Assembly (NCBI GenBank): GCA_016212085.1
Contig: JACRHL010000003.1
Location: 248,001 to 312,000, forward strand
DNA: 64,000 nt
Reading direction: 5' to 3'
Source of the DNA: Nitrospirota bacterium
Lineage (GTDB): Bacteria > Nitrospirota > JACRHL01
Shown here: positions 1-64,000 of the stretch, piece after piece
Numbering within the stretch: position 1 is the first letter of the stretch
Layout of the letters: each line of letters starts with the position of its first letter
Program-made: the position numbers and the translations under genes
Notes under the pieces: model-generated
What the model was told of the DNA's origin: nothing
Databases searched by the model: none
What the model saw: only the letters and a program-made list of their open reading frames with translations

Positions 1-165
1 GATCACGCCGAACACCGCGTCCCACTCGCCCTCGATGATGGTGCCCATGGGGGTAAGCCGGTACGGCAGGCCGCTGCGATCGATGATGTCGATGGAGCGG
101 GCGACGTACTGGCTGACGCTCTCCCCCTTGCCCAGGGGGGTCATGGAAAATTCAACGAGTAGCAT
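1..165 (-). CDS. MTH1187/YqgV (DUF77) family thiamine-binding protein, 3' end outside the window
   Basis: The 55 visible codons begin with MLLVEFSMTPLGKGES and continue through a PMGTIIEGEWD stretch, both typical of the small ferredoxin-fold UPF0045/DUF77 family. Some members bind thiamine or hydroxymethylpyrimidine in the cytoplasm and sit beside thiamine transporters. Family members are about 100 residues, so roughly half is missing off the left edge. The ATG at 163-165 is the only suitable start. It lies 79 nt downstream of the thiolase stop on the same strand. No TPP riboswitch-like sequence is visible upstream. Ligand binding is inferred from the family only. Confidence 0.85.
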   Translation of the reverse strand, partial: MLLVEFSMTPLGKGESVSQYVARSIDIIDRSGLPYRLTPMGTIIEGEWDAVFGVI

Positions 166-199
166 GGGTCCCAGACCGAGATGGTAACCGAGCGGGCGC

Positions 200-217
200 A
201 AAACCGCCATCCGGCGG
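200..217 (-). terminator. Short hairpin with T tract after the thiolase gene
   Basis: On the minus strand CCGCC-GGAT-GGCGG (204-217) is followed by TTTT (203-200), about 30 nt after the thiolase stop. The stem is only 5 bp, so this is a weak intrinsic terminator candidate. Just upstream (232-227, minus strand) TGC-TATATT resembles an extended -10 element for the DUF77 gene. Confidence 0.35.
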
Positions 218-244
218 CCGCCCGGCAATATAGCACAAGGGGTG

Positions 245-1435
245 TTATTCCGGCAGGCGCTCCACCAGCATCGCCACCGCCTCGCCGCCGCCGATGCACA
301 CCGAGGCCACGCCATAGCGGCCGCCGGTGCGGCGCAGGGCGTGCAGCAGGGTGACCAGGATGCGCGCGCCGCTGGCGCCGATGGGGTGGCCCAGGGCCAC
401 GGCGCCGCCGTTCACGTTCACCCGCTCCGGCGGGATGCCCAGCTCGCGGCAGGCCACCATGGGCACCACGGCAAAGGCCTCGTTGATCTCGAACAGGTCC
501 ACGTCGCTCACGGACAGGGATGCCTTGCCGAGCACCCGCTCGATGGCGCGCGGCGTGATGGTGGTGAACCACTCCGACGCGTGCGCCGCCCCCGCCTGCG
601 CCACCACCCGCGCCAGCGGCGTCAGGCCGCGCTGGACGGCCTCGCGCCCGCTCATCAGCACCACGGCGGCGGCGCCGTCGTTGATGGAGGAGCTGTTGGC
701 GGCGGTAACCTGCCCGTCGCGGGCGAACGCCGGGGCCAGCTTGGCCAGCTTTTCCGGCTGAAAGCGCAACGGCTCCTCGTCGCGGCCCAGCTCGGTGGAG
801 CCGGTGGAGATGGGCACCAACTCCGCGTCGAACCAGCCCTTCTCGTGGGCCTGGTTGGCGCGCTCGTAGCTTTGCCGGGCGTAGTCGTCCATCTCCTCGC
901 GGGTGATGCCGTACTTGACGGCGGTGCGCTCGGCGCAGATGCCCATGGAGATGTCGGAATAGGCGTCGGTCAGGCCGTCGTAGAGCAGCGAGTCGATCAC
1001 GCTGCTGTTGCCCAGCTTGAGGCCGGTGCGCATGTCCGGCAGCAGGAACGGCGCGCGCGACATGGACTCCATGCCGCCGGCCACCACGATGGCGTCCACC
1101 CCGGCGGCAACGCCGGTGGCGCCGATCATGACCGCCTTCAGGCCCGATCCGCACACCTTGTTGATGGTGGTGGCGCCCACCCCGTCCGGCAGCCCCGCCC
1201 GGTGCGCCACCTGGCGCGCCGGCGCCTGCCGGCACCCGGCGGACAGCACGTGCCCCAGATACACCTCGGACACGTCGGCCGGCTGCACGCCGCAGCGGCT
1301 CAGCGCGGACTGCACGGCGATGGCGCCCAACTGGGGCGCGGACAGGCGCCGGAGCGCCCCCTGGAAGCTGCCGATCGGCGTGCGCGCCGCCGACACCAGG
1401 ACCACGTCCTTATCGCGCAAGAACGGCTTGACCAT
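245..1435 (-). CDS. Acetyl-CoA acetyltransferase (thiolase)
   Basis: A 396-residue cytoplasmic thiolase that condenses or cleaves acyl-CoA with CoA, typically acetyl-CoA to acetoacetyl-CoA. The nucleophilic Cys95 lies in INKVCGSGLKAV. The C-terminal region has GHPIGASGARI and ends with the CIGGGEAVAML motif carrying the second catalytic cysteine. The length equals the usual ~393 residues. An AAAGGA ribosome binding site precedes the ATG. Its dac neighbour ends 33 nt upstream on the same strand. Whether it acts in fatty-acid oxidation, ketogenesis or polyhydroxyalkanoate synthesis cannot be told; no phaB/phaC or fadB lies nearby, so no specific symbol is given. Confidence 0.93.
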   Translation of the reverse strand: MVKPFLRDKDVVLVSAARTPIGSFQGALRRLSAPQLGAIAVQSALSRCGVQPADVSEVYLGHVLSAGCRQAPARQVAHRAGLPDGVGATTINKVCGSGLKAVMIGATGVAAGVDAIVVAGGMESMSRAPFLLPDMRTGLKLGNSSVIDSLLYDGLTDAYSDISMGICAERTAVKYGITREEMDDYARQSYERANQAHEKGWFDAELVPISTGSTELGRDEEPLRFQPEKLAKLAPAFARDGQVTAANSSSINDGAAAVVLMSGREAVQRGLTPLARVVAQAGAAHASEWFTTITPRAIERVLGKASLSVSDVDLFEINEAFAVVPMVACRELGIPPERVNVNGGAVALGHPIGASGARILVTLLHALRRTGGRYGVASVCIGGGEAVAMLVERLPE

Positions 1436-1468
1436 CCTTTCCTTTCCCGCCGCCCCCGAGCGGCGCCG

Positions 1469-2629
1469 CTAAAAGAGCTTGTCGAGCAGTGCCCGGAACA
1501 TGAGCACCAGCGCGTCCCAGATGCGGGTGAAAAACCCGCCCTCCGGCACCTCGCGGTCGGCCACCAGCGAGACCTCGCGCACCACCTCGGTGCCCACGTA
1601 CACCTGGGCTGTGCCCACCACCTGGCCCTTGGCCACCGGCGCCTCCAGCTCGGCGACGGTGGCCGCCACCGTCACCTCGGCCTCGCGCTCGCGCGGCACC
1701 GAGACGAACACCGGCCCATCGGGCACGGCGCCGACGCTGTCGGCGGCGCCCTTCCACACCACCACCTGGGCCACCGGCTCGCCGGGCTTGATGGCCCGCA
1801 CTGTGGCGAACCGGCGGAAGGCGGCCAGCAGGTAGCGCTCGGCGATCTCCTCGCGGCTGGTCTCGCCGTCCGCGCCCATCACCGCCACGATGAAGCGCTG
1901 CTCCCCCTTTTGCGCCGAGGCCACCAGGTGGAAGCCGTCCTCCTCCGTGTGGCCGGTCTTCACGCCGTCCACGCCGATGTTCTTCCACAGCAGCCGGTTG
2001 CGGTTCGGCTGGCGTACCCCCCCGTGGGTGTAGTACTGGGTGGACAACACCTCGATCACCGGTGGAAAGTCGGCGATGAGGTGGTAGGCAAGCCGCGCCA
2101 TGTCCTCGCCGGTGGTCACCTGGCCTTCCGCCGGCAGGCCGGTGGCGCTGCCGAAGTGGGTGTGCTTCATGCCGATGCGGGCGGCGGTCTCGTTCATCCG
2201 CGTCACGAAGGCATCCTCGGAGCCGGACAGGAACTCGGCGACGGCGATGCACGCGTCGTTGCCCGATGCCACCCCGATGCCGTAGGCCAGTTCCCGGAGC
2301 GTCACCCGCTCTCCCTCGCGCAGGAACATGGTGGACCCCTCCTTGTGGAAGGCGTTGGACCCCGCCAGCACCGGGTCGTCCCAGTTGGCGTGCCCCTCGG
2401 CCACGGCGGCGTAGACCAGGTACAGGGTCATCATCTTGGCCAGGCTGGCGGGCCCCACCGGAGCGTCGCCGGACTGGCTCTCCACCACCTGGCCCGACAG
2501 GGCGTCCATGGTCACCACCGTCTTGGCGGTGTACGACACCGCCCACGCGGGCGCGGCGCCGGCCAGCACGGCCAGGGCCACGCCCAGCCATGCGGCGCGG
2601 GCCATGAACCCGAAAGCGTTCCGTCTCAC
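1469..2629 (-). CDS. D-alanyl-D-alanine carboxypeptidase, PBP5/6 (DacA/DacC) type
   Basis: A 386-residue low-molecular-weight penicillin-binding protein that trims the terminal D-Ala of peptidoglycan pentapeptides in the periplasm. An N-terminal signal peptide ends near AWA30. The three serine-peptidase motifs are S62-L-A-K65, S122-G-N124 and K224-T-G. The C-terminal third matches the PBP5 beta-domain, and the last ~20 residues (FFTRIWDALVLMFRALL) form an amphipathic helix that would tether it to the outer face of the inner membrane. The start codon overlaps the stop of the upstream Sua5-like gene by 4 nt, so the two are translationally coupled. DacA and DacC cannot be separated from sequence alone. 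Confidence 0.94.
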   Translation of the reverse strand: MRRNAFGFMARAAWLGVALAVLAGAAPAWAVSYTAKTVVTMDALSGQVVESQSGDAPVGPASLAKMMTLYLVYAAVAEGHANWDDPVLAGSNAFHKEGSTMFLREGERVTLRELAYGIGVASGNDACIAVAEFLSGSEDAFVTRMNETAARIGMKHTHFGSATGLPAEGQVTTGEDMARLAYHLIADFPPVIEVLSTQYYTHGGVRQPNRNRLLWKNIGVDGVKTGHTEEDGFHLVASAQKGEQRFIVAVMGADGETSREEIAERYLLAAFRRFATVRAIKPGEPVAQVVVWKGAADSVGAVPDGPVFVSVPREREAEVTVAATVAELEAPVAKGQVVGTAQVYVGTEVVREVSLVADREVPEGGFFTRIWDALVLMFRALLDKLF

Positions 2630-3249
2630 AACAACTCCTCCATGCCTTTTCCTTCCCTGAGGACGGTCACCGCGCCGTCCTGCACCTGCACCACCGTGGA
2701 CAGCTCGCCCGGAATGTCGCCCCCGTCCACCACCAGGTCGAGGCCGGGGCCGAACCGGTCGCTGATGTCCTCGGGATTGGTGAGCGGCGGCCCGCCGGAG
2801 ATGTTGGCGGTGGTGCTCACGATGGGCCGCCCGAGCATGCGCACCAGCGCCAGCGGAATGGGGTGGTCGGGCACCCGGATGCCGACGGTCTTCTGCCGGG
2901 TCTGCAACGCCCGGGGCGGCTCCTTGGTGGCGCGCAGCACGAAGGTGTACGGGCCCGGCAGCAGCCGCTTCATGAGCCGGAAGCCGGCGGTGTCCACCAC
3001 CGCGTAGTCGGCCAGGTGGCTCAGGTCGGCACAGATGAACGACAGGGTGTCCTTGCTGCTCTTGTTCTTGATGCGGTAGATGCGTTCGATGGCGCGGGTG
3101 TTCCTGATGTCGCAGCCGATGCCGTAGGTGGTGTCGGTGGGGTAGGCGATCACGCCGCCGTTCTCCAGCACCTCGACCACCTGCGCAAGCAGCCGTGGCT
3201 GGGGGTTTTCGGGGTTGATGCTGATGATGCGGCTCAACGTCCTGTTCAC
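2626..3249 (-). CDS. Sua5/YciO/YrdC-family protein (YciO clade)
   Basis: A 207-residue YrdC-fold protein. Sua5/TsaC enzymes make threonylcarbamoyl-AMP for tRNA t6A37; the YciO branch has the same fold with a debated role. The N-terminus (SRIISINPENPQ), GGVIAYPTDTTYGIG and the LMKRLLPGPYTFVL block resemble E. coli YciO (206 aa) more than TsaC, while STTANISG is the usual Sua5 nucleotide-site motif. The longest start is GTG at 3249. A TTG 12 nt downstream, preceded by AGGA, is an alternative because YciO similarity begins there. It overlaps the carboxypeptidase start by 4 nt. A YciO-type rather than TsaC role is inferred. Confidence 0.88.
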   Translation of the reverse strand: MNRTLSRIISINPENPQPRLLAQVVEVLENGGVIAYPTDTTYGIGCDIRNTRAIERIYRIKNKSSKDTLSFICADLSHLADYAVVDTAGFRLMKRLLPGPYTFVLRATKEPPRALQTRQKTVGIRVPDHPIPLALVRMLGRPIVSTTANISGGPPLTNPEDISDRFGPGLDLVVDGGDIPGELSTVVQVQDGAVTVLREGKGMEELL

Positions 3250-3320
3250 CTGGGAGGGTGTCGGCCCCGTGCGCGGCGGACCGATCGGACGCCTAGTTTA
3301 GCCGGAAACGCCCCCGCGTG

Positions 3321-3704
3321 TCAGGGGCGGTGGCCGCCAAGCAGGAACAGGATCAACGCCAGCACGCCGGCCGCGATGGCCAGCAGCAGCGTGAACGGCC
3401 AGCGGCCCCCGCCGCCTTCCGCGCCCGGCGCCAGCCCCGGGGTGGCCCCCGGCGTCTCGGGCGGCGTGCCGCCGGCCTCGATCTCCGCCAGTGCCCCCCT
3501 GATGCGCTCCCGCAGCCCGGCCGGCGTTTCCACCTGGGCCAGCCGCTCGTGCAGGAAGGCCTTCAGCCGCTCCTCCATGGCCTTGCGCGCCTGGCAGTCC
3601 TCGCACTTGTCCAGGTGCTCCTGGATGTGCACCATCCGGTCCAGGTCCAGCTCGCCGTCCACCAGGGCGGTGATGAGCACCGATGCCTCCTCGCAGTGGA
3701 TCAT
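3321..3704 (-). CDS. Membrane-anchored zinc-binding anti-sigma factor (ZAS type)
   Basis: This 127-residue protein starts MIHCEEASVL and carries the anti-sigma zinc motif H30-x3-C34-x2-C37, with C4 as a further likely ligand. A Gly/Pro-rich linker (residues 78-101) leads to one transmembrane helix at about 103-123. That fits a cytoplasmic sigma-binding domain tethered to the inner membrane. Its ATG overlaps the TGA of the ECF sigma gene by 4 nt, the classic sigma/anti-sigma coupling. It should hold the sigma factor inactive until a redox or envelope signal. The signal cannot be read from the sequence, and the C-terminus has little periplasmic domain. Confidence 0.88.
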   Translation of the reverse strand: MIHCEEASVLITALVDGELDLDRMVHIQEHLDKCEDCQARKAMEERLKAFLHERLAQVETPAGLRERIRGALAEIEAGGTPPETPGATPGLAPGAEGGGGRWPFTLLLAIAAGVLALILFLLGGHRP

Positions 3705-4285
3705 CGCCCGGTCCCCCCGCTTTGCGCCGAGCGGCCGATGCCGTGGCGCCGGGCCGCCTCGACGAGCTGCCCGCGCAGCGCCCGGCGGCCGCGGAACAGG
3801 CGCGACATGACGGTGCCGATGGGCACCCCCACGATGTCGGCGATCTCCCTGTAGGGGAGCGATTCCATGTCCGCCAGGATCACCACCATGCGGTATGCCT
3901 CGGGCAGGTCCATCAGGGCCGCGCGCACGTCGTCCTCCAGCACCCGGTCGAGCAGCTCCTGATAGGTGGCCGTCGGCATTTCCAGAAGCGCCTCGTCGTC
4001 CTCGCCAAGGAACGGTGCCACCTCGTCCAGATCCACCGTGGCGGGGTCGCGTTTCGCCTTGGCGTAGCGGCTGGCGAAGGTGTTGCGCAGGATCTTGTAC
4101 AGCCAGGCGCGGCAGTTGGTGCCCCGCTCGAACTGGTGAAAGAAGCGGAACGCGCGCAGGTACGTCTCCTGCACCACCTCCTCCGCCGCCTCGCGGCTGC
4201 CGGTGAGGCGGTGCGCGGTCTTGTAGAGCGCGTCCAGGTGGACCAGGGCCACCGCCTCGAACTCCGCCGCTCGTGCCGGATCCAT
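3701..4285 (-). CDS. ECF-family RNA polymerase sigma factor
   Basis: A 194-residue group IV sigma factor. Region 2 spans about residues 15-85, with AEEVVQETYLRAFRFF and the NCRAWLYKILRN segment for -10 recognition. Region 4 spans about 120-180, with LPEAYRMVVILADMESLPYREIADIVG and a helix-turn-helix ending GTVMSRLFRGRR. It directs polymerase to an alternative regulon and is paired with the overlapping anti-sigma gene downstream. Upstream on the minus strand, GGGAATA (4368-4362) and GTTA (4343-4340) are separated by 18 nt and could be an autoregulated ECF promoter; this is tentative. The stimulus is unknown. Confidence 0.94.
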   Translation of the reverse strand: MDPARAAEFEAVALVHLDALYKTAHRLTGSREAAEEVVQETYLRAFRFFHQFERGTNCRAWLYKILRNTFASRYAKAKRDPATVDLDEVAPFLGEDDEALLEMPTATYQELLDRVLEDDVRAALMDLPEAYRMVVILADMESLPYREIADIVGVPIGTVMSRLFRGRRALRGQLVEAARRHGIGRSAQSGGTGR

Positions 4286-4428
4286 CGCCTTCCCGTCTCC
4301 CCGGATTAGCCGGCGCCCGCCGGACGGTTCGCCGCATGGTAACCGCGCCGGCGCGCCGGTCTATTCCCACCCCCCGGAAAAATTCGCGCCGCCGTTGCCG
4401 TATGTGGGCACCTCCATCAACCGTCGCC

Positions 4429-5106
4429 CTAGGAAGGGCCGCGCCACAAGGGCACGGCGCGCCGCTTGAACGGCACCACCAGCACCAGCCCCGCCGCAAA
4501 GCCGCCGATGTGGGCGAACCACGCCACGCCGCCGCCGGCGGGCCCGGCCGCCAGCCCGCTCACCAGTTGCACGGCGATCCAGATGCCGAGCAGCAGCACC
4601 GCGGGCACGTAGACCAGACGGGTCAACAGGCCGAGGGGGATGAGGGTGAGCACCCGCGCCTTGGGAAACAGCAGGAAATAGGCGGCCAACACCCCGGAAA
4701 CAGCACCGCTGGCGCCGATTACCGGCACCTGCGAAAGCGGGTCGGCGAGCACGTGGCCGAACGCGGCCAGGGTGCCGCACAGCAGGTAGAAGATCAGGAA
4801 GCGCAGGTGACCCATGGCCTCCTCGACGTTATTGCCGAAGATGTGCAGGTAGAGCATGTTGCCGCCCAGGTGCAGCAGGCCGCCGTGCAGGAACATGGCG
4901 GTGAGGGGCGTCACCCACGCCCGCTCCGGCACGCCGGCACTACCGCCGGCAAGGTCCGCCGGTACCATGGCGTAGCTCCCGATCAGCCGCCCCGCCTCGC
5001 CACCGAGCAGGAGCTGATAGCCGAACATGACCACGTTGGCGGCCAGCAGGCCCCAGGTGACGAAGGGGGTGATGCGGGAGGGGTTGTCGTCGCGCAGGGG
5101 GATCAT
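4429..5106 (-). CDS. Rhomboid-family intramembrane serine protease
   Basis: A 225-residue polytopic inner-membrane protein with about six transmembrane segments. The rhomboid signatures are present: HGGLLHLGGNMLYLHIFGNNVE after TM1, catalytic Ser133 in GASGAVSG, and His199 in WFAHIGGFAAG. Rhomboids cleave single-pass membrane proteins inside the bilayer. The gene lies between the GH57 gene (30 nt upstream) and the ECF sigma gene, all on the same strand. Membership in the ECF regulon or action on the anti-sigma factor is a speculation from proximity. No accessory cytoplasmic domain is present. Confidence 0.94.
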   Translation of the reverse strand: MIPLRDDNPSRITPFVTWGLLAANVVMFGYQLLLGGEAGRLIGSYAMVPADLAGGSAGVPERAWVTPLTAMFLHGGLLHLGGNMLYLHIFGNNVEEAMGHLRFLIFYLLCGTLAAFGHVLADPLSQVPVIGASGAVSGVLAAYFLLFPKARVLTLIPLGLLTRLVYVPAVLLLGIWIAVQLVSGLAAGPAGGGVAWFAHIGGFAAGLVLVVPFKRRAVPLWRGPS

Positions 5107-5136
5107 GGCGACGGGGTCGGTCTGGTCCGGTGCCGC

Positions 5137-7320
5137 TCACACGTACCAGCGGTGGGCATCGTAGTCCTGCTCCGGCAGGGTGACCGCCAGATAGCCCTGG
5201 CGCGGCCAGCGTTCCACCTCGGCCTGCCCCTCCTGCACGCGCACGAACAGGTGCACCTCGTCCCCCGCCTGCCAGCCGAACTGGCGGAACGGCAGCGCGA
5301 TCTCGATGATCTCGTCGGCGGCGATGCGGCCGATGAAGGGTTCCTCGCGCCACAGTTCGTCGCCGTTCACCTCGAAGGTGGCGTCGCAGCCGCCGGGCTT
5401 GACCTTGAAGCGCACCCGCGCCCCGCGCGGCGCCAGCATGCGCACGGTGAACTCCAGCGCCGCCAGGCCCGGATCGGTGATCTCGGGGATCGTGTCCAGG
5501 CGCAGGAACAGGTGGCTGCGGTCGAAGCCGTAAAAGATGCGGTTGATGATCTGCTCGCCGGCGTGCATGGCCCCGCCCCCGCCCCCGGCCACCTCGAACA
5601 GGGCGGCGGACAGCCACTCGAAGTAGCTGCCCACCCGGCCATCGATCTCCGGCTGGATGAGGGCCACCTCGGGCCGGGTGGGCGCGACCTCCTTGATCTG
5701 GCGCAGGATGGGCACGTGCAGCACCTCCGGCACCGGCCGGCCGATGAGCTGGTAGATGTTCATCAGGTGGCGGCGGAACAGCTCGTCGAAGGCCTCCAGC
5801 ATGCCCGCGTGCTGGCCGCCGTACCACCAGCACCAATCGCTCCCCTCCGCCACGTACAGCTCCTCCCACGCCATGCGCAGCCGCTCGGTGCCGATGTGCT
5901 CGGCGTTGGTGTTGGTGGCCTCGTCCAGGGCGTCACGGGCCGCCTGTAGGCGCTCCCAGGCCTGGTTGTCCTCCTCGCGGCCGATCCAGATCTCGAAGTC
6001 GTGGTTGATCCACGATCCGGCGAACAGGCGCGGGATGGAATCGCTCGCGGGATGGGCGTCCAGGTAGTCGGAAACGGTGGTGCAGATCAGGTCCGGATCG
6101 TCGTTCAGGCGCCGGTAGAGGGAGTGCAGGAACGCGTGGCCGTCGCCGGGGTAGTACTCCCAGCAGTTCTCGCCGTCGAGGATGATGTTCACCAGCGGCG
6201 CCCGCTCCATGGCGCGCAGGTTGTGGCGGATCTGGTGCAGGGACTGGACCAGGTCGGCGGCGGCCGCCTCCGCGTCCCAGTTGGAATAGACGAAGCCGAT
6301 GCGGTCGCTCAGGCGGTGGTCGCGGAAGATGATGGACAGGGCCTTGCCGTCCCGTTCCAGCCGGTAGGGGCGGAAGTGGTCACCACCGGGGAACGGCGCC
6401 ATGCGCTGCGACTCGCGCAGCACCGCCTCGTCGGTGGCGATCCACTGGATGCCCGCCTGGGCCGCCAGCCGGATCACCTCCTCCGACACGCTGCCCTCCG
6501 ACGGCCACATGCCGCGCGGCGGGCGGCCGAACAGCTCGGTGTGGAAGCGCACCGCGCGGATGATCTGCTCGGCGGCGTCCTCCGGGTGGCGGAAACGGCG
6601 CGGCAGCGGATGGTGGGGCAGGCTCTCGCGCGCCACCTCTGTATCGCACAGCAGGGGCAGGATGGGGTGGTAGAACGGGGTGGTGGTCAACTCCACCTGG
6701 CCGCGCCCGGCGGCGGCCCGGTACTCGGGGATGATCATGCCCATGATGGCCCGGTGGCGGGCGATGAGCTGGGTGCGATCGTCCGGCGCGAAGTCGCGCC
6801 CCTTGTCCACCAGGCCCTTGATCACCGGGTCGGTGCGCATGAACAGCGGGTCGCACCAGGCGAGGTTGAACCACACCTGGAGGTCGATGATGTCCTGGTC
6901 CGAGAAGTAGCGCGCCATGCGCTGCAAACGCTCCAGGCTGTCGTCCGGCCCGCGCTTGCGCAGCAGGTCCGCATAACGCGGATAGGGCGCCACCATGGTG
7001 TGGTGGTTGGCGTAGAAGAAGTTGCGCAGCACCTCCACCTTGTCGGCGGCGGTCATGGCCTGGGGCTCCATGAGGGTGAGCTCGATGAAGCGGTCGTTGG
7101 CGCGCCCCTCGGCGTATTCCTGGATCTGGTACAGCAGCGACGGCACCAGGTTGAAGGTCTGGCGGACGTTGGGGTAGTCCTCCAGGATCCGCACCATGTC
7201 GTAATAGTCCTTGGTGCCGTGCAGGCGCACCCAGGGCAGCACGTAGCGCTCCGTCACCAGGTCCTTGTAGAAGGGCTGGTGCATGTGCCAGACGATGGCG
7301 ACGCTCAGCGGCTGGGTCAT
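5137..7320 (-). CDS. Glycoside hydrolase family 57 enzyme (alpha-amylase / glucanotransferase type)
   Basis: A 727-residue cytoplasmic GH57 enzyme acting on alpha-glucans. The barrel starts with the family HMHQP motif (residues 12-16). Glu275 in GMWPSEGSV is the expected nucleophile, and FRDHRLSDRIGF supplies the aspartate of the fourth conserved region. After about residue 550 comes an all-beta C-terminal domain of the kind fused to long GH57 proteins. There is no signal peptide. The ATG at 7318-7320 overlaps the ftsB stop by 4 nt. The frame is open further upstream, but that part lies entirely within ftsB. A role in glycogen turnover is plausible given glgA in the window; exact specificity is unknown. 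Confidence 0.9.
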   Translation of the reverse strand: MTQPLSVAIVWHMHQPFYKDLVTERYVLPWVRLHGTKDYYDMVRILEDYPNVRQTFNLVPSLLYQIQEYAEGRANDRFIELTLMEPQAMTAADKVEVLRNFFYANHHTMVAPYPRYADLLRKRGPDDSLERLQRMARYFSDQDIIDLQVWFNLAWCDPLFMRTDPVIKGLVDKGRDFAPDDRTQLIARHRAIMGMIIPEYRAAAGRGQVELTTTPFYHPILPLLCDTEVARESLPHHPLPRRFRHPEDAAEQIIRAVRFHTELFGRPPRGMWPSEGSVSEEVIRLAAQAGIQWIATDEAVLRESQRMAPFPGGDHFRPYRLERDGKALSIIFRDHRLSDRIGFVYSNWDAEAAAADLVQSLHQIRHNLRAMERAPLVNIILDGENCWEYYPGDGHAFLHSLYRRLNDDPDLICTTVSDYLDAHPASDSIPRLFAGSWINHDFEIWIGREEDNQAWERLQAARDALDEATNTNAEHIGTERLRMAWEELYVAEGSDWCWWYGGQHAGMLEAFDELFRRHLMNIYQLIGRPVPEVLHVPILRQIKEVAPTRPEVALIQPEIDGRVGSYFEWLSAALFEVAGGGGGAMHAGEQIINRIFYGFDRSHLFLRLDTIPEITDPGLAALEFTVRMLAPRGARVRFKVKPGGCDATFEVNGDELWREEPFIGRIAADEIIEIALPFRQFGWQAGDEVHLFVRVQEGQAEVERWPRQGYLAVTLPEQDYDAHRWYV

Positions 7321-7688
7321 GGGTGGAAGGCCGCCTCGGGCGATGCCGCCGGCGGCGCGTCGGCCTGGGCCTCGAACAGGAACACGGTCTCGCCGGGGCG
7401 CACCATGCCCAGGCGCTCGCGGGCGATGCGCTCGATGGTGTGCGGGTCGCGCCCCAGGGCCCGGGCGGTGCCGGACAGGTCGCGGATCTCGCCCTGGGCC
7501 AGGCCGATCTCGGTCTCGATGCGCGCCGCCTCCTTCTCCAGGCGCCAGTGGGCGATCAGGCCCAGCCGGCCGAACACCAGGTAGAACAGCAGGTAGGTGC
7601 AGAGCAGGGCCACCCCGCCCCACGCCAGCATGCGGCGCGACGAGGCCGCCAGCGGGCGGCGCACCCGGTTGCGGGCCGTGGTGATCAT
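7317..7688 (-). CDS. ftsB: FtsB/DivIC-type septum formation initiator
   Basis: A 123-residue bitopic membrane protein. A short basic N-terminus precedes a transmembrane helix at about residues 22-42 (LAWGGVALLCTYLLFYLVFG). A coiled coil follows (residues 50-75, rich in E and R at heptad spacing) and then the conserved DPHTIERIARERLGMVRPGE block. In the divisome FtsB bridges FtsQ and FtsL. The tail after residue 105 is Ala/Pro-rich. It overlaps the GH57 gene by 4 nt, an uncommon pairing of division and glucan genes, and lies 6 nt after the outer-membrane protein gene on the same strand. Confidence 0.88.
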   Translation of the reverse strand: MITTARNRVRRPLAASSRRMLAWGGVALLCTYLLFYLVFGRLGLIAHWRLEKEAARIETEIGLAQGEIRDLSGTARALGRDPHTIERIARERLGMVRPGETVFLFEAQADAPPAASPEAAFHP

Positions 7689-7694
7689 GTGCCG

Positions 7695-8510
7695 CTAGTA
7701 CTCATAGAGAACCTGCACCGACACGGCCGATTGGTTGATGAGGCGCAACTCCGTGGCAACGTCCCAGTGCCGGTAGAAGTGGAGGGCGATGCCGGCGAAC
7801 ACGCCCGTGCCCGTCTCCTGGTCCAGGTCGGTGGCGATGTTCGGGTCGGGGGTGGTCAGCTCGCCCACCAGCCAGCTGTTGTCCCAGCCCGTGTACAGGC
7901 TCATGAAGCGGCCGGTCCAGGACAGGCCGGCGAACAGGTCCCACTCGTTGTAGCGCAGCACCATGGCCGGCTGGCCGGTGTCGGAGTTGGAGGTGTACAG
8001 GAGCTGCCCGCCCACCGACACGGCCGCGCCGCGCCACTCGATCAGCCGCCCGCGCAGCGCGGCGCCCACGGTGGGGCCGTAGTGGTCGCCAAAGGTGAGC
8101 TGGCGCCGCCCGCCGGTGTGGGGCACGTCCGGCGCGAACTTGTCCCAGAAGGCGGCGCCCACCACGTCGCCCAGATCCACGGTACCGAAGTCGATGTCGG
8201 CCCGGCTGACCCCGAAGATGCCCGACGCCTCGACGAGCACGTCGCGCCAGGCGGCGACGCCGTAGCTCTCGCGGGCGGTGAAGCGCAGGTTGCGCATGGT
8301 CACCGGGGAGTTCCAGCGGCTGGTGGAGAGCTTGCGCACCGAGCGGTCCACATCCAGCCCGTGACGGAAGGCATAGGCCTCGCGCACCTGCGGCGCCGGG
8401 TTGCCCAGGTACGCCGCCTGGGCCGCCGGCACGCAGCACACCGCCGTGAGAAAGCCGATCGGGACGAGGCGGAGGAGGCAGCGAAGGGGGGTGGGGAGGC
8501 TCCGGCGCAT
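7695..8510 (-). CDS. Probable outer-membrane beta-barrel protein, function unknown
   Basis: A 271-residue protein with an N-terminal signal peptide (MRRSLPTPLRCLLRL..., cleavage near AAQA). Alternating hydrophobic and polar strands with many aromatics follow, such as YNEWDLFAGLSW and LHFYRHWDVATELRL, and the C-terminus is Tyr, as expected of BAM-assembled barrels. I do not recognise a named family. The ATG at 8508-8510 is chosen because a promoter-like pair ends just upstream of it; a TTG at 8546 in the same frame would overlap the -35 element. It is followed after 6 nt by ftsB. Confidence 0.7.
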   Translation of the reverse strand: MRRSLPTPLRCLLRLVPIGFLTAVCCVPAAQAAYLGNPAPQVREAYAFRHGLDVDRSVRKLSTSRWNSPVTMRNLRFTARESYGVAAWRDVLVEASGIFGVSRADIDFGTVDLGDVVGAAFWDKFAPDVPHTGGRRQLTFGDHYGPTVGAALRGRLIEWRGAAVSVGGQLLYTSNSDTGQPAMVLRYNEWDLFAGLSWTGRFMSLYTGWDNSWLVGELTTPDPNIATDLDQETGTGVFAGIALHFYRHWDVATELRLINQSAVSVQVLYEY

Positions 8511-8518
8511 GGGTTCTA

Positions 8519-8546
8519 AATATAAACCAATTTCACGCCCAGACAA
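8519..8546 (-). promoter_or_regulatory. Candidate sigma-70 promoter of the outer-membrane protein gene
   Basis: On the minus strand TTGTCT (8546-8541), 16 nt spacer, TATATT (8524-8519). Transcription would begin near 8512, leaving almost no 5' leader before the ATG at 8510. No Shine-Dalgarno sequence is visible, so the mRNA may be leaderless. Confidence 0.5.
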
Positions 8547-8580
8547 AAAAGGGGCGCGGCCTTTTTACGGGCCGCGCCCC
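8545..8580 (-). terminator. Strong intrinsic terminator of the sulfite reductase gene
   Basis: On the minus strand a G+C hairpin with an 11-bp stem (GGGGCGCGGCC pairing with GGCCGCGCCCC) is followed directly by TTTTTTG (8550-8544). It lies about 30 nt after the stop of the sulfite reductase gene and insulates the outer-membrane protein gene. Confidence 0.9.
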
Positions 8581-8612
8581 TGAACGATCCCGCCCCGGCA
8601 AGGGGTGGCGGA

Positions 8613-11024
8613 TCAGGCCTTGCGGATGGTCAGCCGGTGGTGGGCGCCGCCGTCGAGCGGATCGATGGACACCACCTGGTGCCCGTCGTTGGCCACGCTC
8701 TTGGGGACGTTGTGGATGGGCGCGCCATCGTCCAGCAGCACCTCGAGCACGCTGCCGGTGGCCATCATTTCCAGCTTCAGCTTGGTCTTGACGTAGTTCA
8801 TGGGGCAGGCCACGCCCTTCAGGTCGAGCACCGCGTCCGGGCCCTTGCCGGGCGCGGCCTGGGCCGGGGCGGCCTGGGCAGGGGCCGCGTCGGGGGCACC
8901 CACCGGCTTGGTGAGGCGCAGGTCGTTGCCCATGCTGTGGTAGCCCTCCTCGCACAGCAGCACGAAGCCCTCCGCCTCCACCAGGTGCTTGCGCACCGCC
9001 GCCTCGGGGCTGTCCAGGTGACGGCCCAGGGAGAAGAAGAGGGTGGCGCAGGTGGGCGGGAACAGGCCGGTGGCGATGAACCTCTCGGTGAACTTGGCGG
9101 CCGCCTCCGGCACCAGCTCCACCTCCTCACCCTCGGTGACCAGCAGCGCCTGGGCGGCGGAGAACACGGCGGCGTCCGCCTGCTCCGCCGCCTGCCGCCA
9201 GTTGCCCGCGTTGCGGGCCGACTGGGCCACGGCGATGCCCTGGCGCGCCTCCTTGAGGCCCACCTCGATCAGGTCGAGCACGCCGCCGGCGCACTCGCCC
9301 GGCCCCATGTCCTCCAGGGCGAACTCCACCTCCTCGCCCAGGTCGCGGTAGAACGACGGGTCCTCCTCGTAGGACGGTATCTGGGTGAGCGGGTCCAGCA
9401 GCGCCTTCAGGGCATCCTTGCCCACCCGCTCCACGAAGCCGTCGAAGCTCTCCCCATGCACGCGGTTGGCGCGGTAGTGATCGAGCAGGGCGTCCACCAC
9501 CTTGGGGCCGTTCTGGGCGGGAACGCGCAGGGTGGGGTTGGCGATCACCGTCCCCTGCCCGTCCGCGTGGCCGCCCAGGTGCACCTCGTAGAACGGCGCC
9601 ATGTGGCCCTTGTTCTTCTTGGCGGTGCCGTGGAAGCCGATGCTGGCGATGTGGTGGTGCCCGCACGAGTTGGGGCAGCCGCTCACCTTGACGCGGGCGC
9701 CGCCGGCATCGTCGTAACGCTCCGGGTGTTGGGCGATGTGCCCCCCGATCAGGCGGCCCATGCCGCGCGACTGGGTGAGGGCCAGGTTGCAGCTCTCGGC
9801 GCCGGGGCAGCTCATCACGTCGGCCAGGCGCTGGGCGGAGCCCGCCCCCAGGCCGATGGCGCCCAGCTCGCCGTACAGGGCCGCAAGCTCCGCCTGGCGC
9901 ACGGAGATGAAGACGATGTTCTGCTGCACGGTGAGGCGCATCTCGCCCGCCTGGGAATAGGCGCGGGTGAGGCGCGCCAGATGGCGCAACTGATCGGTGG
10001 TGAGGTCGCCCAGGGGCAGGGTAAGCTGCACCGACGCCAGCCCCTGGCCGCGCTCGGCGGTGACGTTGGTGGCCAGCCAGCGCTGGTAGGCGCTGCCGGC
10101 GGGAACGCGCACGTCCCACATCACCACGTTGGGGTTGGGCGCCGGCGCCGGCAGGGCGGGATAGGCGGTGCCCTCGGCGATCACCTTGGCGCGCTCATCC
10201 TCGTAGCGGCGGCGGAACTCGGCGTCGCCCAGCCGCTCCACCAGGAACTTCATGCGCGCCCGGGCCCGCTGCTTGCGGTTGCCGTACAGGTCGAACAGGC
10301 GGACCAGCGCCTCGCAGGAGGGCAGCAGGTCGGCCACCGCCACGAACTCCTCGAAGCGGTGCGCGATGCGCGGCGCCGAGCCCAGGCCGCCGCCCACCAC
10401 CATGCGGAAGCCGTAGGCCCCGTTCCTCGCCGCCGGCACCAGGCCGATGTCGTGGATGGCGGTGTGGGCACAGTCGGTCTCGCAGCCGGACAGGGCGATC
10501 TTGAACTTGCGCGGCATGTTCTGGGTGAGCGGGTGGCGCAGGAAGAAGCCGTAGATCGCCTCCGCGTAGGGGCGCACGTCGAAAATCTCCTGGGTGCACA
10601 CCCCGGCGAAGTGGCAGGCGGTGACGTTGCGCACCGTGTTGCCGCAGGCCTCGCGGGTGGTGATCCCGGCGGCGGCCAGATCGCGGAAGACGCTCGGCGC
10701 GGCCTCCAGCTGCACGTAGTGGAACTGAAAATCCTGGCGGGTGGTGACGTGGGCCGGGCCCTGGCCGTACCGGTCGCCCATGTCGGCGATGGCATCGAGC
10801 TGGTCCGCGTCCACCCGGCCGAAGGGCAGCTTGAGGCGCAGCATGTGGCCCTCGCCGCCGCGCTGGCCATACAGGCCCTGGCGCAGGCGGAAACCCTGGA
10901 ACTTCTCCGCGGGGATCTCGCCGCTCTTGAAGCGCGCCACCTCGCCCTCGAAGTGGGCGATCTCCTCGGCGATCACCTCCGGGGTGCCGATGAACGGGCG
11001 CTGTGGGTCGGCAGTTCTGCTCAT
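8613..11024 (-). CDS. Siroheme nitrite/sulfite reductase fused to a C-terminal TusA-like domain
   Basis: An 803-residue fusion. Residues ~40-560 hold two ferredoxin-like/siroheme repeats of the nitrite-sulfite reductase family, which reduce sulfite to sulfide or nitrite to ammonia with six electrons. Repeat one has C137-x5-C143 and C181-x3-C185; repeat two has C406-x5-C412 and C450-x3-C454. Usually only the second set is intact, so both repeats keeping it is odd. A helical segment (about 590-710) of uncertain family follows, perhaps HEPN-like. Residues ~730-803 are a TusA-like domain with C740 in GVACPMNYVKTK, which could carry persulfide sulfur. The ATG at 11024 has GGAG 8 nt upstream. The gene is monocistronic between its promoter and a strong terminator. 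Confidence 0.88.
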   Translation of the reverse strand: MSRTADPQRPFIGTPEVIAEEIAHFEGEVARFKSGEIPAEKFQGFRLRQGLYGQRGGEGHMLRLKLPFGRVDADQLDAIADMGDRYGQGPAHVTTRQDFQFHYVQLEAAPSVFRDLAAAGITTREACGNTVRNVTACHFAGVCTQEIFDVRPYAEAIYGFFLRHPLTQNMPRKFKIALSGCETDCAHTAIHDIGLVPAARNGAYGFRMVVGGGLGSAPRIAHRFEEFVAVADLLPSCEALVRLFDLYGNRKQRARARMKFLVERLGDAEFRRRYEDERAKVIAEGTAYPALPAPAPNPNVVMWDVRVPAGSAYQRWLATNVTAERGQGLASVQLTLPLGDLTTDQLRHLARLTRAYSQAGEMRLTVQQNIVFISVRQAELAALYGELGAIGLGAGSAQRLADVMSCPGAESCNLALTQSRGMGRLIGGHIAQHPERYDDAGGARVKVSGCPNSCGHHHIASIGFHGTAKKNKGHMAPFYEVHLGGHADGQGTVIANPTLRVPAQNGPKVVDALLDHYRANRVHGESFDGFVERVGKDALKALLDPLTQIPSYEEDPSFYRDLGEEVEFALEDMGPGECAGGVLDLIEVGLKEARQGIAVAQSARNAGNWRQAAEQADAAVFSAAQALLVTEGEEVELVPEAAAKFTERFIATGLFPPTCATLFFSLGRHLDSPEAAVRKHLVEAEGFVLLCEEGYHSMGNDLRLTKPVGAPDAAPAQAAPAQAAPGKGPDAVLDLKGVACPMNYVKTKLKLEMMATGSVLEVLLDDGAPIHNVPKSVANDGHQVVSIDPLDGGAHHRLTIRKA

Positions 11025-11042
11025 GGGAAACGCTCCAATATG

Positions 11043-11071
11043 TTTATACCGTACTAAATCGATCGGATTAA
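11043..11071 (-). promoter_or_regulatory. Promoter with overlapping operator-like palindrome upstream of the sulfite reductase gene
   Basis: Minus strand: TTAATC (11071-11066), 17 nt, TATAAA (11048-11043), with GGAG right after the expected start site. The spacer contains an imperfect palindrome TAAATCGATCGGATTA (11055-11070, 12 of 16 positions symmetric). TACC (11047-11050) and GGTA (11080-11083) flank it. The block is strikingly A+T-rich for this genome, as expected of a regulated promoter. The regulator is unknown. Confidence 0.45.
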
Positions 11072-11125
11072 TGTTAATAGGTACCAATATACAGCCAACC
11101 ACCCCGTTCGGGCAAATGCCGCTCC

Positions 11126-11168
11126 GCCCACCCCCGGCTCCACGCCATCGGCGCGGCCGGGGGTGGGC
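11126..11168. repeat. Perfect 13-bp inverted repeat in the divergent sulfite reductase/patatin region
   Basis: GCCCACCCCCGGC (11126-11138) and GCCGGGGGTGGGC (11156-11168) are perfect reverse complements separated by 17 nt. No T run follows on either strand. It lies between two divergent genes, where no terminator is needed. It could be leader-RNA structure or an insulator. The rest of 11025-11291 shows only the promoter block described separately. Confidence 0.6.
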
Positions 11169-11291
11169 CACGGGCAAGGTCCGCGCAAGGCGTGACACCA
11201 CTCCGCTCAACTCGGTACGCTTCCCCCGGATCATTAGGATATCCTGTTGTCCCTGGCGCGGCACGCCGAAAGGGATACACGAAGAAGGCAC

Positions 11292-12227
11292 ATGGCAAAC
11301 GAGACCAAAATCGGCCTGGCCCTGGGCGGCGGCGGCGCGCGTGGCCTGGCCCACGTGGGCGTGCTGTCCGTGCTGGCGCGCGAGGGCATCCCGGTGAGCG
11401 TCATCACCGGCGCCAGCTTCGGCTCCATCATCGGCGCCATGTACGCCTGCAACCCCGACATCCACCACCTGCTCAAGGAGGTGGAGCGCGCCCTGCGCAG
11501 CGACCGGTTCCAGAAGGCCAAGGTCAACTTCGTGCGCCACGAGTTCGAGGAGGAGCGCCGCGTCGGCCTGATCTCGAGCTTCAAGAAGTTCCTCAAGCGC
11601 CAGATGTTCTACAGCGTGGCGTTCCGCATGCGCCAGCTGGTGAGCGAGGGCGAGTTCACCCAGATCATCGACGACCTGGTGCCCGACATCGCCTTCGAGG
11701 ACACCCGCATCCCCTTCGCCTGCGTCGCCACCGACATCAGCCACGGCGCCGAGATGGTGTTCGACGAGGGGCCGTTGCGCCCGGCGGTGTATGGCAGCAG
11801 CGCCATTCCCGGCGTGTTCCCGCCCATCCCCTACCGGGGCCGCCACCTGGTGGACGGCGGCTGGTCCAACCGGGTGCCGATCCGCCCGGCGCGGGCGCTG
11901 GGGGCCGACCTGGTGATCGCCGTGGACATCTCGGAGGCGTTCCAGGACGAGCCGGTGGAGCACCTCAAGAACGGCCTCGAACTGCTGATCCGCGCCAACC
12001 AGGTGACCGGCCGGCTGCTGTGCGACAGCCAGCTGGTCGAGGCCGACGTGGTGGTGCGCCCCAAGGTGGGCCACCTGCACTGGGCCGCCTTCGACCAGGC
12101 GGCGGTGTGCATCCGCGAGGGCGCGCGCGCCATGGAGGCGGGGCTGGAGCCGTTGCGCGAACGACTGGACCAGTGGCAAAAGGGCGACCGGCGGCCGTTC
12201 GGCCGGCGCGGGGGGGATTACCGGTGA
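11292..12227 (+). CDS. Patatin-like phospholipase (RssA/NTE type)
   Basis: A 311-residue cytoplasmic or peripheral esterase. The oxyanion loop GGGGARGLAHVG (residues 12-23) and the nucleophile elbow G40-A-S42-F-G44 precede Asp188 in VDGGWSNRVPI, completing a Ser-Asp dyad typical of bacterial patatins that hydrolyse phospholipid acyl esters. The ATG at 11292 is preceded by GAAGGC. A longer frame exists upstream but begins in non-conserved sequence. Its stop overlaps the GTG of the following regulator by 4 nt, so the two are probably co-translated. The physiological substrate is unknown. Confidence 0.92.
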   Translation: MANETKIGLALGGGGARGLAHVGVLSVLAREGIPVSVITGASFGSIIGAMYACNPDIHHLLKEVERALRSDRFQKAKVNFVRHEFEEERRVGLISSFKKFLKRQMFYSVAFRMRQLVSEGEFTQIIDDLVPDIAFEDTRIPFACVATDISHGAEMVFDEGPLRPAVYGSSAIPGVFPPIPYRGRHLVDGGWSNRVPIRPARALGADLVIAVDISEAFQDEPVEHLKNGLELLIRANQVTGRLLCDSQLVEADVVVRPKVGHLHWAAFDQAAVCIREGARAMEAGLEPLRERLDQWQKGDRRPFGRRGGDYR

Positions 12228-13591
12228 CCCGCGCCCTCCAGGTGCTGATCGTCGACGACGAGGCGGGCATCCGCCGCTCCCTGTCGGCCATCCTGGATGA
12301 TGAGGGCTACCGCGTGCTCACCGCCGCCGACGGCGCCGAGTGCATGCGCGCCATGGACGCGGAGGCCGTGGACCTGGTGCTGCTCGACATCTGGATGGAG
12401 GGCCGGGACGGCATCGCCGTGCTCAAGGACATCAAGGCCCAGCACCCGGCGGTGCCGGTGGTGATGATGAGCGGCCACGGCACCATCGAGACCGCCGTCT
12501 CCGCCCTCAAATTGGGGGCCTACGACTATCTGGAAAAACCCCTGTCGCTGGACCGGGTCACCCTGACCGTGGAGCATGCCCTCACCGAGTCGAAGCTGGC
12601 GCGGGAGAACCGCCAGCTCAAGCGCCAGGTGGAAAACCGCCTGCGGATGGTGGGCGACTCCCCGGTGATGCAGCGGCTGCGCGCCCAGATCGTGCGCGTC
12701 GCCGCCAGCTGCGCGCGCACCCTGATCACCGGCCCCAACGGCAGCGGCAAGGAGCTGATCGCCCGCGCCCTGCACGAGAACAGCCCGCGCCGCGCCCAGC
12801 CGTTCGTGGAGATCAACTGCGCCGCCCTGCCCGAGCCCCTCATCGAGAGCGAGCTGTTCGGCTACCAGAAGGGCGCCTTCAGCGGCGCCGACCGGGCCAA
12901 GCCGGGCATGTTCGAGCTGGCGGACCACGGCACCCTGTTCCTGGACGAGGTGGGCGACATGTCCCTGTCCACCCAGGCGCGGGTGCTCCGGGTGTTGCAG
13001 GAGGGGCGCTTCCAGCGCCTGGGCGACACGGAGCCGCGCGCGGTGGACGTGTGGATCATCGCCGCCACCAACCGCGACCTGCGCCAGGCGATCGGGGCGG
13101 GCCAGTTCCGCGAGGACCTGTTCTTCCGCCTCAACGTCATCCCCATCGAGGCGCCGGCCCTGTCCGAACGCCGCGACGACATCCCGGCGCTGGTGGCGCA
13201 TTTCGCCGAGCGCGCCGCCCGGGAACAGGGACTGCCCGCCAAGGCATTCTCCCCCGAGGTGATCCAGGCGCTGCAGGACGCCCCCTGGCCGGGCAACGTG
13301 CGGGAATTGAAAAACATCGTCGAGCGCCTTATGATCCTGAGCCTGGGCAACCGGATCGACATCGCGGACCTCCCCGACGAGATGTCCGCCGCCCGCCGCC
13401 CCGCCGCCGGGTACGCGGGCCTGCCATTGCGGGAGGCGCGGGACTTGTTCGAGACCGAGCATATCCGGCAGGCGCTCGACGCCTGCGAGGGCAACATCTC
13501 ACGCGCCGCGGAACGCCTGGGCGTGGAACGCAGCAACCTTTCGAAGAAGATCCGCCAACTGGGTATCCCGCCAGACCCTTCCGGGCGCTAG
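12224..13591 (+). CDS. Sigma-54-dependent response regulator, NtrC/NtrX family
   Basis: A 455-residue three-domain regulator. The receiver domain (1-120) has DDE at 11-13 and phosphoacceptor D55 in VLLDIWMEG. The AAA+ domain has Walker A GPNGSGKELIA, the sigma-54 contact loop at 217-222 reading GAFSGA instead of GAFTGA, and Walker B GTLFLDEVGDM. A Fis-type helix-turn-helix at the C-terminus (GNISRAAERLGVERSNLSKKI) is NtrX-like. The GTG start overlaps the patatin stop (GTGA). No sensor kinase lies in the window, so the signal is unknown. The loop serine is conservative and probably still functional. Confidence 0.93.
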   Translation: MTRALQVLIVDDEAGIRRSLSAILDDEGYRVLTAADGAECMRAMDAEAVDLVLLDIWMEGRDGIAVLKDIKAQHPAVPVVMMSGHGTIETAVSALKLGAYDYLEKPLSLDRVTLTVEHALTESKLARENRQLKRQVENRLRMVGDSPVMQRLRAQIVRVAASCARTLITGPNGSGKELIARALHENSPRRAQPFVEINCAALPEPLIESELFGYQKGAFSGADRAKPGMFELADHGTLFLDEVGDMSLSTQARVLRVLQEGRFQRLGDTEPRAVDVWIIAATNRDLRQAIGAGQFREDLFFRLNVIPIEAPALSERRDDIPALVAHFAERAAREQGLPAKAFSPEVIQALQDAPWPGNVRELKNIVERLMILSLGNRIDIADLPDEMSAARRPAAGYAGLPLREARDLFETEHIRQALDACEGNISRAAERLGVERSNLSKKIRQLGIPPDPSGR

Positions 13592-13600
13592 GAATTCATC

Positions 13601-14599
13601 ATGCCGGAACTGCGCCAGGACCCCGTCACCAGCCGCTGGGTGATCATCGCCAGCGAACGTGGCCGCCGCCCGACGGATTTCGAGCCGGCGCAGGAGCCGG
13701 AGCGCGGCGGCTTCTGCCCGTTCTGCCCCGGCAACGAGTCGACCACCCCGCGCGAGATCTACGCGGTGCGCCCCGGCGACGGCGCCAACTGGGAGCTGCG
13801 GGTGATCCCCAACAAGTTCCCCGTGTTGCAGGTGGAGGGCAACCTCGACCGCGCCGGCGACGGCATCTACGACAAGATGAACGGCCTGGGCGCCCACGAG
13901 GTGATCATCGAGAGCCGCGAGCACAACGCGCAGATGGCCGACATGCCGCTGGAGCAGATCGCCCGCGTGATCGGCGCCTACCACGAGCGCTACATCGACC
14001 TGAAGCGCGACTTCCGCTTCCGCTACGCGCTGATCTTCAAGAACCAGGGCGAGGCGGCGGGCGCAAGCCTGTATCATTCCCACTCCCAGCTCATCGCCCT
14101 GCCGGTGGTGCCCAAGCGGGTGCAGGAGGAGCTGACCGGCGCCAAGCGCCACTTCGACTACAAGGAGCGCTGCATCTTCTGCGACATGCTGCGCCAGGAC
14201 CTCAAGGATGGCGCCCGCGTGGTGCTGGAGAACGAGGACTTCGTGGTACTGTCCCCCTATGCGGCGCGCTTTCCGTTCGAAACCTGGATCCTGCCCAAGG
14301 CGCACCAGGCGTGCTTCGAGACCATCTCGGCCAGCCAGATCCACAGCTTCGCGCGCATCCTCAAGAACCTCCTGCAACGGCTGAAGCGCGTGCTGAACGA
14401 CCCGCCCTTCAACTACATGATCCACACCATGCCCCTCCAGGAAGGGCCCAACGACTACTACCACTGGCACGTGGAGGTGATCCCCAAGCTCACCAAGGTG
14501 GCCGGCTTCGAGTGGGGCTCCGGGTTCTACATCAACCCCACCCCGCCGGAGGAGGCCACCGTGTTCCTGCGCGAGGCGCGGGTGGAGCGGGAGTTCTAG
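13601..14599 (+). CDS. galT: Galactose-1-phosphate uridylyltransferase (GalT)
   Basis: A 332-residue HIT-superfamily enzyme that swaps UMP between UDP-glucose and galactose-1-phosphate. The N-terminal half has the zinc pair CPFCPGNEST (near residue 42) and the active-site HSHSQ in SLYHSHSQLIALP. The C-terminal half has CIFCDML and YYHWHVEVIPKL. The C-terminus (GSGFYINPTPPEEA) is typical of the bacterial GalT clade found next to glycogen genes. It starts 9 nt after the regulator and ends directly before the GTG of glgA, suggesting a shared transcript. Some proteins of this clade act on ADP- rather than UDP-sugars, so nucleotide specificity is open. Confidence 0.9.
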   Translation: MPELRQDPVTSRWVIIASERGRRPTDFEPAQEPERGGFCPFCPGNESTTPREIYAVRPGDGANWELRVIPNKFPVLQVEGNLDRAGDGIYDKMNGLGAHEVIIESREHNAQMADMPLEQIARVIGAYHERYIDLKRDFRFRYALIFKNQGEAAGASLYHSHSQLIALPVVPKRVQEELTGAKRHFDYKERCIFCDMLRQDLKDGARVVLENEDFVVLSPYAARFPFETWILPKAHQACFETISASQIHSFARILKNLLQRLKRVLNDPPFNYMIHTMPLQEGPNDYYHWHVEVIPKLTKVAGFEWGSGFYINPTPPEEATVFLREARVEREF

Positions 14600-14600
14600 G

Positions 14601-16076
14601 GTGAACATCCTGTCGGTGGCATCCGAGGCGGTTCCCTTCGCCAAGACCGGCGGCCTGGCCGACGTGGCCGGCGCCCTGCCCGGCGCCCTGGCGCGCCTGG
14701 GGCACCGCATGGTGACCGTGATGCCCCTCCACCGCAAGGTGGACAAGGCGCGCCACGGGCTCAAGTCCACCGGCCGCATCGTCAGCGCCCAGGTGGGCGG
14801 CCACACCCACATCGGCGCCATCTGGATGACCGAGCAGGGCGGCGCCGAGACCTACTTCATCGAGCACGACCTGTTCTTCGACCGGGATGGCCTGTACGGC
14901 GAGGGCGGCGACAGCTACGGCGACAACGCGGCGCGCTTCGCCTTCTTCTCGCAGGCGGCGCTCGACCTGTGCGGGGCCATCGGCTTCGCTCCGGACGTGA
15001 TCCACTGCCACGACTGGCAGACCGCGCTGGTCCCCGTCTACCTGCGCGAGCGGCCGGGGGCCTACCCCGATGCCGAGCGGGCGGGCACCGTGCTGACCAT
15101 CCACAACCTGGCCTATCAGGGGGTGTTCGGCTTCCGCGACTGGCCGGCGCTGGAGCTGCCGGACCACGCCTTCTCCATCGACGGGCTGGAGTACCACGGC
15201 GCCATCAACCTGCTCAAGGGCGGCATGAAGTACGCCCATGCCATCACCACCGTCAGCCGCACCTACGCCCGCGAGATCCAGACACCGGCGTTCGGCTACG
15301 GGCTGGACGGGGTGGCGCGCTTCCGCGCGGCGGACCTGCACGGCATCGTCAACGGCATCGACACGGCCCTGTGGGACCCGGCCCACGACCCGGCCCTTTC
15401 ACAGCCCTTCTCCGCCGACGCCATCGACGGCCGCGCGGCCAACCGCGAACTGCTGCGCCACAGCCTCGGGCTGTCGGACGGCGCCGGGCCGATCATCGGC
15501 ATGGTGGGGCGGCTGGCGGAACAGAAGGGCCTGAACCTGCTGCTCGACGCCCTCGACGGGCTGATGCGGCGCGACGTGCGGCTGGTGATCCTGGGCGAGG
15601 GCGACCCGGCCATCATGCGCGCCCTGGAGCGGGCTGCGGCCCATCACGGCGGCCGCCTGCGCCTGCACGCGGGCTTCGACGAGGGCACCGCGCGCCGCAT
15701 CTACGGCGGTTGCGACCTGTTCCTGATGCCCTCCGCCTTCGAGCCGTGCGGGCTGGCGCAGCTCATCGCCATGCGCTACGGCGCGCTGCCGGTGGTGCAC
15801 CGGGTGGGGGGCCTGGCGGACACGGTGATCCCCTACGGTAGCGAGCCGCTGCACGCCACCGGCTTCGCCTTCGACCATTTCACGCCCGAGGCGCTGCTGG
15901 CCTGCCTGGACACGGCGCTGGAGGTGTTCCGCCACGGCGACGTGTTCCGCCGCCTGCAACGGAACGCCATGGGCCGCGACGTGTCGTGGGCCGCCAGCGC
16001 CAAGGGGTACGTGGACGTGTACCGGACGGTGGCCCAGCGGGCGGGCGCGGTGCCGTCCGGGGCGGCCAGGGGCTGA
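14601..16076 (+). CDS. glgA: Glycogen (starch) synthase, ADP-glucose dependent
   Basis: A 491-residue GT5 glycosyltransferase with two Rossmann domains. The N-terminal [13 protein letters not shown] (residues ~14-26) binds ADP-glucose. The second domain has [19 protein letters not shown] and the retaining-GT motif [17 protein letters not shown] with its catalytic Glu. It adds glucose from ADP-glucose to the non-reducing ends of glycogen. The GTG start is one base after the galT stop. The length matches the usual ~480 residues. Together with the GH57 enzyme it implies a glycogen store, although glgB and glgC are not in the window. Confidence 0.95.
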
Positions 16077-16096
16077 CGGCGACGGTGCACGGGCAT

Positions 16097-16459
16097 ATGG
16101 ACACCCAGCGCGTCTTCGTGGTGGACGACGAGGAGAGCATCCGCCTGTTCCTGGAGGAAGAGCTCACCGACATGGGCTTCGACGTCACCACCTTCGCCAG
16201 CGGCAACGACGTGCTGGCCGCGCTCGAGCACGGCGTGCCCAACCTGCTCATCCTCGACATCCGCATGCCCGGCGTCGACGGCCTGAGGGTGCTGCAACTC
16301 AGCAAACAGGCCCACCCCAACCTGCCGATCATCCTGTGCAGCGCCTACAGCGACTACAAGCACGACTTCGGTGCCTGGAGCGCCGACGGTTATTTTGTCA
16401 AATCGGCCCGGCTGGAGGGGCTGATGGAGATGATTCGCAAGATACTGGGCTCCGCGTAG
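16097..16459 (+). CDS. Single-domain response regulator (CheY-like)
   Basis: A 120-residue receiver domain without an output domain. It has VDDEES at the N-terminus, the phosphoacceptor Asp in [13 protein letters not shown], the switch Ser in [10 protein letters not shown] and the conserved Lys in GYFVKS. Such proteins pass phosphate or bind partners by protein contact. The ATG at 16097 is used; a GTG 12 nt upstream is possible. It lies 20 nt after glgA and 53 nt before trxB on the same strand. No kinase partner is visible. Confidence 0.9.
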
Positions 16460-16512
16460 CCGGGGTTGTCCCGGCCCCGTGCGCCGACACAACCTGCGAA
16501 GGGGAAACACGC

Positions 16513-17433
16513 ATGACCCGCAACGTGGTGATTCTGGGCAGCGGCCCGGCGGGCCTCACCGCCGCCATCTACGCCGCCCGCGCCAACCTGGAACCGCTGG
16601 TGATCGACGGCCCGCAGTCGGGCGGGCAGCTCACCATCACCACCGACGTGGAGAACTTTCCCGGCTTCCCGGAGGGGATCCAGGGGCCGGACCTGATCCT
16701 GCGCACCCGCGCCCAGGCGGAACGCTTCGGCACCACCTTCCTGACCGGCGAGGTGACCGCCGCCGACCTGTCGAGGCGGCCGTTCACCCTGACGGTGGAC
16801 GGCGCAACCATCACGACGCGCACGCTCGTCGTCGCCACCGGCGCCACCGCCCGGCTGCTGGGCCTGGCCAACGAGTCGCGGCTGATGGGGGCCGGGGTGT
16901 CCGCCTGCGCCACCTGCGACGGGTTCTTCTTCCGCGACAAGCGGGTGATGGTGGTGGGCGGCGGCGATACCGCCCTGGAGGAGGCCACGTTCCTCACTAG
17001 GTTCGCAAGCAGGGTGACCCTGGTGCACCGCCGCGACGCCCTGCGCGGCTCCAAGATCATGGCCGACAAGGCCAAGGCCAATCCCAAGGTGGATTTCATC
17101 TGGAACACGCAGATGGTCGACATCCTGGGCGACAGCCACGTGACCGGCGTGCGCCTGCAGGACACGGTGACGGGAGCGGAAACGGAACGGGAGACGGACG
17201 GCGTGTTCATGGCCATCGGCCACGCCCCCAACACCAAGGTGTTCGCGGGGCAGCTCCACATGAACCCCACCGGCTACCTGATCGTCCAGCCCGGCAGCAC
17301 GCGCACCAACGTGCCGGGGGTGTTCGCCGCCGGCGACGTGGCCGACCCGCACTACCGGCAGGCCATCACCGCGGCCGGCACCGGCTGCATGGCGGCGCTG
17401 GACGCGGAACGCTTTCTGGAGGCCGAGGGCTAA
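16513..17433 (+). CDS. trxB: Thioredoxin-disulfide reductase
   Basis: A 306-residue FAD/NADPH enzyme that reduces thioredoxin in the cytoplasm. The FAD site [15 protein letters not shown] is at residues 9-23, the redox-active C132-A-T-C135 lies in [10 protein letters not shown], and the NADPH site is [14 protein letters not shown]. It ends with the FAD motif [15 protein letters not shown]. Length and spacing are standard for low-molecular-weight TrxB. A GGGG-type ribosome binding site precedes the ATG. Its TAA overlaps the convergent purN stop, the two sharing CTAA at 17430-17433. Confidence 0.96.
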
Positions 17434-18047
17434 GGCCGAGGGGGATCGGCCACGCGCACCACGCGGCGCCCCACCACCCGCAGCTCGCCGGCCACGAAGC
17501 GCCGCACCGACTCCACGTAGATGCGGTGCTCCTCCTCCAGGATGCGCGCCACCAGTGTCTGCTCCGTGTCGCCATCCCGCACCGGCACCGCCGCCTGCAT
17601 GACGATGGGGCCGCTGTCCATCTCCAGCTCCACGATGTGCACGGTGCAACCGGCCACCTTGCAGCCGTATTCCAGCGCCTGGCGCTGGGCGTCCAGCCCC
17701 GGAAACGCCGGCAGCAGCGACGGGTGGATGTTGAGGATGCGGCCCTGGAACGGGCCGATGAACTCGCGGCTGACCAGCTTCATGTAGCCGGCCAGGCACA
17801 CCAGTTCCACGCCGTGGCGCTGCAACACCGCCACCAGCGCCCGGTCGAACGCCTCGCGGGAGCCGTGGTCGCGCGGGTTCAGGTGGTGCGCCTCCACCCC
17901 CAGCCGGCGCGCCGTCTCCAGCGCCCCGGCGGCGGCCCGGTCGCTGAGCACCACCGCCACCTGGGCGGGGATGCGCCCGTCCCGACAGGCCTCGATGAGC
18001 GCCTCCATGTTGGAGCCGCGCCCGCTGGCCAGAATCCCGATCCTCAT
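17430..18047 (-). CDS. purN: Phosphoribosylglycinamide formyltransferase (PurN)
   Basis: A 205-residue folate-dependent GAR transformylase, step 3 of purine synthesis. Motifs include the phosphate-binding [14 protein letters not shown] at the N-terminus, catalytic Asn and His in [10 protein letters not shown], and the catalytic Asp in [12 protein letters not shown]. It lies 7 nt downstream of purM on the same strand, the usual purMN order. The C-terminal [10 protein letters not shown] extension is short. The convergent trxB gene overlaps its stop by 4 nt, leaving no room for a separate terminator. Confidence 0.96.
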
Positions 18048-18054
18048 CCCGCTG

Positions 18055-19086
18055 CTATCCGTAGAGGACGCGGCCGTCCCCGGCCACCGTTCCGCCGATG
18101 CGGAAGGCCTTCTCGCCCAGACCCTCCAGGGTGCGCAGGGCCAGGTCCGCCTGCTCCGCCGGCACCACCACGCACATGCCGATGCCCATGTTGAAGGTGC
18201 GCAGCATCTCGTCCGGCGCCACGCCGCCCAGGCGGGCCAGCTCGGTGAACACGGCAGGCACCTCCCACGAGCGGGGATCGATGCGCGCCGAGACGCCCTC
18301 GGGCAGCACCCGGGGCAGGTTCTCGGTGATGCCGCCGCCGGTGATGTGGGCCAGGGCGCGCACGTCGCAGGCCTCGATCAGCGCCAGCACCGGCTTGACG
18401 TAGATGCGCGTGGGGGTGAGCAGCACCTCGCCCACGCCGCGGCCGGTGGCCCCCAGGGGGTCGTTCAGACCCATGCCCGCCGCCTCGAAAAACACCTTGC
18501 GCGCCAGCGAGAAGCCGTTGGAGTGCAGGCCGGACGAGGCCAGGCCGATGATGGCGTCGCCCACCCGCACCCGCGCGCCGTCGATGATCCTGGGCCGGTC
18601 CACCACCCCCACGGCGAAGCCCGCCATGTCGTACTCGCCGGCGGGGTAGAAGCCGGGCATCTCCGCCGTCTCGCCGCCGATGAGGGCACAACCGGCCTGC
18701 TTGCAGCCATCGGCGATGCCGCGCACCACCTGGGAGGCCGCATCCACGTCCAGCCTGCCGGTGGCGAAATAGTCAAGAAAGAACAGCGGCTTGGCACCGG
18801 TGACGACGATGTCGTTGACGCACATGGCCACCAGGTCGATGCCCACCGTGTTGTGGCGGTTCAGGCCGAAGGCCAGCTTGAGCTTGGTGCCCACCCCGTC
18901 GGTTCCGGACACCAGCACCGGCTCGGCCATGCCCGCCGTGTCCAGGCCGAACAGGCCGCCAAAGCCGCCCAGGCCCGACAGCACGCCGGGGATACTGGTC
19001 TCCGCCACCATCGGCTTGATGCGTTCCACCAGCTCGCTGCCGGCGTCGATGTCGACCCCGGCGGCCTTGTACGTCAGTTTGCTCAT
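18055..19086 (-). CDS. purM: Phosphoribosylformylglycinamidine cyclo-ligase (AIR synthetase)
   Basis: A 343-residue ATP-dependent enzyme closing the imidazole ring (FGAM to AIR), step 5 of purine synthesis. It begins [16 protein letters not shown] and contains [32 protein letters not shown] and [15 protein letters not shown], all diagnostic. The ATG at 19086 has GGAG upstream and a sigma-70 promoter about 43 nt away. A longer in-frame start would add only eight unconserved residues. First gene of the purMN operon. Confidence 0.97.
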
Positions 19087-19128
19087 GGCTCTCCGGCCCT
19101 TGTGTTGCAAGATCGCAAAAAAACGCTA

Positions 19129-19158
19129 ATTGTATTGATTCCCCCGCGATACCGTCAA
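19129..19158 (-). promoter_or_regulatory. Sigma-70 promoter of purMN
   Basis: Minus strand: TTGACG (19158-19153), 18-nt spacer, TACAAT (19134-19129), five of six matches in each hexamer. Expected start site near 19122, giving a leader of about 35 nt with a GGAG ribosome binding site. A short TTGC...GCAA dyad (19105-19118) lies in the leader; no convincing PurR box was seen. Confidence 0.75.
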
Positions 19159-19305
19159 ACCCCCTCCCCGGCCGTTCAGGGCCGATTGGGGATTGTCCGG
19201 GGTGCGACGGCCGGGCCACAATGGGGGGGCCGGTCATGCCGTGCCGGCGCCAACCCCAACACCCCGCGCCCCGCCCGAAGGCGGCGGCGATTGTCAGGAA
19301 GCACC

Positions 19306-19620
19306 GTGTCGCACAGCCGCATCGAACAGTTCCAGGCGTTCCTGGAGAAGGACCCCAACAACAGCTTCGCCCGCTACGTGATCGCCCAGGAACAGGCCAA
19401 GACCGGCGCCCTGGCGGAGGCGGTGGCCACCTACCGCGAGCTGATCCGGCGGGACCCGGACTACGTGGCCGCCTACTACCACGGCGGCAAGGCCCTGGAG
19501 CGCATGGACGACCCGCGCGGCGCCGCCGACATCTACCGGCAGGGGTTGGAGGTGGCGCGGCGCACCGGCAACGCCCACGCCGGCGGCGAGTTGCAGGAGG
19601 CGCTGGCGACGCTGGGTTAG
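19306..19620 (+). CDS. Tetratricopeptide-repeat protein
   Basis: A 104-residue helical protein made of about two and a half TPR units. Visible repeats are NSFARYVIAQEQAKTGALAEAVATYRELIRRDPDY (shown in part) and AAYYHGGKALERMDDPRGAADIYRQGL, with the TPR consensus small/aromatic positions. The GTG at 19306 has AGGAA 7 nt upstream. No signal peptide. TPR proteins scaffold protein-protein contacts; the partner is unknown. It is divergent from purM and convergent with fur. Confidence 0.82.
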   Translation: MSHSRIEQFQAFLEKDPNNSFARYVIAQEQAKTGALAEAVATYRELIRRDPDYVAAYYHGGKALERMDDPRGAADIYRQGLEVARRTGNAHAGGELQEALATLG

Positions 19621-19631
19621 GACCTGTTAAC

Positions 19632-20087
19632 TCACGGCCCCTGACCCTCGGCGGCCGGCGCGCAGTCGGGACAGTAGCCGAACAGCTCCAGGCGGTGGTG
19701 GGTGAGGGTGAAGCCGTGGCGCGTGGCCATCGCCACTTGCAGGTTCTCGATCTCCTGGCACTCGAACTCGACGATGCGGCCACAGCCGACGCAGATCAGA
19801 TGGTCGTGGTGGTCGTGGGCGAAGGCCTGCTCGAAGCGGCTGCGCCCCTCCTCGAAGTGGCGCTGCTTGGCCAGCCCCGCCTCGCAGAACAGGCGCAGGG
19901 CGCGGTACACGGTGGCCAGGCCGATGCCGGCGTCCATGCGGCTGACACGGCGGTGCAGGTCCTCCGCCGTCAGGTGCGGGGGCATGTTCAGAAACGCCTC
20001 CAGGATGCGCTCGCGCTGCCGGGACCCCTTGAGCCCGTTGGACTGGAGATACCGGGCGAACGCCGCTTTGGCTTCGGCTTTCGACAT
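19632..20087 (-). CDS. fur: Ferric uptake regulator family repressor (Fur)
   Basis: A 151-residue metalloregulator. The winged helix occupies residues ~10-85 (LKGSRQRERILEAFL, LATVYRALRLFCEAGLA). The dimerisation/metal domain has HDHHDHLIC99-V-G-C102 and a second pair C139-P-D-C142 that together bind structural zinc. The HHDHLIC sequence favours Fur over Zur, while PerR cannot be fully excluded. In the presence of Fe(II) it represses iron uptake genes. The start at 20087 has no Shine-Dalgarno sequence and lies 6 nt after a -10-like TATGAT, so translation may be leaderless. Confidence 0.9.
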   Translation of the reverse strand: MSKAEAKAAFARYLQSNGLKGSRQRERILEAFLNMPPHLTAEDLHRRVSRMDAGIGLATVYRALRLFCEAGLAKQRHFEEGRSRFEQAFAHDHHDHLICVGCGRIVEFECQEIENLQVAMATRHGFTLTHHRLELFGYCPDCAPAAEGQGP

Positions 20088-20093
20088 GGCTGG

Positions 20094-20122
20094 ATCATAA
20101 GCGAGGGGCGGCGCTTGCACAA
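20094..20122 (-). promoter_or_regulatory. Candidate fur promoter abutting the start codon
   Basis: Minus strand: TTGTGC (20122-20117), 17-nt spacer, TATGAT (20099-20094). Only 6 nt separate the -10 from the ATG at 20087, so transcription would begin at or very near the start codon. Confidence 0.45.
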
Positions 20123-20143
20123 CCGGGCCGGCCGCCGCGCGTC

Positions 20144-20443
20144 TCAACGGCGCCGGTAGCCGTACAGCCAGCGGGCGGTGGTTCCGCCCACGTTGCGCAC
20201 CGTGTGCGGCTGGCCGGCGGGGATATGGCATTCGGCGCCGGGACCCATGCGCCGGGTGGCGCCGCCGGTCTCCACCTCCAACTCCCCCGCCAGCACCCGC
20301 ACCCGTTCGTCGGTGGCGTGGACGAAGCCGGCCCACACCTGCCCCGGCGGGTCCACCCACAGGTCGCAGGAATAGCCCTGTTCCGCCCAGCGCGCGGCCA
20401 CCGCCTGGCGATCGTCGTGACCTTCCGGGCGACCATCCGGCAT
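20144..20443 (-). CDS. Small cupin-domain protein
   Basis: A 99-residue single-domain cupin. The segment VRVLAGELEVETGG followed by GPGAECHIPAGQPHTVRNVG fits the two cupin motifs with His ligands for a metal. Such proteins can be metal enzymes, sugar isomerase-like proteins or sensors; the substrate is not identifiable. The ATG at 20443 follows a perfect AGGAGG. It is divergent from rsmI and lies 56 nt upstream of fur on the same strand, so fur may also receive read-through from it. Confidence 0.85.
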   Translation of the reverse strand: MPDGRPEGHDDRQAVAARWAEQGYSCDLWVDPPGQVWAGFVHATDERVRVLAGELEVETGGATRRMGPGAECHIPAGQPHTVRNVGGTTARWLYGYRRR

Positions 20444-20491
20444 CCCGTCCTCCTTATGCGGGCACGGCCCGGCGTGGTACCATCCCGACCC

Positions 20492-21214
20492 ATGCAGGCG
20501 CAGCCGGGAACACTTTATGTGGTGGCCACCCCCATCGGCAATCTGGGGGATATCACCCTGCGCGCCCTGGCGGTGCTGAAAAGCGCCGACATCATCGCCG
20601 CCGAGGACACCCGGCACACCCGCAAGCTGCTCACCCACCACGGCGTCGCACCCGGCCAGCTGACCAGCTATCACGACCACAACAAGGACTACAAGGCGCC
20701 GGTGCTGGTGGAACGCCTGCGCGCCGGCGAATCGGTGGCGCTGGTGACCGACGCCGGCACGCCGCTCATCGCCGACCCCGGTTACTACCTGGTGGTGCAG
20801 GCCCACGCGGCCGGGCTGCCGGTGGTGCCGCTGCCCGGCGCCTGCGCGGCGGCCACCGCCCTGTCGGTGGCGGGGCTGCCCACGGACGCCTATACCTTCA
20901 TCGGCTACCCGCCCAACAAGGGGGCGCAGCGGCGGCGGCGCTTCGAGCAGTTCCGGGAGCAGCCGTGCAGCCTGGTGCTGTACGAATCGCCCCACCGGCT
21001 GCTCAAGTGCCTGGCCGACCTTGCGGACGTGCTGGGCGAGCGCAACGTGGCCGTGTGCCGCGAGCTGACCAAGCAGCACGAGGAGATCTTCCGCGGCACC
21101 CTGGCGGAGGCCCACGCGCACTTTACGCAGGGCACCGTGCGCGGCGAGTTCACCCTGGTGGTGGAGGGCCTCACCCGCAAGGCCCGGCGCCGGGCCCGGG
21201 ACGAGGAGGAGTAG
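20492..21214 (+). CDS. rsmI: 16S rRNA 2'-O-ribose C1402 methyltransferase (RsmI)
   Basis: A 240-residue SAM-dependent tetrapyrrole-methylase-fold enzyme that methylates the ribose of C1402 in the 30S decoding centre. It starts PGTLYVVATPIGNLGDIT and has SADIIAAEDTRHTRKLL, VTDAGTPLIADPGY and LPGACAAATALSVAGLP. It is shorter than E. coli RsmI (286), lacking most of the C-terminal helical part. The start is the ATG at 20492; the intergenic spacer to the divergent cupin is 48 nt. Confidence 0.95.
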   Translation: MQAQPGTLYVVATPIGNLGDITLRALAVLKSADIIAAEDTRHTRKLLTHHGVAPGQLTSYHDHNKDYKAPVLVERLRAGESVALVTDAGTPLIADPGYYLVVQAHAAGLPVVPLPGACAAATALSVAGLPTDAYTFIGYPPNKGAQRRRRFEQFREQPCSLVLYESPHRLLKCLADLADVLGERNVAVCRELTKQHEEIFRGTLAEAHAHFTQGTVRGEFTLVVEGLTRKARRRARDEEE

Positions 21215-21217
21215 GCC

Positions 21218-22186
21218 CTATCCCGCCAGCGCCCCGGTGCAGGACGAGCCGGCGCCGGCGGTGCAGCCGTAGCAGTGGTCCATCACCTGGATGCGGCGGT
21301 CCACCACGTCGGCGCGGGTGGCGTCCTTCACGTGCAGGGGGCGGGCGCCGCCGATGCGCATGCGCAGCATCTGGTTGAAGTCGCAATCGTACAGGTACCC
21401 CTCCCAGTCCACGCTCACCATGCCCCGGCACATGAGGTGCGGCAGGGTGGCCGGGTTGAAGGCGTCCGCCAGCCGGCACATGTAGGCGTCCGTCTCGCCG
21501 TTCTTCGCCAAAAATTCGGCAAAGCGCGCGATGGGCATGTTGGTGATGGTGAACAACCGGTCGAAATCGATGTCGTGCCGCGCCTTGAGGGCCGCCTTGT
21601 AGTCCGCCTCCAGCTCCGCCTGCGGGCCGGGCAGGGCGCTTCCCGCGGGGTTGTAGACCAGGTGCAGGGGCAGGTCGGGGTCGGAACCGTAGCCCTGCGC
21701 GTTGAGCAATTTCAGGGCCTTGATGCTCTTGTCGTACACCCCCGCGCCGCGCTGCCCGTCCACGCCTTCCGCCTCGTAGCACGGCAGCGAGGCCACCACC
21801 TGCACCCGGTTCTCCCGGTAGAAGCCGGGCAGGTACGACTGGCCCGGCTCGAAGAACACGGTCAGGTTGCAGCGCACCATCACCTGCCTGCCCAGCTTTA
21901 CCGCCTCCTCCACCAGGTAGCGGAAGTGGGGGTTCAATTCCGGCGCGCCGCCGGTGATGTCGAGGGTGCGGGCGCCGGAGTCACCCAGGAAGTCGAGCAC
22001 ATGGTCCACCGTCTCCAGGGCCATCACCTCCTTGCGGCCGGGCCCGGCGTTCACGTGGCAGTGGCCGCAGACCTGGTTGCAGAGCCTGCCCAGGTTGACC
22101 TGCACCGTGTCCAGCCGGTCGCGGCGCAGCATGACGCCCTGGTCGGTCAGGCGCTTGGAGAATTGAACGAAGGAAACGACATCCAT
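21218..22186 (-). CDS. arsS: Arsenosugar biosynthesis-type radical SAM protein (ArsS family)
   Basis: A 322-residue radical SAM enzyme. The 4Fe-4S/SAM motif is C36-x3-C40-x2-C43 (LCNQVCGHCHV), followed by LDITGGAPELN for SAM binding. The C-terminal DUF3641-type region ends with a cysteine-rich tail (CYGCTAGAGSSCTGALAG). Characterised ArsS proteins transfer a deoxyadenosyl group to dimethylarsenite on the way to arsenosugars. The ATG at 22186 has GGAG 9 nt upstream; a longer frame has no better start. No arsM or other ars gene lies nearby, so substrate assignment rests on the family only. Confidence 0.88.
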   Translation of the reverse strand: MDVVSFVQFSKRLTDQGVMLRRDRLDTVQVNLGRLCNQVCGHCHVNAGPGRKEVMALETVDHVLDFLGDSGARTLDITGGAPELNPHFRYLVEEAVKLGRQVMVRCNLTVFFEPGQSYLPGFYRENRVQVVASLPCYEAEGVDGQRGAGVYDKSIKALKLLNAQGYGSDPDLPLHLVYNPAGSALPGPQAELEADYKAALKARHDIDFDRLFTITNMPIARFAEFLAKNGETDAYMCRLADAFNPATLPHLMCRGMVSVDWEGYLYDCDFNQMLRMRIGGARPLHVKDATRADVVDRRIQVMDHCYGCTAGAGSSCTGALAG

Positions 22187-22372
22187 GGCGAGAGACTCCA
22201 ACGACAAACGGCCCGCTGCAAGGGACAACCGGGTAAAAAAGGGTATTATTCCAGACAATGGGGCGCCATGCACGGGGCATTCGCGGCGCCGGGCGCCCGT
22301 GTTCGATCCATAATAGCCCCTACGACAGCCCCTGCCCCGGGCCCTGATCTTGCATTCCATTTTCCCCCGGAT

Positions 22373-24433
22373 ATGAGACCGCACCGCCCCACCCGCTTCC
22401 CGTCACCCTGGCGCCGCCTGGCGCCCGTGGTGGCGTGCGCCCTGGCGCTGGGTCTCTCCGGCTGCGGCCCCGGCGGCGACAACACCCTGGCCATCCCCAG
22501 CCGCATCTCCGGGGTGGTCAAGATCCCCTCCGGCAGCACCGAGCTGGGCAAGCCCACCCTGATGGCGCGCCTGGCCGACTGGCTGGTGCCGCAGGCGCGC
22601 GCCCTCACCGGCATGGAGACGGCGCCCGCCGGGGTGCTGGTGTCGCTCTATTCCATCGACGGCACGGGCCAGCGCTCCGGGTCGGTGATCACCCGGACGG
22701 TCACCAACGCCAGCGGCGTCTACACCATGACCATTCCCAGCTGGGACATGTACAACGCCCACCGCCCCTGGGTGGTGGCGGTGGGCGATGCCGCCACCGG
22801 CACCCTGATGCGCCGCCTGGTGGATGACGACACCTCCGTGGAGGCCGGCCGCGACATCGACCCCGCCTCCGAGGCGGCGGTGCGGCTGCTGGTGGAGGAG
22901 GCCGCCACGGTGGCGTTCAGCGAGATGACCCCCACGGAATTCGCCGACGTGTCGGCGCAGGTGGGCGCCGCCGCCGACGCCGTGTCCGGCCGCGACATCG
23001 ACGAGATAGCCACCCTGGCGTTGCAGGTGGCCCGCGAGAGCGAGGGCGTGCAGCGCAAGCTGGTCGCGGTCACCCGCACGGCGCGCAACACCCGCCCCCT
23101 GGCCCGCGCCGGCCTCGACCTCACCCTCACCACCGGCGGCAGCCTGACCCGCGAAGCGGGCGCCGAGGATCAGGACGGCGACGGTTTCAGCAGCTTCCAG
23201 TGGGTCGTGGACGTGGCGCCGCACAACAGCGCCGTGCCGCGCGTGCCCGCCGCCGGGCGCGCCATCCAGTTCACCCCGGATGTGGATGGCGTGTACCGCC
23301 TGCGCCTGGTGGTGGCCGACGCCAAGGGCGCGCAAAGCCCCCCGGACTTCGCCACGGTGATCGCCACCACCCCGCCGACGCAGCTCACCGACAACACCTT
23401 CGTGGACGCCGAGGGGCGGCTGGCGCAGGGGACCGCCCTGCTCAGCTTCAGCACCACCACCATCAACAACAGCACCCGGCAGAGCTTCGCGGACGTGAAG
23501 CTGGCGGTGATCGGCTCCAGCCCCAATCCGCCGGTGACGGTGCTCAATCCGGGCGTGGCCAGCGCAACGCGGGTCGCGTCGACCTCCGAGGCCCACCCGG
23601 CCATCTCCACCGACGGCACCATGCTGGTCTATACCACCGACATGGACCACGCCCACCCCGGCACCGGCGGTTCCGACTTCGACATCGTGGCCTCGGTGAT
23701 CGACACCACCCAACCGTCACTGGTGCGCAAGACCCTCTGGGTCAGCGACGCCGAAGCCGACCCCCTGCTGCACCGGAACGTCCACGACACCCAGCCCGAC
23801 GTGCAGTGCGTGATCGTGTGGGACTGCACGGTGGTGTGGGTCACCAGCACCCCCACCGGCTCCCAGCTCATGCGCGCCGACCTGGTCGATCCGGGTGCCG
23901 GCTTCGCCGTCGGCACCCCCGTCGCCCTCACCACCGAGCCGGGCGACCACTTCAGCCCCCGCATCAGCGCCGACGTGCGCTGGGTGATCTACGTCGCGCG
24001 TGACGCCACGGCGAACGGCGCCGACCTGGAGTTGTTCCGGCTGGACCTCACCAGCCCGCAGGCGGCCCCGGAACGGCTCACGGACAACGCGGTGGACGAC
24101 GACGAGCCGGCGGTGGACGAAACCGGCACCGTGGTGGTGTTCCACCGGGCGCGCCAGGTCTGGCTGCTGAACACGCTGGACCAGAGCGAGCGCCTGCTGT
24201 CCGGCAGCCAGCTCATCGCCAACCACCCCAGCGTTTCGGGGGACGGCGGCACCATCGCCTTCATCGGCGTCACCCCGGCGGGGACGGACCTGTTCACGGT
24301 GCAGTCGGACGCCACCGGCCGCACCCAGCTCACCGGCGACGGCACCGTGTCGCAGCCGTGGATCAGCGCCGACGGCACGCGCATCCTGTTCCGCTCCGCG
24401 CGCAGCGGCAACCACGAATTCTATCTGCGCTAG
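22373..24433 (+). CDS. Lipoprotein with Ig/PKD-like domain and TolB-type beta-propeller
   Basis: A 686-residue secreted lipoprotein. A signal sequence with lipobox LSGC (residues ~28-31) follows a basic N-terminus. Residues ~35-240 are poorly conserved. Around 245-340 is a PKD/cadherin-like module (GAEDQDGDGFSSFQWVVDV). The C-terminal half has at least five PD40/TolB propeller blades, e.g. HPAISTDGTMLVYTT, FSPRISADVRWVIYV and QPWISADGTRILFRS. The ATG at 22373 gives a normal signal peptide; an ATG 105 nt upstream is in frame but would bury it. It probably faces the periplasm or cell surface. The stop shares CTAG with the convergent truA. Confidence 0.82.
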   Translation: MRPHRPTRFPSPWRRLAPVVACALALGLSGCGPGGDNTLAIPSRISGVVKIPSGSTELGKPTLMARLADWLVPQARALTGMETAPAGVLVSLYSIDGTGQRSGSVITRTVTNASGVYTMTIPSWDMYNAHRPWVVAVGDAATGTLMRRLVDDDTSVEAGRDIDPASEAAVRLLVEEAATVAFSEMTPTEFADVSAQVGAAADAVSGRDIDEIATLALQVARESEGVQRKLVAVTRTARNTRPLARAGLDLTLTTGGSLTREAGAEDQDGDGFSSFQWVVDVAPHNSAVPRVPAAGRAIQFTPDVDGVYRLRLVVADAKGAQSPPDFATVIATTPPTQLTDNTFVDAEGRLAQGTALLSFSTTTINNSTRQSFADVKLAVIGSSPNPPVTVLNPGVASATRVASTSEAHPAISTDGTMLVYTTDMDHAHPGTGGSDFDIVASVIDTTQPSLVRKTLWVSDAEADPLLHRNVHDTQPDVQCVIVWDCTVVWVTSTPTGSQLMRADLVDPGAGFAVGTPVALTTEPGDHFSPRISADVRWVIYVARDATANGADLELFRLDLTSPQAAPERLTDNAVDDDEPAVDETGTVVVFHRARQVWLLNTLDQSERLLSGSQLIANHPSVSGDGGTIAFIGVTPAGTDLFTVQSDATGRTQLTGDGTVSQPWISADGTRILFRSARSGNHEFYLR

Positions 24434-25188
24434 GCCCCGATGCCGAAATGGGGCGGGTAGTGAACCGCCACCAGGGCCAGCCCCCAGGCGGGGGCGGTCT
24501 CGCCCGCGTGGGCCCGGTGGCGCCCGGCGAGCATCTGGGGAATCCATTCCGGGGGACGCCTGCCCTGGCCCACGTGCACCAGGGTGCCGGTGATGTTGCG
24601 CACCATCTGCTTCAGGAACCCCTCCCCCTCCACGTCGAACACGATCTCGTCCGCCTCCGGGCGCACGTCCAGCCGGGTGATGGTGCGCACCGGGCTTGCC
24701 GCCGCGCAGTCACCCGCCCGCAGCGAGGTGAAGTCGTGCCGGCCCAGCAGGTGGGCGGCGGCCCGGCGCATGGCGTCCACATCCAGCGCGCGCGGCACGA
24801 ACCAGCACCGGTCGCGGCGGAACGGGCAGCGGGCGTTGCGGCTCAGCACCCGGTAGCGGTAGTGCTTGCCGATGGCCGAGTAGCGGGCATGAAAGGCGTC
24901 CGGCACCCGGTGCGCCGCCAGCACCGCGATGTCCGGCGGCAGGTGGGCGTTCAGGGCCATGCGCCAGGTATCCGCGGAATGGGGGCGGGTGGTGTCGAAA
25001 TGGGCGCTCTGGGCGAGGGCGTGCACACCCGTGTCGGTCCGGCCCGAGGCCGTCAGGTGCACCGGGGCGCCCTCGATCGCCGCCAGCGCCGCCTGGAGGG
25101 TGCCCTGGATGGTGGGCAGGCCCGGCTGCACCTGCCAGCCGCAGTAGGCGGCGCCGTGGTAGGCGATGGTCAGTTGCACGCGGCCCAT
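24430..25188 (-). CDS. truA: tRNA pseudouridine(38-40) synthase
   Basis: A 252-residue enzyme that isomerises uridines 38-40 of the tRNA anticodon stem. The catalytic Asp52 lies in SGRTDTGVHALAQ. Other family blocks are IAYHGAAYCGWQVQP at the N-terminus and EGEGFLKQMVRNITGTLVHVG near the C-terminus. Length is standard. It lies 10 nt downstream of the DASS transporter gene on the same strand, so is probably its operon partner. Its stop overlaps that of the convergent lipoprotein by 4 nt. Confidence 0.96.
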   Translation of the reverse strand: MGRVQLTIAYHGAAYCGWQVQPGLPTIQGTLQAALAAIEGAPVHLTASGRTDTGVHALAQSAHFDTTRPHSADTWRMALNAHLPPDIAVLAAHRVPDAFHARYSAIGKHYRYRVLSRNARCPFRRDRCWFVPRALDVDAMRRAAAHLLGRHDFTSLRAGDCAAASPVRTITRLDVRPEADEIVFDVEGEGFLKQMVRNITGTLVHVGQGRRPPEWIPQMLAGRHRAHAGETAPAWGLALVAVHYPPHFGIGA

Positions 25189-25198
25189 GCGCCCCCCG

Positions 25199-26746
25199 TC
25201 AGCGCCCGTGCGCCCACCCCGGCAGCACCCCCGCCTCGATGCCGAAGGCGGGGATGATGACCAGGTAGGCGAGCGCCGTCACCAGCACCACCCCGATCAG
25301 GTTCAGGGCAAAGCCGGCCCGCGCCATCTGCGGGATGCGGACGTGGCCGCTGCCGAACACGATGGCGTTGGGTGGCGTGCCCACCGGCAGCATGAAGGCG
25401 CAGGACGCGCAAATCGCCGCCGGCAGCATGAACAGCACCGGGTTTTCGCCGATGGACACGGCCATGGCCGCCAGCACCGGCATGAACAGGGTGGCGACGG
25501 CGGTGTTCGAGGTGATCTCGGTGAGGAAGGTCATCACCAGGCACAGCACCACCAACAACACCAGCAGCGGCGCGCCGGCCAGCACCGTGAACCCGCCGCC
25601 GATCCAGGCCGCCAGCCCCGAGTCGCTCACCCCCTCCGCCAGGGCCAGTCCGCCGCCGAACAGCACCAGTATCCCCCAGGGGATGGTCTGGGCGGTCTCC
25701 CAGTCGAGCAGGCGGCCATTGCGGGTGGGTTGTGCCGTGCCCAGGTCGCCGGCGGGGATCACGAACAGGGCCAGCACCGCCACCATGGCCACGGTGGCGT
25801 CGTGCAGATAGGCCTCCACCCCCAGCAGCGACGACCAGCCGGGCACGGTGAACGCCCCCAGGTCGATGGGCGCGCGGAACACCCAGCCCAGGGCCGTGCA
25901 CAGGAACACCAGCGCCACGCGCCGCTCCGGCCCGTTCATGGGCGGCAGGACGGCCAGCCGCTCGGCGATCACCCGCCGCCCGCCGGGCAGCTCGGCCAGG
26001 TGGATGGGAAAGGCGACGCGCGTCAGGTACAGCCAGGTGAGCGGCACGAACACGATCACCAGCGGCAGCCCCACCTGCATCCACTTGAGGAACGTGACCG
26101 GCGGCGCGTCCGGGAATATCTGCGCCAGCTGGCTGGCGAACACCACGTTGGGGGCGGTGCCCACCAGGGTGCCGATGCCGCCGATGCTGGCCGCGTAGGC
26201 CACCCCCAGCATGAGGGCGGTGGCCAGGGCCGCAAGCTGGGGGTCGTCCTCCACGCGGGTGCCCGCGATCAGCGCCGACTCGGTGACGATGGCCATGCCG
26301 ATGGGCAGCATGATGAGGGTGGCGGCGGTGTTGGATATCCACAGGGAGATGAAGGCGGTGGCCACCATCATGCCCAGCACCAGGCGCCTGGGCGACACCC
26401 CCACCGCCGCCACGATGGTGAGGGCGATGCGCTCGTGCAGGCTCCAGCGCTCGATGGCGCGGGCCAGCATGAAACCCCCCATGAACAGGAAGATGAACGG
26501 ATGGCCGTAGGCGGGCCCCAGGTCCGGCGCCTTGACGATGCCCAGCAGCGGAAACGCCGCCAGCGGCAGCATGGCGGTGACGTGGATGGGCACCGCCTCG
26601 GTAACCCACCAGACCGCCATCCACACGGCCACCCCGGCGGTGCTCCAGGCGGCCTGGCCAAGCCCCTCCGGCGGCGGCGCAAGCCACATCAGGACGAACA
26701 GGGCGGGGCCGGCGTAAAGGCCGATATGGCGGACGCGGTGAATCAT
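25199..26746 (-). CDS. SLC13/DASS-family sodium-coupled anion transporter
   Basis: A 515-residue inner-membrane protein with about 11-12 hydrophobic helices. The two inverted halves carry the Ser-Asn-Thr substrate/sodium loops: FISLWISNTAATLIMLPIG in the first and TFLTEITSNTAVATLFMPV in the second. The GTPPNAIVFGSG motif near the C-terminus is also typical. Members import dicarboxylates, citrate or sulfate with sodium. Specificity cannot be read; sulfate would fit with the sulfite reductase but the genes are far apart. The ATG at 26746 follows a short spacer with no clear ribosome binding site. Confidence 0.9.
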   Translation of the reverse strand: MIHRVRHIGLYAGPALFVLMWLAPPPEGLGQAAWSTAGVAVWMAVWWVTEAVPIHVTAMLPLAAFPLLGIVKAPDLGPAYGHPFIFLFMGGFMLARAIERWSLHERIALTIVAAVGVSPRRLVLGMMVATAFISLWISNTAATLIMLPIGMAIVTESALIAGTRVEDDPQLAALATALMLGVAYAASIGGIGTLVGTAPNVVFASQLAQIFPDAPPVTFLKWMQVGLPLVIVFVPLTWLYLTRVAFPIHLAELPGGRRVIAERLAVLPPMNGPERRVALVFLCTALGWVFRAPIDLGAFTVPGWSSLLGVEAYLHDATVAMVAVLALFVIPAGDLGTAQPTRNGRLLDWETAQTIPWGILVLFGGGLALAEGVSDSGLAAWIGGGFTVLAGAPLLVLLVVLCLVMTFLTEITSNTAVATLFMPVLAAMAVSIGENPVLFMLPAAICASCAFMLPVGTPPNAIVFGSGHVRIPQMARAGFALNLIGVVLVTALAYLVIIPAFGIEAGVLPGWAHGR

Positions 26747-26883
26747 GGGTTCCAGGGTGGGGCCCGATGATACCCGGTTTGGGGGTGCAAATGCGCCTCC
26801 CCGCCCGCCCCGTTCCGCAAAAGTGCTGGGCCAGGGCCTTATTCCCCTTGCGGCGCGGTGGCGCATCCGGTACGTTCCCCGCC

Positions 26884-27480
26884 ATGGCAGGTGGCATCCG
26901 CATCATTTCCGGCAGCGCCCGTGGGCGGCGCGTGGCGTGCGCGCCGGGGCTGGCGGTGCGCCCCACGGCGGCGCGGGTGCGCGAGGCGGTGTTCAGCATC
27001 CAGGGCGACCGGGTGGCCGGGGCGCGGGTGCTGGACCTGTATGCGGGGGCCGGCACCCTGGGGCTGGAGGCCCTGAGCCGGGGCGCCGCCCGGGCGGACT
27101 TCGTGGAAGCCAACCGCGTGCACGCGGCGTTCATCCGCGAAAACCTGGAACACATGGGGTTCGCGGACCGTGCCGGGGTGTTCTGCCAGGACGTGCGCCG
27201 CTTCGTGGCCCAGCGCCGTCCCGGCGGGTACGACGTGGCCTTCGTCGATCCGCCATACGGCGCCGGTGAGCTGCGGCACCTGTTGCCGGCCCTGTGGGAC
27301 GCCCATATAATGGCCCCCTCGGGCATCATCGTGGTGGAGCACGCCCAGCGGCCCGGCGGCCCGCCCGCCGGGCCCTGGCACACCGGGCGCACCTACACCT
27401 ATGGCAAGACGGCGATCACCCTGCTCCATCCCCCCGGCGCGGAGCCAGACGCCGGCCCCCACGGGAACGAGACGGAGTAA
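26884..27480 (+). CDS. rsmD: 16S rRNA (guanine966-N2)-methyltransferase
   Basis: A 198-residue class I SAM methyltransferase of the RsmD family. It begins with IRIISGSARGRRVACAPG and RPTAARVREAVFSI, has the SAM-binding LDLYAGAGTLGLEAL, and the catalytic DPPY in VAFVDPPYGAG. It modifies G966 of 16S rRNA during 30S assembly. Its TAA is immediately followed by the ATG of coaD, a very common rsmD-coaD arrangement. The tail (~20 residues, Pro/Gly-rich) is not conserved. Confidence 0.95.
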   Translation: MAGGIRIISGSARGRRVACAPGLAVRPTAARVREAVFSIQGDRVAGARVLDLYAGAGTLGLEALSRGAARADFVEANRVHAAFIRENLEHMGFADRAGVFCQDVRRFVAQRRPGGYDVAFVDPPYGAGELRHLLPALWDAHIMAPSGIIVVEHAQRPGGPPAGPWHTGRTYTYGKTAITLLHPPGAEPDAGPHGNETE

Positions 27481-27963
27481 ATGAAACCCCACGCCATCTA
27501 CCCGGGCACCTTCGATCCGGTGACCAACGGCCATCTGGACATCATCCGGCGCTGCGCCCCCCTGTTCAACCAGGTCACCGTGGCGGTGGCGGTGAACCCG
27601 GCCAAGACGCCCCTGTTCTCCATCGCCGACCGCCTGGAAATGCTGCGGGACGCCTGCGCCGACCTGCCGTTCGTGCGCGTCACGTCGTTCGAGGGGCTGC
27701 TGGTGCGGTTTGCCGAGTCGCAGGGCGCGCAGGCCATTATCCGCGGCCTCCGGGCGGTGTCGGACTTCGAGTACGAGTTGCAGATGGCGCTCATGAACCG
27801 GCGCCTTTCGGACCGCATCGAAACCGTCTTCCTGATGCCCAGTCAGGAGTATACTTACCTATCTTCCAGCATCGTGAAGGGAGTGGCCAGGGCGGGCGGC
27901 GACGTCAGCGAGCTGGTCCCCCCCGGTGCCCAAAAAGCGTTGGAGGCATTAGCGCACCCATGA
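27481..27963 (+). CDS. coaD: Phosphopantetheine adenylyltransferase
   Basis: A 160-residue hexameric nucleotidyltransferase making dephospho-CoA from 4'-phosphopantetheine and ATP. It has YPGTFDPVTNGHLDIIRR with the catalytic TxGxFDPxxxxH signature, AIIRGLRAVSDFEYE and YTYLSSSIVKGVARAGGDV. The start directly abuts the rsmD stop and its TGA overlaps the ATG of the aminotransferase gene, so three genes appear co-translated. Confidence 0.97.
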   Translation: MKPHAIYPGTFDPVTNGHLDIIRRCAPLFNQVTVAVAVNPAKTPLFSIADRLEMLRDACADLPFVRVTSFEGLLVRFAESQGAQAIIRGLRAVSDFEYELQMALMNRRLSDRIETVFLMPSQEYTYLSSSIVKGVARAGGDVSELVPPGAQKALEALAHP

Positions 27964-29228
27964 CCGCCCCGTCTTCCGATCTGCCGCCCCTGGCCCAGCG
28001 GCTGGAAAAGATCGCCCCGTCGCAAACCCTGGCCATGGCGGCCGTCGCCCAGCGTCTCAAGGCGGAGGGGATCGACGTGGTGAGCCTGGCCGCGGGCGAG
28101 CCCGACTTCGCCACCCCCGCGCACATCCAGGAGGCGCTCATCGCCGCCATGCGCGCCGGCAAGAACGGCTACACCCCCACCAACGGCATCCCCCAGCTCA
28201 TCGACGCCATCATCGGCAAGTTCAAGGCCGACAACGGCCTCGCCTACGGGCGCGACCAGGTGATCGTCGGCGCCGGCGCCAAGAACATCCTCTACACCCT
28301 GTTCCAGGCCCTGGTGGACCCGGGCGACGAGGTGGTCATCTGCGCCCCCTACTGGGTCAGCTACAAGCCGCAGATCCAGCTCAACGAGGGGCGCGTGGTG
28401 TCCATCAACACCCGCGAGGCGGACGGGTTCGTGCTCAACCCGTCCATCCTCGAAAAGACCCTGGGCAAGAAGACCAAGGCCATCGTCCTCAACTCGCCCA
28501 GCAACCCCACCGGCGCCGGCTACACCAAGGCCGATCTGGAGGCGGTGGCCGACATCGCCCTGCGCCACAACCTGTGGATCATCTCGGACGAGATCTACGA
28601 GAAGATCGTGTTCGACGGCTTCGAGCACATTTCCATCGCCTCCCTGGCGCCGGAGGTGGCGGCGCGCACCATCGTGGTGAACGGCATGTCCAAGTCCTAC
28701 GCCATGACCGGTTGGCGCCTGGGCTACGCCGCCGGCGACGCGCGGGTCGTCAAGGCCATGAGCAAGGCCCACAGCCAGAACGTCTCGAACGCCCCGTCCA
28801 TCGTGCAGTGGGCGGGCGTGGCGGCCTTGACGGGCGACCAGGGCTGCGTAAAGGAAATGGTGGCGGCCTTCCAGCAACGGAAGGACTACGTGGTAAAGCG
28901 CCTGAACGCCATGGAGGGGGTCGAGTGCGTCTCCCCCAAGGGGGCGTTCTACGCCTTCCCGCGCGTGGCCCGCCACTTCGAGAAGAAATACGGCGACACC
29001 GTCATCAAGGGCTCCGTGGACCTGGCCACCTACCTGCTGGAGGAGGCGCGGGTGTCCCTGGTGCCGGGGGCCGCGTTCGGCGTGGACGAGTGCATCCGCA
29101 TGTCCTTCGCCTGCGGCATGGATCAGCTCAAGGAGGGCCTGGACCGCATCGAGACGGCCCTGGCCAGGCTGGTGCCCACCGAGCATTACGAGAACTTCCA
29201 GGTCCACCAGGAGCAGAAGCGTTTCTAG
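27960..29228 (+). CDS. aspC: Class I aspartate/aromatic aminotransferase
   Basis: A 422-residue PLP-dependent fold-type I aminotransferase. The Schiff-base Lys245 is in GMSKSYAMTGWRLGY. Other family blocks include LAAGEPDFATPAHI, LNSPSNPTGAGY and IISDEIYEKIVFDG. It belongs to the subgroup I-gamma aspartate aminotransferases that follow coaD in several deltaproteobacteria; aspartate to oxaloacetate is the most likely reaction. It overlaps coaD by 4 nt (ATGA) and is followed after 2 nt by the FmdB-like gene. The C-terminus is about 20 residues longer than usual. Confidence 0.88.
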   Translation: MTAPSSDLPPLAQRLEKIAPSQTLAMAAVAQRLKAEGIDVVSLAAGEPDFATPAHIQEALIAAMRAGKNGYTPTNGIPQLIDAIIGKFKADNGLAYGRDQVIVGAGAKNILYTLFQALVDPGDEVVICAPYWVSYKPQIQLNEGRVVSINTREADGFVLNPSILEKTLGKKTKAIVLNSPSNPTGAGYTKADLEAVADIALRHNLWIISDEIYEKIVFDGFEHISIASLAPEVAARTIVVNGMSKSYAMTGWRLGYAAGDARVVKAMSKAHSQNVSNAPSIVQWAGVAALTGDQGCVKEMVAAFQQRKDYVVKRLNAMEGVECVSPKGAFYAFPRVARHFEKKYGDTVIKGSVDLATYLLEEARVSLVPGAAFGVDECIRMSFACGMDQLKEGLDRIETALARLVPTEHYENFQVHQEQKRF

Positions 29229-29230
29229 CG

Positions 29231-29455
29231 ATGCCGATCTATGAATACCGCTGCGTGAAGTGCAATCACGTGTTCGACGTCATCCAGAAGGTGACGGACG
29301 CGCCGCTTTCCGAGTGTCCCGAGTGCGACGGCACGCTGGAAAAGTGTGTGAGCGGCCCCGCCATCCAGTTCAAGGGCAGCGGGTTCTACATCACCGACTA
29401 CACCAAGAAGGGCCGCGGCCCGAAACAGGGCGGGGGCGGGGGCGACGACGCCTAG
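29231..29455 (+). CDS. FmdB/CxxC_CxxC_SSSS-type zinc-ribbon protein
   Basis: A 74-residue protein starting MPIYEYRCVKCNHVFDV, with a second pair CPECDG, so one zinc ribbon. GPAIQFKGSGFYITDY is the usual FmdB-family continuation. The tail is Gly/Asp-rich. The family is named after a putative formamidase regulator but its molecular role is not established. It is the last gene of the rsmD-coaD-aspC run and converges on rseP. Confidence 0.9.
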   Translation: MPIYEYRCVKCNHVFDVIQKVTDAPLSECPECDGTLEKCVSGPAIQFKGSGFYITDYTKKGRGPKQGGGGGDDA

Positions 29456-29470
29456 GGCCGGTTGACACAA

Positions 29471-29491
29471 CGGGCGGCACCCGGCCGCCCG
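29471..29491. terminator. Hairpin between convergent fmdB-like gene and rseP
   Basis: CGGGCGGC (29471-29478) and GCCGCCCG (29484-29491) form a perfect 8-bp stem with a 5-nt loop, in the 61-nt space between the two convergent stops. There is no clear T run, so it may act as a bidirectional pause or a Rho-assisted site. Confidence 0.45.
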
Positions 29492-29516
29492 ATCCGCTCC
29501 CCCGTTCCCGGTCCCC

Positions 29517-30596
29517 TCAGCCGCCGGTGAACAGGCGCATGATGTCGTTGTAGAAGGCGAACGCCATCAGCGCCAGCAGGGCGAACAGCCCCGCCTGCTG
29601 CGCCACCTCGCGCACGCGCACGCTCACTGGGCGCCCGAGCAGCGCCTCGGCGGCCAGGAACACCAGGTGGCCGCCATCCAGCACCGGGATCGGCAGCAGG
29701 TTCAGCACCCCCAGGTTGACGGACAGCAGCGCCACGAACAGGAGCACGTTGAGCAGCCCCTCGTTGGCCTGCTGGCCGGTGATCTGGGCGATCAGGATGG
29801 GGCCGCCGATGGTATCGCTGGGGATCACCCGCTGGATCAGCTTGACGATGCCCAGCACGGTGAGCTCGGTCACCTCGTAGGTGCGCTGCGCCCCCAGCAC
29901 CACCGCGTCGACCGGGTTGTGGCGCTGCACGAAGGTGGTTCCCTTGGGGCCGATGCCGATCTGCCAGGTGTCCACCGACTCCCCGAAGATGTTCTTGGCG
30001 GTGGTGCGCACCGGGGTGATGGCCAGGTTGCGCACGACGCCGTCGCGCTCCACGCCGACCTCCACCGTGGTGCCGCCCACCTCCTGCACCCGCGCGCGGA
30101 TCTGCTCCCACTCGCGGATCGGCTGGCCGGCCAGCGACACCACCACGTCCTCCGCCCGGATGCCCGCCACCGTGGCGGGCGAGTCCGCCACCACGGCGCC
30201 GATGCGGGAATCCATCACCGGCACCCCCCACGCGAACACCGCGCAGAAGATCACCAGCGCCCCCAACAGGTTGAACAGGGGGCCGGCAAACACGATGGCC
30301 ATGCGCTGCCAGACGCTCTTGCCGGCGAAGCTCTGGGAGCGATCCCCGGCGCTCATCTCCGTGTCCACCTCCTCGCCGAACATCTTGACGTAGCCACCCA
30401 GCGGGATGGCCTTGAGGGCATATTCGGTGGCGCCGCGGGTGCGCGAGAAGACGGTGGGGCCGAAGCCGATGGCGAAGGTCAGCACCTTCACCCGGCAGGC
30501 GCGGGCCACCAGGAAGTGCCCCAGCTCGTGAATAAAGATCAGGAACGCCAGGACGGCGATGAACGCGATGATGGCTTGTGGCGTGAGCTGCGGCAT
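29517..30596 (-). CDS. rseP: RseP-type site-2 membrane metalloprotease (M50)
   Basis: A 359-residue inner-membrane zinc protease. The HExxH motif is H23-E24-x2-H27 within TM1 (FIHELGHFLVAR). GYVKMFGEE follows, then a single periplasmic PDZ domain at about 120-200, and the third ligand motif LNLLPIPVLDGGHL. E. coli RseP has two PDZ domains and 450 residues, so this is the shorter form. It cleaves membrane-bound anti-sigma factors and remnant signal peptides. The membrane anti-sigma protein encoded at 3.3 kb is a conceivable substrate (speculative). The ATG at 30596 begins just before TM1. Confidence 0.93.
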   Translation of the reverse strand: MPQLTPQAIIAFIAVLAFLIFIHELGHFLVARACRVKVLTFAIGFGPTVFSRTRGATEYALKAIPLGGYVKMFGEEVDTEMSAGDRSQSFAGKSVWQRMAIVFAGPLFNLLGALVIFCAVFAWGVPVMDSRIGAVVADSPATVAGIRAEDVVVSLAGQPIREWEQIRARVQEVGGTTVEVGVERDGVVRNLAITPVRTTAKNIFGESVDTWQIGIGPKGTTFVQRHNPVDAVVLGAQRTYEVTELTVLGIVKLIQRVIPSDTIGGPILIAQITGQQANEGLLNVLLFVALLSVNLGVLNLLPIPVLDGGHLVFLAAEALLGRPVSVRVREVAQQAGLFALLALMAFAFYNDIMRLFTGG

Positions 30597-30674
30597 GACA
30601 CCCTGTTGCGTGGCGTTCCGCCGCGCCAATGATGGCACCGTGCGGACACGCTCCGGATTGATGACGGTTCCGGG

Positions 30675-30701
30675 ACTTATCGGCGGATTCCACCGATAAG
30701 T
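30675..30701. repeat. Perfect 9-bp dyad upstream of rseP
   Basis: ACTTATCGG (30675-30683) and CCGATAAGT (30693-30701) are perfect reverse complements with a 9-nt gap, in the 128-nt anmK-rseP spacer and about 80 nt upstream of rseP. The A+T-containing arms and 18-nt centre-to-centre distance look like an operator; no T run follows, which argues against a terminator. Confidence 0.5.
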
Positions 30702-30724
30702 CTACCCGTGTGGCCAAAAACCGG

Positions 30725-31864
30725 TCAAACCATTGGGGCCGGGGTGAGGGCGCCCAGCACGGCGGCGCCCCGCGCGCCGGTCACCCTGGGCAGGTTGCCC
30801 GGCTCGCCCCACAGGTGGCGGCAGGCCAGCTCGGCGAAGGCCATGGCCTCCAGCGCGGTGCCCGGTACCCCCGCATCGTCGGTGGTGCGCACGGGCACGC
30901 CGGGCAGGCAATCGGCGATCATGGCCAGCAGGGTGCCGTTGCCGGCGCCGCCGCCGCACAGCAGCACCTCGTCCGCCCGGCCCATGCGCATCACCTCGCG
31001 GGCGATGGTGTGGGCGGTGAGCGCCGTGGCGGTGGCGAGCGCGTCCGCATGCTCCAGGCCACGCGCGGAGGCATCCGCCGCCAGCCGCTCGGCGTAGGGC
31101 GCGCCGAACACCTCGCGGCCGGTGGACTTGGGGGCGGGGCGGGAAAAATAGGGGTTGGCGAGCAGCTCGTCCAGGAACGGCCGGTCCACCCGGCCCCGGG
31201 CGGCCCATTCTCCATTCTGGTCCATGGCCTGCCGGCCGCCGCTGAAGCGGTGCGCCAGGGCGTCCAGGACCATGTTGCCGGGGCCGCTGTCGAGGGCGCC
31301 GACATCCTCCAGGCCGGTTCCCGCCTTGAGCCAGGTGACGTTGGCGATGCCGCCGATATTGACCACCGCCCGGCTCTTGAACGGATGCCCGAACAGCACG
31401 TGGTGCAACAGGGGGGCCAGGGGGGCGCCCTGCCCGCCCAGGGCCAGGTCGGCACTGCGGAAATCGGCCACCACCGGTGTGCCCAGGGCGGCGGCGATGC
31501 GGCTGGCGTCACCCAGTTGCAGGGTTCCCGGCGGGTGGGCGTCCGGCGCGTGCCACACGGTCTGGCCGTGGCTGCCCACCACCGCCACCCGCGCCGGCGC
31601 GTGGTCCGCCGCCGCGCACAGGGCCAGCGCCGCCTGGGCGAAGGCCTCCCCCAGCTCCGCGTGCAACCGGCAGATGCCCTCCGTGTTCAACTGGCCCCGG
31701 GCGGCGGCCAGGATGCGCTCACGCCGCGCGGGGGGGTGCGGCACCTCGCAATAGTGCCGCAGGGTGACCCGGCGCGGTTTGCGCTCGACGGTCACCAGGG
31801 CGGCGTCGATGCCGTCCGCCGAGGTGCCGGACATGAGGCCGATGGCGGTAAGGGTATCGCTCAT
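30725..31864 (-). CDS. anmK: Anhydro-N-acetylmuramic acid kinase
   Basis: A 379-residue ASKHA-fold kinase that hydrolyses and phosphorylates 1,6-anhydro-MurNAc to MurNAc-6-phosphate during cell-wall recycling. It starts LTAIGLMSGTSADGIDAALV (phosphate loop), has VVGSHGQTVWH, NIGGIANVTWL and LCGGGAGNGTLLAMI. The ATG at 31864 overlaps the upstream periplasmic protein's stop by 4 nt. Length is normal (E. coli 369). It indicates peptidoglycan recycling together with the carboxypeptidase elsewhere in the window. Confidence 0.95.
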   Translation of the reverse strand: MSDTLTAIGLMSGTSADGIDAALVTVERKPRRVTLRHYCEVPHPPARRERILAAARGQLNTEGICRLHAELGEAFAQAALALCAAADHAPARVAVVGSHGQTVWHAPDAHPPGTLQLGDASRIAAALGTPVVADFRSADLALGGQGAPLAPLLHHVLFGHPFKSRAVVNIGGIANVTWLKAGTGLEDVGALDSGPGNMVLDALAHRFSGGRQAMDQNGEWAARGRVDRPFLDELLANPYFSRPAPKSTGREVFGAPYAERLAADASARGLEHADALATATALTAHTIAREVMRMGRADEVLLCGGGAGNGTLLAMIADCLPGVPVRTTDDAGVPGTALEAMAFAELACRHLWGEPGNLPRVTGARGAAVLGALTPAPMV

Positions 31865-32430
31865 TCCAGTTGGTGCTGAATCTTCAGGATCAGGTTGGTG
31901 GAGTCGTTGTCGAGCCGGTAGGTGTTGGTGAGCTTCAGGCCGGTGCGGCGCTCCGGCAGGGCCACCTGGAACACGTCCACCCACATGCGCTGGCCCACCG
32001 GATCGTACAGGATATCGCGGCTGAAGTCCTGGGCGGTCACCCGCAGGCGCAGGGTTTCCGCCACGCGCACCGACAGGTTCACGTCCTGGCCGAACATGCG
32101 CGCCGGCGCGCCGGAACCCAGCTTCAGGTCGGTGCGGCGCAGGCGCTCGACGCCCTCCAGCGGCGTGTCCTTCGCCCAGTCTTGCAGGTTTTCGAGCACA
32201 TAGGTCTGGGACACGCGCATGGCCCTGCTCTGCCGCGCCGCCAGCAGCGCGCGGTCGTCCTGCCAATAGCCCGCGTCCACCTGCAACCGGTCGTAACGGC
32301 GGTCCTGGTCCGCCTGGGTGGGGGTGAGGCGCAGCTTCAGCAGCGCCATGTCCATGGCGTGGGCCGGCGCCGCCGCACAGACCACCGCGGCAGCCAACAC
32401 GCCCACCGTGATGATTCCTCGATGTTTCAT
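31861..32430 (-). CDS. Periplasmic protein of unknown function
   Basis: A 189-residue protein with a clear signal peptide (MKHRGIITVGVLAAAVVCAAAPAHA, cleavage after AHA). The mature part is hydrophilic, with alternating beta-like segments such as VNLSVRVAETLRLRVTAQDF and LTNTYRLDNDSTNLILKI (shown in part), resembling a small beta-sandwich or short barrel. No family is recognised. It overlaps anmK by 4 nt and lies 96 nt downstream of the composite ATPase gene on the same strand. Confidence 0.75.
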   Translation of the reverse strand: MKHRGIITVGVLAAAVVCAAAPAHAMDMALLKLRLTPTQADQDRRYDRLQVDAGYWQDDRALLAARQSRAMRVSQTYVLENLQDWAKDTPLEGVERLRRTDLKLGSGAPARMFGQDVNLSVRVAETLRLRVTAQDFSRDILYDPVGQRMWVDVFQVALPERRTGLKLTNTYRLDNDSTNLILKIQHQLE

Positions 32431-32526
32431 GCCACGCCCGTCACCCTGGCGCCGTCCTCCCCGCCGGCACCCCGCCGTTCACCACCCCCTCGTTTGATGA
32501 TAGCGGCATCCGGCGCCAAATGGCGG

Positions 32527-34254
32527 CTATCCCTCCTGGTCACGCATGCGGTTGAAATAGGCCTGGAGCAGCCGGTAGAAGCCAGCGCGCCGCCCCTCGC
32601 GCACCGGCAAACTGATCTCGTAGGCCACGTCCCGGTGGCGCACCACCACGCCGGTTTCGGCCCGGCCGCCGCCCTGCTCCTGCACGATGTCACAGCCTGC
32701 CAACACCCCAAGCGGCACGTCCTTGACGCGCTTGCCTTCCAGGAGCACCAGGCGGCGGTTGCCGATGAGCACGCCACACCCCTTGAAGCGCCCGCCCTGG
32801 CCGCCGCGCACCTCGCGCACCCGCGCGCCGGCGCGCACCACCCCGGCCGCCGGCGCGAAGTAGAGCACCCGCCCGTCCAGGGTGCGGTGGTGGCGGAACT
32901 TGACATCCTCGCACTGCTCCGGCGTGCTGAACAGGTTGAGGCGCTTCAGGCCCGCCAGAAATTCCCGCTCCGCCTCGCGCGCCCAGGCGTGCAGCGGAAA
33001 GGCGCAATAGCTGCACGCCTTGCGACGCGCCGCCTGGGTGCTGCCGCACTTGCCGCACGCCACGCGCAGCACCGCCGCGCAGCGCGGGCACACCTCGGCG
33101 TCCGCCCGGCAGCGGACGCCGCACGCGGGGCACGCCTCCTCCACCGCCTCCCGGGCGCCCGCCTCCGGCTCCGGGGCGGGCTGGAACCGGGGCTCCGGTG
33201 TCACGGGCGCCGCCGTGGCCGCCCCGTGCCGGGCGACGGCCACCGCGGCGGCCGGGGCACGCGCCGGGGCACGCGCCGGGGTGGGCGCCGGCCGGGTTGG
33301 CAGCCGCGGGGGCGCCTCCGGCGCCCGGGACACGGGGGGGCTGGGCACCGGCGCTTGCGGCGCCGGCGGCGCAGGCGCCGGGCGCGCCACCCCGCCCTCC
33401 AGGAAGTTGAAGTAGTGATACGAGGAGCCGGAATGTTCCATGTCGGAGCAGGCCTGGCTCACCTCGGCGAAATCCGCCTGGCGCGACTGGTTGCTGTGGC
33501 CCACCACCAGCGCCAGGTCGGCCACCGCGCAGATCACCCGCGGGCACCCCTTGGAGTAGCGGTAGATGCCCTCCAGGGCGATGGGGGTGAAGATGTCGCG
33601 GGTGGCGCCGGCGATGGCCAGCCGGTGGCGGATCATGCCGCTGGTGTCCGCCTGGTGCAGGTCCTTCAGGAAGAAGCGCACCGGCAGCCGCTGCCAGAAC
33701 TCGGGCATGGCGCGCACCGCCGGTTCCAGCGGCGCCTGGCCCGACAGGATGAAGCTGAGCAAAAACTCGCCGGCGCTACAGCAGTTGAGGAGGATGCGGA
33801 ACTCCTGGAGCAGGTCGGGGCGGTCGGCCATCATCTGCCCCTCGTCCACGATCACCAGGCTGTGCAGGCCACGCACGTGGTTGCTGCGCAGCAGGTCGCG
33901 CAGGGCGTTCATGTCGGCCACCTTGTCGCCGCTGATCTTGCCCACGCCGAGCTGGCGGGCGATCTCGCCCACCATCTGCTCGGGCGTCATGGTGGGGTAA
34001 TCCAGGTAGGCGATGCGGAAGCGGCCGGACGGGTCCTCGGACAGCTCGCGCATGAGCAGGTTGAGGGTGGTGGTCTTGCCGTTGCCGGCGTTCTCGGAGA
34101 TGAGCAGGGCGCCGCCCTTGCCGGAGTGGATGGCGAACTTGAGGCGCATCAGGCACTCGCGGTGCTGATCGCTCAGGTAGAACATCCTCGGGTTGGGCGC
34201 GAGCGAGAAGGGGGCCTGCTTCAGCCCCCAGTACTCCAGATACGCGGGTAGCAT
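32527..34254 (-). CDS. ExeA-like AAA ATPase fused to zinc ribbons and a PH/GRAM-like domain
   Basis: A 575-residue composite. Residues 1-270 are an ExeA/GspA-type AAA ATPase: FSLAPNPRMFYLSDQH at the N-terminus, Walker A ENAGNGKTTT with K60, Walker B SLVIVDEGQMM, and LSGQAPLEPAVR as sensor. ExeA normally aids secretin assembly. A Pro/Ala-rich linker (about 285-360) follows. A cysteine-rich block (375-420) has CPAC, CPRC, CGKC and CSYC pairs, likely two zinc ribbons. The last ~110 residues (GVLIGNRRLVLLEGKRVKDVPLG) look like a bacterial PH/GRAM domain. No peptidoglycan-binding domain or transmembrane helix is visible, unlike ExeA itself. Function unknown. Confidence 0.8.
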   Translation of the reverse strand: MLPAYLEYWGLKQAPFSLAPNPRMFYLSDQHRECLMRLKFAIHSGKGGALLISENAGNGKTTTLNLLMRELSEDPSGRFRIAYLDYPTMTPEQMVGEIARQLGVGKISGDKVADMNALRDLLRSNHVRGLHSLVIVDEGQMMADRPDLLQEFRILLNCCSAGEFLLSFILSGQAPLEPAVRAMPEFWQRLPVRFFLKDLHQADTSGMIRHRLAIAGATRDIFTPIALEGIYRYSKGCPRVICAVADLALVVGHSNQSRQADFAEVSQACSDMEHSGSSYHYFNFLEGGVARPAPAPPAPQAPVPSPPVSRAPEAPPRLPTRPAPTPARAPARAPAAAVAVARHGAATAAPVTPEPRFQPAPEPEAGAREAVEEACPACGVRCRADAEVCPRCAAVLRVACGKCGSTQAARRKACSYCAFPLHAWAREAEREFLAGLKRLNLFSTPEQCEDVKFRHHRTLDGRVLYFAPAAGVVRAGARVREVRGGQGGRFKGCGVLIGNRRLVLLEGKRVKDVPLGVLAGCDIVQEQGGGRAETGVVVRHRDVAYEISLPVREGRRAGFYRLLQAYFNRMRDQEG

Positions 34255-34335
34255 CGACCTTCCCTGACGAGGCTGATAAAACGGTCCACCAACCCGTTAA
34301 GCTACCATCCCGCGGCCATCGCCGCCAAATCCGCG

Positions 34336-35619
34336 TCAGCGGCGGGGCTCGGGCGGGGCGTCCGCCTGCTGGGCGGTGGCGGTCATGTAGGGCAGGTCGA
34401 GCTCCTTTTCCTGCCCGGCGCGGGCCACCACCAGCTTGCCGCGCTGGCCCGCCACCACCCCGGCGAGCACCACGCGCAGATCGACCATCTCGCCCAGATT
34501 GGTGCCGTCCAGGCGCAGCAGCTGGTCACCGGCCAGCACGCCGGCGCGCTCGGCGGCGGAACCCGGCAGCACCTCCCGCACCCAAAGCCCGTCCCGTTTG
34601 GTGTCGAGCATGACGCCCAGGCGGATCCGCGTTCCCTCCAGATCGGCGAACGGCACCGACCAGACGAAGTCCGCCAGCGGCAGGGGCAGGTCGGGCAGGT
34701 CCACGTCCATGCGCAGGTCGTCGCGCGCTTCCGGAAGCGTCACGGTGATGGGGAGGATGGTGGCGTAGGAGACCGGCACCATGTGGAACAGCTGGCGCGG
34801 GATGCCAAAGCCGTACTGGATGTGACCGCCCCCCGCCAGCACCACCATGTGCCGGCCCGCGTTGCCGGGGGCGGCCAGGGCGGCGGCGATGTTGGCGGCC
34901 ATGGTGCGCTCCCACAGGAGCTGCACCGAATAGTACCGGTCGCCGCCCTGGCTGTGGCCGCCGAAGATGGCCTTCATGTAGGCCTGGTGATAGGGGTCCA
35001 GCGGGTCCGCCGCGTCCGGCGCCGTGCTGCCGTTGGAGACGGCGCGCACCTCCTCGCGGGTGGCGTTGAGGGCGACGAGGGGGATGCGGTTGTCGCGGGC
35101 GAACTCCAGGATGGCGGCGTAATAGGCGTAGTCCTCGGACCAGTTGCGGTACCAGGCGCGCAGAAAGTCCTCGTTGGAGAGGGTGCCCGCCAACCAGGCG
35201 TCCAGCTCCGGCTGGGCATCGTGGGTGAACATTTCCAGCCCCACCACCACCTGCCCCGGATGGTGCCGCTGCATGGCCTCGAGCACCTGGAGCTGGGCGC
35301 GGTGGTCCTCCAGGTTGGTGTGCATCTCACCCACGAACACCACCCGCGCGTCCGCCACCACCGCCATCATCTGGTCGAAATCCACCCCCCGCCCGGTGGG
35401 CACGTGCACGAGGGTGCCCGGCGCCAGATGGTCCAGATCCGCATAGGGGGACGACGCGGAGCCGTCGGGCCCATCGCCCGCCTCCGGAACGGCCCCGGAG
35501 GGCTCCGGGTGGCCGTGGGCGGCGGCCAGCGCCGGGTCGGTGGCGGGCCGCAGGGTGGTGCAGCCGGCGGCGGCAAGCAACAGCGTGAGCAGGATCGGTC
35601 TCGACAACGTCTGGATCAT
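34336..35619 (-). CDS. ChaN-like heme/iron-regulated lipoprotein with C-terminal PDZ domain
   Basis: A 427-residue lipoprotein with lipobox AAGC (C20). The ChaN/EreA-like domain covers about 75-300, with VFVGEMHTNLEDH and QVVVGLEMFTHDAQPELD holding the conserved Glu/His residues. A PDZ domain follows at about 335-415 (VREVLPGSAAERAGVLAGDQLLRLDG). ChaN proteins bind heme in Campylobacter and related fold members are metal-dependent hydrolases. The ATG at 35619 is preferred; an in-frame GTG lies 12 nt upstream, and neither has a strong ribosome binding site. It is 27 nt downstream of the flavoprotein gene. Confidence 0.85.
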   Translation of the reverse strand: MIQTLSRPILLTLLLAAAGCTTLRPATDPALAAAHGHPEPSGAVPEAGDGPDGSASSPYADLDHLAPGTLVHVPTGRGVDFDQMMAVVADARVVFVGEMHTNLEDHRAQLQVLEAMQRHHPGQVVVGLEMFTHDAQPELDAWLAGTLSNEDFLRAWYRNWSEDYAYYAAILEFARDNRIPLVALNATREEVRAVSNGSTAPDAADPLDPYHQAYMKAIFGGHSQGGDRYYSVQLLWERTMAANIAAALAAPGNAGRHMVVLAGGGHIQYGFGIPRQLFHMVPVSYATILPITVTLPEARDDLRMDVDLPDLPLPLADFVWSVPFADLEGTRIRLGVMLDTKRDGLWVREVLPGSAAERAGVLAGDQLLRLDGTNLGEMVDLRVVLAGVVAGQRGKLVVARAGQEKELDLPYMTATAQQADAPPEPRR

Positions 35620-35646
35620 GGGCAGCGGCACTCGGGTCGGGAGGGG

Positions 35647-36882
35647 TCAGTACAGGTGGTATTCGCCGGTGGGGCGCAGCAGGTGATTGAGGTCGATATC
35701 CGTGCGCAACAGTTGCAGCTCGTGGCCGCGCGCGTTCACCCCCAGCTCGATCACCCGGCGGATCACGTTGGCGTGGCGCCGGTCGCCCAGGATGACGGCG
35801 CCCACCAGACGGCCGTCCTTGAACACCAGGCGCCGGTAGGCATCCGCCTGGGGCGGCGAACACACCTCCGCGTCGCCGGCGCTGTCGGCGCGGCCGATGA
35901 AGGTGAGGGGCAGATCGTACAGGGTGGCGGCCAGGAAGGAGTGGCGCATGCGGAAGCGCTCGCGGCCGCCGGCCATGTTGGCGCCCGCCACCCGCCCCTG
36001 CAACGACGCCGCCTGCCAGCCGGGGGTGTAGCGGTGGGTGCCGGCGTCGCCATCCCACACGCAGCACACGTCGCCGGCGGCGAACACGCCGGCGACGTCC
36101 GTGGCCATGCGTTCGTTGACCTTGAGCGGCTTGTCGTCCGTCATCACGCCGGCCAGCGCGGTGCGGGGCATGCCGCCCAGCCCCACCCCCACCCAGGAAC
36201 AGGCGATCCCCTTGCCGTGGGTGGTGGTGACGGCGGCCACCTTGCCCTGCCCCCCCTCGATGGCCGCGACCCCCTCGCCCATCCGGATCTCCACGCCGTC
36301 GTCCGCCACCCGGCGGTACAGCACCTGGCTGCCGCGGGCGTCCAGCCAGGGGGCGCCCACCCGGTCCTCCGGCACCAGCAGGGTGCAGGCCATGCCCATG
36401 GCACGGGCCATCCGCGCCAGGGTAAGGCCCGGCAGGCCGCCGCCCACCACCACGGCGCGGCCACCGGCGCGGCAGTAGCCCTTGAGCACGTCGGCCTCGC
36501 CCATGCGGCCGAGGGCGAGCACCCCGCCCAGGTCGGCGCCGGGGCAGGCGAGCTTGATGGGGGAGGTGCCGGTGCCGAGCAGCACCCGGTCATAGGGCAC
36601 GGTGCTGCCGTCCTCGGTGACCACCTGGCGGGCCTCCTTGTCCACCGCCACCACCCGGCCGGTGACGCGGCGCACGTTCAGCGACTCCAGGTAGCCGTCG
36701 GGGAAGCCCCACAGTTGCTCCCGCGACAACTTCCCCATGACGTACTGGGGCAGGGAGGCGCGGAAGTAGAATGGCCACGGCTCCTCGGAGAACACCGTGA
36801 TCTCACCCTCCGGGTCGCGGGAACGGATGGCGGGAATGGCCTGGGCGGCGGCGGCCCCCAGGCCCACGACACAATACCTCAC
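35647..36882 (-). CDS. FAD-dependent pyridine nucleotide-disulfide oxidoreductase family protein
   Basis: A 411-residue flavoprotein of the NADH:rubredoxin/nitrite reductase-like class. The FAD-binding VVGLGAAAAQAIPAIR replaces the common GxGxxG with GLGAAA. VVVGGGLPGLTLARMARAMG is the NAD(P)H site, and [14 protein letters not shown] binds the FAD flavin end. No redox-active CxxC is present. The GTG start overlaps the stop of the Fe-S protein gene (GTGA), so a stoichiometric complex with that protein is likely: NAD(P)H and FAD here, Fe-S chain there. Electron acceptor unknown. Confidence 0.85.
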   Translation of the reverse strand: MRYCVVGLGAAAAQAIPAIRSRDPEGEITVFSEEPWPFYFRASLPQYVMGKLSREQLWGFPDGYLESLNVRRVTGRVVAVDKEARQVVTEDGSTVPYDRVLLGTGTSPIKLACPGADLGGVLALGRMGEADVLKGYCRAGGRAVVVGGGLPGLTLARMARAMGMACTLLVPEDRVGAPWLDARGSQVLYRRVADDGVEIRMGEGVAAIEGGQGKVAAVTTTHGKGIACSWVGVGLGGMPRTALAGVMTDDKPLKVNERMATDVAGVFAAGDVCCVWDGDAGTHRYTPGWQAASLQGRVAGANMAGGRERFRMRHSFLAATLYDLPLTFIGRADSAGDAEVCSPPQADAYRRLVFKDGRLVGAVILGDRRHANVIRRVIELGVNARGHELQLLRTDIDLNHLLRPTGEYHLY

Positions 36883-38102
36883 GCGCCCTCCGCCGGTATC
36901 GGGCCCTTGCGCCCCTGGGTGATGGGCGAGGTGAAGTGCACCGGCTGCGGTTTCATGCGGCTGTCGTCCTTCACCGCATCGTGGACCAGGTCCACCAGGT
37001 CCACCACGCGCACCCCCGCCTCGTCGGCCAGGGGGGCGAACGCCTCCAGGCAGCGCACGCACTCCACCACCATGGTGCCGGCGCCGGTCTGCCTTGCCAT
37101 GGCCAGCCGTTTCTTGCGCAGGTGGACCACCTGGGCCGGGTTGACCTCGAACTGGTGATACCCGCAGCACACGCCGTTCCCGCCGCTCTGCGGCATCTCG
37201 ATGAGGTAGCCGAACTGGCGCAGGATGCGGCGCGCCTCCTCCCCCTCGTCGAGCTTGCGCGAGATGTGGCAGGCGTCGTGAAAGGTGAGCGGGTCCGCCA
37301 CCTGCTTGATGGGGAAGCGGTGCAGGTTGCGGCGGATCCAGCTGGCGGTGGTGACCGGCATGAACGCCTCGCCCTTGACCGCCACCAGCCGCTTGAGGGC
37401 CGTGTAGCACTCGGCGCCGATGGTCACCACCTCCCTGGGGGCGGCGGCCTGGATGCGGCCGAACAGGTGGTCCATCAGCTCCTCGGAGCGGGCCAGATCG
37501 CCGGACAGCAGGTGCGGCCAGCCGCAACAGGAGCGCATGCCGCCCAGCACCTCGTAGTTGCAGCCCAGGTAGTCGGCCAGGGCCAGCACCTTGGCGGCGG
37601 TGCCGGTTTCGGAAAAGATGTTGCAGCCGAAAAAGAACAGGGTGTCGGCGGCGCGCAGCGTGCGCTTGTCCACGTGCTGGGCCAGGCCCTTCAGGCGCGG
37701 CCGCGCCTGGAGGTTGAGCAGCGATTGCTCGGCGCGCCGCGCCACCCCGCCGCCGCCGCCCATGAGCCGCAACTGGTCCGCATAGGCCTTGGGGCGCGGA
37801 TACAGGTTGGACTTCTGCCACAACACCATGGCATCACGCTCCAGCCCGACGGGACAGGCCGGCACGCACCGGCCGCACTGGAAGCACTCCCACACGAAGC
37901 GCCGGATGACATCCGACGGCGGGATGATGCCCACGGTGGCGGCGTTCAGGTCGGCGATGCGCAGTTCCGGCCCGGCCACCGGGCAGGCTTGCAGGCACTC
38001 GTGGCAGCCGATGCAGGCCGCCAGGTCGGCCTCCACCTTGCGTTTCAGACCGACGCCGATGCTGTTCAACGCGCCCGGGCCCCCGTTCGTGTGTGTCGGC
38101 AT
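36879..38102 (-). CDS. HdrC/GlpC-like iron-sulfur oxidoreductase subunit
   Basis: A 407-residue cytoplasmic Fe-S protein. Two 4Fe-4S motifs are C30-x2-C33-x2-C36-x3-C40 and C73-x2-C76-x2-C79-x3-C83. Two CCG domains follow. The second is complete (C278, C312-C313, C348-x2-C351); the first has C160, C192-C193 and only C232 of the last pair. Such HdrCB-type proteins pass electrons in heterodisulfide-reductase-like and glycolate/lactate oxidase complexes. It is translationally coupled to the flavoprotein downstream, suggesting a two-subunit electron-transfer complex. The ATG at 38102 is chosen; GTG/ATG codons further up extend into non-conserved sequence. Confidence 0.88.
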   Translation of the reverse strand: MPTHTNGGPGALNSIGVGLKRKVEADLAACIGCHECLQACPVAGPELRIADLNAATVGIIPPSDVIRRFVWECFQCGRCVPACPVGLERDAMVLWQKSNLYPRPKAYADQLRLMGGGGGVARRAEQSLLNLQARPRLKGLAQHVDKRTLRAADTLFFFGCNIFSETGTAAKVLALADYLGCNYEVLGGMRSCCGWPHLLSGDLARSEELMDHLFGRIQAAAPREVVTIGAECYTALKRLVAVKGEAFMPVTTASWIRRNLHRFPIKQVADPLTFHDACHISRKLDEGEEARRILRQFGYLIEMPQSGGNGVCCGYHQFEVNPAQVVHLRKKRLAMARQTGAGTMVVECVRCLEAFAPLADEAGVRVVDLVDLVHDAVKDDSRMKPQPVHFTSPITQGRKGPIPAEGA

Positions 38103-38205
38103 GCCTGCATTCCGCCTCCCAACACCGGCCCCGCCCACGCTGGCCGGCGACCATCCTGCTCCCCATCCCTAGGATAGTCCACGGCCCCGATCCGGGCCAA
38201 CGGCG

Positions 38206-39564
38206 TCAGCGCCGGTTCGCCTCCAGCAGCGCCACCCAGTGGCGCGCCACCGGGTCGGTCACCAGCACGTGGGCGTAGCTGGCCCAGGTGTTATGCACGC
38301 GGTAGCCATCCCCCCCATCGCCCCGCCCAAGCCGGTCGGTCAGGCGCAGGGTGGTGGCCACGCCGTGGGCGGCCAGGGCGTCCCGGTCCACCTCCGAGTA
38401 GCGGAACTCGTGACCCTTCAGCTCCGCTCCCACCTCCCCCAGCGGGCCCGCCCCGGTCACCGTCAGCGTGCGGTAGCCCAGGGCCACGCGCCGTTCGTTC
38501 ATGCGGCAGGGGGCGGGCAGCACCCCGCAGAACGGGAAGAAGCGCCCGTCGGTGGTGTGGATGCCCTGGCTCAGGTAGATGAGCCCGCCGCACTCGGCGA
38601 ACACGGGCATGCCGCCGGCGCAGGCGGCGCGGACGGCGCCCAGCATGGCGCCGTTGGCGGACAGGGCCGCAGCGGCCAGCTCCGGGTAGCCACCGGGCAG
38701 GTAGAGGCCGTCCAGCCCGTCCGGCAACGCCACCTCGGCCAGCGGGCTGAAGGGCACGATCTCGGCCCCGGCCTGGGCCAGGGCGTCCAGGGTGTCGGGA
38801 TAGGCGAAGCAGAAGGCCGCGTCCCGCGCGACGCCCAGGCGCACCCGGGGCGGCGGCCAATCATGCCGGGCGAGGCGCGTGGCCACCGGCGCGGCGGCGG
38901 CCAGCAGCGCGTCCAGGTCGAGGCCCGCCTCCACGTGGTCCGCCAGACGCTCGAACAGGGTGTGGTCGGCCAGGTCCTCGGCGGTGGTCAGCCCCAGGTG
39001 GCGGGAGGGAATGGCGATATCGGCGTCGCGCCCCAGGTGGCCCAGCAGGGGCACGCCGGTGGGGCGGATGGCGTCCGCCAGGTGCTCCAGGTGGCTGGCG
39101 CCGGCCACCCGGTTGAGCACCACGCCGGCGATCCTCAAATCCGGGTCCAGGGTGGCAAAACCGTGCACCACGGCGGCCACGGAGCCCGCCATGCCCGAGG
39201 CGTCCACCACCAGCAGCACGGGCAATCCCAGGCCCTTGGCCAGGCTTGCGGTGGAGCCCCGCCCGGTGCCGTCGCCGGCGCCGTCGAACAGGCCCATCAC
39301 CCCCTCCAGCAGCGCCACGTCGGCGCCGTGGGCGGCATGGGCGAAGGACGCCGCCAGGGTGTCCCACGGCATCATCCAGCTGTCCAGGTTGCGTGAGGGG
39401 CGGCCGGCGGCCAGCCGGTGCAGGCCGGGGTCGATGTAGTCGGGACCGGCCTTGAACGGCGCCACCTTGAGGCCGCGGCGCCGCAGCAGGCGCAGGAGCC
39501 CCAGGGTGACGGTGGTCTTGCCCGCCCCGGAGGCGGTGCCGGCCACGGTGAAACCCACCGTCAC
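38206..39564 (-). CDS. cobB: Cobyrinate a,c-diamide synthase (CobB/CbiA)
   Basis: A 452-residue ATP- and glutamine-dependent amidotransferase of cobalamin synthesis. The dethiobiotin-synthetase-like N-terminus has P-loop GTASGAGKTT (K16) and FKAGPDYIDPGLH. The C-terminal GATase domain has the nucleophilic Cys in VFAECGGLIYLSQG and a terminal VHNTWASYAHV with the catalytic His region. The GTG at 39564 directly precedes VGFTVAG and has GGAGG upstream; the longer open frame runs through a repeat-bearing intergenic region. No other cob/cbi gene is present in the window. Confidence 0.92.
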   Translation of the reverse strand: MTVGFTVAGTASGAGKTTVTLGLLRLLRRRGLKVAPFKAGPDYIDPGLHRLAAGRPSRNLDSWMMPWDTLAASFAHAAHGADVALLEGVMGLFDGAGDGTGRGSTASLAKGLGLPVLLVVDASGMAGSVAAVVHGFATLDPDLRIAGVVLNRVAGASHLEHLADAIRPTGVPLLGHLGRDADIAIPSRHLGLTTAEDLADHTLFERLADHVEAGLDLDALLAAAAPVATRLARHDWPPPRVRLGVARDAAFCFAYPDTLDALAQAGAEIVPFSPLAEVALPDGLDGLYLPGGYPELAAAALSANGAMLGAVRAACAGGMPVFAECGGLIYLSQGIHTTDGRFFPFCGVLPAPCRMNERRVALGYRTLTVTGAGPLGEVGAELKGHEFRYSEVDRDALAAHGVATTLRLTDRLGRGDGGDGYRVHNTWASYAHVLVTDPVARHWVALLEANRR

Positions 39565-39614
39565 CGGGTGCCCTCCCCGCGCGGCGCGCGCGGAGCCGGC
39601 GGAACTGACAGGAA

Positions 39615-39776
39615 GTTGAACAAGTCCTTCCACGGGCTTGTTCAACCCGGAACCGGAAAAGCGCGGTTTTCCGGTCCCTCCGGATTTCAATCGCTTACGC
39701 GCTCGCAATCCACCGGCATATCCCTGTGCCGGACACGGGCATGCCGAAAAACGGTGTTTTTCAACAGCCCGCTAAC
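39615..39776 (+). repeat. Dispersed hairpin repeat, copy A (fabF-cobB spacer)
   Basis: The left module (39615-39660) folds as GTTGAACAAG/CTTGTTCAAC with a 12-nt loop and matches copy B at 56493-56538 in 34 of 46 ungapped positions. The right module (39743-39776) contains GAAAAACGGTGTTTTTC and matches copy B at about 73 %. Copy A has about 82 nt extra between modules, including a CCGGAAAA/TTTTCCGG hairpin (39654-39675). The right module reaches the fabF stop codon and might end fabF transcription. Confidence 0.7.
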
Positions 39777-41010
39777 CGTTGTAGGCCCGCAGCACCAGCG
39801 ACGCGTTGGTGCCGCCAAAGCCGAAGGAGTTGGACATCACCGCCCCCAGCCGCGCCTCGCGCGCGCCGCCGGGGTTGCAGTCCAGGTCGCAGGCCGGGTC
39901 CTGATGGTGCACGTTGATGGTGGGCGGGATGATGCCGGTTTCCAGCGCCTTCACGCTGAAGATGGCCTCGACGCCGCCGGCGGCGCCCAGCAGGTGGCCG
40001 GTCATGGACTTGGTGGAACCCATCACCAGCTTGCGGGCATGGTCGCCGAAGGTGGTCTTGACGGCGATGGTCTCCAGGGCGTCGGCCATGGTGGAGGTGG
40101 CGTGGGCGTTCACGTAGCCCACCTCGTCCGGGTTCATGCGGGCGTCGTTCAGGGCCATGCGCATGCAGCGCACGGCGCCGTTGGCGTCCGGCGGCGGGGC
40201 GGTGATGTGGTAGGCATCGCCGGAGCTGCCATAGCCCACCACCTCCGCATGGATGTGGGCGCCGCGCGCCTTGGCCTGCTCCAGTTCCTCGAGCACCACG
40301 ATGCCGGCGCCCTCGCCCATCACGAAGCCGTCGCGGTCGGCGTCGAACGGCCGGCTGGCGGTCTCGGGGTCGTCGTTGCGGGTGGACAGGGCCTTGGAGG
40401 CGCAGAAGCCGGCCACGCCCAGCACGCAGATGGCCGCCTCGGTGCCGCCGGCGATCATGGCGTCGGTGTCTCCGCGCTGGATGGATTTGAAGGCGTCGCC
40501 GATGCTGTGGGCGCCGGAGGCGCAGGCGGTCACCGCCGACTGGTTGGGGCCGCGCGCGCCGGTACGGATGGCCACCTGGCCCGACGCCAGGTTGATGATG
40601 GTCATCGGGATGAAGAACGGCGAGACGCGGCGCACGCCGGCCTCCATGATCTTGCGGTAGGTCTCCTCGATGGCCGGCAGGCCGCCCATGCCGGCGCCGA
40701 TGAACACGCCGATGCGATCCCGGTTGGAATCGTCGATGGTCAGCCCCGAGTCCCGCACCGCCTCCAGGGCGGCGGCCACGGCGTAGTGGATGAAGAGGTC
40801 CATCTTCTTGACCTCCTTGGGCTCGATGTACTTGGATGCATCGAAACCCTTCACCTCGGCGCCGATCCGGGTCGGCAGCTCGCTCGCGTCGAAGCGCGTG
40901 AGCAGGCCAACGCCGGAACGGCCGGCGACGATCCCGTCCCAGGTGGAGGCCAGATCATTACCCAGGGGACTGATGGTCCCCATGCCGGTGACAACGACAC
41001 GCCGTTTCAG
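39772..41010 (-). CDS. fabF: Beta-ketoacyl-ACP synthase II, probable CTG start
   Basis: KAS II elongates acyl-ACP with malonyl-ACP. From the first ATG (40983) the protein has 403 residues and lacks the conserved first strand. Nine codons upstream in frame encode KRRVVVTG preceded by CTG at 41008-41010, with GAGG 6 nt before it and an in-frame TGA further up. Starting there gives 412 residues, as in other FabF proteins, and places the nucleophile at Cys163 (VTACASG). The catalytic His residues lie in [13 protein letters not shown] and [14 protein letters not shown]. Last gene of the fatty-acid operon, separated from acpP by a hairpin. The CTG start is inferred, and a sequencing error could mimic it. 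Confidence 0.93.
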
Positions 41011-41058
41011 AGGATACCTCGCTATGCCAGGCGCGGGGATTCACACCCCGCGGCAAAC

Positions 41059-41088
41059 GGCCGGGCGCCCCGCGCGGGGCGCCCGGCC
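41059..41088. terminator. 13-bp hairpin between acpP and fabF
   Basis: A perfect 13-bp stem (41059-41071 with 41076-41088) and GCGC loop lies 28 nt after acpP on the minus strand. Only a short TTT follows, so partial termination or an RNA-stability element is likelier than full termination. This could let acpP be expressed above fabF. Confidence 0.5.
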
Positions 41089-41116
41089 TGTCATGTTCAA
41101 GTCGGGGCGGGCCGGA

Positions 41117-41362
41117 TCAGCCGGCGTTCACCTTGGCGCCCACGTAGGTGACCGCCGCGTTCACGGTGGTGATCTTCTCCGCGTCCTCGTCGGGGATTTC
41201 GATGTCGAACTCCTCCTCGAACGCCATCACCAGCTCCACGGTATCGAGCGAGTCGGCACCGAGATCGTCCACGAAGTTGGCGCTGCTCACCACCTTGTCG
41301 GCATCCACGCCCAACTGGGTGCAGATGATCTCCTTGACCCTGCTTTCCACGCTATCCGACAT
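41117..41362 (-). CDS. acpP: Acyl carrier protein
   Basis: An 81-residue acidic four-helix protein that carries fatty-acyl chains on 4'-phosphopantetheine. The attachment Ser38 lies in [21 protein letters not shown]-rich sequence (GAAGGAGAAGGG) upstream of the ATG gives a strong ribosome binding site, in keeping with very high expression. It sits between fabG and fabF as in E. coli. The C-terminus is a few residues longer than E. coli AcpP (78). Confidence 0.97.
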
Positions 41363-41451
41363 GATTCCCTTCTCCTTCAGTTTAGAAGATAAGCCACAAA
41401 CGGGCCCGCGCGCACCAACGTGGCGGACGGGCCGGACCCAAACCCAAAAAC

Positions 41452-42183
41452 CTACATCCGCATCCCGCCGTTGACGTGGATCACCTGCCCGGTCACGTAG
41501 GCGGCGTCGTCACCGGCCAGGAAGGCCACCGCCGCCGCCACGTCCTCCGGGGAACCGAAGCGCTCCATGGGGATTTGCGCCATCAGGCCGGCGCGCACCG
41601 CGTCATCGAGGGAACGGGTCATGTCGGTCTCGATGAAGCCGGGGGCCACCACGTTGGCGGTGATGCCACGGCTGGCATACTCGCGAGCCAGGGTCTTGGT
41701 GAGGCCCTCCATGCCCGCCTTGGCGGCCACGTAGTTGGCCTGGCCGATGTTGCCCATGGAACCGACGATGGAGCCGATGTTGACGATGCGCCCCCAGCGC
41801 TTCTTCATCATGCCGCGGATCACGGCGCGGGAGCAGGCGAAGGTGCCCTTGAGGTTGGCATCCAGCACCGCGTCCCAGTCGTCCTCCTTGAGGCGCATGA
41901 GCACGTCGTCCTTGGTCATGCCGGCGTTGTTGACCAGGATGTCCACCGCGCCGATTGCCTTGATGACCGCTTCCACCTGGCCGAAGTCGGCCACGTCCAG
42001 GGCCACGCCGCGGCAGTTGCCGCCGCCCCGGGCCAGCTCCGCCGCCGCCTTCTCGGCACCCGCCCGGTCGCGCCCGGTGATGACCACGTCGGCACCCAGG
42101 TCCAGCAGGCGGCGGGCGATGGCGTTGCCGATGCCGCGGGTGCCGCCGGTGACCAGGGCCGTCTTGCCGTCGAACGGCTTCAC
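41452..42183 (-). CDS. fabG: 3-oxoacyl-ACP reductase
   Basis: A 243-residue NADPH-dependent short-chain dehydrogenase reducing 3-oxoacyl-ACP. The cofactor loop TGGTRGIG is at residues 12-19, NNAG at 85-88, and the catalytic triad Ser138, Tyr151, Lys155 in NYVAAKAG. Ends with the dimer motif [12 protein letters not shown]. Its ATG overlaps the fabD stop by 4 nt. Confidence 0.97.
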
Positions 42184-43112
42184 CCGCGCACCCTTTCCAG
42201 GGTGGCCTTGAGGGACTCCACGTTCTCCACGTTCAGCGCCTCGCCCTTGCGGTCGATGCGGCGCATGAGGCCGGTGAGCACCTTACCGGGACCCACCTCG
42301 ATGAAGCGGTGCACACCCATGCGGGTCATGGTCATGACGCTGTCGCCCCACAGCACCGGCGAGGAGATCTGGCGGCGGGCGGAGGGGATCACGTCGGCGG
42401 CGGCGGTGATTTCCAGCGCCTCGCAGTTGTTGACCAGCGGCAGGTCCAGATCGTTCACCTGGATGGCGCGCATGTCGGCGTCGAGCCGATCGCCGGCGGG
42501 GCCCATCAGGGCGCAGTGGGAGGGCACGCTCACCGGCAGCGGGATCACCCGCACGGCGCCGGCGGCCTTGGCGCCGTCCTCCGCGCGCAGCACCGCCTCC
42601 CGGTGGCCGGAGATGACGATCTGCCCGGGACAGTTGAGGTTGGCCAGCGACACGATCTGCCCCTGTTCGGCGGCCTCGCACACCTCGCCCAGCGCCTCCC
42701 GGTCCAGCCCCAGGATGGCGGCCATCATGCCGATCCCCTCGGGAACCGCCTCCTGCATGTAGCGGCCCCGGTTGCGCACCAGGCGAACCGCGTCGACGAA
42801 GGTGATGCTGCCGGCCACCACCAGGCCGGTGAACTCGCCCAGGGAGTGGCCCGCCACCACGTCGGGCCGCACGCCCTCCTCGGCCAGCACGCGGGCGGCG
42901 GCCACGGAAACCGTGAGCAGGGCCGGCTGGGTGTACTCGGTGAGGGCGAGCCGCTGCCTGGGATCCTCAAAGCACAGCTCGCTGACGGAAAAGCCCAGGG
43001 CCTCGCTGGCCTCGTCGAAGGTGGCCCGGGCCACCGGGAACGACTCGGCAAGCTCCCGACCCATCCCGACATACTGGGACCCTTGGCCCGGAAAGAGAAA
43101 CGCGCTCTTCAA
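42180..43112 (-). CDS. fabD: Malonyl-CoA:ACP transacylase
   Basis: A 310-residue enzyme moving malonyl groups from CoA to ACP. The N-terminus FLFPGQGSQYVGMGREL holds the oxyanion glutamine, and Ser90 in GHSLGEFTGL is the nucleophile; the partner His is in PLPVSVPSHCALM. Overlaps fabG by 4 nt and follows fabH by 107 nt, the longest gap inside the fab cluster. No promoter was identified in that gap. Confidence 0.97.
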   Translation of the reverse strand: MKSAFLFPGQGSQYVGMGRELAESFPVARATFDEASEALGFSVSELCFEDPRQRLALTEYTQPALLTVSVAAARVLAEEGVRPDVVAGHSLGEFTGLVVAGSITFVDAVRLVRNRGRYMQEAVPEGIGMMAAILGLDREALGEVCEAAEQGQIVSLANLNCPGQIVISGHREAVLRAEDGAKAAGAVRVIPLPVSVPSHCALMGPAGDRLDADMRAIQVNDLDLPLVNNCEALEITAAADVIPSARRQISSPVLWGDSVMTMTRMGVHRFIEVGPGKVLTGLMRRIDRKGEALNVENVESLKATLERVRG

Positions 43113-43219
43113 CGGTCGATGCCTTTTTACCTGATGCGGGTCAAATATTGGATGTGCAGATTGTGGGTATGCGCCGCCGCCTTGTCAACCGGCCACGGCC
43201 CCGACGCAGCCACCACGCC

Positions 43220-44215
43220 TCACCAGCGCAGCAGGGTGGCGCCCCAGGTGAGGCCGCTGCCGAACGCCAGCAGCAGCACCAGGTCGCCCGCCGCCACGCG
43301 GCCGGCCCGCGCCGCCTCGTCGAGGGCGATGGGGATGGACGCCGCGGAGGTATTGCCGTAACGGTCCAGGTTCATGACCAACTGCCGCTCGGCCAGGCCC
43401 AGCCGGTCCGAGATGGCGTTGAGGATGCGGGCGTTGGCCTGGTGGGGGACCACCAGGCTCAGGTCGTCCGCCTTCACGCCCGCCTGGTCGATCACCTTGC
43501 GCGCGGCGCGCTCCATGTTGCGCACCGCCACCTTGAAGGTCTCGTTGCCACGCATGCGCAGGAACTGGGCCCGCTCGTCCACCATGGCGTGGCCGGGCGG
43601 AATGCGCGAGCCGCCGCCGGGCACGCAGATGTAATCCCAGGCGGCGCCGTCGGAGTGGATGTCGGTGTGGATCAGGCCGCTGGCGCCGGCGCGCGGCTCC
43701 GCATCGGTGGCCTTGAGCACCACCGCCCCGGCGCCGTCGCCGAACAGCACGCAGGTGGCACGGTCTTCCCAGTCGACCACCCGGCTCATGGTTTCGGCGC
43801 CGATCACCAGCACGTTGCGGTAGGCCCCGGAGCGGATGAAGGCATCGGCCACGGACAGGCCGTAGATGAAACCGGAGCAGGCGGCGGACAGGTCGAACGC
43901 CGCGGCCCCCAGGGCACCCAGTTGCGCCTGGATCAGGCAGGCGGTGGCGGGGAAGCTCATGTCCGGCGTGGCGGTGGCCACCAGGATCAATTCCAGCTCC
44001 TCCGCGCGCATGCCCGCCGCCGCAAGGGCGTTGCGCGCGGCCGCCAGGCCCAGGTCGGAGGTGGCCTGGTCGGCGGCGGCGATGCGGCGCTCGCGGATGC
44101 CGGTGCGGGCAACGATCCACTCGTCCGAGGTGTCGACCATGCGTTCCAACTCGGCGTTGGTCATGACGCGCTCGGGCACGTAGGAGCCGGTCCCGGCGAT
44201 CACGGTGGCGGTCAT
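43220..44215 (-). CDS. fabH: Beta-ketoacyl-ACP synthase III
   Basis: A 331-residue KAS III that starts fatty-acid synthesis from acetyl-CoA (or a branched primer) and malonyl-ACP. The catalytic Cys113 is in SAACSGFIYG, with His in VPHQANARI and Asn in RYGNTSAASIPIAL. The ATG at 44215 overlaps plsX by 4 nt. The primer preference cannot be judged from the sequence. Confidence 0.97.
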   Translation of the reverse strand: MTATVIAGTGSYVPERVMTNAELERMVDTSDEWIVARTGIRERRIAAADQATSDLGLAAARNALAAAGMRAEELELILVATATPDMSFPATACLIQAQLGALGAAAFDLSAACSGFIYGLSVADAFIRSGAYRNVLVIGAETMSRVVDWEDRATCVLFGDGAGAVVLKATDAEPRAGASGLIHTDIHSDGAAWDYICVPGGGSRIPPGHAMVDERAQFLRMRGNETFKVAVRNMERAARKVIDQAGVKADDLSLVVPHQANARILNAISDRLGLAERQLVMNLDRYGNTSAASIPIALDEAARAGRVAAGDLVLLLAFGSGLTWGATLLRW

Positions 44216-45243
44216 TGACCCTCCTCGATGGTGGCGGTGCCGGCGCTTGCGGCGCTGTCCGCCCGGATGTCGGAACTGATGTGGGTGGCGATCTTCTCGT
44301 CGTGCATGCGCTTGGCCAGCCGCACCGCGTTGCGGATCGCCCACGGGTCGGACCGGCCGTGGCAGATGATGGAAATGCCCGACAGGCCCAACAGCGGCGC
44401 GCCGCCGTATTCGGAATAGTCGACCCGCGCCTTGAAGCGCTTGAAGGCGGGCTTGAGCAGCGTGTAGCCCAGGCCGCCCAGAACGGAGGCCTCGATCTCC
44501 CGGCGCAGCATCTGCATGATCGCCTCCGCCAGCCCCTCGCTGGCCTTCAGGGCCACGTTGCCGATGAAGCCGTCGCAGACGATCACGTCGGCGTTGCCGT
44601 TGAAGATGTCGCGCCCCTCCACGTTGCCGATGAAATTGAGGGGCGACTGCTTGAGGCGCTGGGCCGCCTCCTTGGTGAGGGGCGAACCCTTGCTCTCCTC
44701 CTCGCCGATGGACAGGATGCCCACCCGCGGCGCCGGCAGCTTGCTGACGCGCTTGGCGTACTCGTGCCCCATGTAGGCGAACTGCACCAGGTGGTGCGGC
44801 TTGGAATCCACGTTGGCACCCACGTCGAGCATGATCGAGGTGCCGGTGAGGGTGGGCAGCAGCGCCGCGATGGCGGGCCGCTCCACCCCGGCCACGGGCT
44901 TGAGAACGAACAGCGAGGTGCCCATGCAGGCGCCGGTGTTGCCGGCGCTGATGACCGCCTGGCAGTGGCCGTCGGCCACCCGCTGGTTGGCGTACCAGAT
45001 GGACGACTTGCGCTTGCGCCGCACGGCGCTGGAGGGCGACTCGTCCATGGCCACCACCTGCTCGGCGTGCACCACCTGGATGTCGAGGCCGGTCACGTCG
45101 AAGCCGACCAGGGCCTCCCGGACCTGGGCCTCGTCGCCCACCAGGTCGATGCCGACCTGAAAGTCACGGGCGGCCAGCACGGCCCCCTCGACGATGGCGG
45201 CGGGGGCGTGGTCGCCGCCCATGGCGTCAATGGCAATACGCAC
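44212..45243 (-). CDS. plsX: Phosphate acyltransferase PlsX
   Basis: A 343-residue peripheral membrane enzyme converting acyl-ACP to acyl-phosphate for phospholipid synthesis. Starts MRIAIDAMGGDHAP, has SAGNTGACMGTSL and VCDGFIGNVALKASEG. It is placed between rpmF and fabH as in many proteobacteria and overlaps fabH by 4 nt, linking membrane lipid supply with fatty-acid initiation. Confidence 0.96.
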   Translation of the reverse strand: MRIAIDAMGGDHAPAAIVEGAVLAARDFQVGIDLVGDEAQVREALVGFDVTGLDIQVVHAEQVVAMDESPSSAVRRKRKSSIWYANQRVADGHCQAVISAGNTGACMGTSLFVLKPVAGVERPAIAALLPTLTGTSIMLDVGANVDSKPHHLVQFAYMGHEYAKRVSKLPAPRVGILSIGEEESKGSPLTKEAAQRLKQSPLNFIGNVEGRDIFNGNADVIVCDGFIGNVALKASEGLAEAIMQMLRREIEASVLGGLGYTLLKPAFKRFKARVDYSEYGGAPLLGLSGISIICHGRSDPWAIRNAVRLAKRMHDEKIATHISSDIRADSAASAGTATIEEGQ

Positions 45244-45337
45244 CGGGTGTCAACCTAACGCGGGTGTGGCGGACGGCGGAGCGCCCGAGCAATCTGTCAT
45301 GTTCCCCGTGGGACCGGAACGGTCTCGTGGCGGGACG

Positions 45338-45520
45338 TCAGATTTCCAGGGTGTCGATCACTTCCTGCCCCTTGTAGTGGCCGCAGTAGTTGCACACATG
45401 ATGGGGGCGCACGGCCTCGTTGCAGTTGGGGCAGTTCACCAGCTTGGGGACGGTCAGCTTGTAGTGGGTGCGACGCTTGCGCCCGACCGACTTGCTGATC
45501 TTATGTTTTGGATGTGCCAT
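45338..45520 (-). CDS. rpmF: Large ribosomal subunit protein L32 (bL32)
   Basis: A 60-residue basic ribosomal protein. [17 protein letters not shown] at the N-terminus and a zinc ribbon C30-x2-C33...C43-x2-C46 identify the zinc-binding (C+) form of L32. It lies between yceD and plsX, the classical yceD-rpmF-plsX order. A 94-nt spacer separates it from plsX. Confidence 0.97.
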
Positions 45521-45598
45521 GATTTCCTTACCTAAAACCAGTCTAAAACGAACGTCCGATCACCACGCCCCCGGACCGGCCATCGGCCCGGCACGGCG

Positions 45599-46102
45599 TC
45601 ATAAGAGCTTTTTCAAGGCCCGCAAGCGCGGATCCACCGGCTCGGGGCACGCGCACGGCCCGGCCGACAGGTTGGCCTTGCAGCGCGGGCACAGCCCCTT
45701 GCAGTCCCCGCTGCACAGCGGGGCCATGGGAACCTCCAGCAGCACCTGCTCGCGCACCAGCTCGAACAGGTTGACCGCGTCGCCCTCGAGCACGCACACG
45801 GCCAGGTCCACCCCGCTCAACTCCACCTCGTCCTCGTCGCTGACGCGGCGCGAGTACAGCACGTCGAGACGGCTGTCGAACGGCTGGGAAATCAACCCCA
45901 GGCAGCGCGAGCACTCAAGCGCGAGGCGGGTTTCGACGCGCCCCCTCACGCGCAGACCGCCCGCCTCGTGCTCGGCCCGGCCGGTCACGCGGATGGGGTC
46001 GTGGCCAACCAGTGCCTCGGCGGCGCCGGCCAGACGGTTCGCCGCCACATCGAAGGCGAAGTCGCACCCCTCGGGCGGCACCTTTGAAAGCGGCAGAACC
46101 AT
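45599..46102 (-). CDS. yceD: YceD/DUF177 family protein
   Basis: A 167-residue protein of the YceD family, which acts in 23S rRNA metabolism in some bacteria. The N-terminus LSKVPPEGCDF and the C-terminal CSGDCKGLCPRCKANL cysteine block, ending with DPRLRALKKLL, are diagnostic. Two starts exist. ATG at 46123 is embedded in a -10 hexamer and would lie upstream of the expected transcript start, so ATG at 46102 (MVLPLSKVPPEG) is chosen. First gene of the lipid/ribosomal operon. Confidence 0.85.
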   Translation of the reverse strand: MVLPLSKVPPEGCDFAFDVAANRLAGAAEALVGHDPIRVTGRAEHEAGGLRVRGRVETRLALECSRCLGLISQPFDSRLDVLYSRRVSDEDEVELSGVDLAVCVLEGDAVNLFELVREQVLLEVPMAPLCSGDCKGLCPRCKANLSAGPCACPEPVDPRLRALKKLL

Positions 46103-46121
46103 CGCGCCCAAAAAGGAAGGC

Positions 46122-46151
46122 ATTTTAGGGATTTCGGGGCGCTTTTGTCAA
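46122..46151 (-). promoter_or_regulatory. Sigma-70 promoter of the yceD-rpmF-plsX-fab operon
   Basis: Minus strand: perfect TTGACA (46151-46146), 18-nt spacer, TAAAAT (46127-46122). The -10 overlaps the upstream candidate ATG of yceD, so the transcript would start near 46115 and the ATG at 46102 would be used with a leader of about a dozen nucleotides. Confidence 0.75.
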
Positions 46152-46200
46152 TATTTTTCCATCGGGCGCGCGGCACGGCGCACACCCGCGGAAAACGGCG

Positions 46201-46241
46201 CGGGGGACCGGTCCGCCGGCCAGGCCGGCACCGGTCCCCCG
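46201..46241 (-). terminator. Long hairpin after the 46.3-kb hypothetical gene
   Basis: A 12-bp outer stem (46201-46212 with 46230-46241) encloses an inner GCCGGC/GCCGGC stem. On the minus strand TTTT follows 5 nt later. It lies about 40 nt after the hypothetical gene and before the yceD promoter, so fits an intrinsic terminator. Confidence 0.6.
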
Positions 46242-46281
46242 TGCATGATGGCGCTGCGCCGGCGGCGGCCGGCGCGGCCGG

Positions 46282-46611
46282 TCAGTGGGAGATCTTCAGG
46301 GAGCGCAGGAAGGCCCTGTCAAAGAAGTTCAGCAGCGGGCGCTCGGCGCCCACAACCGGATCGGCGGGCTCGGGCGCCATCCAACCGGCGATGGCGCGCG
46401 GCTCGAACACGGCCTCCTGGTCGTCGCCCTCCATGTCCTGCTCGACCATGCGCAACACCGAGCTCATGTTCAGCAACACCTGGCGGTTGTCCTGCTCCTG
46501 CAGGCGGATCATCTCCTGGATGTGCGGGTTGTCGGCCACCACCTCCTTGAGGGCGGCAAACAACTCGGTCAGGCGCTGGTTCCCGGACAGCGGTTCCTCG
46601 CGTTCACTCAT
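46282..46611 (-). CDS. Hypothetical cytoplasmic protein
   Basis: A 109-residue acidic protein beginning MSEREEPLSGNQRLTELF. The first ~65 residues look helical (LKEVVADNPHIQEMIRLQEQDN), the rest is low in predicted structure. No signal peptide or cysteines. An ATG 24 nt upstream is also in frame; a GGAAGGA lies 13 nt before the chosen start, so the start is uncertain. No family recognised. Confidence 0.6.
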   Translation of the reverse strand: MSEREEPLSGNQRLTELFAALKEVVADNPHIQEMIRLQEQDNRQVLLNMSSVLRMVEQDMEGDDQEAVFEPRAIAGWMAPEPADPVVGAERPLLNFFDRAFLRSLKISH

Positions 46612-46940
46612 GGCGAATCGGTCATCCTTCCACATTTGGGGGCGGTGCCGTCAGCGGCCCGCCGGACACACGTTGTTGCGGGCCGCAACCTGGCATGCGG
46701 CCTCGCGTATGAAAATACCTTTCCAAGAAAAATGCCAAACAGCTAACCGACTGATTCGCAACGGCTTAATCCGGCTCGCCCGCGCCGCCGGCGGGGGACC
46801 GCCCCGGCCCGCCATGCCCAGATGCGGAAAAAAATTGCCGTTTTAATGACCTGCACCACCGGCCCGCCCGCATTGACGCCCTTGGGCCCGGCGCGGGATA
46901 ATCGGACCTTGTCGTTTTCCCGCATCCGTGATCCAAGCCG
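46612..46940. other. 329-nt divergent intergenic region upstream of trpA
   Basis: The region holds the trpA promoter (46873-46902), an A+T-rich patch at 46706-46741 that may contain the promoter of the minus-strand hypothetical gene, and a GCGG-A-tract/GCCGTTTT segment (46813-46836). CAAACAGCTAACCG (46736-46749) resembles the end of repeat copy A (CAACAGCCCGCTAACCG) with a 4-nt deletion. No trp leader peptide or attenuator was seen. Confidence 0.6.
46873..46902 (+). promoter_or_regulatory. Sigma-70 promoter of trpA
   Basis: TTGACG (46873-46878), 18-nt spacer, GATAAT (46897-46902); five of six matches each. It lies 38 nt before the trpA ATG. Confidence 0.7.
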
Positions 46941-47753
46941 ATGACCAGCCGAATCGACCAGGTTTTCAACACCGCCCGGCGCGATGGGCGCAAGGTGCTC
47001 ATCCCCTACATCATGGCCGGGGACCCGGACCTGGCCGCCACCGCGGAGCTGGTGCGCGCGCTGGAGGCGGCGGGGGCCGACGCCATCGAGCTGGGCATCC
47101 CCTTCTCCGACCCCATCGCCGACGGGCCGGTGATCCTGCGCGCCGCCATGCGCGCCCTCACCCACGGCACCTCGCTCACCCAGGTGCTGGACACGGTGCG
47201 GGCGCTGCGCGCGCACACCCAGGTCCCCATCGTGTTCATGTCCTACTACAACCCCATCTACGTTTACGGTGACGCGCGCTTCGCCCGCGACGCGGTGGCG
47301 GCGGGGGTGGACGGGGTGATCGTGCCCGACCTGCCGCCGGAGGAGGCCCACGGACTGGTGCAGGCCGCCCGTGAACACGGCCTGGCCACCATCTTCCTGC
47401 TCGCCCCCACCAGCAACCCGGCGCGCATCAACAAGGTGTGCCGGCAGGCCACCGGCTTCATTTATTACGTCTCGCTCACCGGCATCACCGGCGCCAGGCT
47501 GACCGATTTTGGCGACGTGGCCCAGCGCGTCAAGGCCATCCGCGCCAGGACCACGAAGCCCGTGGCGGTGGGCTTCGGCATCTCCAACGCCGAGCAGGCG
47601 AAGGCCGCGGCCCAAGCCGCCGACGGGGTGATCGTCGGCAGCGCCCTGGTGAGGGTGATCGAGGAACGCATCGACGCCGGCGCCAGCCGCGCCCAGCTGG
47701 TGGGCGCCGCCCGCGACTTCACCGCCGCCCTGCGCAAGGGGCTGGACGGCTAG
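46941..47753 (+). CDS. trpA: Tryptophan synthase alpha chain
   Basis: A 270-residue TIM barrel releasing indole from indole-3-glycerol phosphate for the beta subunit. Catalytic Glu50 and Asp61 lie in [28 protein letters not shown] binds phosphate. It has its own promoter and no trpB or other trp gene within the window, which is unusual because trpBA are normally adjacent. radA follows after 35 nt on the same strand. Confidence 0.97.
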
Positions 47754-47788
47754 CCCGTCGTCCCCTAACTCCCGCCAGCTCCCATCCG

Positions 47789-49131
<1,343 letters not shown>

Positions 49132-49135
<4 letters not shown>

Positions 49136-49845
49136 GGGGCGCCACCCTGCTGCTGGCCGCGCTGCTGGCGCTGTTGCCCGCCTGCGCGCCGCGCCTGGAG
49201 CCGCTCACCCCCGAGTCCCTCGCCGCCGCCCAGGACCTGGCCCGGGAGATGAACGCGCGCCGCGCCGGGCATGCCGCCGCCGCGGCGCTGGTGCAGGCGG
49301 AGCTGAAGAGCCGGGGCCCGGTCCGCCTGTGGCCGGGCTTCACCGCCGCGTTCCGCTACCGGGCGCCGGACGCCTATTCCCTGAACGGCTACTCGGACAT
49401 CGGCCTGCCCCTGTTCGCCTACCAGGCCGAGGGGGGCGTGTACACGGTCACCACCCCGGACGGTCCGGCCGACAACGGCCCGGCGGACGGCGGCCCGGTG
49501 GCCGAGGTGCTGCACGACCTCACCCACCTGCTCGACGGCGCCCTGGGGGTGGACCTGGGCGGCGAACCGCCGCGCCGTACCCGCGACGGCCGCTGGTTCG
49601 TGGCGCGGGACGGCGTATCCATCCGCTTCACCATGGCGGACGGCCACGTCACCGCCCTGTCGGTCGAGCGCGCGGGGCGCAAGCCCACCCACATCCACTT
49701 TGGCGACTTCCGCGGAGCGGGGTGGCCGCTGCCCTACCGCATGGAGGTCGACCTGGCCGAGTACCGCGTTAAAATCGCGCTCACGGTGCTGGAATGGAAC
49801 CTGGTGGCGGCGGCACCCCCGGAACGCGCCGGAAACGGCCCTTGA
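49132..49845 (+). CDS. Outer-membrane-type lipoprotein of unknown function
   Basis: A 237-residue lipoprotein with a short signal sequence and lipobox LPAC (residues 15-18). The mature part has LolB/DUF4292-like features: a helical start (ESLAAAQDLAREMNARR), then beta strands such as FTAAFRYRAPDAYSLNGYSD and a C-terminal WPLPYRMEVDLAEYRVKIALTV segment. Similarity to lipoprotein-carrier folds is an impression, not proven. The GTG start overlaps radA (GTGA). Ends near a promoter for gap. Confidence 0.75.
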
Positions 49846-49870
49846 CTCCCCCCTCCGATCTTGTTTGAAT
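49842..49870 (+). promoter_or_regulatory. Candidate promoter of the gap-pgk-tpiA operon
   Basis: TTGACT (49842-49847), 17-nt spacer, TTGAAT (49865-49870). The -10 is poor (four of six). The leader to gap is about 100 nt and contains two CCGGCCGG palindromes (49912-49919 and 49935-49942). GAGGAG precedes the gap ATG. Confidence 0.4.
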
Positions 49871-49961
49871 TCCCGAATAACAGCATGTTCTTCACCCCAA
49901 CAACCGAATCCCCGGCCGGAGCCGCCACCGTCGCCCGGCCGGCGTCTTAATCCTGAATTGA

Positions 49962-50972
<1,011 letters not shown>

Positions 50973-51006
50973 GCCACGGCAACTCCCCGTACACAGGGTG
51001 GGCAAG

Positions 51007-52194
51007 GTGAAACGGACCCTCGACAAGATCAACCTCAAGCACAAGCGGGTGTTCATCCGCGCGGACTTCAACGTGCCGCTCGATGACGACCTGCACATCA
51101 CCGACGACGCCCGCATCCGCGGCGCGCTGGCCACCATCAACTACGCCATCGACGAGGGGGCGCGGGTGATCCTGGGCTCGCACCTGGGGCGTCCGAAGGG
51201 CAAGGCCAACCCGCGCATGTCGCTGGCGCCGGTGGCCAAGCGCCTGCAACGCCTGCTCAACAAGGACGTGGCGTTCGCCCCGGACTGCGTGGGCCAGCAG
51301 GTGACCAGCATGATCCAGCGCATGGGCCCCGGCGACGTGCTGCTGCTGGAAAACCTGCGCTTCCACCCGGAGGAGGAGGCCAACGATCCGGGCTTTTCCA
51401 AGCAGCTCGCCGAGCTGGCCGACGTGTACGTGAACGACGCCTTCGGCGCCGCGCACCGCGCCCACGCCTCCACCCACGGCATCACCGAATACGTGCCCAA
51501 CGTGGCCATCGGCTACCTGATGCAGCGCGAGATCAGCTACCTGTACGGCGCCCTGGAAAACCCGGTGCGGCCGTTCGTGGTGGTGCTGGGCGGCGCCAAG
51601 GTGTCGTCCAAGATCGCCGTGATCGAGAACCTGCTGGAGCGGGCCGACAAGATCCTCATCGGCGGCGGCATGGCCTTCACCTTCCTCAAGTCCATGGGCT
51701 ACGAGGTGGGCAACTCGGTGGTGGAGGAGGACATGCTGGAGCTGGCCAACCGCATCCGCCTGGAGGCGCGCGAGAAGGGGGTCAAGTTCTACCTGCCGGT
51801 GGACTGCGTGGCCTCCACCGAGTTCTCGCCGCGCGGCGAAACCAAGATCGTCACCACCCAGGAGATCCCCGAGGGGTGGATGGCGCTGGACATCGGCCCG
51901 GCCTCCGTCAAGCTGTTCCAGGAGGCCATCGGCAACGCCAAGACCGTGCTCTGGAACGGCCCCATGGGGGTGTTCGAGATGGACGCCTTCTCGCGCGGCA
52001 CCTTCGCCGTGGCGCACGCCATCGCCGATACCTACGCCCTCACCATCGTGGGCGGCGGCGACTCGGCCCTGGCGGTGCACCGGGCCGGCGAGAGCGAGAA
52101 CATGTCGTTCATCTCCACCGGCGGCGGCGCCGCGCTGGAGCTGCTGGAGGGCAAGGTGCTGCCGGGCCTCGCCGTCATCCCCGACCAGGACTAG
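51007..52194 (+). CDS. pgk: Phosphoglycerate kinase
   Basis: A 395-residue two-domain kinase making ATP from 1,3-bisphosphoglycerate. RVFIRADFNVPLDD, SHLGRPKG and the C-terminal GGGDSALAVHRAG plus FISTGGGAALELLEG blocks are diagnostic. Two GTG codons lie in frame at 50998 and 51007; the second is preferred because AGGG lies 8 nt upstream of it and the product then starts KRTLDKI. Spacer to gap is 34 nt. Confidence 0.96.
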   Translation: MKRTLDKINLKHKRVFIRADFNVPLDDDLHITDDARIRGALATINYAIDEGARVILGSHLGRPKGKANPRMSLAPVAKRLQRLLNKDVAFAPDCVGQQVTSMIQRMGPGDVLLLENLRFHPEEEANDPGFSKQLAELADVYVNDAFGAAHRAHASTHGITEYVPNVAIGYLMQREISYLYGALENPVRPFVVVLGGAKVSSKIAVIENLLERADKILIGGGMAFTFLKSMGYEVGNSVVEEDMLELANRIRLEAREKGVKFYLPVDCVASTEFSPRGETKIVTTQEIPEGWMALDIGPASVKLFQEAIGNAKTVLWNGPMGVFEMDAFSRGTFAVAHAIADTYALTIVGGGDSALAVHRAGESENMSFISTGGGAALELLEGKVLPGLAVIPDQD

Positions 52195-52198
52195 GCGG

Positions 52199-52993
<795 letters not shown>

Positions 52994-53077
52994 GCCCGGC
53001 GGCACCAAAACGGCTATAATTTCCCGCTTTCCGGGTCGGCGCGCGCGCGACCGCCCGTTTTCCGCAAGGAGTGCCAA

Positions 53078-53431
53078 GTGTCCACGCTGCTGACCATCCT
53101 TCACGTTACCGCCTGCTTCCTGATGGTGGGCATCATCCTGCTCCAGCAAGGCAAGGGGGCGGACATCGGCGCGGCGTTCGGCGGCGGCAGCCACACCCTG
53201 TTCGGCGGCCGTGGCGCCACCTCGTTCCTGGCCAAGGTCACCATCGGCTGCGCGGCGGTGTTCATGGTCACCTCCATCTCGCTGGCGGTCGCGGCCAAGA
53301 ACCGCGCCGCGGCATCGGTGATCGACGACCTGGGCGAGACCAAGGACTTCTTCTCCGACCAGGTGGCCCCCGTGGCCATTCCCGACGCCCCCAAGCAGGC
53401 GCCCGCCCCGGCGGAACCCGCGGCACCATAG
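53078..53431 (+). CDS. secG: Preprotein translocase subunit SecG
   Basis: A 117-residue membrane protein with two transmembrane helices (about 2-22 and 55-75) and LLQQGKGADIGAAFGGGSHTLFGGRG between them, the SecG signature. It assists SecYE/SecA in export. The C-terminal tail is Ala/Pro-rich. The GTG start at 53078 has AAGGAG 7 nt upstream. A consensus TATAAT at 53015-53020 lies in the tpiA-secG gap and may be a -10 element, but no good -35 was found. Confidence 0.95.
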   Translation: MSTLLTILHVTACFLMVGIILLQQGKGADIGAAFGGGSHTLFGGRGATSFLAKVTIGCAAVFMVTSISLAVAAKNRAAASVIDDLGETKDFFSDQVAPVAIPDAPKQAPAPAEPAAP

Positions 53432-53478
53432 CCCCATCCCCCCACCATCGAACATAGCGTTTCCAGACGGTATCGACC

Positions 53479-54228
53479 ATGTCCGGACATTCCAAATGGG
53501 CCACCACCAAGCACCGCAAGGCGGCGGTTGACGCCAAGCGCGGCAAGATCTTCACCCGGCTCGCCAAGGAGCTGACCATGGCCGCCAAGCAGGGCGGCGG
53601 CGACCCGGAGGGCAACCCCCGGCTGCGCATGGCCCTGATCAAGGCGCGCGGCTCCAACATGCCGGCGGACAACATCAAGCGCGCCATCCAGAAGGGCACC
53701 GGCGAGCTGCCCGGCGTGGTGTACGAGGAGATCGTCTACGAGGGTTACGGCCCCGGCGGCGTGGCCATCTACATGGAGGTGGCCACCGACAACCGCAACC
53801 GCACCGTGGGCGAGATCCGCCACATCCTCTCGAAGCACGGCGGCAACATGGGCGAGTCGGGCTGCGTGGGGTGGATGTTCCACAAGAAGGGGATCATCAA
53901 CGTCCCCGCCCAGGGCACCGACGAGGACACGGTCATGGACGTGGCCCTCTCCGCCGGCGCGCTGGACATGGTCCGGGCCGACGGCAGCTTCGAGATCACC
54001 ACCGAGCCCGGCGACTGCGACGACGTGGTGGCGGCCCTCACCCAGGCCGGCCTCACCCCCTCCGACTCCGAGGTGCGCATGGTGCCCGAGAACGAGGTGC
54101 GCCTGGAGGGCAAGGACGCGGAAAAAATGCTCAAGATCATGGAGCTGCTGGAAGACCATGACGACATGCAGTCCGTGGCCGCCAACTTCGACATCCCCGA
54201 CGACATCCTTGAGCGGGCACTGGGCTAG
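53479..54228 (+). CDS. yebC: YebC/TACO1-family protein
   Basis: A 249-residue cytoplasmic protein starting MSGHSKWATTKHRKAAVDAKRGK (shown in part) with KGTGELPGVVYEEIVYEGYGPGGVA. YebC members act as transcription regulators or, as recently shown for TACO1/YebC, relieve ribosome stalling at proline-rich sequences. Immediately upstream of ruvC, the usual location. Length and sequence are standard. Confidence 0.96.
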   Translation: MSGHSKWATTKHRKAAVDAKRGKIFTRLAKELTMAAKQGGGDPEGNPRLRMALIKARGSNMPADNIKRAIQKGTGELPGVVYEEIVYEGYGPGGVAIYMEVATDNRNRTVGEIRHILSKHGGNMGESGCVGWMFHKKGIINVPAQGTDEDTVMDVALSAGALDMVRADGSFEITTEPGDCDDVVAALTQAGLTPSDSEVRMVPENEVRLEGKDAEKMLKIMELLEDHDDMQSVAANFDIPDDILERALG

Positions 54229-54279
54229 CCGCCGCGCACGCGCGGCCACCCGTCCCCCCTGCGCCGCCGGTCGCGGCCG

Positions 54280-54801
54280 GTGATCGTTCTCGGCGTGGAC
54301 CCGGGCACGGTGGCCACCGGCTTCGGCGTGGTGGCCCGGCAGGGGTCGCGCTTCACCTGCCTGGCGGAGGGTGACGTGCGCGCCCCGGCGCGCTGGCCCA
54401 TGGAGGTCCGCCTCAAGGCCATCCACGACGCCATCGCCGAGCTGATCCTGCGCTTCGCCCCCCAGGCACTGGCGGTGGAGGACGCCTTCATCTCCAAACT
54501 CAAGAGCCCGCAAACCGCCATCAAGCTGGGGCAGGCGCGCGGGGTGATCCTGCTCGCCGGCGCCCAGGCCGGCCTGCCGGTGGTGAGCTATGCCCCCAAC
54601 GTGGTCAAGCAGTCGGTGGTGGGCAATGGCCGCGCCGAGAAGGAGCAGGTGATCTACATGGTGACCCGGCTCCTGAACCTGCCCGGCGCACCCAAATCGG
54701 AACATGCGGCGGATGCCCTGGGGCTGGCCCTGTGCCACCTGCAACGCGGCCGCATGGACGCCCTGGCGGCGGGCGCCGCCCGGAACGGAGGCAGCCGGTG
54801 A
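54280..54801 (+). CDS. ruvC: Holliday-junction endonuclease RuvC
   Basis: A 173-residue RNase H-fold resolvase. Catalytic acids: Asp7 in LGVDPGT, Glu67 in LAVEDAFISK, and the Asp pair region HAADALGLAL. Cuts junctions symmetrically after RuvAB migration. GTG start; its stop overlaps the GTG of ruvA by 4 nt. Confidence 0.96.
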   Translation: MIVLGVDPGTVATGFGVVARQGSRFTCLAEGDVRAPARWPMEVRLKAIHDAIAELILRFAPQALAVEDAFISKLKSPQTAIKLGQARGVILLAGAQAGLPVVSYAPNVVKQSVVGNGRAEKEQVIYMVTRLLNLPGAPKSEHAADALGLALCHLQRGRMDALAAGAARNGGSR

Positions 54802-55400
54802 TCGCCCACCTGGCCGGCGAGGTGATCTCCTGGGGCGAGCACCGCCTGGTGGTGGACGTGCACGGCGTCGGCTACGAGGTGCTCGCGCCGCTCTCCACCA
54901 CCGCCCGCCTGCGCCAGGGGGAGCCGGCGCGGCTGCACATCCACATGCTGGTGCGGGAGGACGCCATCCACCTGTACGGCTTTCTCACCCGCGCCGAGCG
55001 TGACATGTTCCTGCTATTGATCGGCGTCAGCCAGGTGGGCCCCAAGGTGGCGCTGGCGGCCCTCTCCACCCTGCCGCTGGCCGACCTGGCCGGCGCCATC
55101 CAGCGCGAGGACATCACCCTCATCTCCAAAATCCCCGGCGTGGGCAAGAAGACCGCCAGCCGCCTGGCCCTGGAACTGAAGGACAAGGCGGTGGCCATCA
55201 CCGGCCCGGCGTCGGCCGGGCGCATGGTCGCGGGCGCGGCGCCGCCCACCACGGCGCCGGCCGACGCGCTGAGCGCCCTGGTCAACCTGGGCTATTCCAA
55301 GGCGCGGGCGGAGTCCGCCATCCAGGCGGTGGTCACGGCGGACGCCACCGTGGAGGAGCTGATCCGCAAGGCGCTCGTGGCCCTGTCCCAATCCGGCTGA
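54798..55400 (+). CDS. ruvA: Holliday-junction DNA helicase subunit RuvA
   Basis: A 200-residue tetrameric junction-binding protein. Domain I has LAGEVISWGEHRLVVDVHGVGYEV, domain II two helix-hairpin-helix motifs (LIGVSQVGPKVALAAL and ISKIPGVGKKTASRLALEL), and domain III (ALSALVNLGYSKARAESAI) binds RuvB. GTG start overlapping ruvC (GTGA). Confidence 0.96.
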   Translation: MIAHLAGEVISWGEHRLVVDVHGVGYEVLAPLSTTARLRQGEPARLHIHMLVREDAIHLYGFLTRAERDMFLLLIGVSQVGPKVALAALSTLPLADLAGAIQREDITLISKIPGVGKKTASRLALELKDKAVAITGPASAGRMVAGAAPPTTAPADALSALVNLGYSKARAESAIQAVVTADATVEELIRKALVALSQSG

Positions 55401-55424
55401 CGCGGGCCGTGCTATCCTAGCCCG

Positions 55425-56486
55425 ATGCAGCCCGAGTTCTCCGCCGCATACGACCCCGCCCTCGCCGACGCGGACGGCCGCCTGACGGACCCCGCCAGCC
55501 ACCCGGGCGAGGCGCGCCGCGAGCCGGCCCTGCGCCCCCGGCAACTGGCGGACTACGTGGGGCAGGAACGCATCAAGGCCAACCTGTCCATCTACATCGA
55601 GGCCACCCGCGAGCGCGGCGAGGTGCTCGACCATGTGATCCTCTACGGCCCCCCCGGCCTGGGCAAGACCACCCTGGCGCACATCATCGCCACCGAGCTG
55701 GGGGTGAACATGGTGACCACCTCGGGCCCCGCCATCGACCACGGCGGCGACCTGGCGGCCATCCTCACCAACCTCCAGCCGCGCGACGTGCTGTTCATCG
55801 ACGAGATCCACCGCCTCAACCCGGCGGTGGAGGAGGTGCTCTACCCGGCCATGGAGGACCACACCCTGGACCTGGTGATCGGCCAGGGGCCCGGGGCGCG
55901 CAGCGTCAAGATCGACCTGGCGCCGTTCACCCTGGTGGCGGCCACCACCCGCGCCGGCCTGCTCACCGGGCCCCTGCGCGACCGCTTCGGCATCATCTCG
56001 CGGCTCGACTTCTACACCCCCGCGGAGCTGGTGCGCATCATCACCCGCTCCGCCCAGCTGTTGGGCGTCACCCTGCACCCGGACGGCGCCGAGGAAATCG
56101 CCCGCCGCTCGCGCGGCACCCCGCGCATCGCCAACCGCCTGCTGCGCCGCGTGCGCGATGTGGCCCAGGTGAAGGGCGACGGCGTCATCGACCGCGACAC
56201 GGCGCGCATGGGGCTGGCCATGATGGAGGTGGACGACGCCGGGCTGGACCCCGTCGACCGCAAGCTGCTGTCCACCATCGTCGACAAGTACGGCGGCGGC
56301 CCCGTGGGCCTCGACACCCTGGCCGCCAGCATCGGCGAATCCCGCGACACGGTGGAGGACGTGTACGAGCCCTACCTGCTCAAGGAGGGCTACCTCGACC
56401 GCACCCCGCGCGGGCGCGTGGCCACCGAACTGGCGGTGCGCCACCTGGGCCGCCCCGCCCCCACCCGCCAGGACGGCCTCTTTTAG
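55425..56486 (+). CDS. ruvB: Holliday-junction DNA helicase motor RuvB
   Basis: A 353-residue AAA+ ATPase. Walker [13 protein letters not shown], Walker [27 protein letters not shown] with the arginine finger region, and a winged helix at the C-terminus. The N-terminal ~25 residues are extra and acidic. 24 nt after ruvA. Its TAG is the first base triplet adjoining repeat copy B. Confidence 0.97.
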
Positions 56487-56492
56487 CAGAAT

Positions 56493-56579
56493 GTTGCAAA
56501 GGTCCACCCATGGCCGTTTTCAACCCGACACCAGAAAACCGGCTCGCCAAGGAACGCCGTTTTTCGACGGGCCGCTGAA
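56493..56579 (+). repeat. Dispersed hairpin repeat, copy B (ruvB-glmS spacer)
   Basis: Left module 56493-56538 pairs imperfectly with itself (GTTGCAAAGG/CGTTTTCAAC) and matches copy A in 34 of 46 positions. The right module 56546-56579 (GCC...GTTTTTCGACGGGCCGCTGAAC) matches copy A at about 73 %. The two modules are almost adjacent here. It fills most of the 125-nt ruvB-glmS gap. Confidence 0.7.
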
Positions 56580-56611
56580 CACCGCCACCTAACGCACGCA
56601 CCGGAGGGAAC

Positions 56612-58444
<1,833 letters not shown>

Positions 58445-58517
58445 CGCGTTCGTGCAACAGCCCGTCACGGTCGCGTGGCGCGGTCGCTCAACCTGCGCGT
58501 GACGGTGGAATAGTCTG

Positions 58518-59057
58518 ATGGCCCACGTTCACACGGAGGCCCCCTCCCCCCTGCTGGCGGACCACATCGGCCTGCTCAAGACCGCCCCCGGCCGGGCGGC
58601 GCTGGACGTGGCCTGCGGCAAGGGGCGCAACAGCATCTTCCTGGCCCGGAACGGCTTTACCGTCACCGGCATCGAGCTGAACGGCGACGCCATCGCCGCC
58701 ACCCGCGCCCAGGCCGCCGCCCTGGGCCTGCCGGTGACGGTGGAACAGACCGACCTGGAGACCGGCACGGCCACCCTGCCCATGCTGGGGTTCGACGTGG
58801 TGTGCGTGTTCTACTACCTGCACCGCCCGCTGCTGAAGGCCATGCGCGACGCGGTCAAGCCCGGCGGCTTCATGATCTACGAGACCTTCCTGATCGACCA
58901 GCACGAACGCTGGGGCAGCCCGCGCCGGGCGGAGTTCGCCTTCGGTCACAACGAGCTGCTGGACGCCTTCATGGGCTTCCGCATCCACCACTACAAGGAG
59001 GTGGTGGACGCGGCCAAACAGTCCGCCATCGCCCAGATCATCGCGCAGCGGGCGTAA
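58518..59057 (+). CDS. Class I SAM-dependent methyltransferase (TehB-like)
   Basis: A 179-residue methyltransferase. SAM motif I is ALDVACGKGRNSIFLAR, motif II IELNGDAIAATRAQA, and FDVVCVFYYLHRPLL with MRDAVKPGGFMIYETF follow, resembling TehB and thiopurine-type enzymes that methylate small molecules. It sits just after glmS and its duplicated tail. Substrate unknown. Confidence 0.85.
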   Translation: MAHVHTEAPSPLLADHIGLLKTAPGRAALDVACGKGRNSIFLARNGFTVTGIELNGDAIAATRAQAAALGLPVTVEQTDLETGTATLPMLGFDVVCVFYYLHRPLLKAMRDAVKPGGFMIYETFLIDQHERWGSPRRAEFAFGHNELLDAFMGFRIHHYKEVVDAAKQSAIAQIIAQRA

Positions 59058-59070
59058 GGGCGCCGGGGCG

Positions 59071-59547
59071 TCAGCGCCCGCCGATCACCGCCGGGAAATA
59101 CTCGCGGGTGAACTTGTGCACGGTGTCCGACTGGGCGGCCTGGCCGATGGGCCACCAGCGCAGCTCGGTGTGCTGGACGTCGGGGCTGATGATGGTGTCG
59201 TTGCGCAGCTTGATGTGGTGGGCCAGCACCACGTAGTGCGTGGTCACGTCCGGCACGCCCGCGAAGTTGCCCGGGAGCATGTGCTCATAGGCCCCCAAAA
59301 GGCGCGCCCCCTCGCGGCTGCGGCGGATGCCCAGCTCGCACTCCACGATGCGCGAAAAGGCCGCGTCCAGGGCCTCGTTCTTGCGGATGCGGCCGCCGGG
59401 CACGAACCAGAAGCCCTTGGCCGGCTCGTTACTGCGCAGCCCCAGCAGCACCTCGCCCTTGTCGTTGGTGACCACCAGGTCGATGGATACCAGCGGCGTG
59501 TCGCGCACCACCTCCAGAAATGTTTCGCGGTCCAGGGGCAGGGGCAT
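59071..59547 (-). CDS. gmm: GDP-mannose mannosyl hydrolase (Nudix, NudD/Gmm)
   Basis: A 158-residue Nudix-family protein. It begins PLDRETFLEVVRDTPLVSIDLVV as in E. coli Gmm (160 aa), and the modified Nudix box GGRIRKNEALDAAFSRIVECELG lacks the second catalytic Glu, which is characteristic of GDP-mannose hydrolases cleaving GDP-hexose to GDP and sugar. AGGAGG precedes the ATG at 59547. It converges on the methyltransferase and lies after a terminator. No mannose or colanic acid genes are near. Confidence 0.9.
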   Translation of the reverse strand: MPLPLDRETFLEVVRDTPLVSIDLVVTNDKGEVLLGLRSNEPAKGFWFVPGGRIRKNEALDAAFSRIVECELGIRRSREGARLLGAYEHMLPGNFAGVPDVTTHYVVLAHHIKLRNDTIISPDVQHTELRWWPIGQAAQSDTVHKFTREYFPAVIGGR

Positions 59548-59568
59548 GGGCTTCCTCCTTCGGGTGCC

Positions 59569-59607
59569 GGAAAAGCAAACGGCGCCCCCGTGTTCCGGGG
59601 GCGCCGT
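59569..59607 (-). terminator. Intrinsic terminator of the porin gene
   Basis: An 11-bp perfect stem (59579-59589 with 59597-59607) and 7-nt loop; on the minus strand it is followed by TTTGCTTTTCC. It starts 27 nt after the porin stop. Confidence 0.85.
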
Positions 59608-59634
59608 CCATGGTAACCGCAACCGGCTCCCTGT

Positions 59635-60621
59635 TTACAGGTCGAGTTGCGCGTTCAGGATCAACATATTGTCGGCGCCGGGGGCGGCGTTGGTGTCCAG
59701 CCGGCGGATGTTGGGGGCCAGGGTGAGGGCCTTGCCCACCTTGGCGGACACGCCGAGGATGAACAGGCTCTCCTCGTTGCCGGTGTCCTTGCGGTCCAGC
59801 CGGTCATAGCGGCCGAAGGCGAAGGCCTCGTCGCCCTTGGGCAGCTTGAGGCGGCCCTGCACGTTGTAGCCGCGGCCGGTGTCGAAGGTCTGCCCCGCCA
59901 CGTTGTCGTCGGCCATCAGGTACTGGCCGGAAACGCGGAAGAGGTCGTCCTCGTAGGAGGCGAACAGCCCCTCGCGGGAGGGGTCGTAGTCGGCAACGCC
60001 GTCGCGCCCCTTCTCCTCGTGGAAGAAGCCGCCCACCCGCACCCGGTCGCCCAGCTCCACGTTGACGCGGCCCGCCAGGGCGAAGCCGTCGCCGTTGGTC
60101 TTGTTGCCGTAGCCCTCGCCGTTCAGCAGCGACACGTGGTACTGCACCTGCCCGTCGCGCACGGCGCCCATGACGCTGGCGCCCAGGTCGGCGGAGGTCT
60201 GGGCGCCCCACTGGTCGGTAAAGGTGGGGGCCACGAAGCGGTAACCCCACATCACGTCCTCGTCGTAACCCACATAGGGGGTGTCCAGCAGGCCGAGGCG
60301 GGCGGTGGTGTTGGCGTCCAGCTCCATGTCCACGTAGGCGTACTTCACGAACACGCCGCCCTTGGGGCCCGCCTGGTCCTCGTCGCGCTGGTCGAGGGTG
60401 AGGCGCAGCTTGAGGCGATCGTCCACCTTGGCCTTCAGGGTGACGTAGCTGCGCTTGAGGTGGAAGCCGGTGTCGGCGTCGTTGTCGGAAAAGGTCAGGT
60501 CGGAAAAGAACTTCATGCCCAGCGACACGCTGTCACCAAGCTGGTAGGCGGCGTGGGCGGGCGCGGCGGCCATGAGGCCGGCGGCGGCCAGCCCCAGGGC
60601 GGCCTTCGTCATGTTGCGCAT
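59635..60621 (-). CDS. Porin-like outer-membrane protein
   Basis: A 328-residue protein with a signal peptide (cleavage near AHA-AYQLG) and repeated amphipathic strands: VKYAYVDMELDANTTARLGLLDTPYVG, YHVSLLNGEGYGNKTNGDGFALAGRVN (both in part), typical of trimeric or OprO/P-type porins. Ends with aliphatic LNAQLDL rather than Phe. GAAGGG 8 nt before the ATG supports the start. It likely forms a diffusion channel; selectivity unknown. Preceded by a large hairpin and the palindromic element. Confidence 0.82.
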   Translation of the reverse strand: MRNMTKAALGLAAAGLMAAAPAHAAYQLGDSVSLGMKFFSDLTFSDNDADTGFHLKRSYVTLKAKVDDRLKLRLTLDQRDEDQAGPKGGVFVKYAYVDMELDANTTARLGLLDTPYVGYDEDVMWGYRFVAPTFTDQWGAQTSADLGASVMGAVRDGQVQYHVSLLNGEGYGNKTNGDGFALAGRVNVELGDRVRVGGFFHEEKGRDGVADYDPSREGLFASYEDDLFRVSGQYLMADDNVAGQTFDTGRGYNVQGRLKLPKGDEAFAFGRYDRLDRKDTGNEESLFILGVSAKVGKALTLAPNIRRLDTNAAPGADNMLILNAQLDL

Positions 60622-60657
60622 CGGTTAACCCTTCGAAAAGCGGTAAGGCGTTACGTC

Positions 60658-60704
60658 GCCGGCGGCGCGGCGGCCCGTTCGCAAGGGGCCGCCGCGCCGC
60701 CGGC
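60658..60704. repeat. Perfect 19-bp G+C hairpin upstream of the porin gene
   Basis: 60658-60676 (GCCGGCGGCGCGGCGGCCC) pairs perfectly with 60686-60704; loop 9 nt. It is 37 nt before the porin start and just after the palindromic element. With no T run, it is either a 5' mRNA structure of porin or a Rho-independent-like stop for read-through from the carbonic anhydrase gene. Confidence 0.6.
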
Positions 60705-60713
60705 GGTCATTAC

Positions 60714-60858
60714 AGGGCACCTCTAATAACCGTCGCGAGCGGTGCGAGTGCAAGGCGGACGGAGCGCAGAACCCGAGACATATCTTGGTGATAGGCGAGG
60801 GTTCGAGCACCGCCCAACGCAGCAATCGCGGCGCGCAGCAGGTTTTTAGAGGTGCCCT
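60714..60858 (+). mobile_element. 145-bp palindromic MITE-like element
   Basis: Terminal inverted repeats: AGGGCACCTCTAATAACC (60714-60731) and its complement at 60841-60858, 17 of 18 positions matching. The interior (GCAAGGCGGACGGAGCGCAGAACC, then GGGTTCGAGCACCGCCCAACGCAGC, in part) also pairs imperfectly. It carries no ORF. The right end contributes CTA at 60857-60859, the TAG stop of the carbonic anhydrase gene. No other copy is seen in the window. Only a 2-nt flanking duplication (AC) might exist. Confidence 0.65.
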
Positions 60859-61609
60859 ACATGCGGTGCGCCACCGGGCGGCCGTTGAGCGGCTGCACCG
60901 GGCGCGCGTTCTCGTGGACCAGGTCCAGGAACTGCTTCACCTGGGCGGCGGAAATCTCCACCTGCTGGTCCATCACCAGCCAGTTCACCCCCTCGCTGCA
61001 CGGCGGCGTGGTGAGGGAGCCGCTGTAGTTGAAGAACGCCTTGTTGGCCGGCAGGAAGTCGGCCACGTTCAGGCTGGCGCCCTCCACACTCACCTCGTGG
61101 TTCACCTCGTGGGGCAGGTGGGCCCAGATCTGCTGGATGAAGGGGTTCTCCCGGCCCTCCTTCATGAACACGCCCACCACCGCCAGGCTGCCGTCCTGCG
61201 CCTTGTGGACCAGGTGGCCCTCCATGGGGTAGGGGCTGCCGTCCTGGGTGTGCTCGCTGGGGCTGTGGAAGTGGAACTGGACCAGCTCGTACTCCTTGCC
61301 GTCCACGGTCATGGTGGAGCCGCCGGCGTAGTTCACCTGGATGGTGTGGCCGTTGTTGACGATCTTCAGGGGGGCGCTGGCGTAGCGCTGGGCCACGGTC
61401 TGGGTGTCCCGGTGCGGACCGCCGGTGATGTTGATGGGCGACTGGGTCTTGCCCATGGCGCACTGGTGGTAGGACTCCTCCAGCTCGCCCCAGTGCTCGG
61501 GCCCCGCGTGGCCGCTATAGCCCCAGTGGGGCTTGTGATCGTCGCTCGCATGGGCGACGGCGGCGGTGAGAAGGGTCGCAACGAAGGCGACGGTCAGCGT
61601 TTTCCTCAT
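60857..61609 (-). CDS. Alpha-class carbonic anhydrase, periplasmic
   Basis: A 250-residue zinc enzyme hydrating CO2. A signal peptide ends at AHA20. Zinc ligands are His113 and His115 in QFHFHSPSEH and His132 in MEGHLVH; Cys50 and the Cys in TPPCSEGV would form the usual disulfide. It ends ...NGRPVAHRM, close to the natural end of the family (NxRPVQPLNxR). The final stop TAG is formed by the palindromic element. GAGG precedes the ATG. Confidence 0.93.
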   Translation of the reverse strand: MRKTLTVAFVATLLTAAVAHASDDHKPHWGYSGHAGPEHWGELEESYHQCAMGKTQSPINITGGPHRDTQTVAQRYASAPLKIVNNGHTIQVNYAGGSTMTVDGKEYELVQFHFHSPSEHTQDGSPYPMEGHLVHKAQDGSLAVVGVFMKEGRENPFIQQIWAHLPHEVNHEVSVEGASLNVADFLPANKAFFNYSGSLTTPPCSEGVNWLVMDQQVEISAAQVKQFLDLVHENARPVQPLNGRPVAHRM

Positions 61610-61742
61610 GTCGTTCCTCTCTTAATGACAACGTGGGGTGGCCACACGCATCCGGCGGCCTTGTTTGACGCCATTCCCCCCCAGGCGCCACGCAGGGGAC
61701 GGGAGCGGCGAGACGGTCGACAATTCAAAAATCGGAGCCATG

Positions 61743-62549
61743 TTACGGGTTTTCCGGGTCGAATGCCACCCCTCCGAAGGTGGCCACCACCGGGGCGTGG
61801 TCGGACGGCTTGTCCCACTCCCGGGGGGCGCGCTCCACGCGGCAATCGGCCAGACAGGCCGCCAGCGGGCGGGTCACCCAGATGTGGTCGATGCGCAGGC
61901 CCCGGTCCCCCTCGTAGGCGCCGGCCCGGTAGTCCCACCAGGAAAAGCCGGGGGCGTCCGGGTGCAGGTGGCGGAAGGCGTCGGTCAGCCCCCAGCCGCG
62001 CCAGCCGGCCACCCCTTCCCGCTCCGGGGCGGAGCACAGCACCTTGCCCGCCCACGCCTTGGGATCGTGAACGTCCCGGTCGTCCGGCGCCACGTTGAAG
62101 TCGCCGCACAGCAGGGTGGGCCGGTACGGGTCGTGGTGGCGCCTAAGCGCGTCCGCCAGGCGCGCCATCCATTCCAGCTTGTAGGCGTACTTGTCGCTGC
62201 CCACCTCGGCGCCGTTGGGCACGTAGGCGTTGAGCACGCGGATGCCGCGCACGGTGGCGGCGATCAGCCGCGCCTGCGGGTCGGGTTCGCCGTCGGCAAA
62301 GCCCTCCCGCACGTCGGTCATGGGAAACGGCGAAACGATGGCCACGCCGTTGTAGGTCTTCTGGCACGCGGCGGCGATGTGGTAGCCGCGCTCCCGGAAC
62401 GGCTCCTCGGGCAGCGCGTCGGCGGCGCACTTGATCTCCTGGAGGCAGAGCACGTCCGGCGCGTGCGCGTCCAGGAAGCGCAGCACGTGGTCGAGGCGGC
62501 TGCGCAGCGAGTTGACGTTCCAGGTGGCCACCGTGACGGGGATGTCCAT
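61743..62549 (-). CDS. xthA: Exodeoxyribonuclease III
   Basis: A 268-residue Mg-dependent AP endonuclease/3'-exonuclease of base-excision repair. N12 in TWNVNSLRSR, E38 in LCLQEIKC, TLLCGDFNVAPDD and the C-terminal SDHAPVVATF are the family catalytic motifs. The gene is divergent from the small CxxC protein; a symmetrical GTATAC at 62591-62596 lies between them. Confidence 0.96.
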   Translation of the reverse strand: MDIPVTVATWNVNSLRSRLDHVLRFLDAHAPDVLCLQEIKCAADALPEEPFRERGYHIAAACQKTYNGVAIVSPFPMTDVREGFADGEPDPQARLIAATVRGIRVLNAYVPNGAEVGSDKYAYKLEWMARLADALRRHHDPYRPTLLCGDFNVAPDDRDVHDPKAWAGKVLCSAPEREGVAGWRGWGLTDAFRHLHPDAPGFSWWDYRAGAYEGDRGLRIDHIWVTRPLAACLADCRVERAPREWDKPSDHAPVVATFGGVAFDPENP

Positions 62550-62637
62550 GCCGCTCCTCCCAAAAGACAGCGCAGGCCGAGGTGCGGGACGTATACTAAC
62601 CCCTCACGCCCCCTTTGCACCCGTAATCGGCGGAGCC

Positions 62638-63006
62638 ATGGTCATCGACGTGGAAGACAACCCCAATTGCGCCGGCTGCGGCGTGATGCGTTTTCAACCG
62701 CTGTCGCTGCCGCGCCGGGTCGGCGCCGTGATCCTGCATGGCGCCGACGGCGGGGCGCTGCCGTGCCGCGTCACCGGCTGGGGGCCCGACGGCCCCGGGC
62801 CCGCCCGCGCGCGCAAGGTGGCCGACTCCGGCGACGGCACCGTGTGGCTGGTCTACGGCGGCGCATGGGGGGTGCGCCTGGCCCCCGCCGGCGGCGAGGG
62901 CGCGGAAGACCCGTGGCGGGCGGACGCCCCCGGGCAGTGGGGCGAGCCATTCATCACCCTGGCGGCGGCCCACGACCTGATCGCCGCGGCGGAGCGGGAG
63001 GACTGA
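62638..63006 (+). CDS. Small hypothetical protein with N-terminal CxxC
   Basis: A 122-residue protein beginning MVIDVEDNPNCAGCGVMRF, the CxxC possibly a metal site. The rest is Gly/Ala/Asp-rich and ends with AAAHDLIAAAERED. No family recognised. TATACT at 62592-62597 may serve as its -10. Its stop is 2 nt before the ATG of the HemJ-like gene, so they are probably cotranscribed. Confidence 0.6.
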   Translation: MVIDVEDNPNCAGCGVMRFQPLSLPRRVGAVILHGADGGALPCRVTGWGPDGPGPARARKVADSGDGTVWLVYGGAWGVRLAPAGGEGAEDPWRADAPGQWGEPFITLAAAHDLIAAAERED

Positions 63007-63008
63007 CC

Positions 63009-63428
63009 ATGGCCTGGTGGCTCACCTTTCACCTGTTGGGCATGGTGCTGTGGACCGGCGGCCTGCTCACCATCAGCCGCATGGCCGCCTACCACACCGC
63101 CGAGGCGCCGGAGGTCCAGCCGCGCCTGGCGTGGGTGGAGGGGCGCATGTACTGGCTGGTGGCCATCCCCGGCGCCGTCATCACCGTGGTCACCGCCGCC
63201 GGCCTGGTGGCGTCCAGCCCGGCGGACTACACGGATCAGGGCTGGTTTCACGGCAAGATGGTCCTGGTGGGGCTGCTGATCGGCCTGAACGCCCTCCTGC
63301 ACGTCAAGCTGGGGGCCCTCAAGGCCCACCCGGAGAGCGCCCGGAAGGCCCTGTTCTCCGCCGTGCACGGCACCATCGGGCTGACCCTGATCGGCATCCT
63401 CGTCATGGTCACCGTGCGCCCGTTCTGA
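63009..63428 (+). CDS. HemJ/CopD-like integral membrane protein
   Basis: A 139-residue protein with four predicted transmembrane helices. WLTFHLLGMVLWTGGLLTISRM resembles the HemJ N-terminus (conserved His and Trp). RMYWLVAIPGAVITVVTAAGL and GWFHGKMVLVGLLIGLNALLH match the HemJ pattern of a Lys after WxHxK. HemJ oxidises protoporphyrinogen; the CopD superfamily also includes other heme-binding membrane proteins, so the exact role is uncertain. Its TGA overlaps the next ATG. Confidence 0.75.
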   Translation: MAWWLTFHLLGMVLWTGGLLTISRMAAYHTAEAPEVQPRLAWVEGRMYWLVAIPGAVITVVTAAGLVASSPADYTDQGWFHGKMVLVGLLIGLNALLHVKLGALKAHPESARKALFSAVHGTIGLTLIGILVMVTVRPF

Positions 63429-64000
63429 TGCCCCTTGACTTCAGCCGCATCGAGGCCCTGAGCGGCGCCTTCTGCGAGGCGCGCGCCCTGCACGCCGCCG
63501 TGGCGCTGGACCTGTTCTCCGCCGTGGCGGCGGGCGCCAGCGCCGCCCAGGTGGCCACCGCCCGGGGCCTGAACCCCCGCGCCACCGAACTGCTGCTGAA
63601 CGCCCTGGCGGGGCTGGAGCTGCTGAACAAGGCGGACGGCGTGTTCACCCTGCCGGAAGGCGCGCGCCGCCACCTGCTGCCGGACGGCCCGGAGTCCCTG
63701 TGTGGCATGATCCGGCTGGAGGCCGCCTGGTGGGAGCCGTGGGGGCGCCTGGAAGAGGCGGTCCGCACCGGCCTGCCGATGGTGGAACCCGGCGGCTGGC
63801 AGCGCAGCCCGGAGGAGACGCGCCGCTTCATCCTGGCCATGGACAGCCTGGTGCGCGCCCGTGGCGACGCGGAGCACGTGGCCGATACCCTCGACTTCTC
63901 CGGCGTGCGCCGCCTGCTGGACGTGGGTGCCGGGCCCGGCACCTACCCCATGGCCGTGTGCCGCGCCCACCCCCACGTGGCGGCGACCATCCTCGACCTG
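63428..64000 (+). CDS. SAM-dependent O-methyltransferase, C-terminus beyond the window
   Basis: 191 codons are visible. Residues 1-95 form the winged-helix dimerisation domain of plant-type O-methyltransferases (LHAAVALDLFSAVAAGASAAQVATARGL, in part); residues ~170 onward begin the Rossmann domain with LLDVGAGPGTYPMAVCRAHP, SAM motif I. Relatives methylate hydroxyl groups of quinone-, tetrapyrrole- or polyketide-like molecules. The substrate is unknown. ATG overlaps the HemJ-like stop (TGATG). Confidence 0.85.
   Translation, partial: MPLDFSRIEALSGAFCEARALHAAVALDLFSAVAAGASAAQVATARGLNPRATELLLNALAGLELLNKADGVFTLPEGARRHLLPDGPESLCGMIRLEAAWWEPWGRLEEAVRTGLPMVEPGGWQRSPEETRRFILAMDSLVRARGDAEHVADTLDFSGVRRLLDVGAGPGTYPMAVCRAHPHVAATILDL

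Follow-up and report, generated by a model that had tools for sequence, protein, structure and literature searches.

The window (the whole stretch of 64,000 nucleotides that was analysed) carries on its minus strand, at 8613-11024, the gene termed here sir-tusA. The frame proposed at this place in the first-pass annotation was confirmed: it starts with ATG, is open throughout and intact, and encodes a protein of 803 residues in which a siroheme sulfite reductase is fused to a HEPN and a TusA domain (Table 1). A promoter-like site in front of the gene and a strong terminator-like stem behind it make sir-tusA look like a single transcription unit.

Table 1. Features of the sir-tusA locus, with positions in the window
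Feature	Position	Strand	Basis
sir-tusA; product of 803 aa, siroheme sulfite reductase joined to HEPN and TusA	8613..11024	-	ORF, Pfam, model, Foldseek
Repeat 1, residues 40-290; R63, R96, R132, R172, K173, K175 and cysteine set 1	10155..10907	-	conservation, alignment
Cysteine set 1: C137, C143, C181, C185	10470..10616	-	full in 120/136 homologues
Repeat 2, residues 312-556; cysteine set 2, without the basic pocket residues	9357..10091	-	alignment
Cysteine set 2: C406, C412, C450, C454; hold the cluster coupled to siroheme	9663..9809	-	140/140 homologues
GPGECAGG motif, residues 574-581 including C578; flexible stretch between reductase and HEPN	9282..9305	-	
HEPN-fold helical domain, residues 582-696	8937..9281	-	Foldseek to PDB 2hsb
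TusA domain, residues 732-802, C740 in CP motif	8619..8831	-	Pfam, Foldseek
Operator-like site TCCGATCGATTTAGTACGGTAT	11046..11067	-	20/22 bases identical to L122:6003-6024 (-)
Sigma-70-like promoter TTGCCC, 18 nt, TATATT	11086..11115	-	consensus match only
Terminator-like stem, 12 pairs (11 GC) and T run, directly past the stop codon	8550..8581	-	

Two NIR_SIR_ferr/NIR_SIR repeats were detected in the protein with Pfam (E 4.5e-36 and 4.6e-60). The AlphaFold2 model, made with 54 homologues, has a mean pLDDT of 89.5, and its reductase core was assigned by Foldseek to the NirA/SiR fold (1zj8 and 2gep, TM about 0.80 on target). The C-terminal TusA-like domain claimed earlier was recovered by Pfam at residues 732-802 (E 3.6e-18, 65.6 bits against a cut-off of 28.6), with C740 as numbered before; this tail resembles E. 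coli TusA (3lvj_C, TM 0.88 on target), and its score with the NCBIfam TusA model was under the cut-off. Residues 582-696 of the model match the five-helix HEPN fold (PDB 2hsb, TM 0.75 on target), and this modelled domain between reductase and TusA is absent from the earlier description. The Pfam HEPN entry matches 21 of 54 family members and stays below threshold in the window protein itself, where the domain is visible through its fold and its relatives only. The segment leading into it is modelled with a pLDDT of about 59 (residues 571-580), and C578 is kept in 138/138 homologues.

The family search covered 99 relatives, GTDB contigs and 247 genomes of the phylum to which the Acidobacteria record L115 belongs; 136 members had readable sites. 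The family is spread over Nitrospirota, Nitrospinota, Poribacteria, Acidobacteriota and others, and occurs in three architectures: Sir (about 580-620 aa, e.g. Thermus composti), Sir-HEPN (Acidobacteriota and others) and Sir-HEPN-TusA (Nitrospira and other Nitrospirota, Nitrospina, Poribacteria, Persephonella and some Omnitrophota). At L096:7974-10390 a Sir-HEPN frame is followed by a separate TusA frame, which is either a natural split or an assembly frameshift.

The anion-binding residues of E. coli CysI are R83, R153, K215 and K217. Alignment gave R63, R132, K173 and K175 of the window protein as their equivalents, and these residues of repeat 1, together with R96 and R172, are invariant (136-137 homologues). 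With two repeats, the SiR/NiR fold, these repeat-1 residues and CX5C-Xn-CX3C in repeat 2, the protein belongs to the assimilatory siroheme sulfite/nitrite reductase superfamily. Its scores with the NCBIfam models of named groups are low: 134 bits for Sir (TIGR02042, cut-off 731.5), 117 bits for CysI (TIGR02041, cut-off 756.6) and 249 bits for NirA (NF007126, cut-off 523). By these scores it is a relative, not a member, of the Sir, CysI and NirA equivalog groups. The sir-tusA protein is a newly recognised variant form of assimilatory sulfite reductase.

The genome (2.7 Mb, 99 % complete) contains a cluster of ThiF, NIL, ThiS, ThrC, ThiF and ThiS-CysK fusion genes, in which the ThiF proteins are of 266-270 aa and without a rhodanese domain, and it encodes two JAB-family proteins. 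The ThiS-cysteine synthase fusion, at L123:10768-11898 (-), also occurs in the three further genomes from that family. All components of the type 4e neighbourhood described by Iyer (Sir, TusA/SirA, ThiS, JAB and a rhodanese-free E1) are in the genome, away from sir, so that they do not form one neighbourhood; most of them cluster with Sir-TusA in the Omnitrophota locus L103, where ThiS-CysK fusion, ThrC, ThiS, ThiF and NIL genes directly flank it. For such operons SirA (TusA) was predicted in 2006 to be the sulfur donor to ThiS (PMC1779556).

A search for the same fusion and its neighbours, as proposed in the first-pass annotation, revealed recurrent Sir-TusA fusions in sulfate-assimilation and ThiS/ThiF contexts. 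One Nitrospirota genome that also carries DsrAB has a half-Sir (AsrC-like, with a ferredoxin insert) fused to TusA (L140:3336-4490) and followed by a cysteine synthase gene (L140:4606-5547); at L141:3616-4861 a half-Sir gene and a separate TusA gene adjoin and overlap, which is the unfused form of the same arrangement. Linkage to TusA by fusion or adjacency is therefore found in two different siroheme reductase types of Nitrospirota. These linkages, the ThiS/ThiF cassettes of the genome and of L103, the known fusions of such reductases to ThiS (Sir, in actinobacteria; PMC1779556) or rhodanese (NirA, in Halobacteria; PMC11237513) and the prediction of Iyer make direct sulfur hand-over the favoured inference. 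The fused carrier suggests that sulfur is passed by contact and not released as free sulfide, and the invariant C578 in the flexible segment is a candidate relay. The earlier proposal of a hand-over of the product to C740 may thus be right, given the recurrent fusions and neighbours and the thiocarboxylate carriers of the genome; the second reduction centre coupled to it is not supported, as set out below.

Alternatively, the enzyme could simply release free sulfide, and the TusA domain could serve an unrelated transfer (tRNA thiolation, molybdenum cofactor) or regulation only. Sir and Sir-HEPN relatives without TusA occur in ordinary sulfate-assimilation contexts, which means that the reaction can do without TusA; the genome has four other TusA genes, and TusA domains act in many pathways. 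Nevertheless, release of free sulfide appears rather unlikely, because TusA joined or adjacent to siroheme reductases arose in two reductase types of the phylum, such TusA-reductases adjoin CysK or sit in ThiS/ThiF cassettes, and the rhodanese and ThiS fusions are known elsewhere.

Both cysteine sets reported in the first-pass annotation are present at the residues given there (C137/C143/C181/C185 and C406/C412/C450/C454). Each cysteine of set 2 is invariant in the enlarged family (140/140), and set 1 is full in 120 of the 136 proteins and lost in part or whole in the other 16; the sets are therefore not due to chance. The accompanying rule that assimilatory enzymes normally have the second set alone is valid for E. 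coli CysI (0/4 set-1 cysteines in the alignment), tobacco NiR and M. tuberculosis NirA, but fails for the NirA of the window genome itself, in which 3/4 set-1 cysteines are retained. The second pair of set 1 is spaced CX3C in 77 proteins, CX4C in 35 and CX2C in 8. CX2C was seen in Nitrospina-type members (loci L071-L082), and CX4C in Poribacteria and many Acidobacteriota.

In the family tree the losses of set 1 are scattered and the four-cysteine state is found in the deepest branches; with long outgroup branches and truncated contigs, gains and losses can be counted only roughly. The four-cysteine state is probably ancestral in this family, tentatively so in view of the long outgroup. Among the rows of the tree set, which contain few independent pairs, set 1 is kept in 35/36 TusA-fused and 13/26 unfused ones, and this cross-table (35/1 versus 13/13) is suggestive of TusA fusion and set 1 evolving together.

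Set 1 probably holds an extra [4Fe-4S] cluster without siroheme and is not a second active site. Should it instead carry no Fe-S cluster and be a zinc site, redox-active thiols or a folding vestige, the enzyme would otherwise work as in the preferred explanation; the repeated partial losses with nothing else altered and the variable spacing of the second pair would fit. This appears improbable, as all four cysteines are kept together in 120 proteins of several phyla and in nearly all TusA-fused rows, and the same positions are cluster ligands in half-Sir and DsrA relatives.

According to the first-pass annotation, sulfite could be reduced at two centres in one chain. Such a protein would be a fused DsrAB-like enzyme with two siroheme-[4Fe-4S] centres, one or both of them catalytic, and the completeness and conservation of both sets would agree with this, as would DsrAB itself, which has two centres, one inactive (PMC10229431). 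In sulfite reductases siroheme and anion are held by basic residues of one half, and the cluster cysteines come from the other half (PMC10229431). Since the basic residues of repeat 1 serve the centre with the set-2 cluster, a second centre on set 1 needs basic residues from repeat 2. In the alignments, the pocket residues were invariant in repeat 1 and their equivalents in repeat 2 were not. Among the 120 four-cysteine proteins, the share with a basic residue at the repeat-2 equivalent is 0 % for R63, 8 % for R132, 2 % for K173 and 42 % for K175, much like the 0, 6, 19 and 50 % in the members that lost set 1. DsrB, which faces a second tetrapyrrole in DsrAB, keeps 4/7 of the compared basic positions, against 1/7 in repeat 2 of the window protein. 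Moreover, the spacing in set 1 varies from CX2C to CX4C, and in one family alignment the cysteine columns alone separate keepers of set 1 from losers. A second siroheme is unlikely because repeat 2 does not have the basic residues for it, and two centres per chain are distinctly improbable. The simplest reading is that set 1 binds a [4Fe-4S] cluster alone.

Sat and AprAB are encoded in the genome behind an Rrf2 regulator gene; CysH is absent from the genome and no DsrAB was found in it. A 22-bp operator-like site, 44 bp in front of sir-tusA, is common to the promoter of Rrf2-aprA-aprB-sat. At up to 3 mismatches the 22-mer has a single match in the window, where 0 are expected, and no chance match is expected in the aprAB-sat locus sequence either. 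A candidate target of the Rrf2 protein is TCCGATCGAWTTAGTACGGWAT, which stands in front of both sir and the aprAB operon. In most Nitrospira-type loci the best match of the site profile lies 21-61 bp upstream of Rrf2, and these matches include loci left out of profile building. The shared site places the solitary sir-tusA gene in a sulfate-assimilation regulon and argues against an oxidative reading. The Rrf2 protein (L122:6035-6466) has no cysteine in the examined part of its translation and is probably not an Fe-S type regulator. Homologues of sir-tusA lie in comparable operons, in the order Rrf2, sir-tusA, cysH, TrpD-like gene, cysD, cysN in Nitrospira and Rrf2, aprA, aprB, sir-tusA, sat in L067. 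Among the relatives searched, the 24 genomes with DsrA over the cut-off do not overlap with those containing Sir-TusA.

Gene groups that point to sulfane-sulfur handling lie apart from sir. At L121:5290-7784 an ArsR-like regulator gene and two genes for TusA accompany those of DsrE/DsrF/DsrH-like proteins, and at L125:5824-7712 TusA stands with a small protein and a type III SQR-like one. In the window, at 35647-38102 (-), an FAD-dependent oxidoreductase adjoins a CCG-domain (HdrB-like) Fe-S protein. The siroheme-synthase model TIGR01470 has no match in the genome, despite its two siroheme enzymes, Sir and NirA.

Operation in the oxidative direction, which had also been suggested, would turn TusA-bound sulfane sulfur into sulfite and then, through AprAB and Sat, into sulfate. 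The TusA-SQR and DsrE-TusA gene groups and the presence of AprAB and Sat without CysH are in line with it. It is nevertheless very improbable: the operator-like site is shared with the Rrf2-headed operon, homologues accompany cysH and cysDN, AprA is above the NF005331 cut-off and below that of TIGR02061, no DsrAB or sHdr/Dsr-type HdrB was found in the genome (the HdrB-type matches sit in Sdh- and GlcF-like contexts), and the active site has the assimilatory-type R132 where DsrA has Thr (PMC10229431).

With regard to the substrate, the Tyr-Cys crosslink of M. tuberculosis NirA joins residues that align with Y52 and C127 of the window protein; they are taken as residues 69 and 161 of NirA, which fits one offset of 11. 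Y52 is found in 134/134 and C127 in 135/137 family members, and the NirA of the window genome has neither equivalent. M. tuberculosis NirA is a sulfite reductase with a covalent Cys-Tyr bond (Schnell 2005, cited in PMC8092218). C127 had been considered as a sulfur relay and was dropped, as it aligns with this crosslink cysteine. The separate NirA gene lies behind nitrate-reductase genes in a nitrate operon, which leaves sir-tusA as the sulfite reductase of the genome. A nitrite reductase, as the best PDB sequence and fold matches (nitrite reductases and NirA) might imply, is hardly credible in view of this occupied nitrate operon, the sulfate-assimilation neighbours of the homologues, the regulon site and the Tyr-Cys pair.

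Taken together, sir-tusA would encode an assimilatory siroheme sulfite reductase with one active centre and an extra cluster, and thiocarboxylate carriers would receive its sulfur by way of TusA and feed it into cysteine; a probability of about 0.6 is given to this reading. It draws on sequence, conservation, fold, the regulon site and gene content, from which the direction, the electron donor, the cluster content and the order of sulfur transfer are deduced. Sulfate would be activated by Sat and the activated sulfate reduced to sulfite by AprAB. The six-electron reduction of sulfite would take place at one siroheme-[4Fe-4S] centre, composed of repeat-1 basic residues and repeat-2 cysteines, with ferredoxin as the probable physiological electron donor, and set 1 would most likely bind the additional [4Fe-4S] cluster without siroheme. 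C740 of TusA would take up the product, probably as a persulfide and perhaps via C578. From C740 sulfur would pass to ThiS-type carriers activated by the ThiF enzymes without rhodanese domain, and these carriers would supply the synthesis of cysteine (ThiS-CysK fusion) and possibly that of homocysteine. The position of sir-tusA in the window genome, not adjacent to the ThiS/ThiF genes, speaks against this reading, as do the many pathways served by TusA domains, the TusA-less members in sulfate-assimilating contexts and the missing match to TIGR01470.

A bolder version is speculative and, taken as a whole, unlikely. In it the enzyme contains one siroheme besides two [4Fe-4S] clusters and releases no free sulfide, sulfur moves from the siroheme to a C578 persulfide, C740 and ThiS, the extra cluster is tied to this mode, and Nitrospira, Nitrospina and relatives assimilate sulfate without free H2S. 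Sulfur assimilation in Nitrospira, other Nitrospirota and marine Nitrospinota seems to depend on Sir-HEPN-TusA. This form lies outside the named sulfite-reductase models, and no description of the three-domain architecture was found in the literature searched on sulfite reductases with HEPN or TusA domains. A hand-over of sulfur on the protein, if it takes place, would make this a channelled form of sulfate assimilation. As the family runs from complete to lost set 1, the step between one and two centres in sulfite-reductase evolution could be tested with living enzymes.

Among known systems, M. tuberculosis NirA (PDB 1zj8) shares with the window protein the two-repeat fold, a single siroheme-[4Fe-4S] site from repeat-2 cysteines and the active-site Tyr and Cys. 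The two are about 27 % identical across the structurally matched part, and NirA has no set 1, HEPN or TusA. E. coli CysI and plant ferredoxin sulfite reductase have the same fold, the equivalents of R83/R153/K215/K217 and CX5C-Xn-CX3C in repeat 2, but CysI is without set-1 cysteines, C578 motif, HEPN or TusA. DsrAB has, like the window protein, two complete cysteine sets per catalytic unit. The window protein differs from DsrAB in being one chain with assimilatory-type Arg132 and no inserted ferredoxin (no ferredoxin match), its repeat 2 is without the basic pocket residues kept by DsrB, and its scores of 59.8 and 72.8 bits are far from the DsrA and DsrB cut-offs (392.9 and 341.5).

The type 4e operons of Iyer (Sir, SirA/TusA, ThiS, JAB, E1; PMC1779556) resemble the window genome in the link of Sir to TusA and in the presence of ThiS and rhodanese-free ThiF. 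The window genome differs from them in that TusA is fused to Sir and the ThiS/ThiF genes are elsewhere. The HcyS/HcyF pathway of W. succinogenes is comparable to such sulfate assimilation with Sir, TusA, ThiS and ThiF. In the Sir-ThiS and NirA-rhodanese fusions the carrier is another one, and neither HEPN nor a second cysteine set is reported (PMC1779556, PMC11237513); they share with the window protein the joining of a sulfur carrier or a sulfurtransferase to a siroheme reductase.
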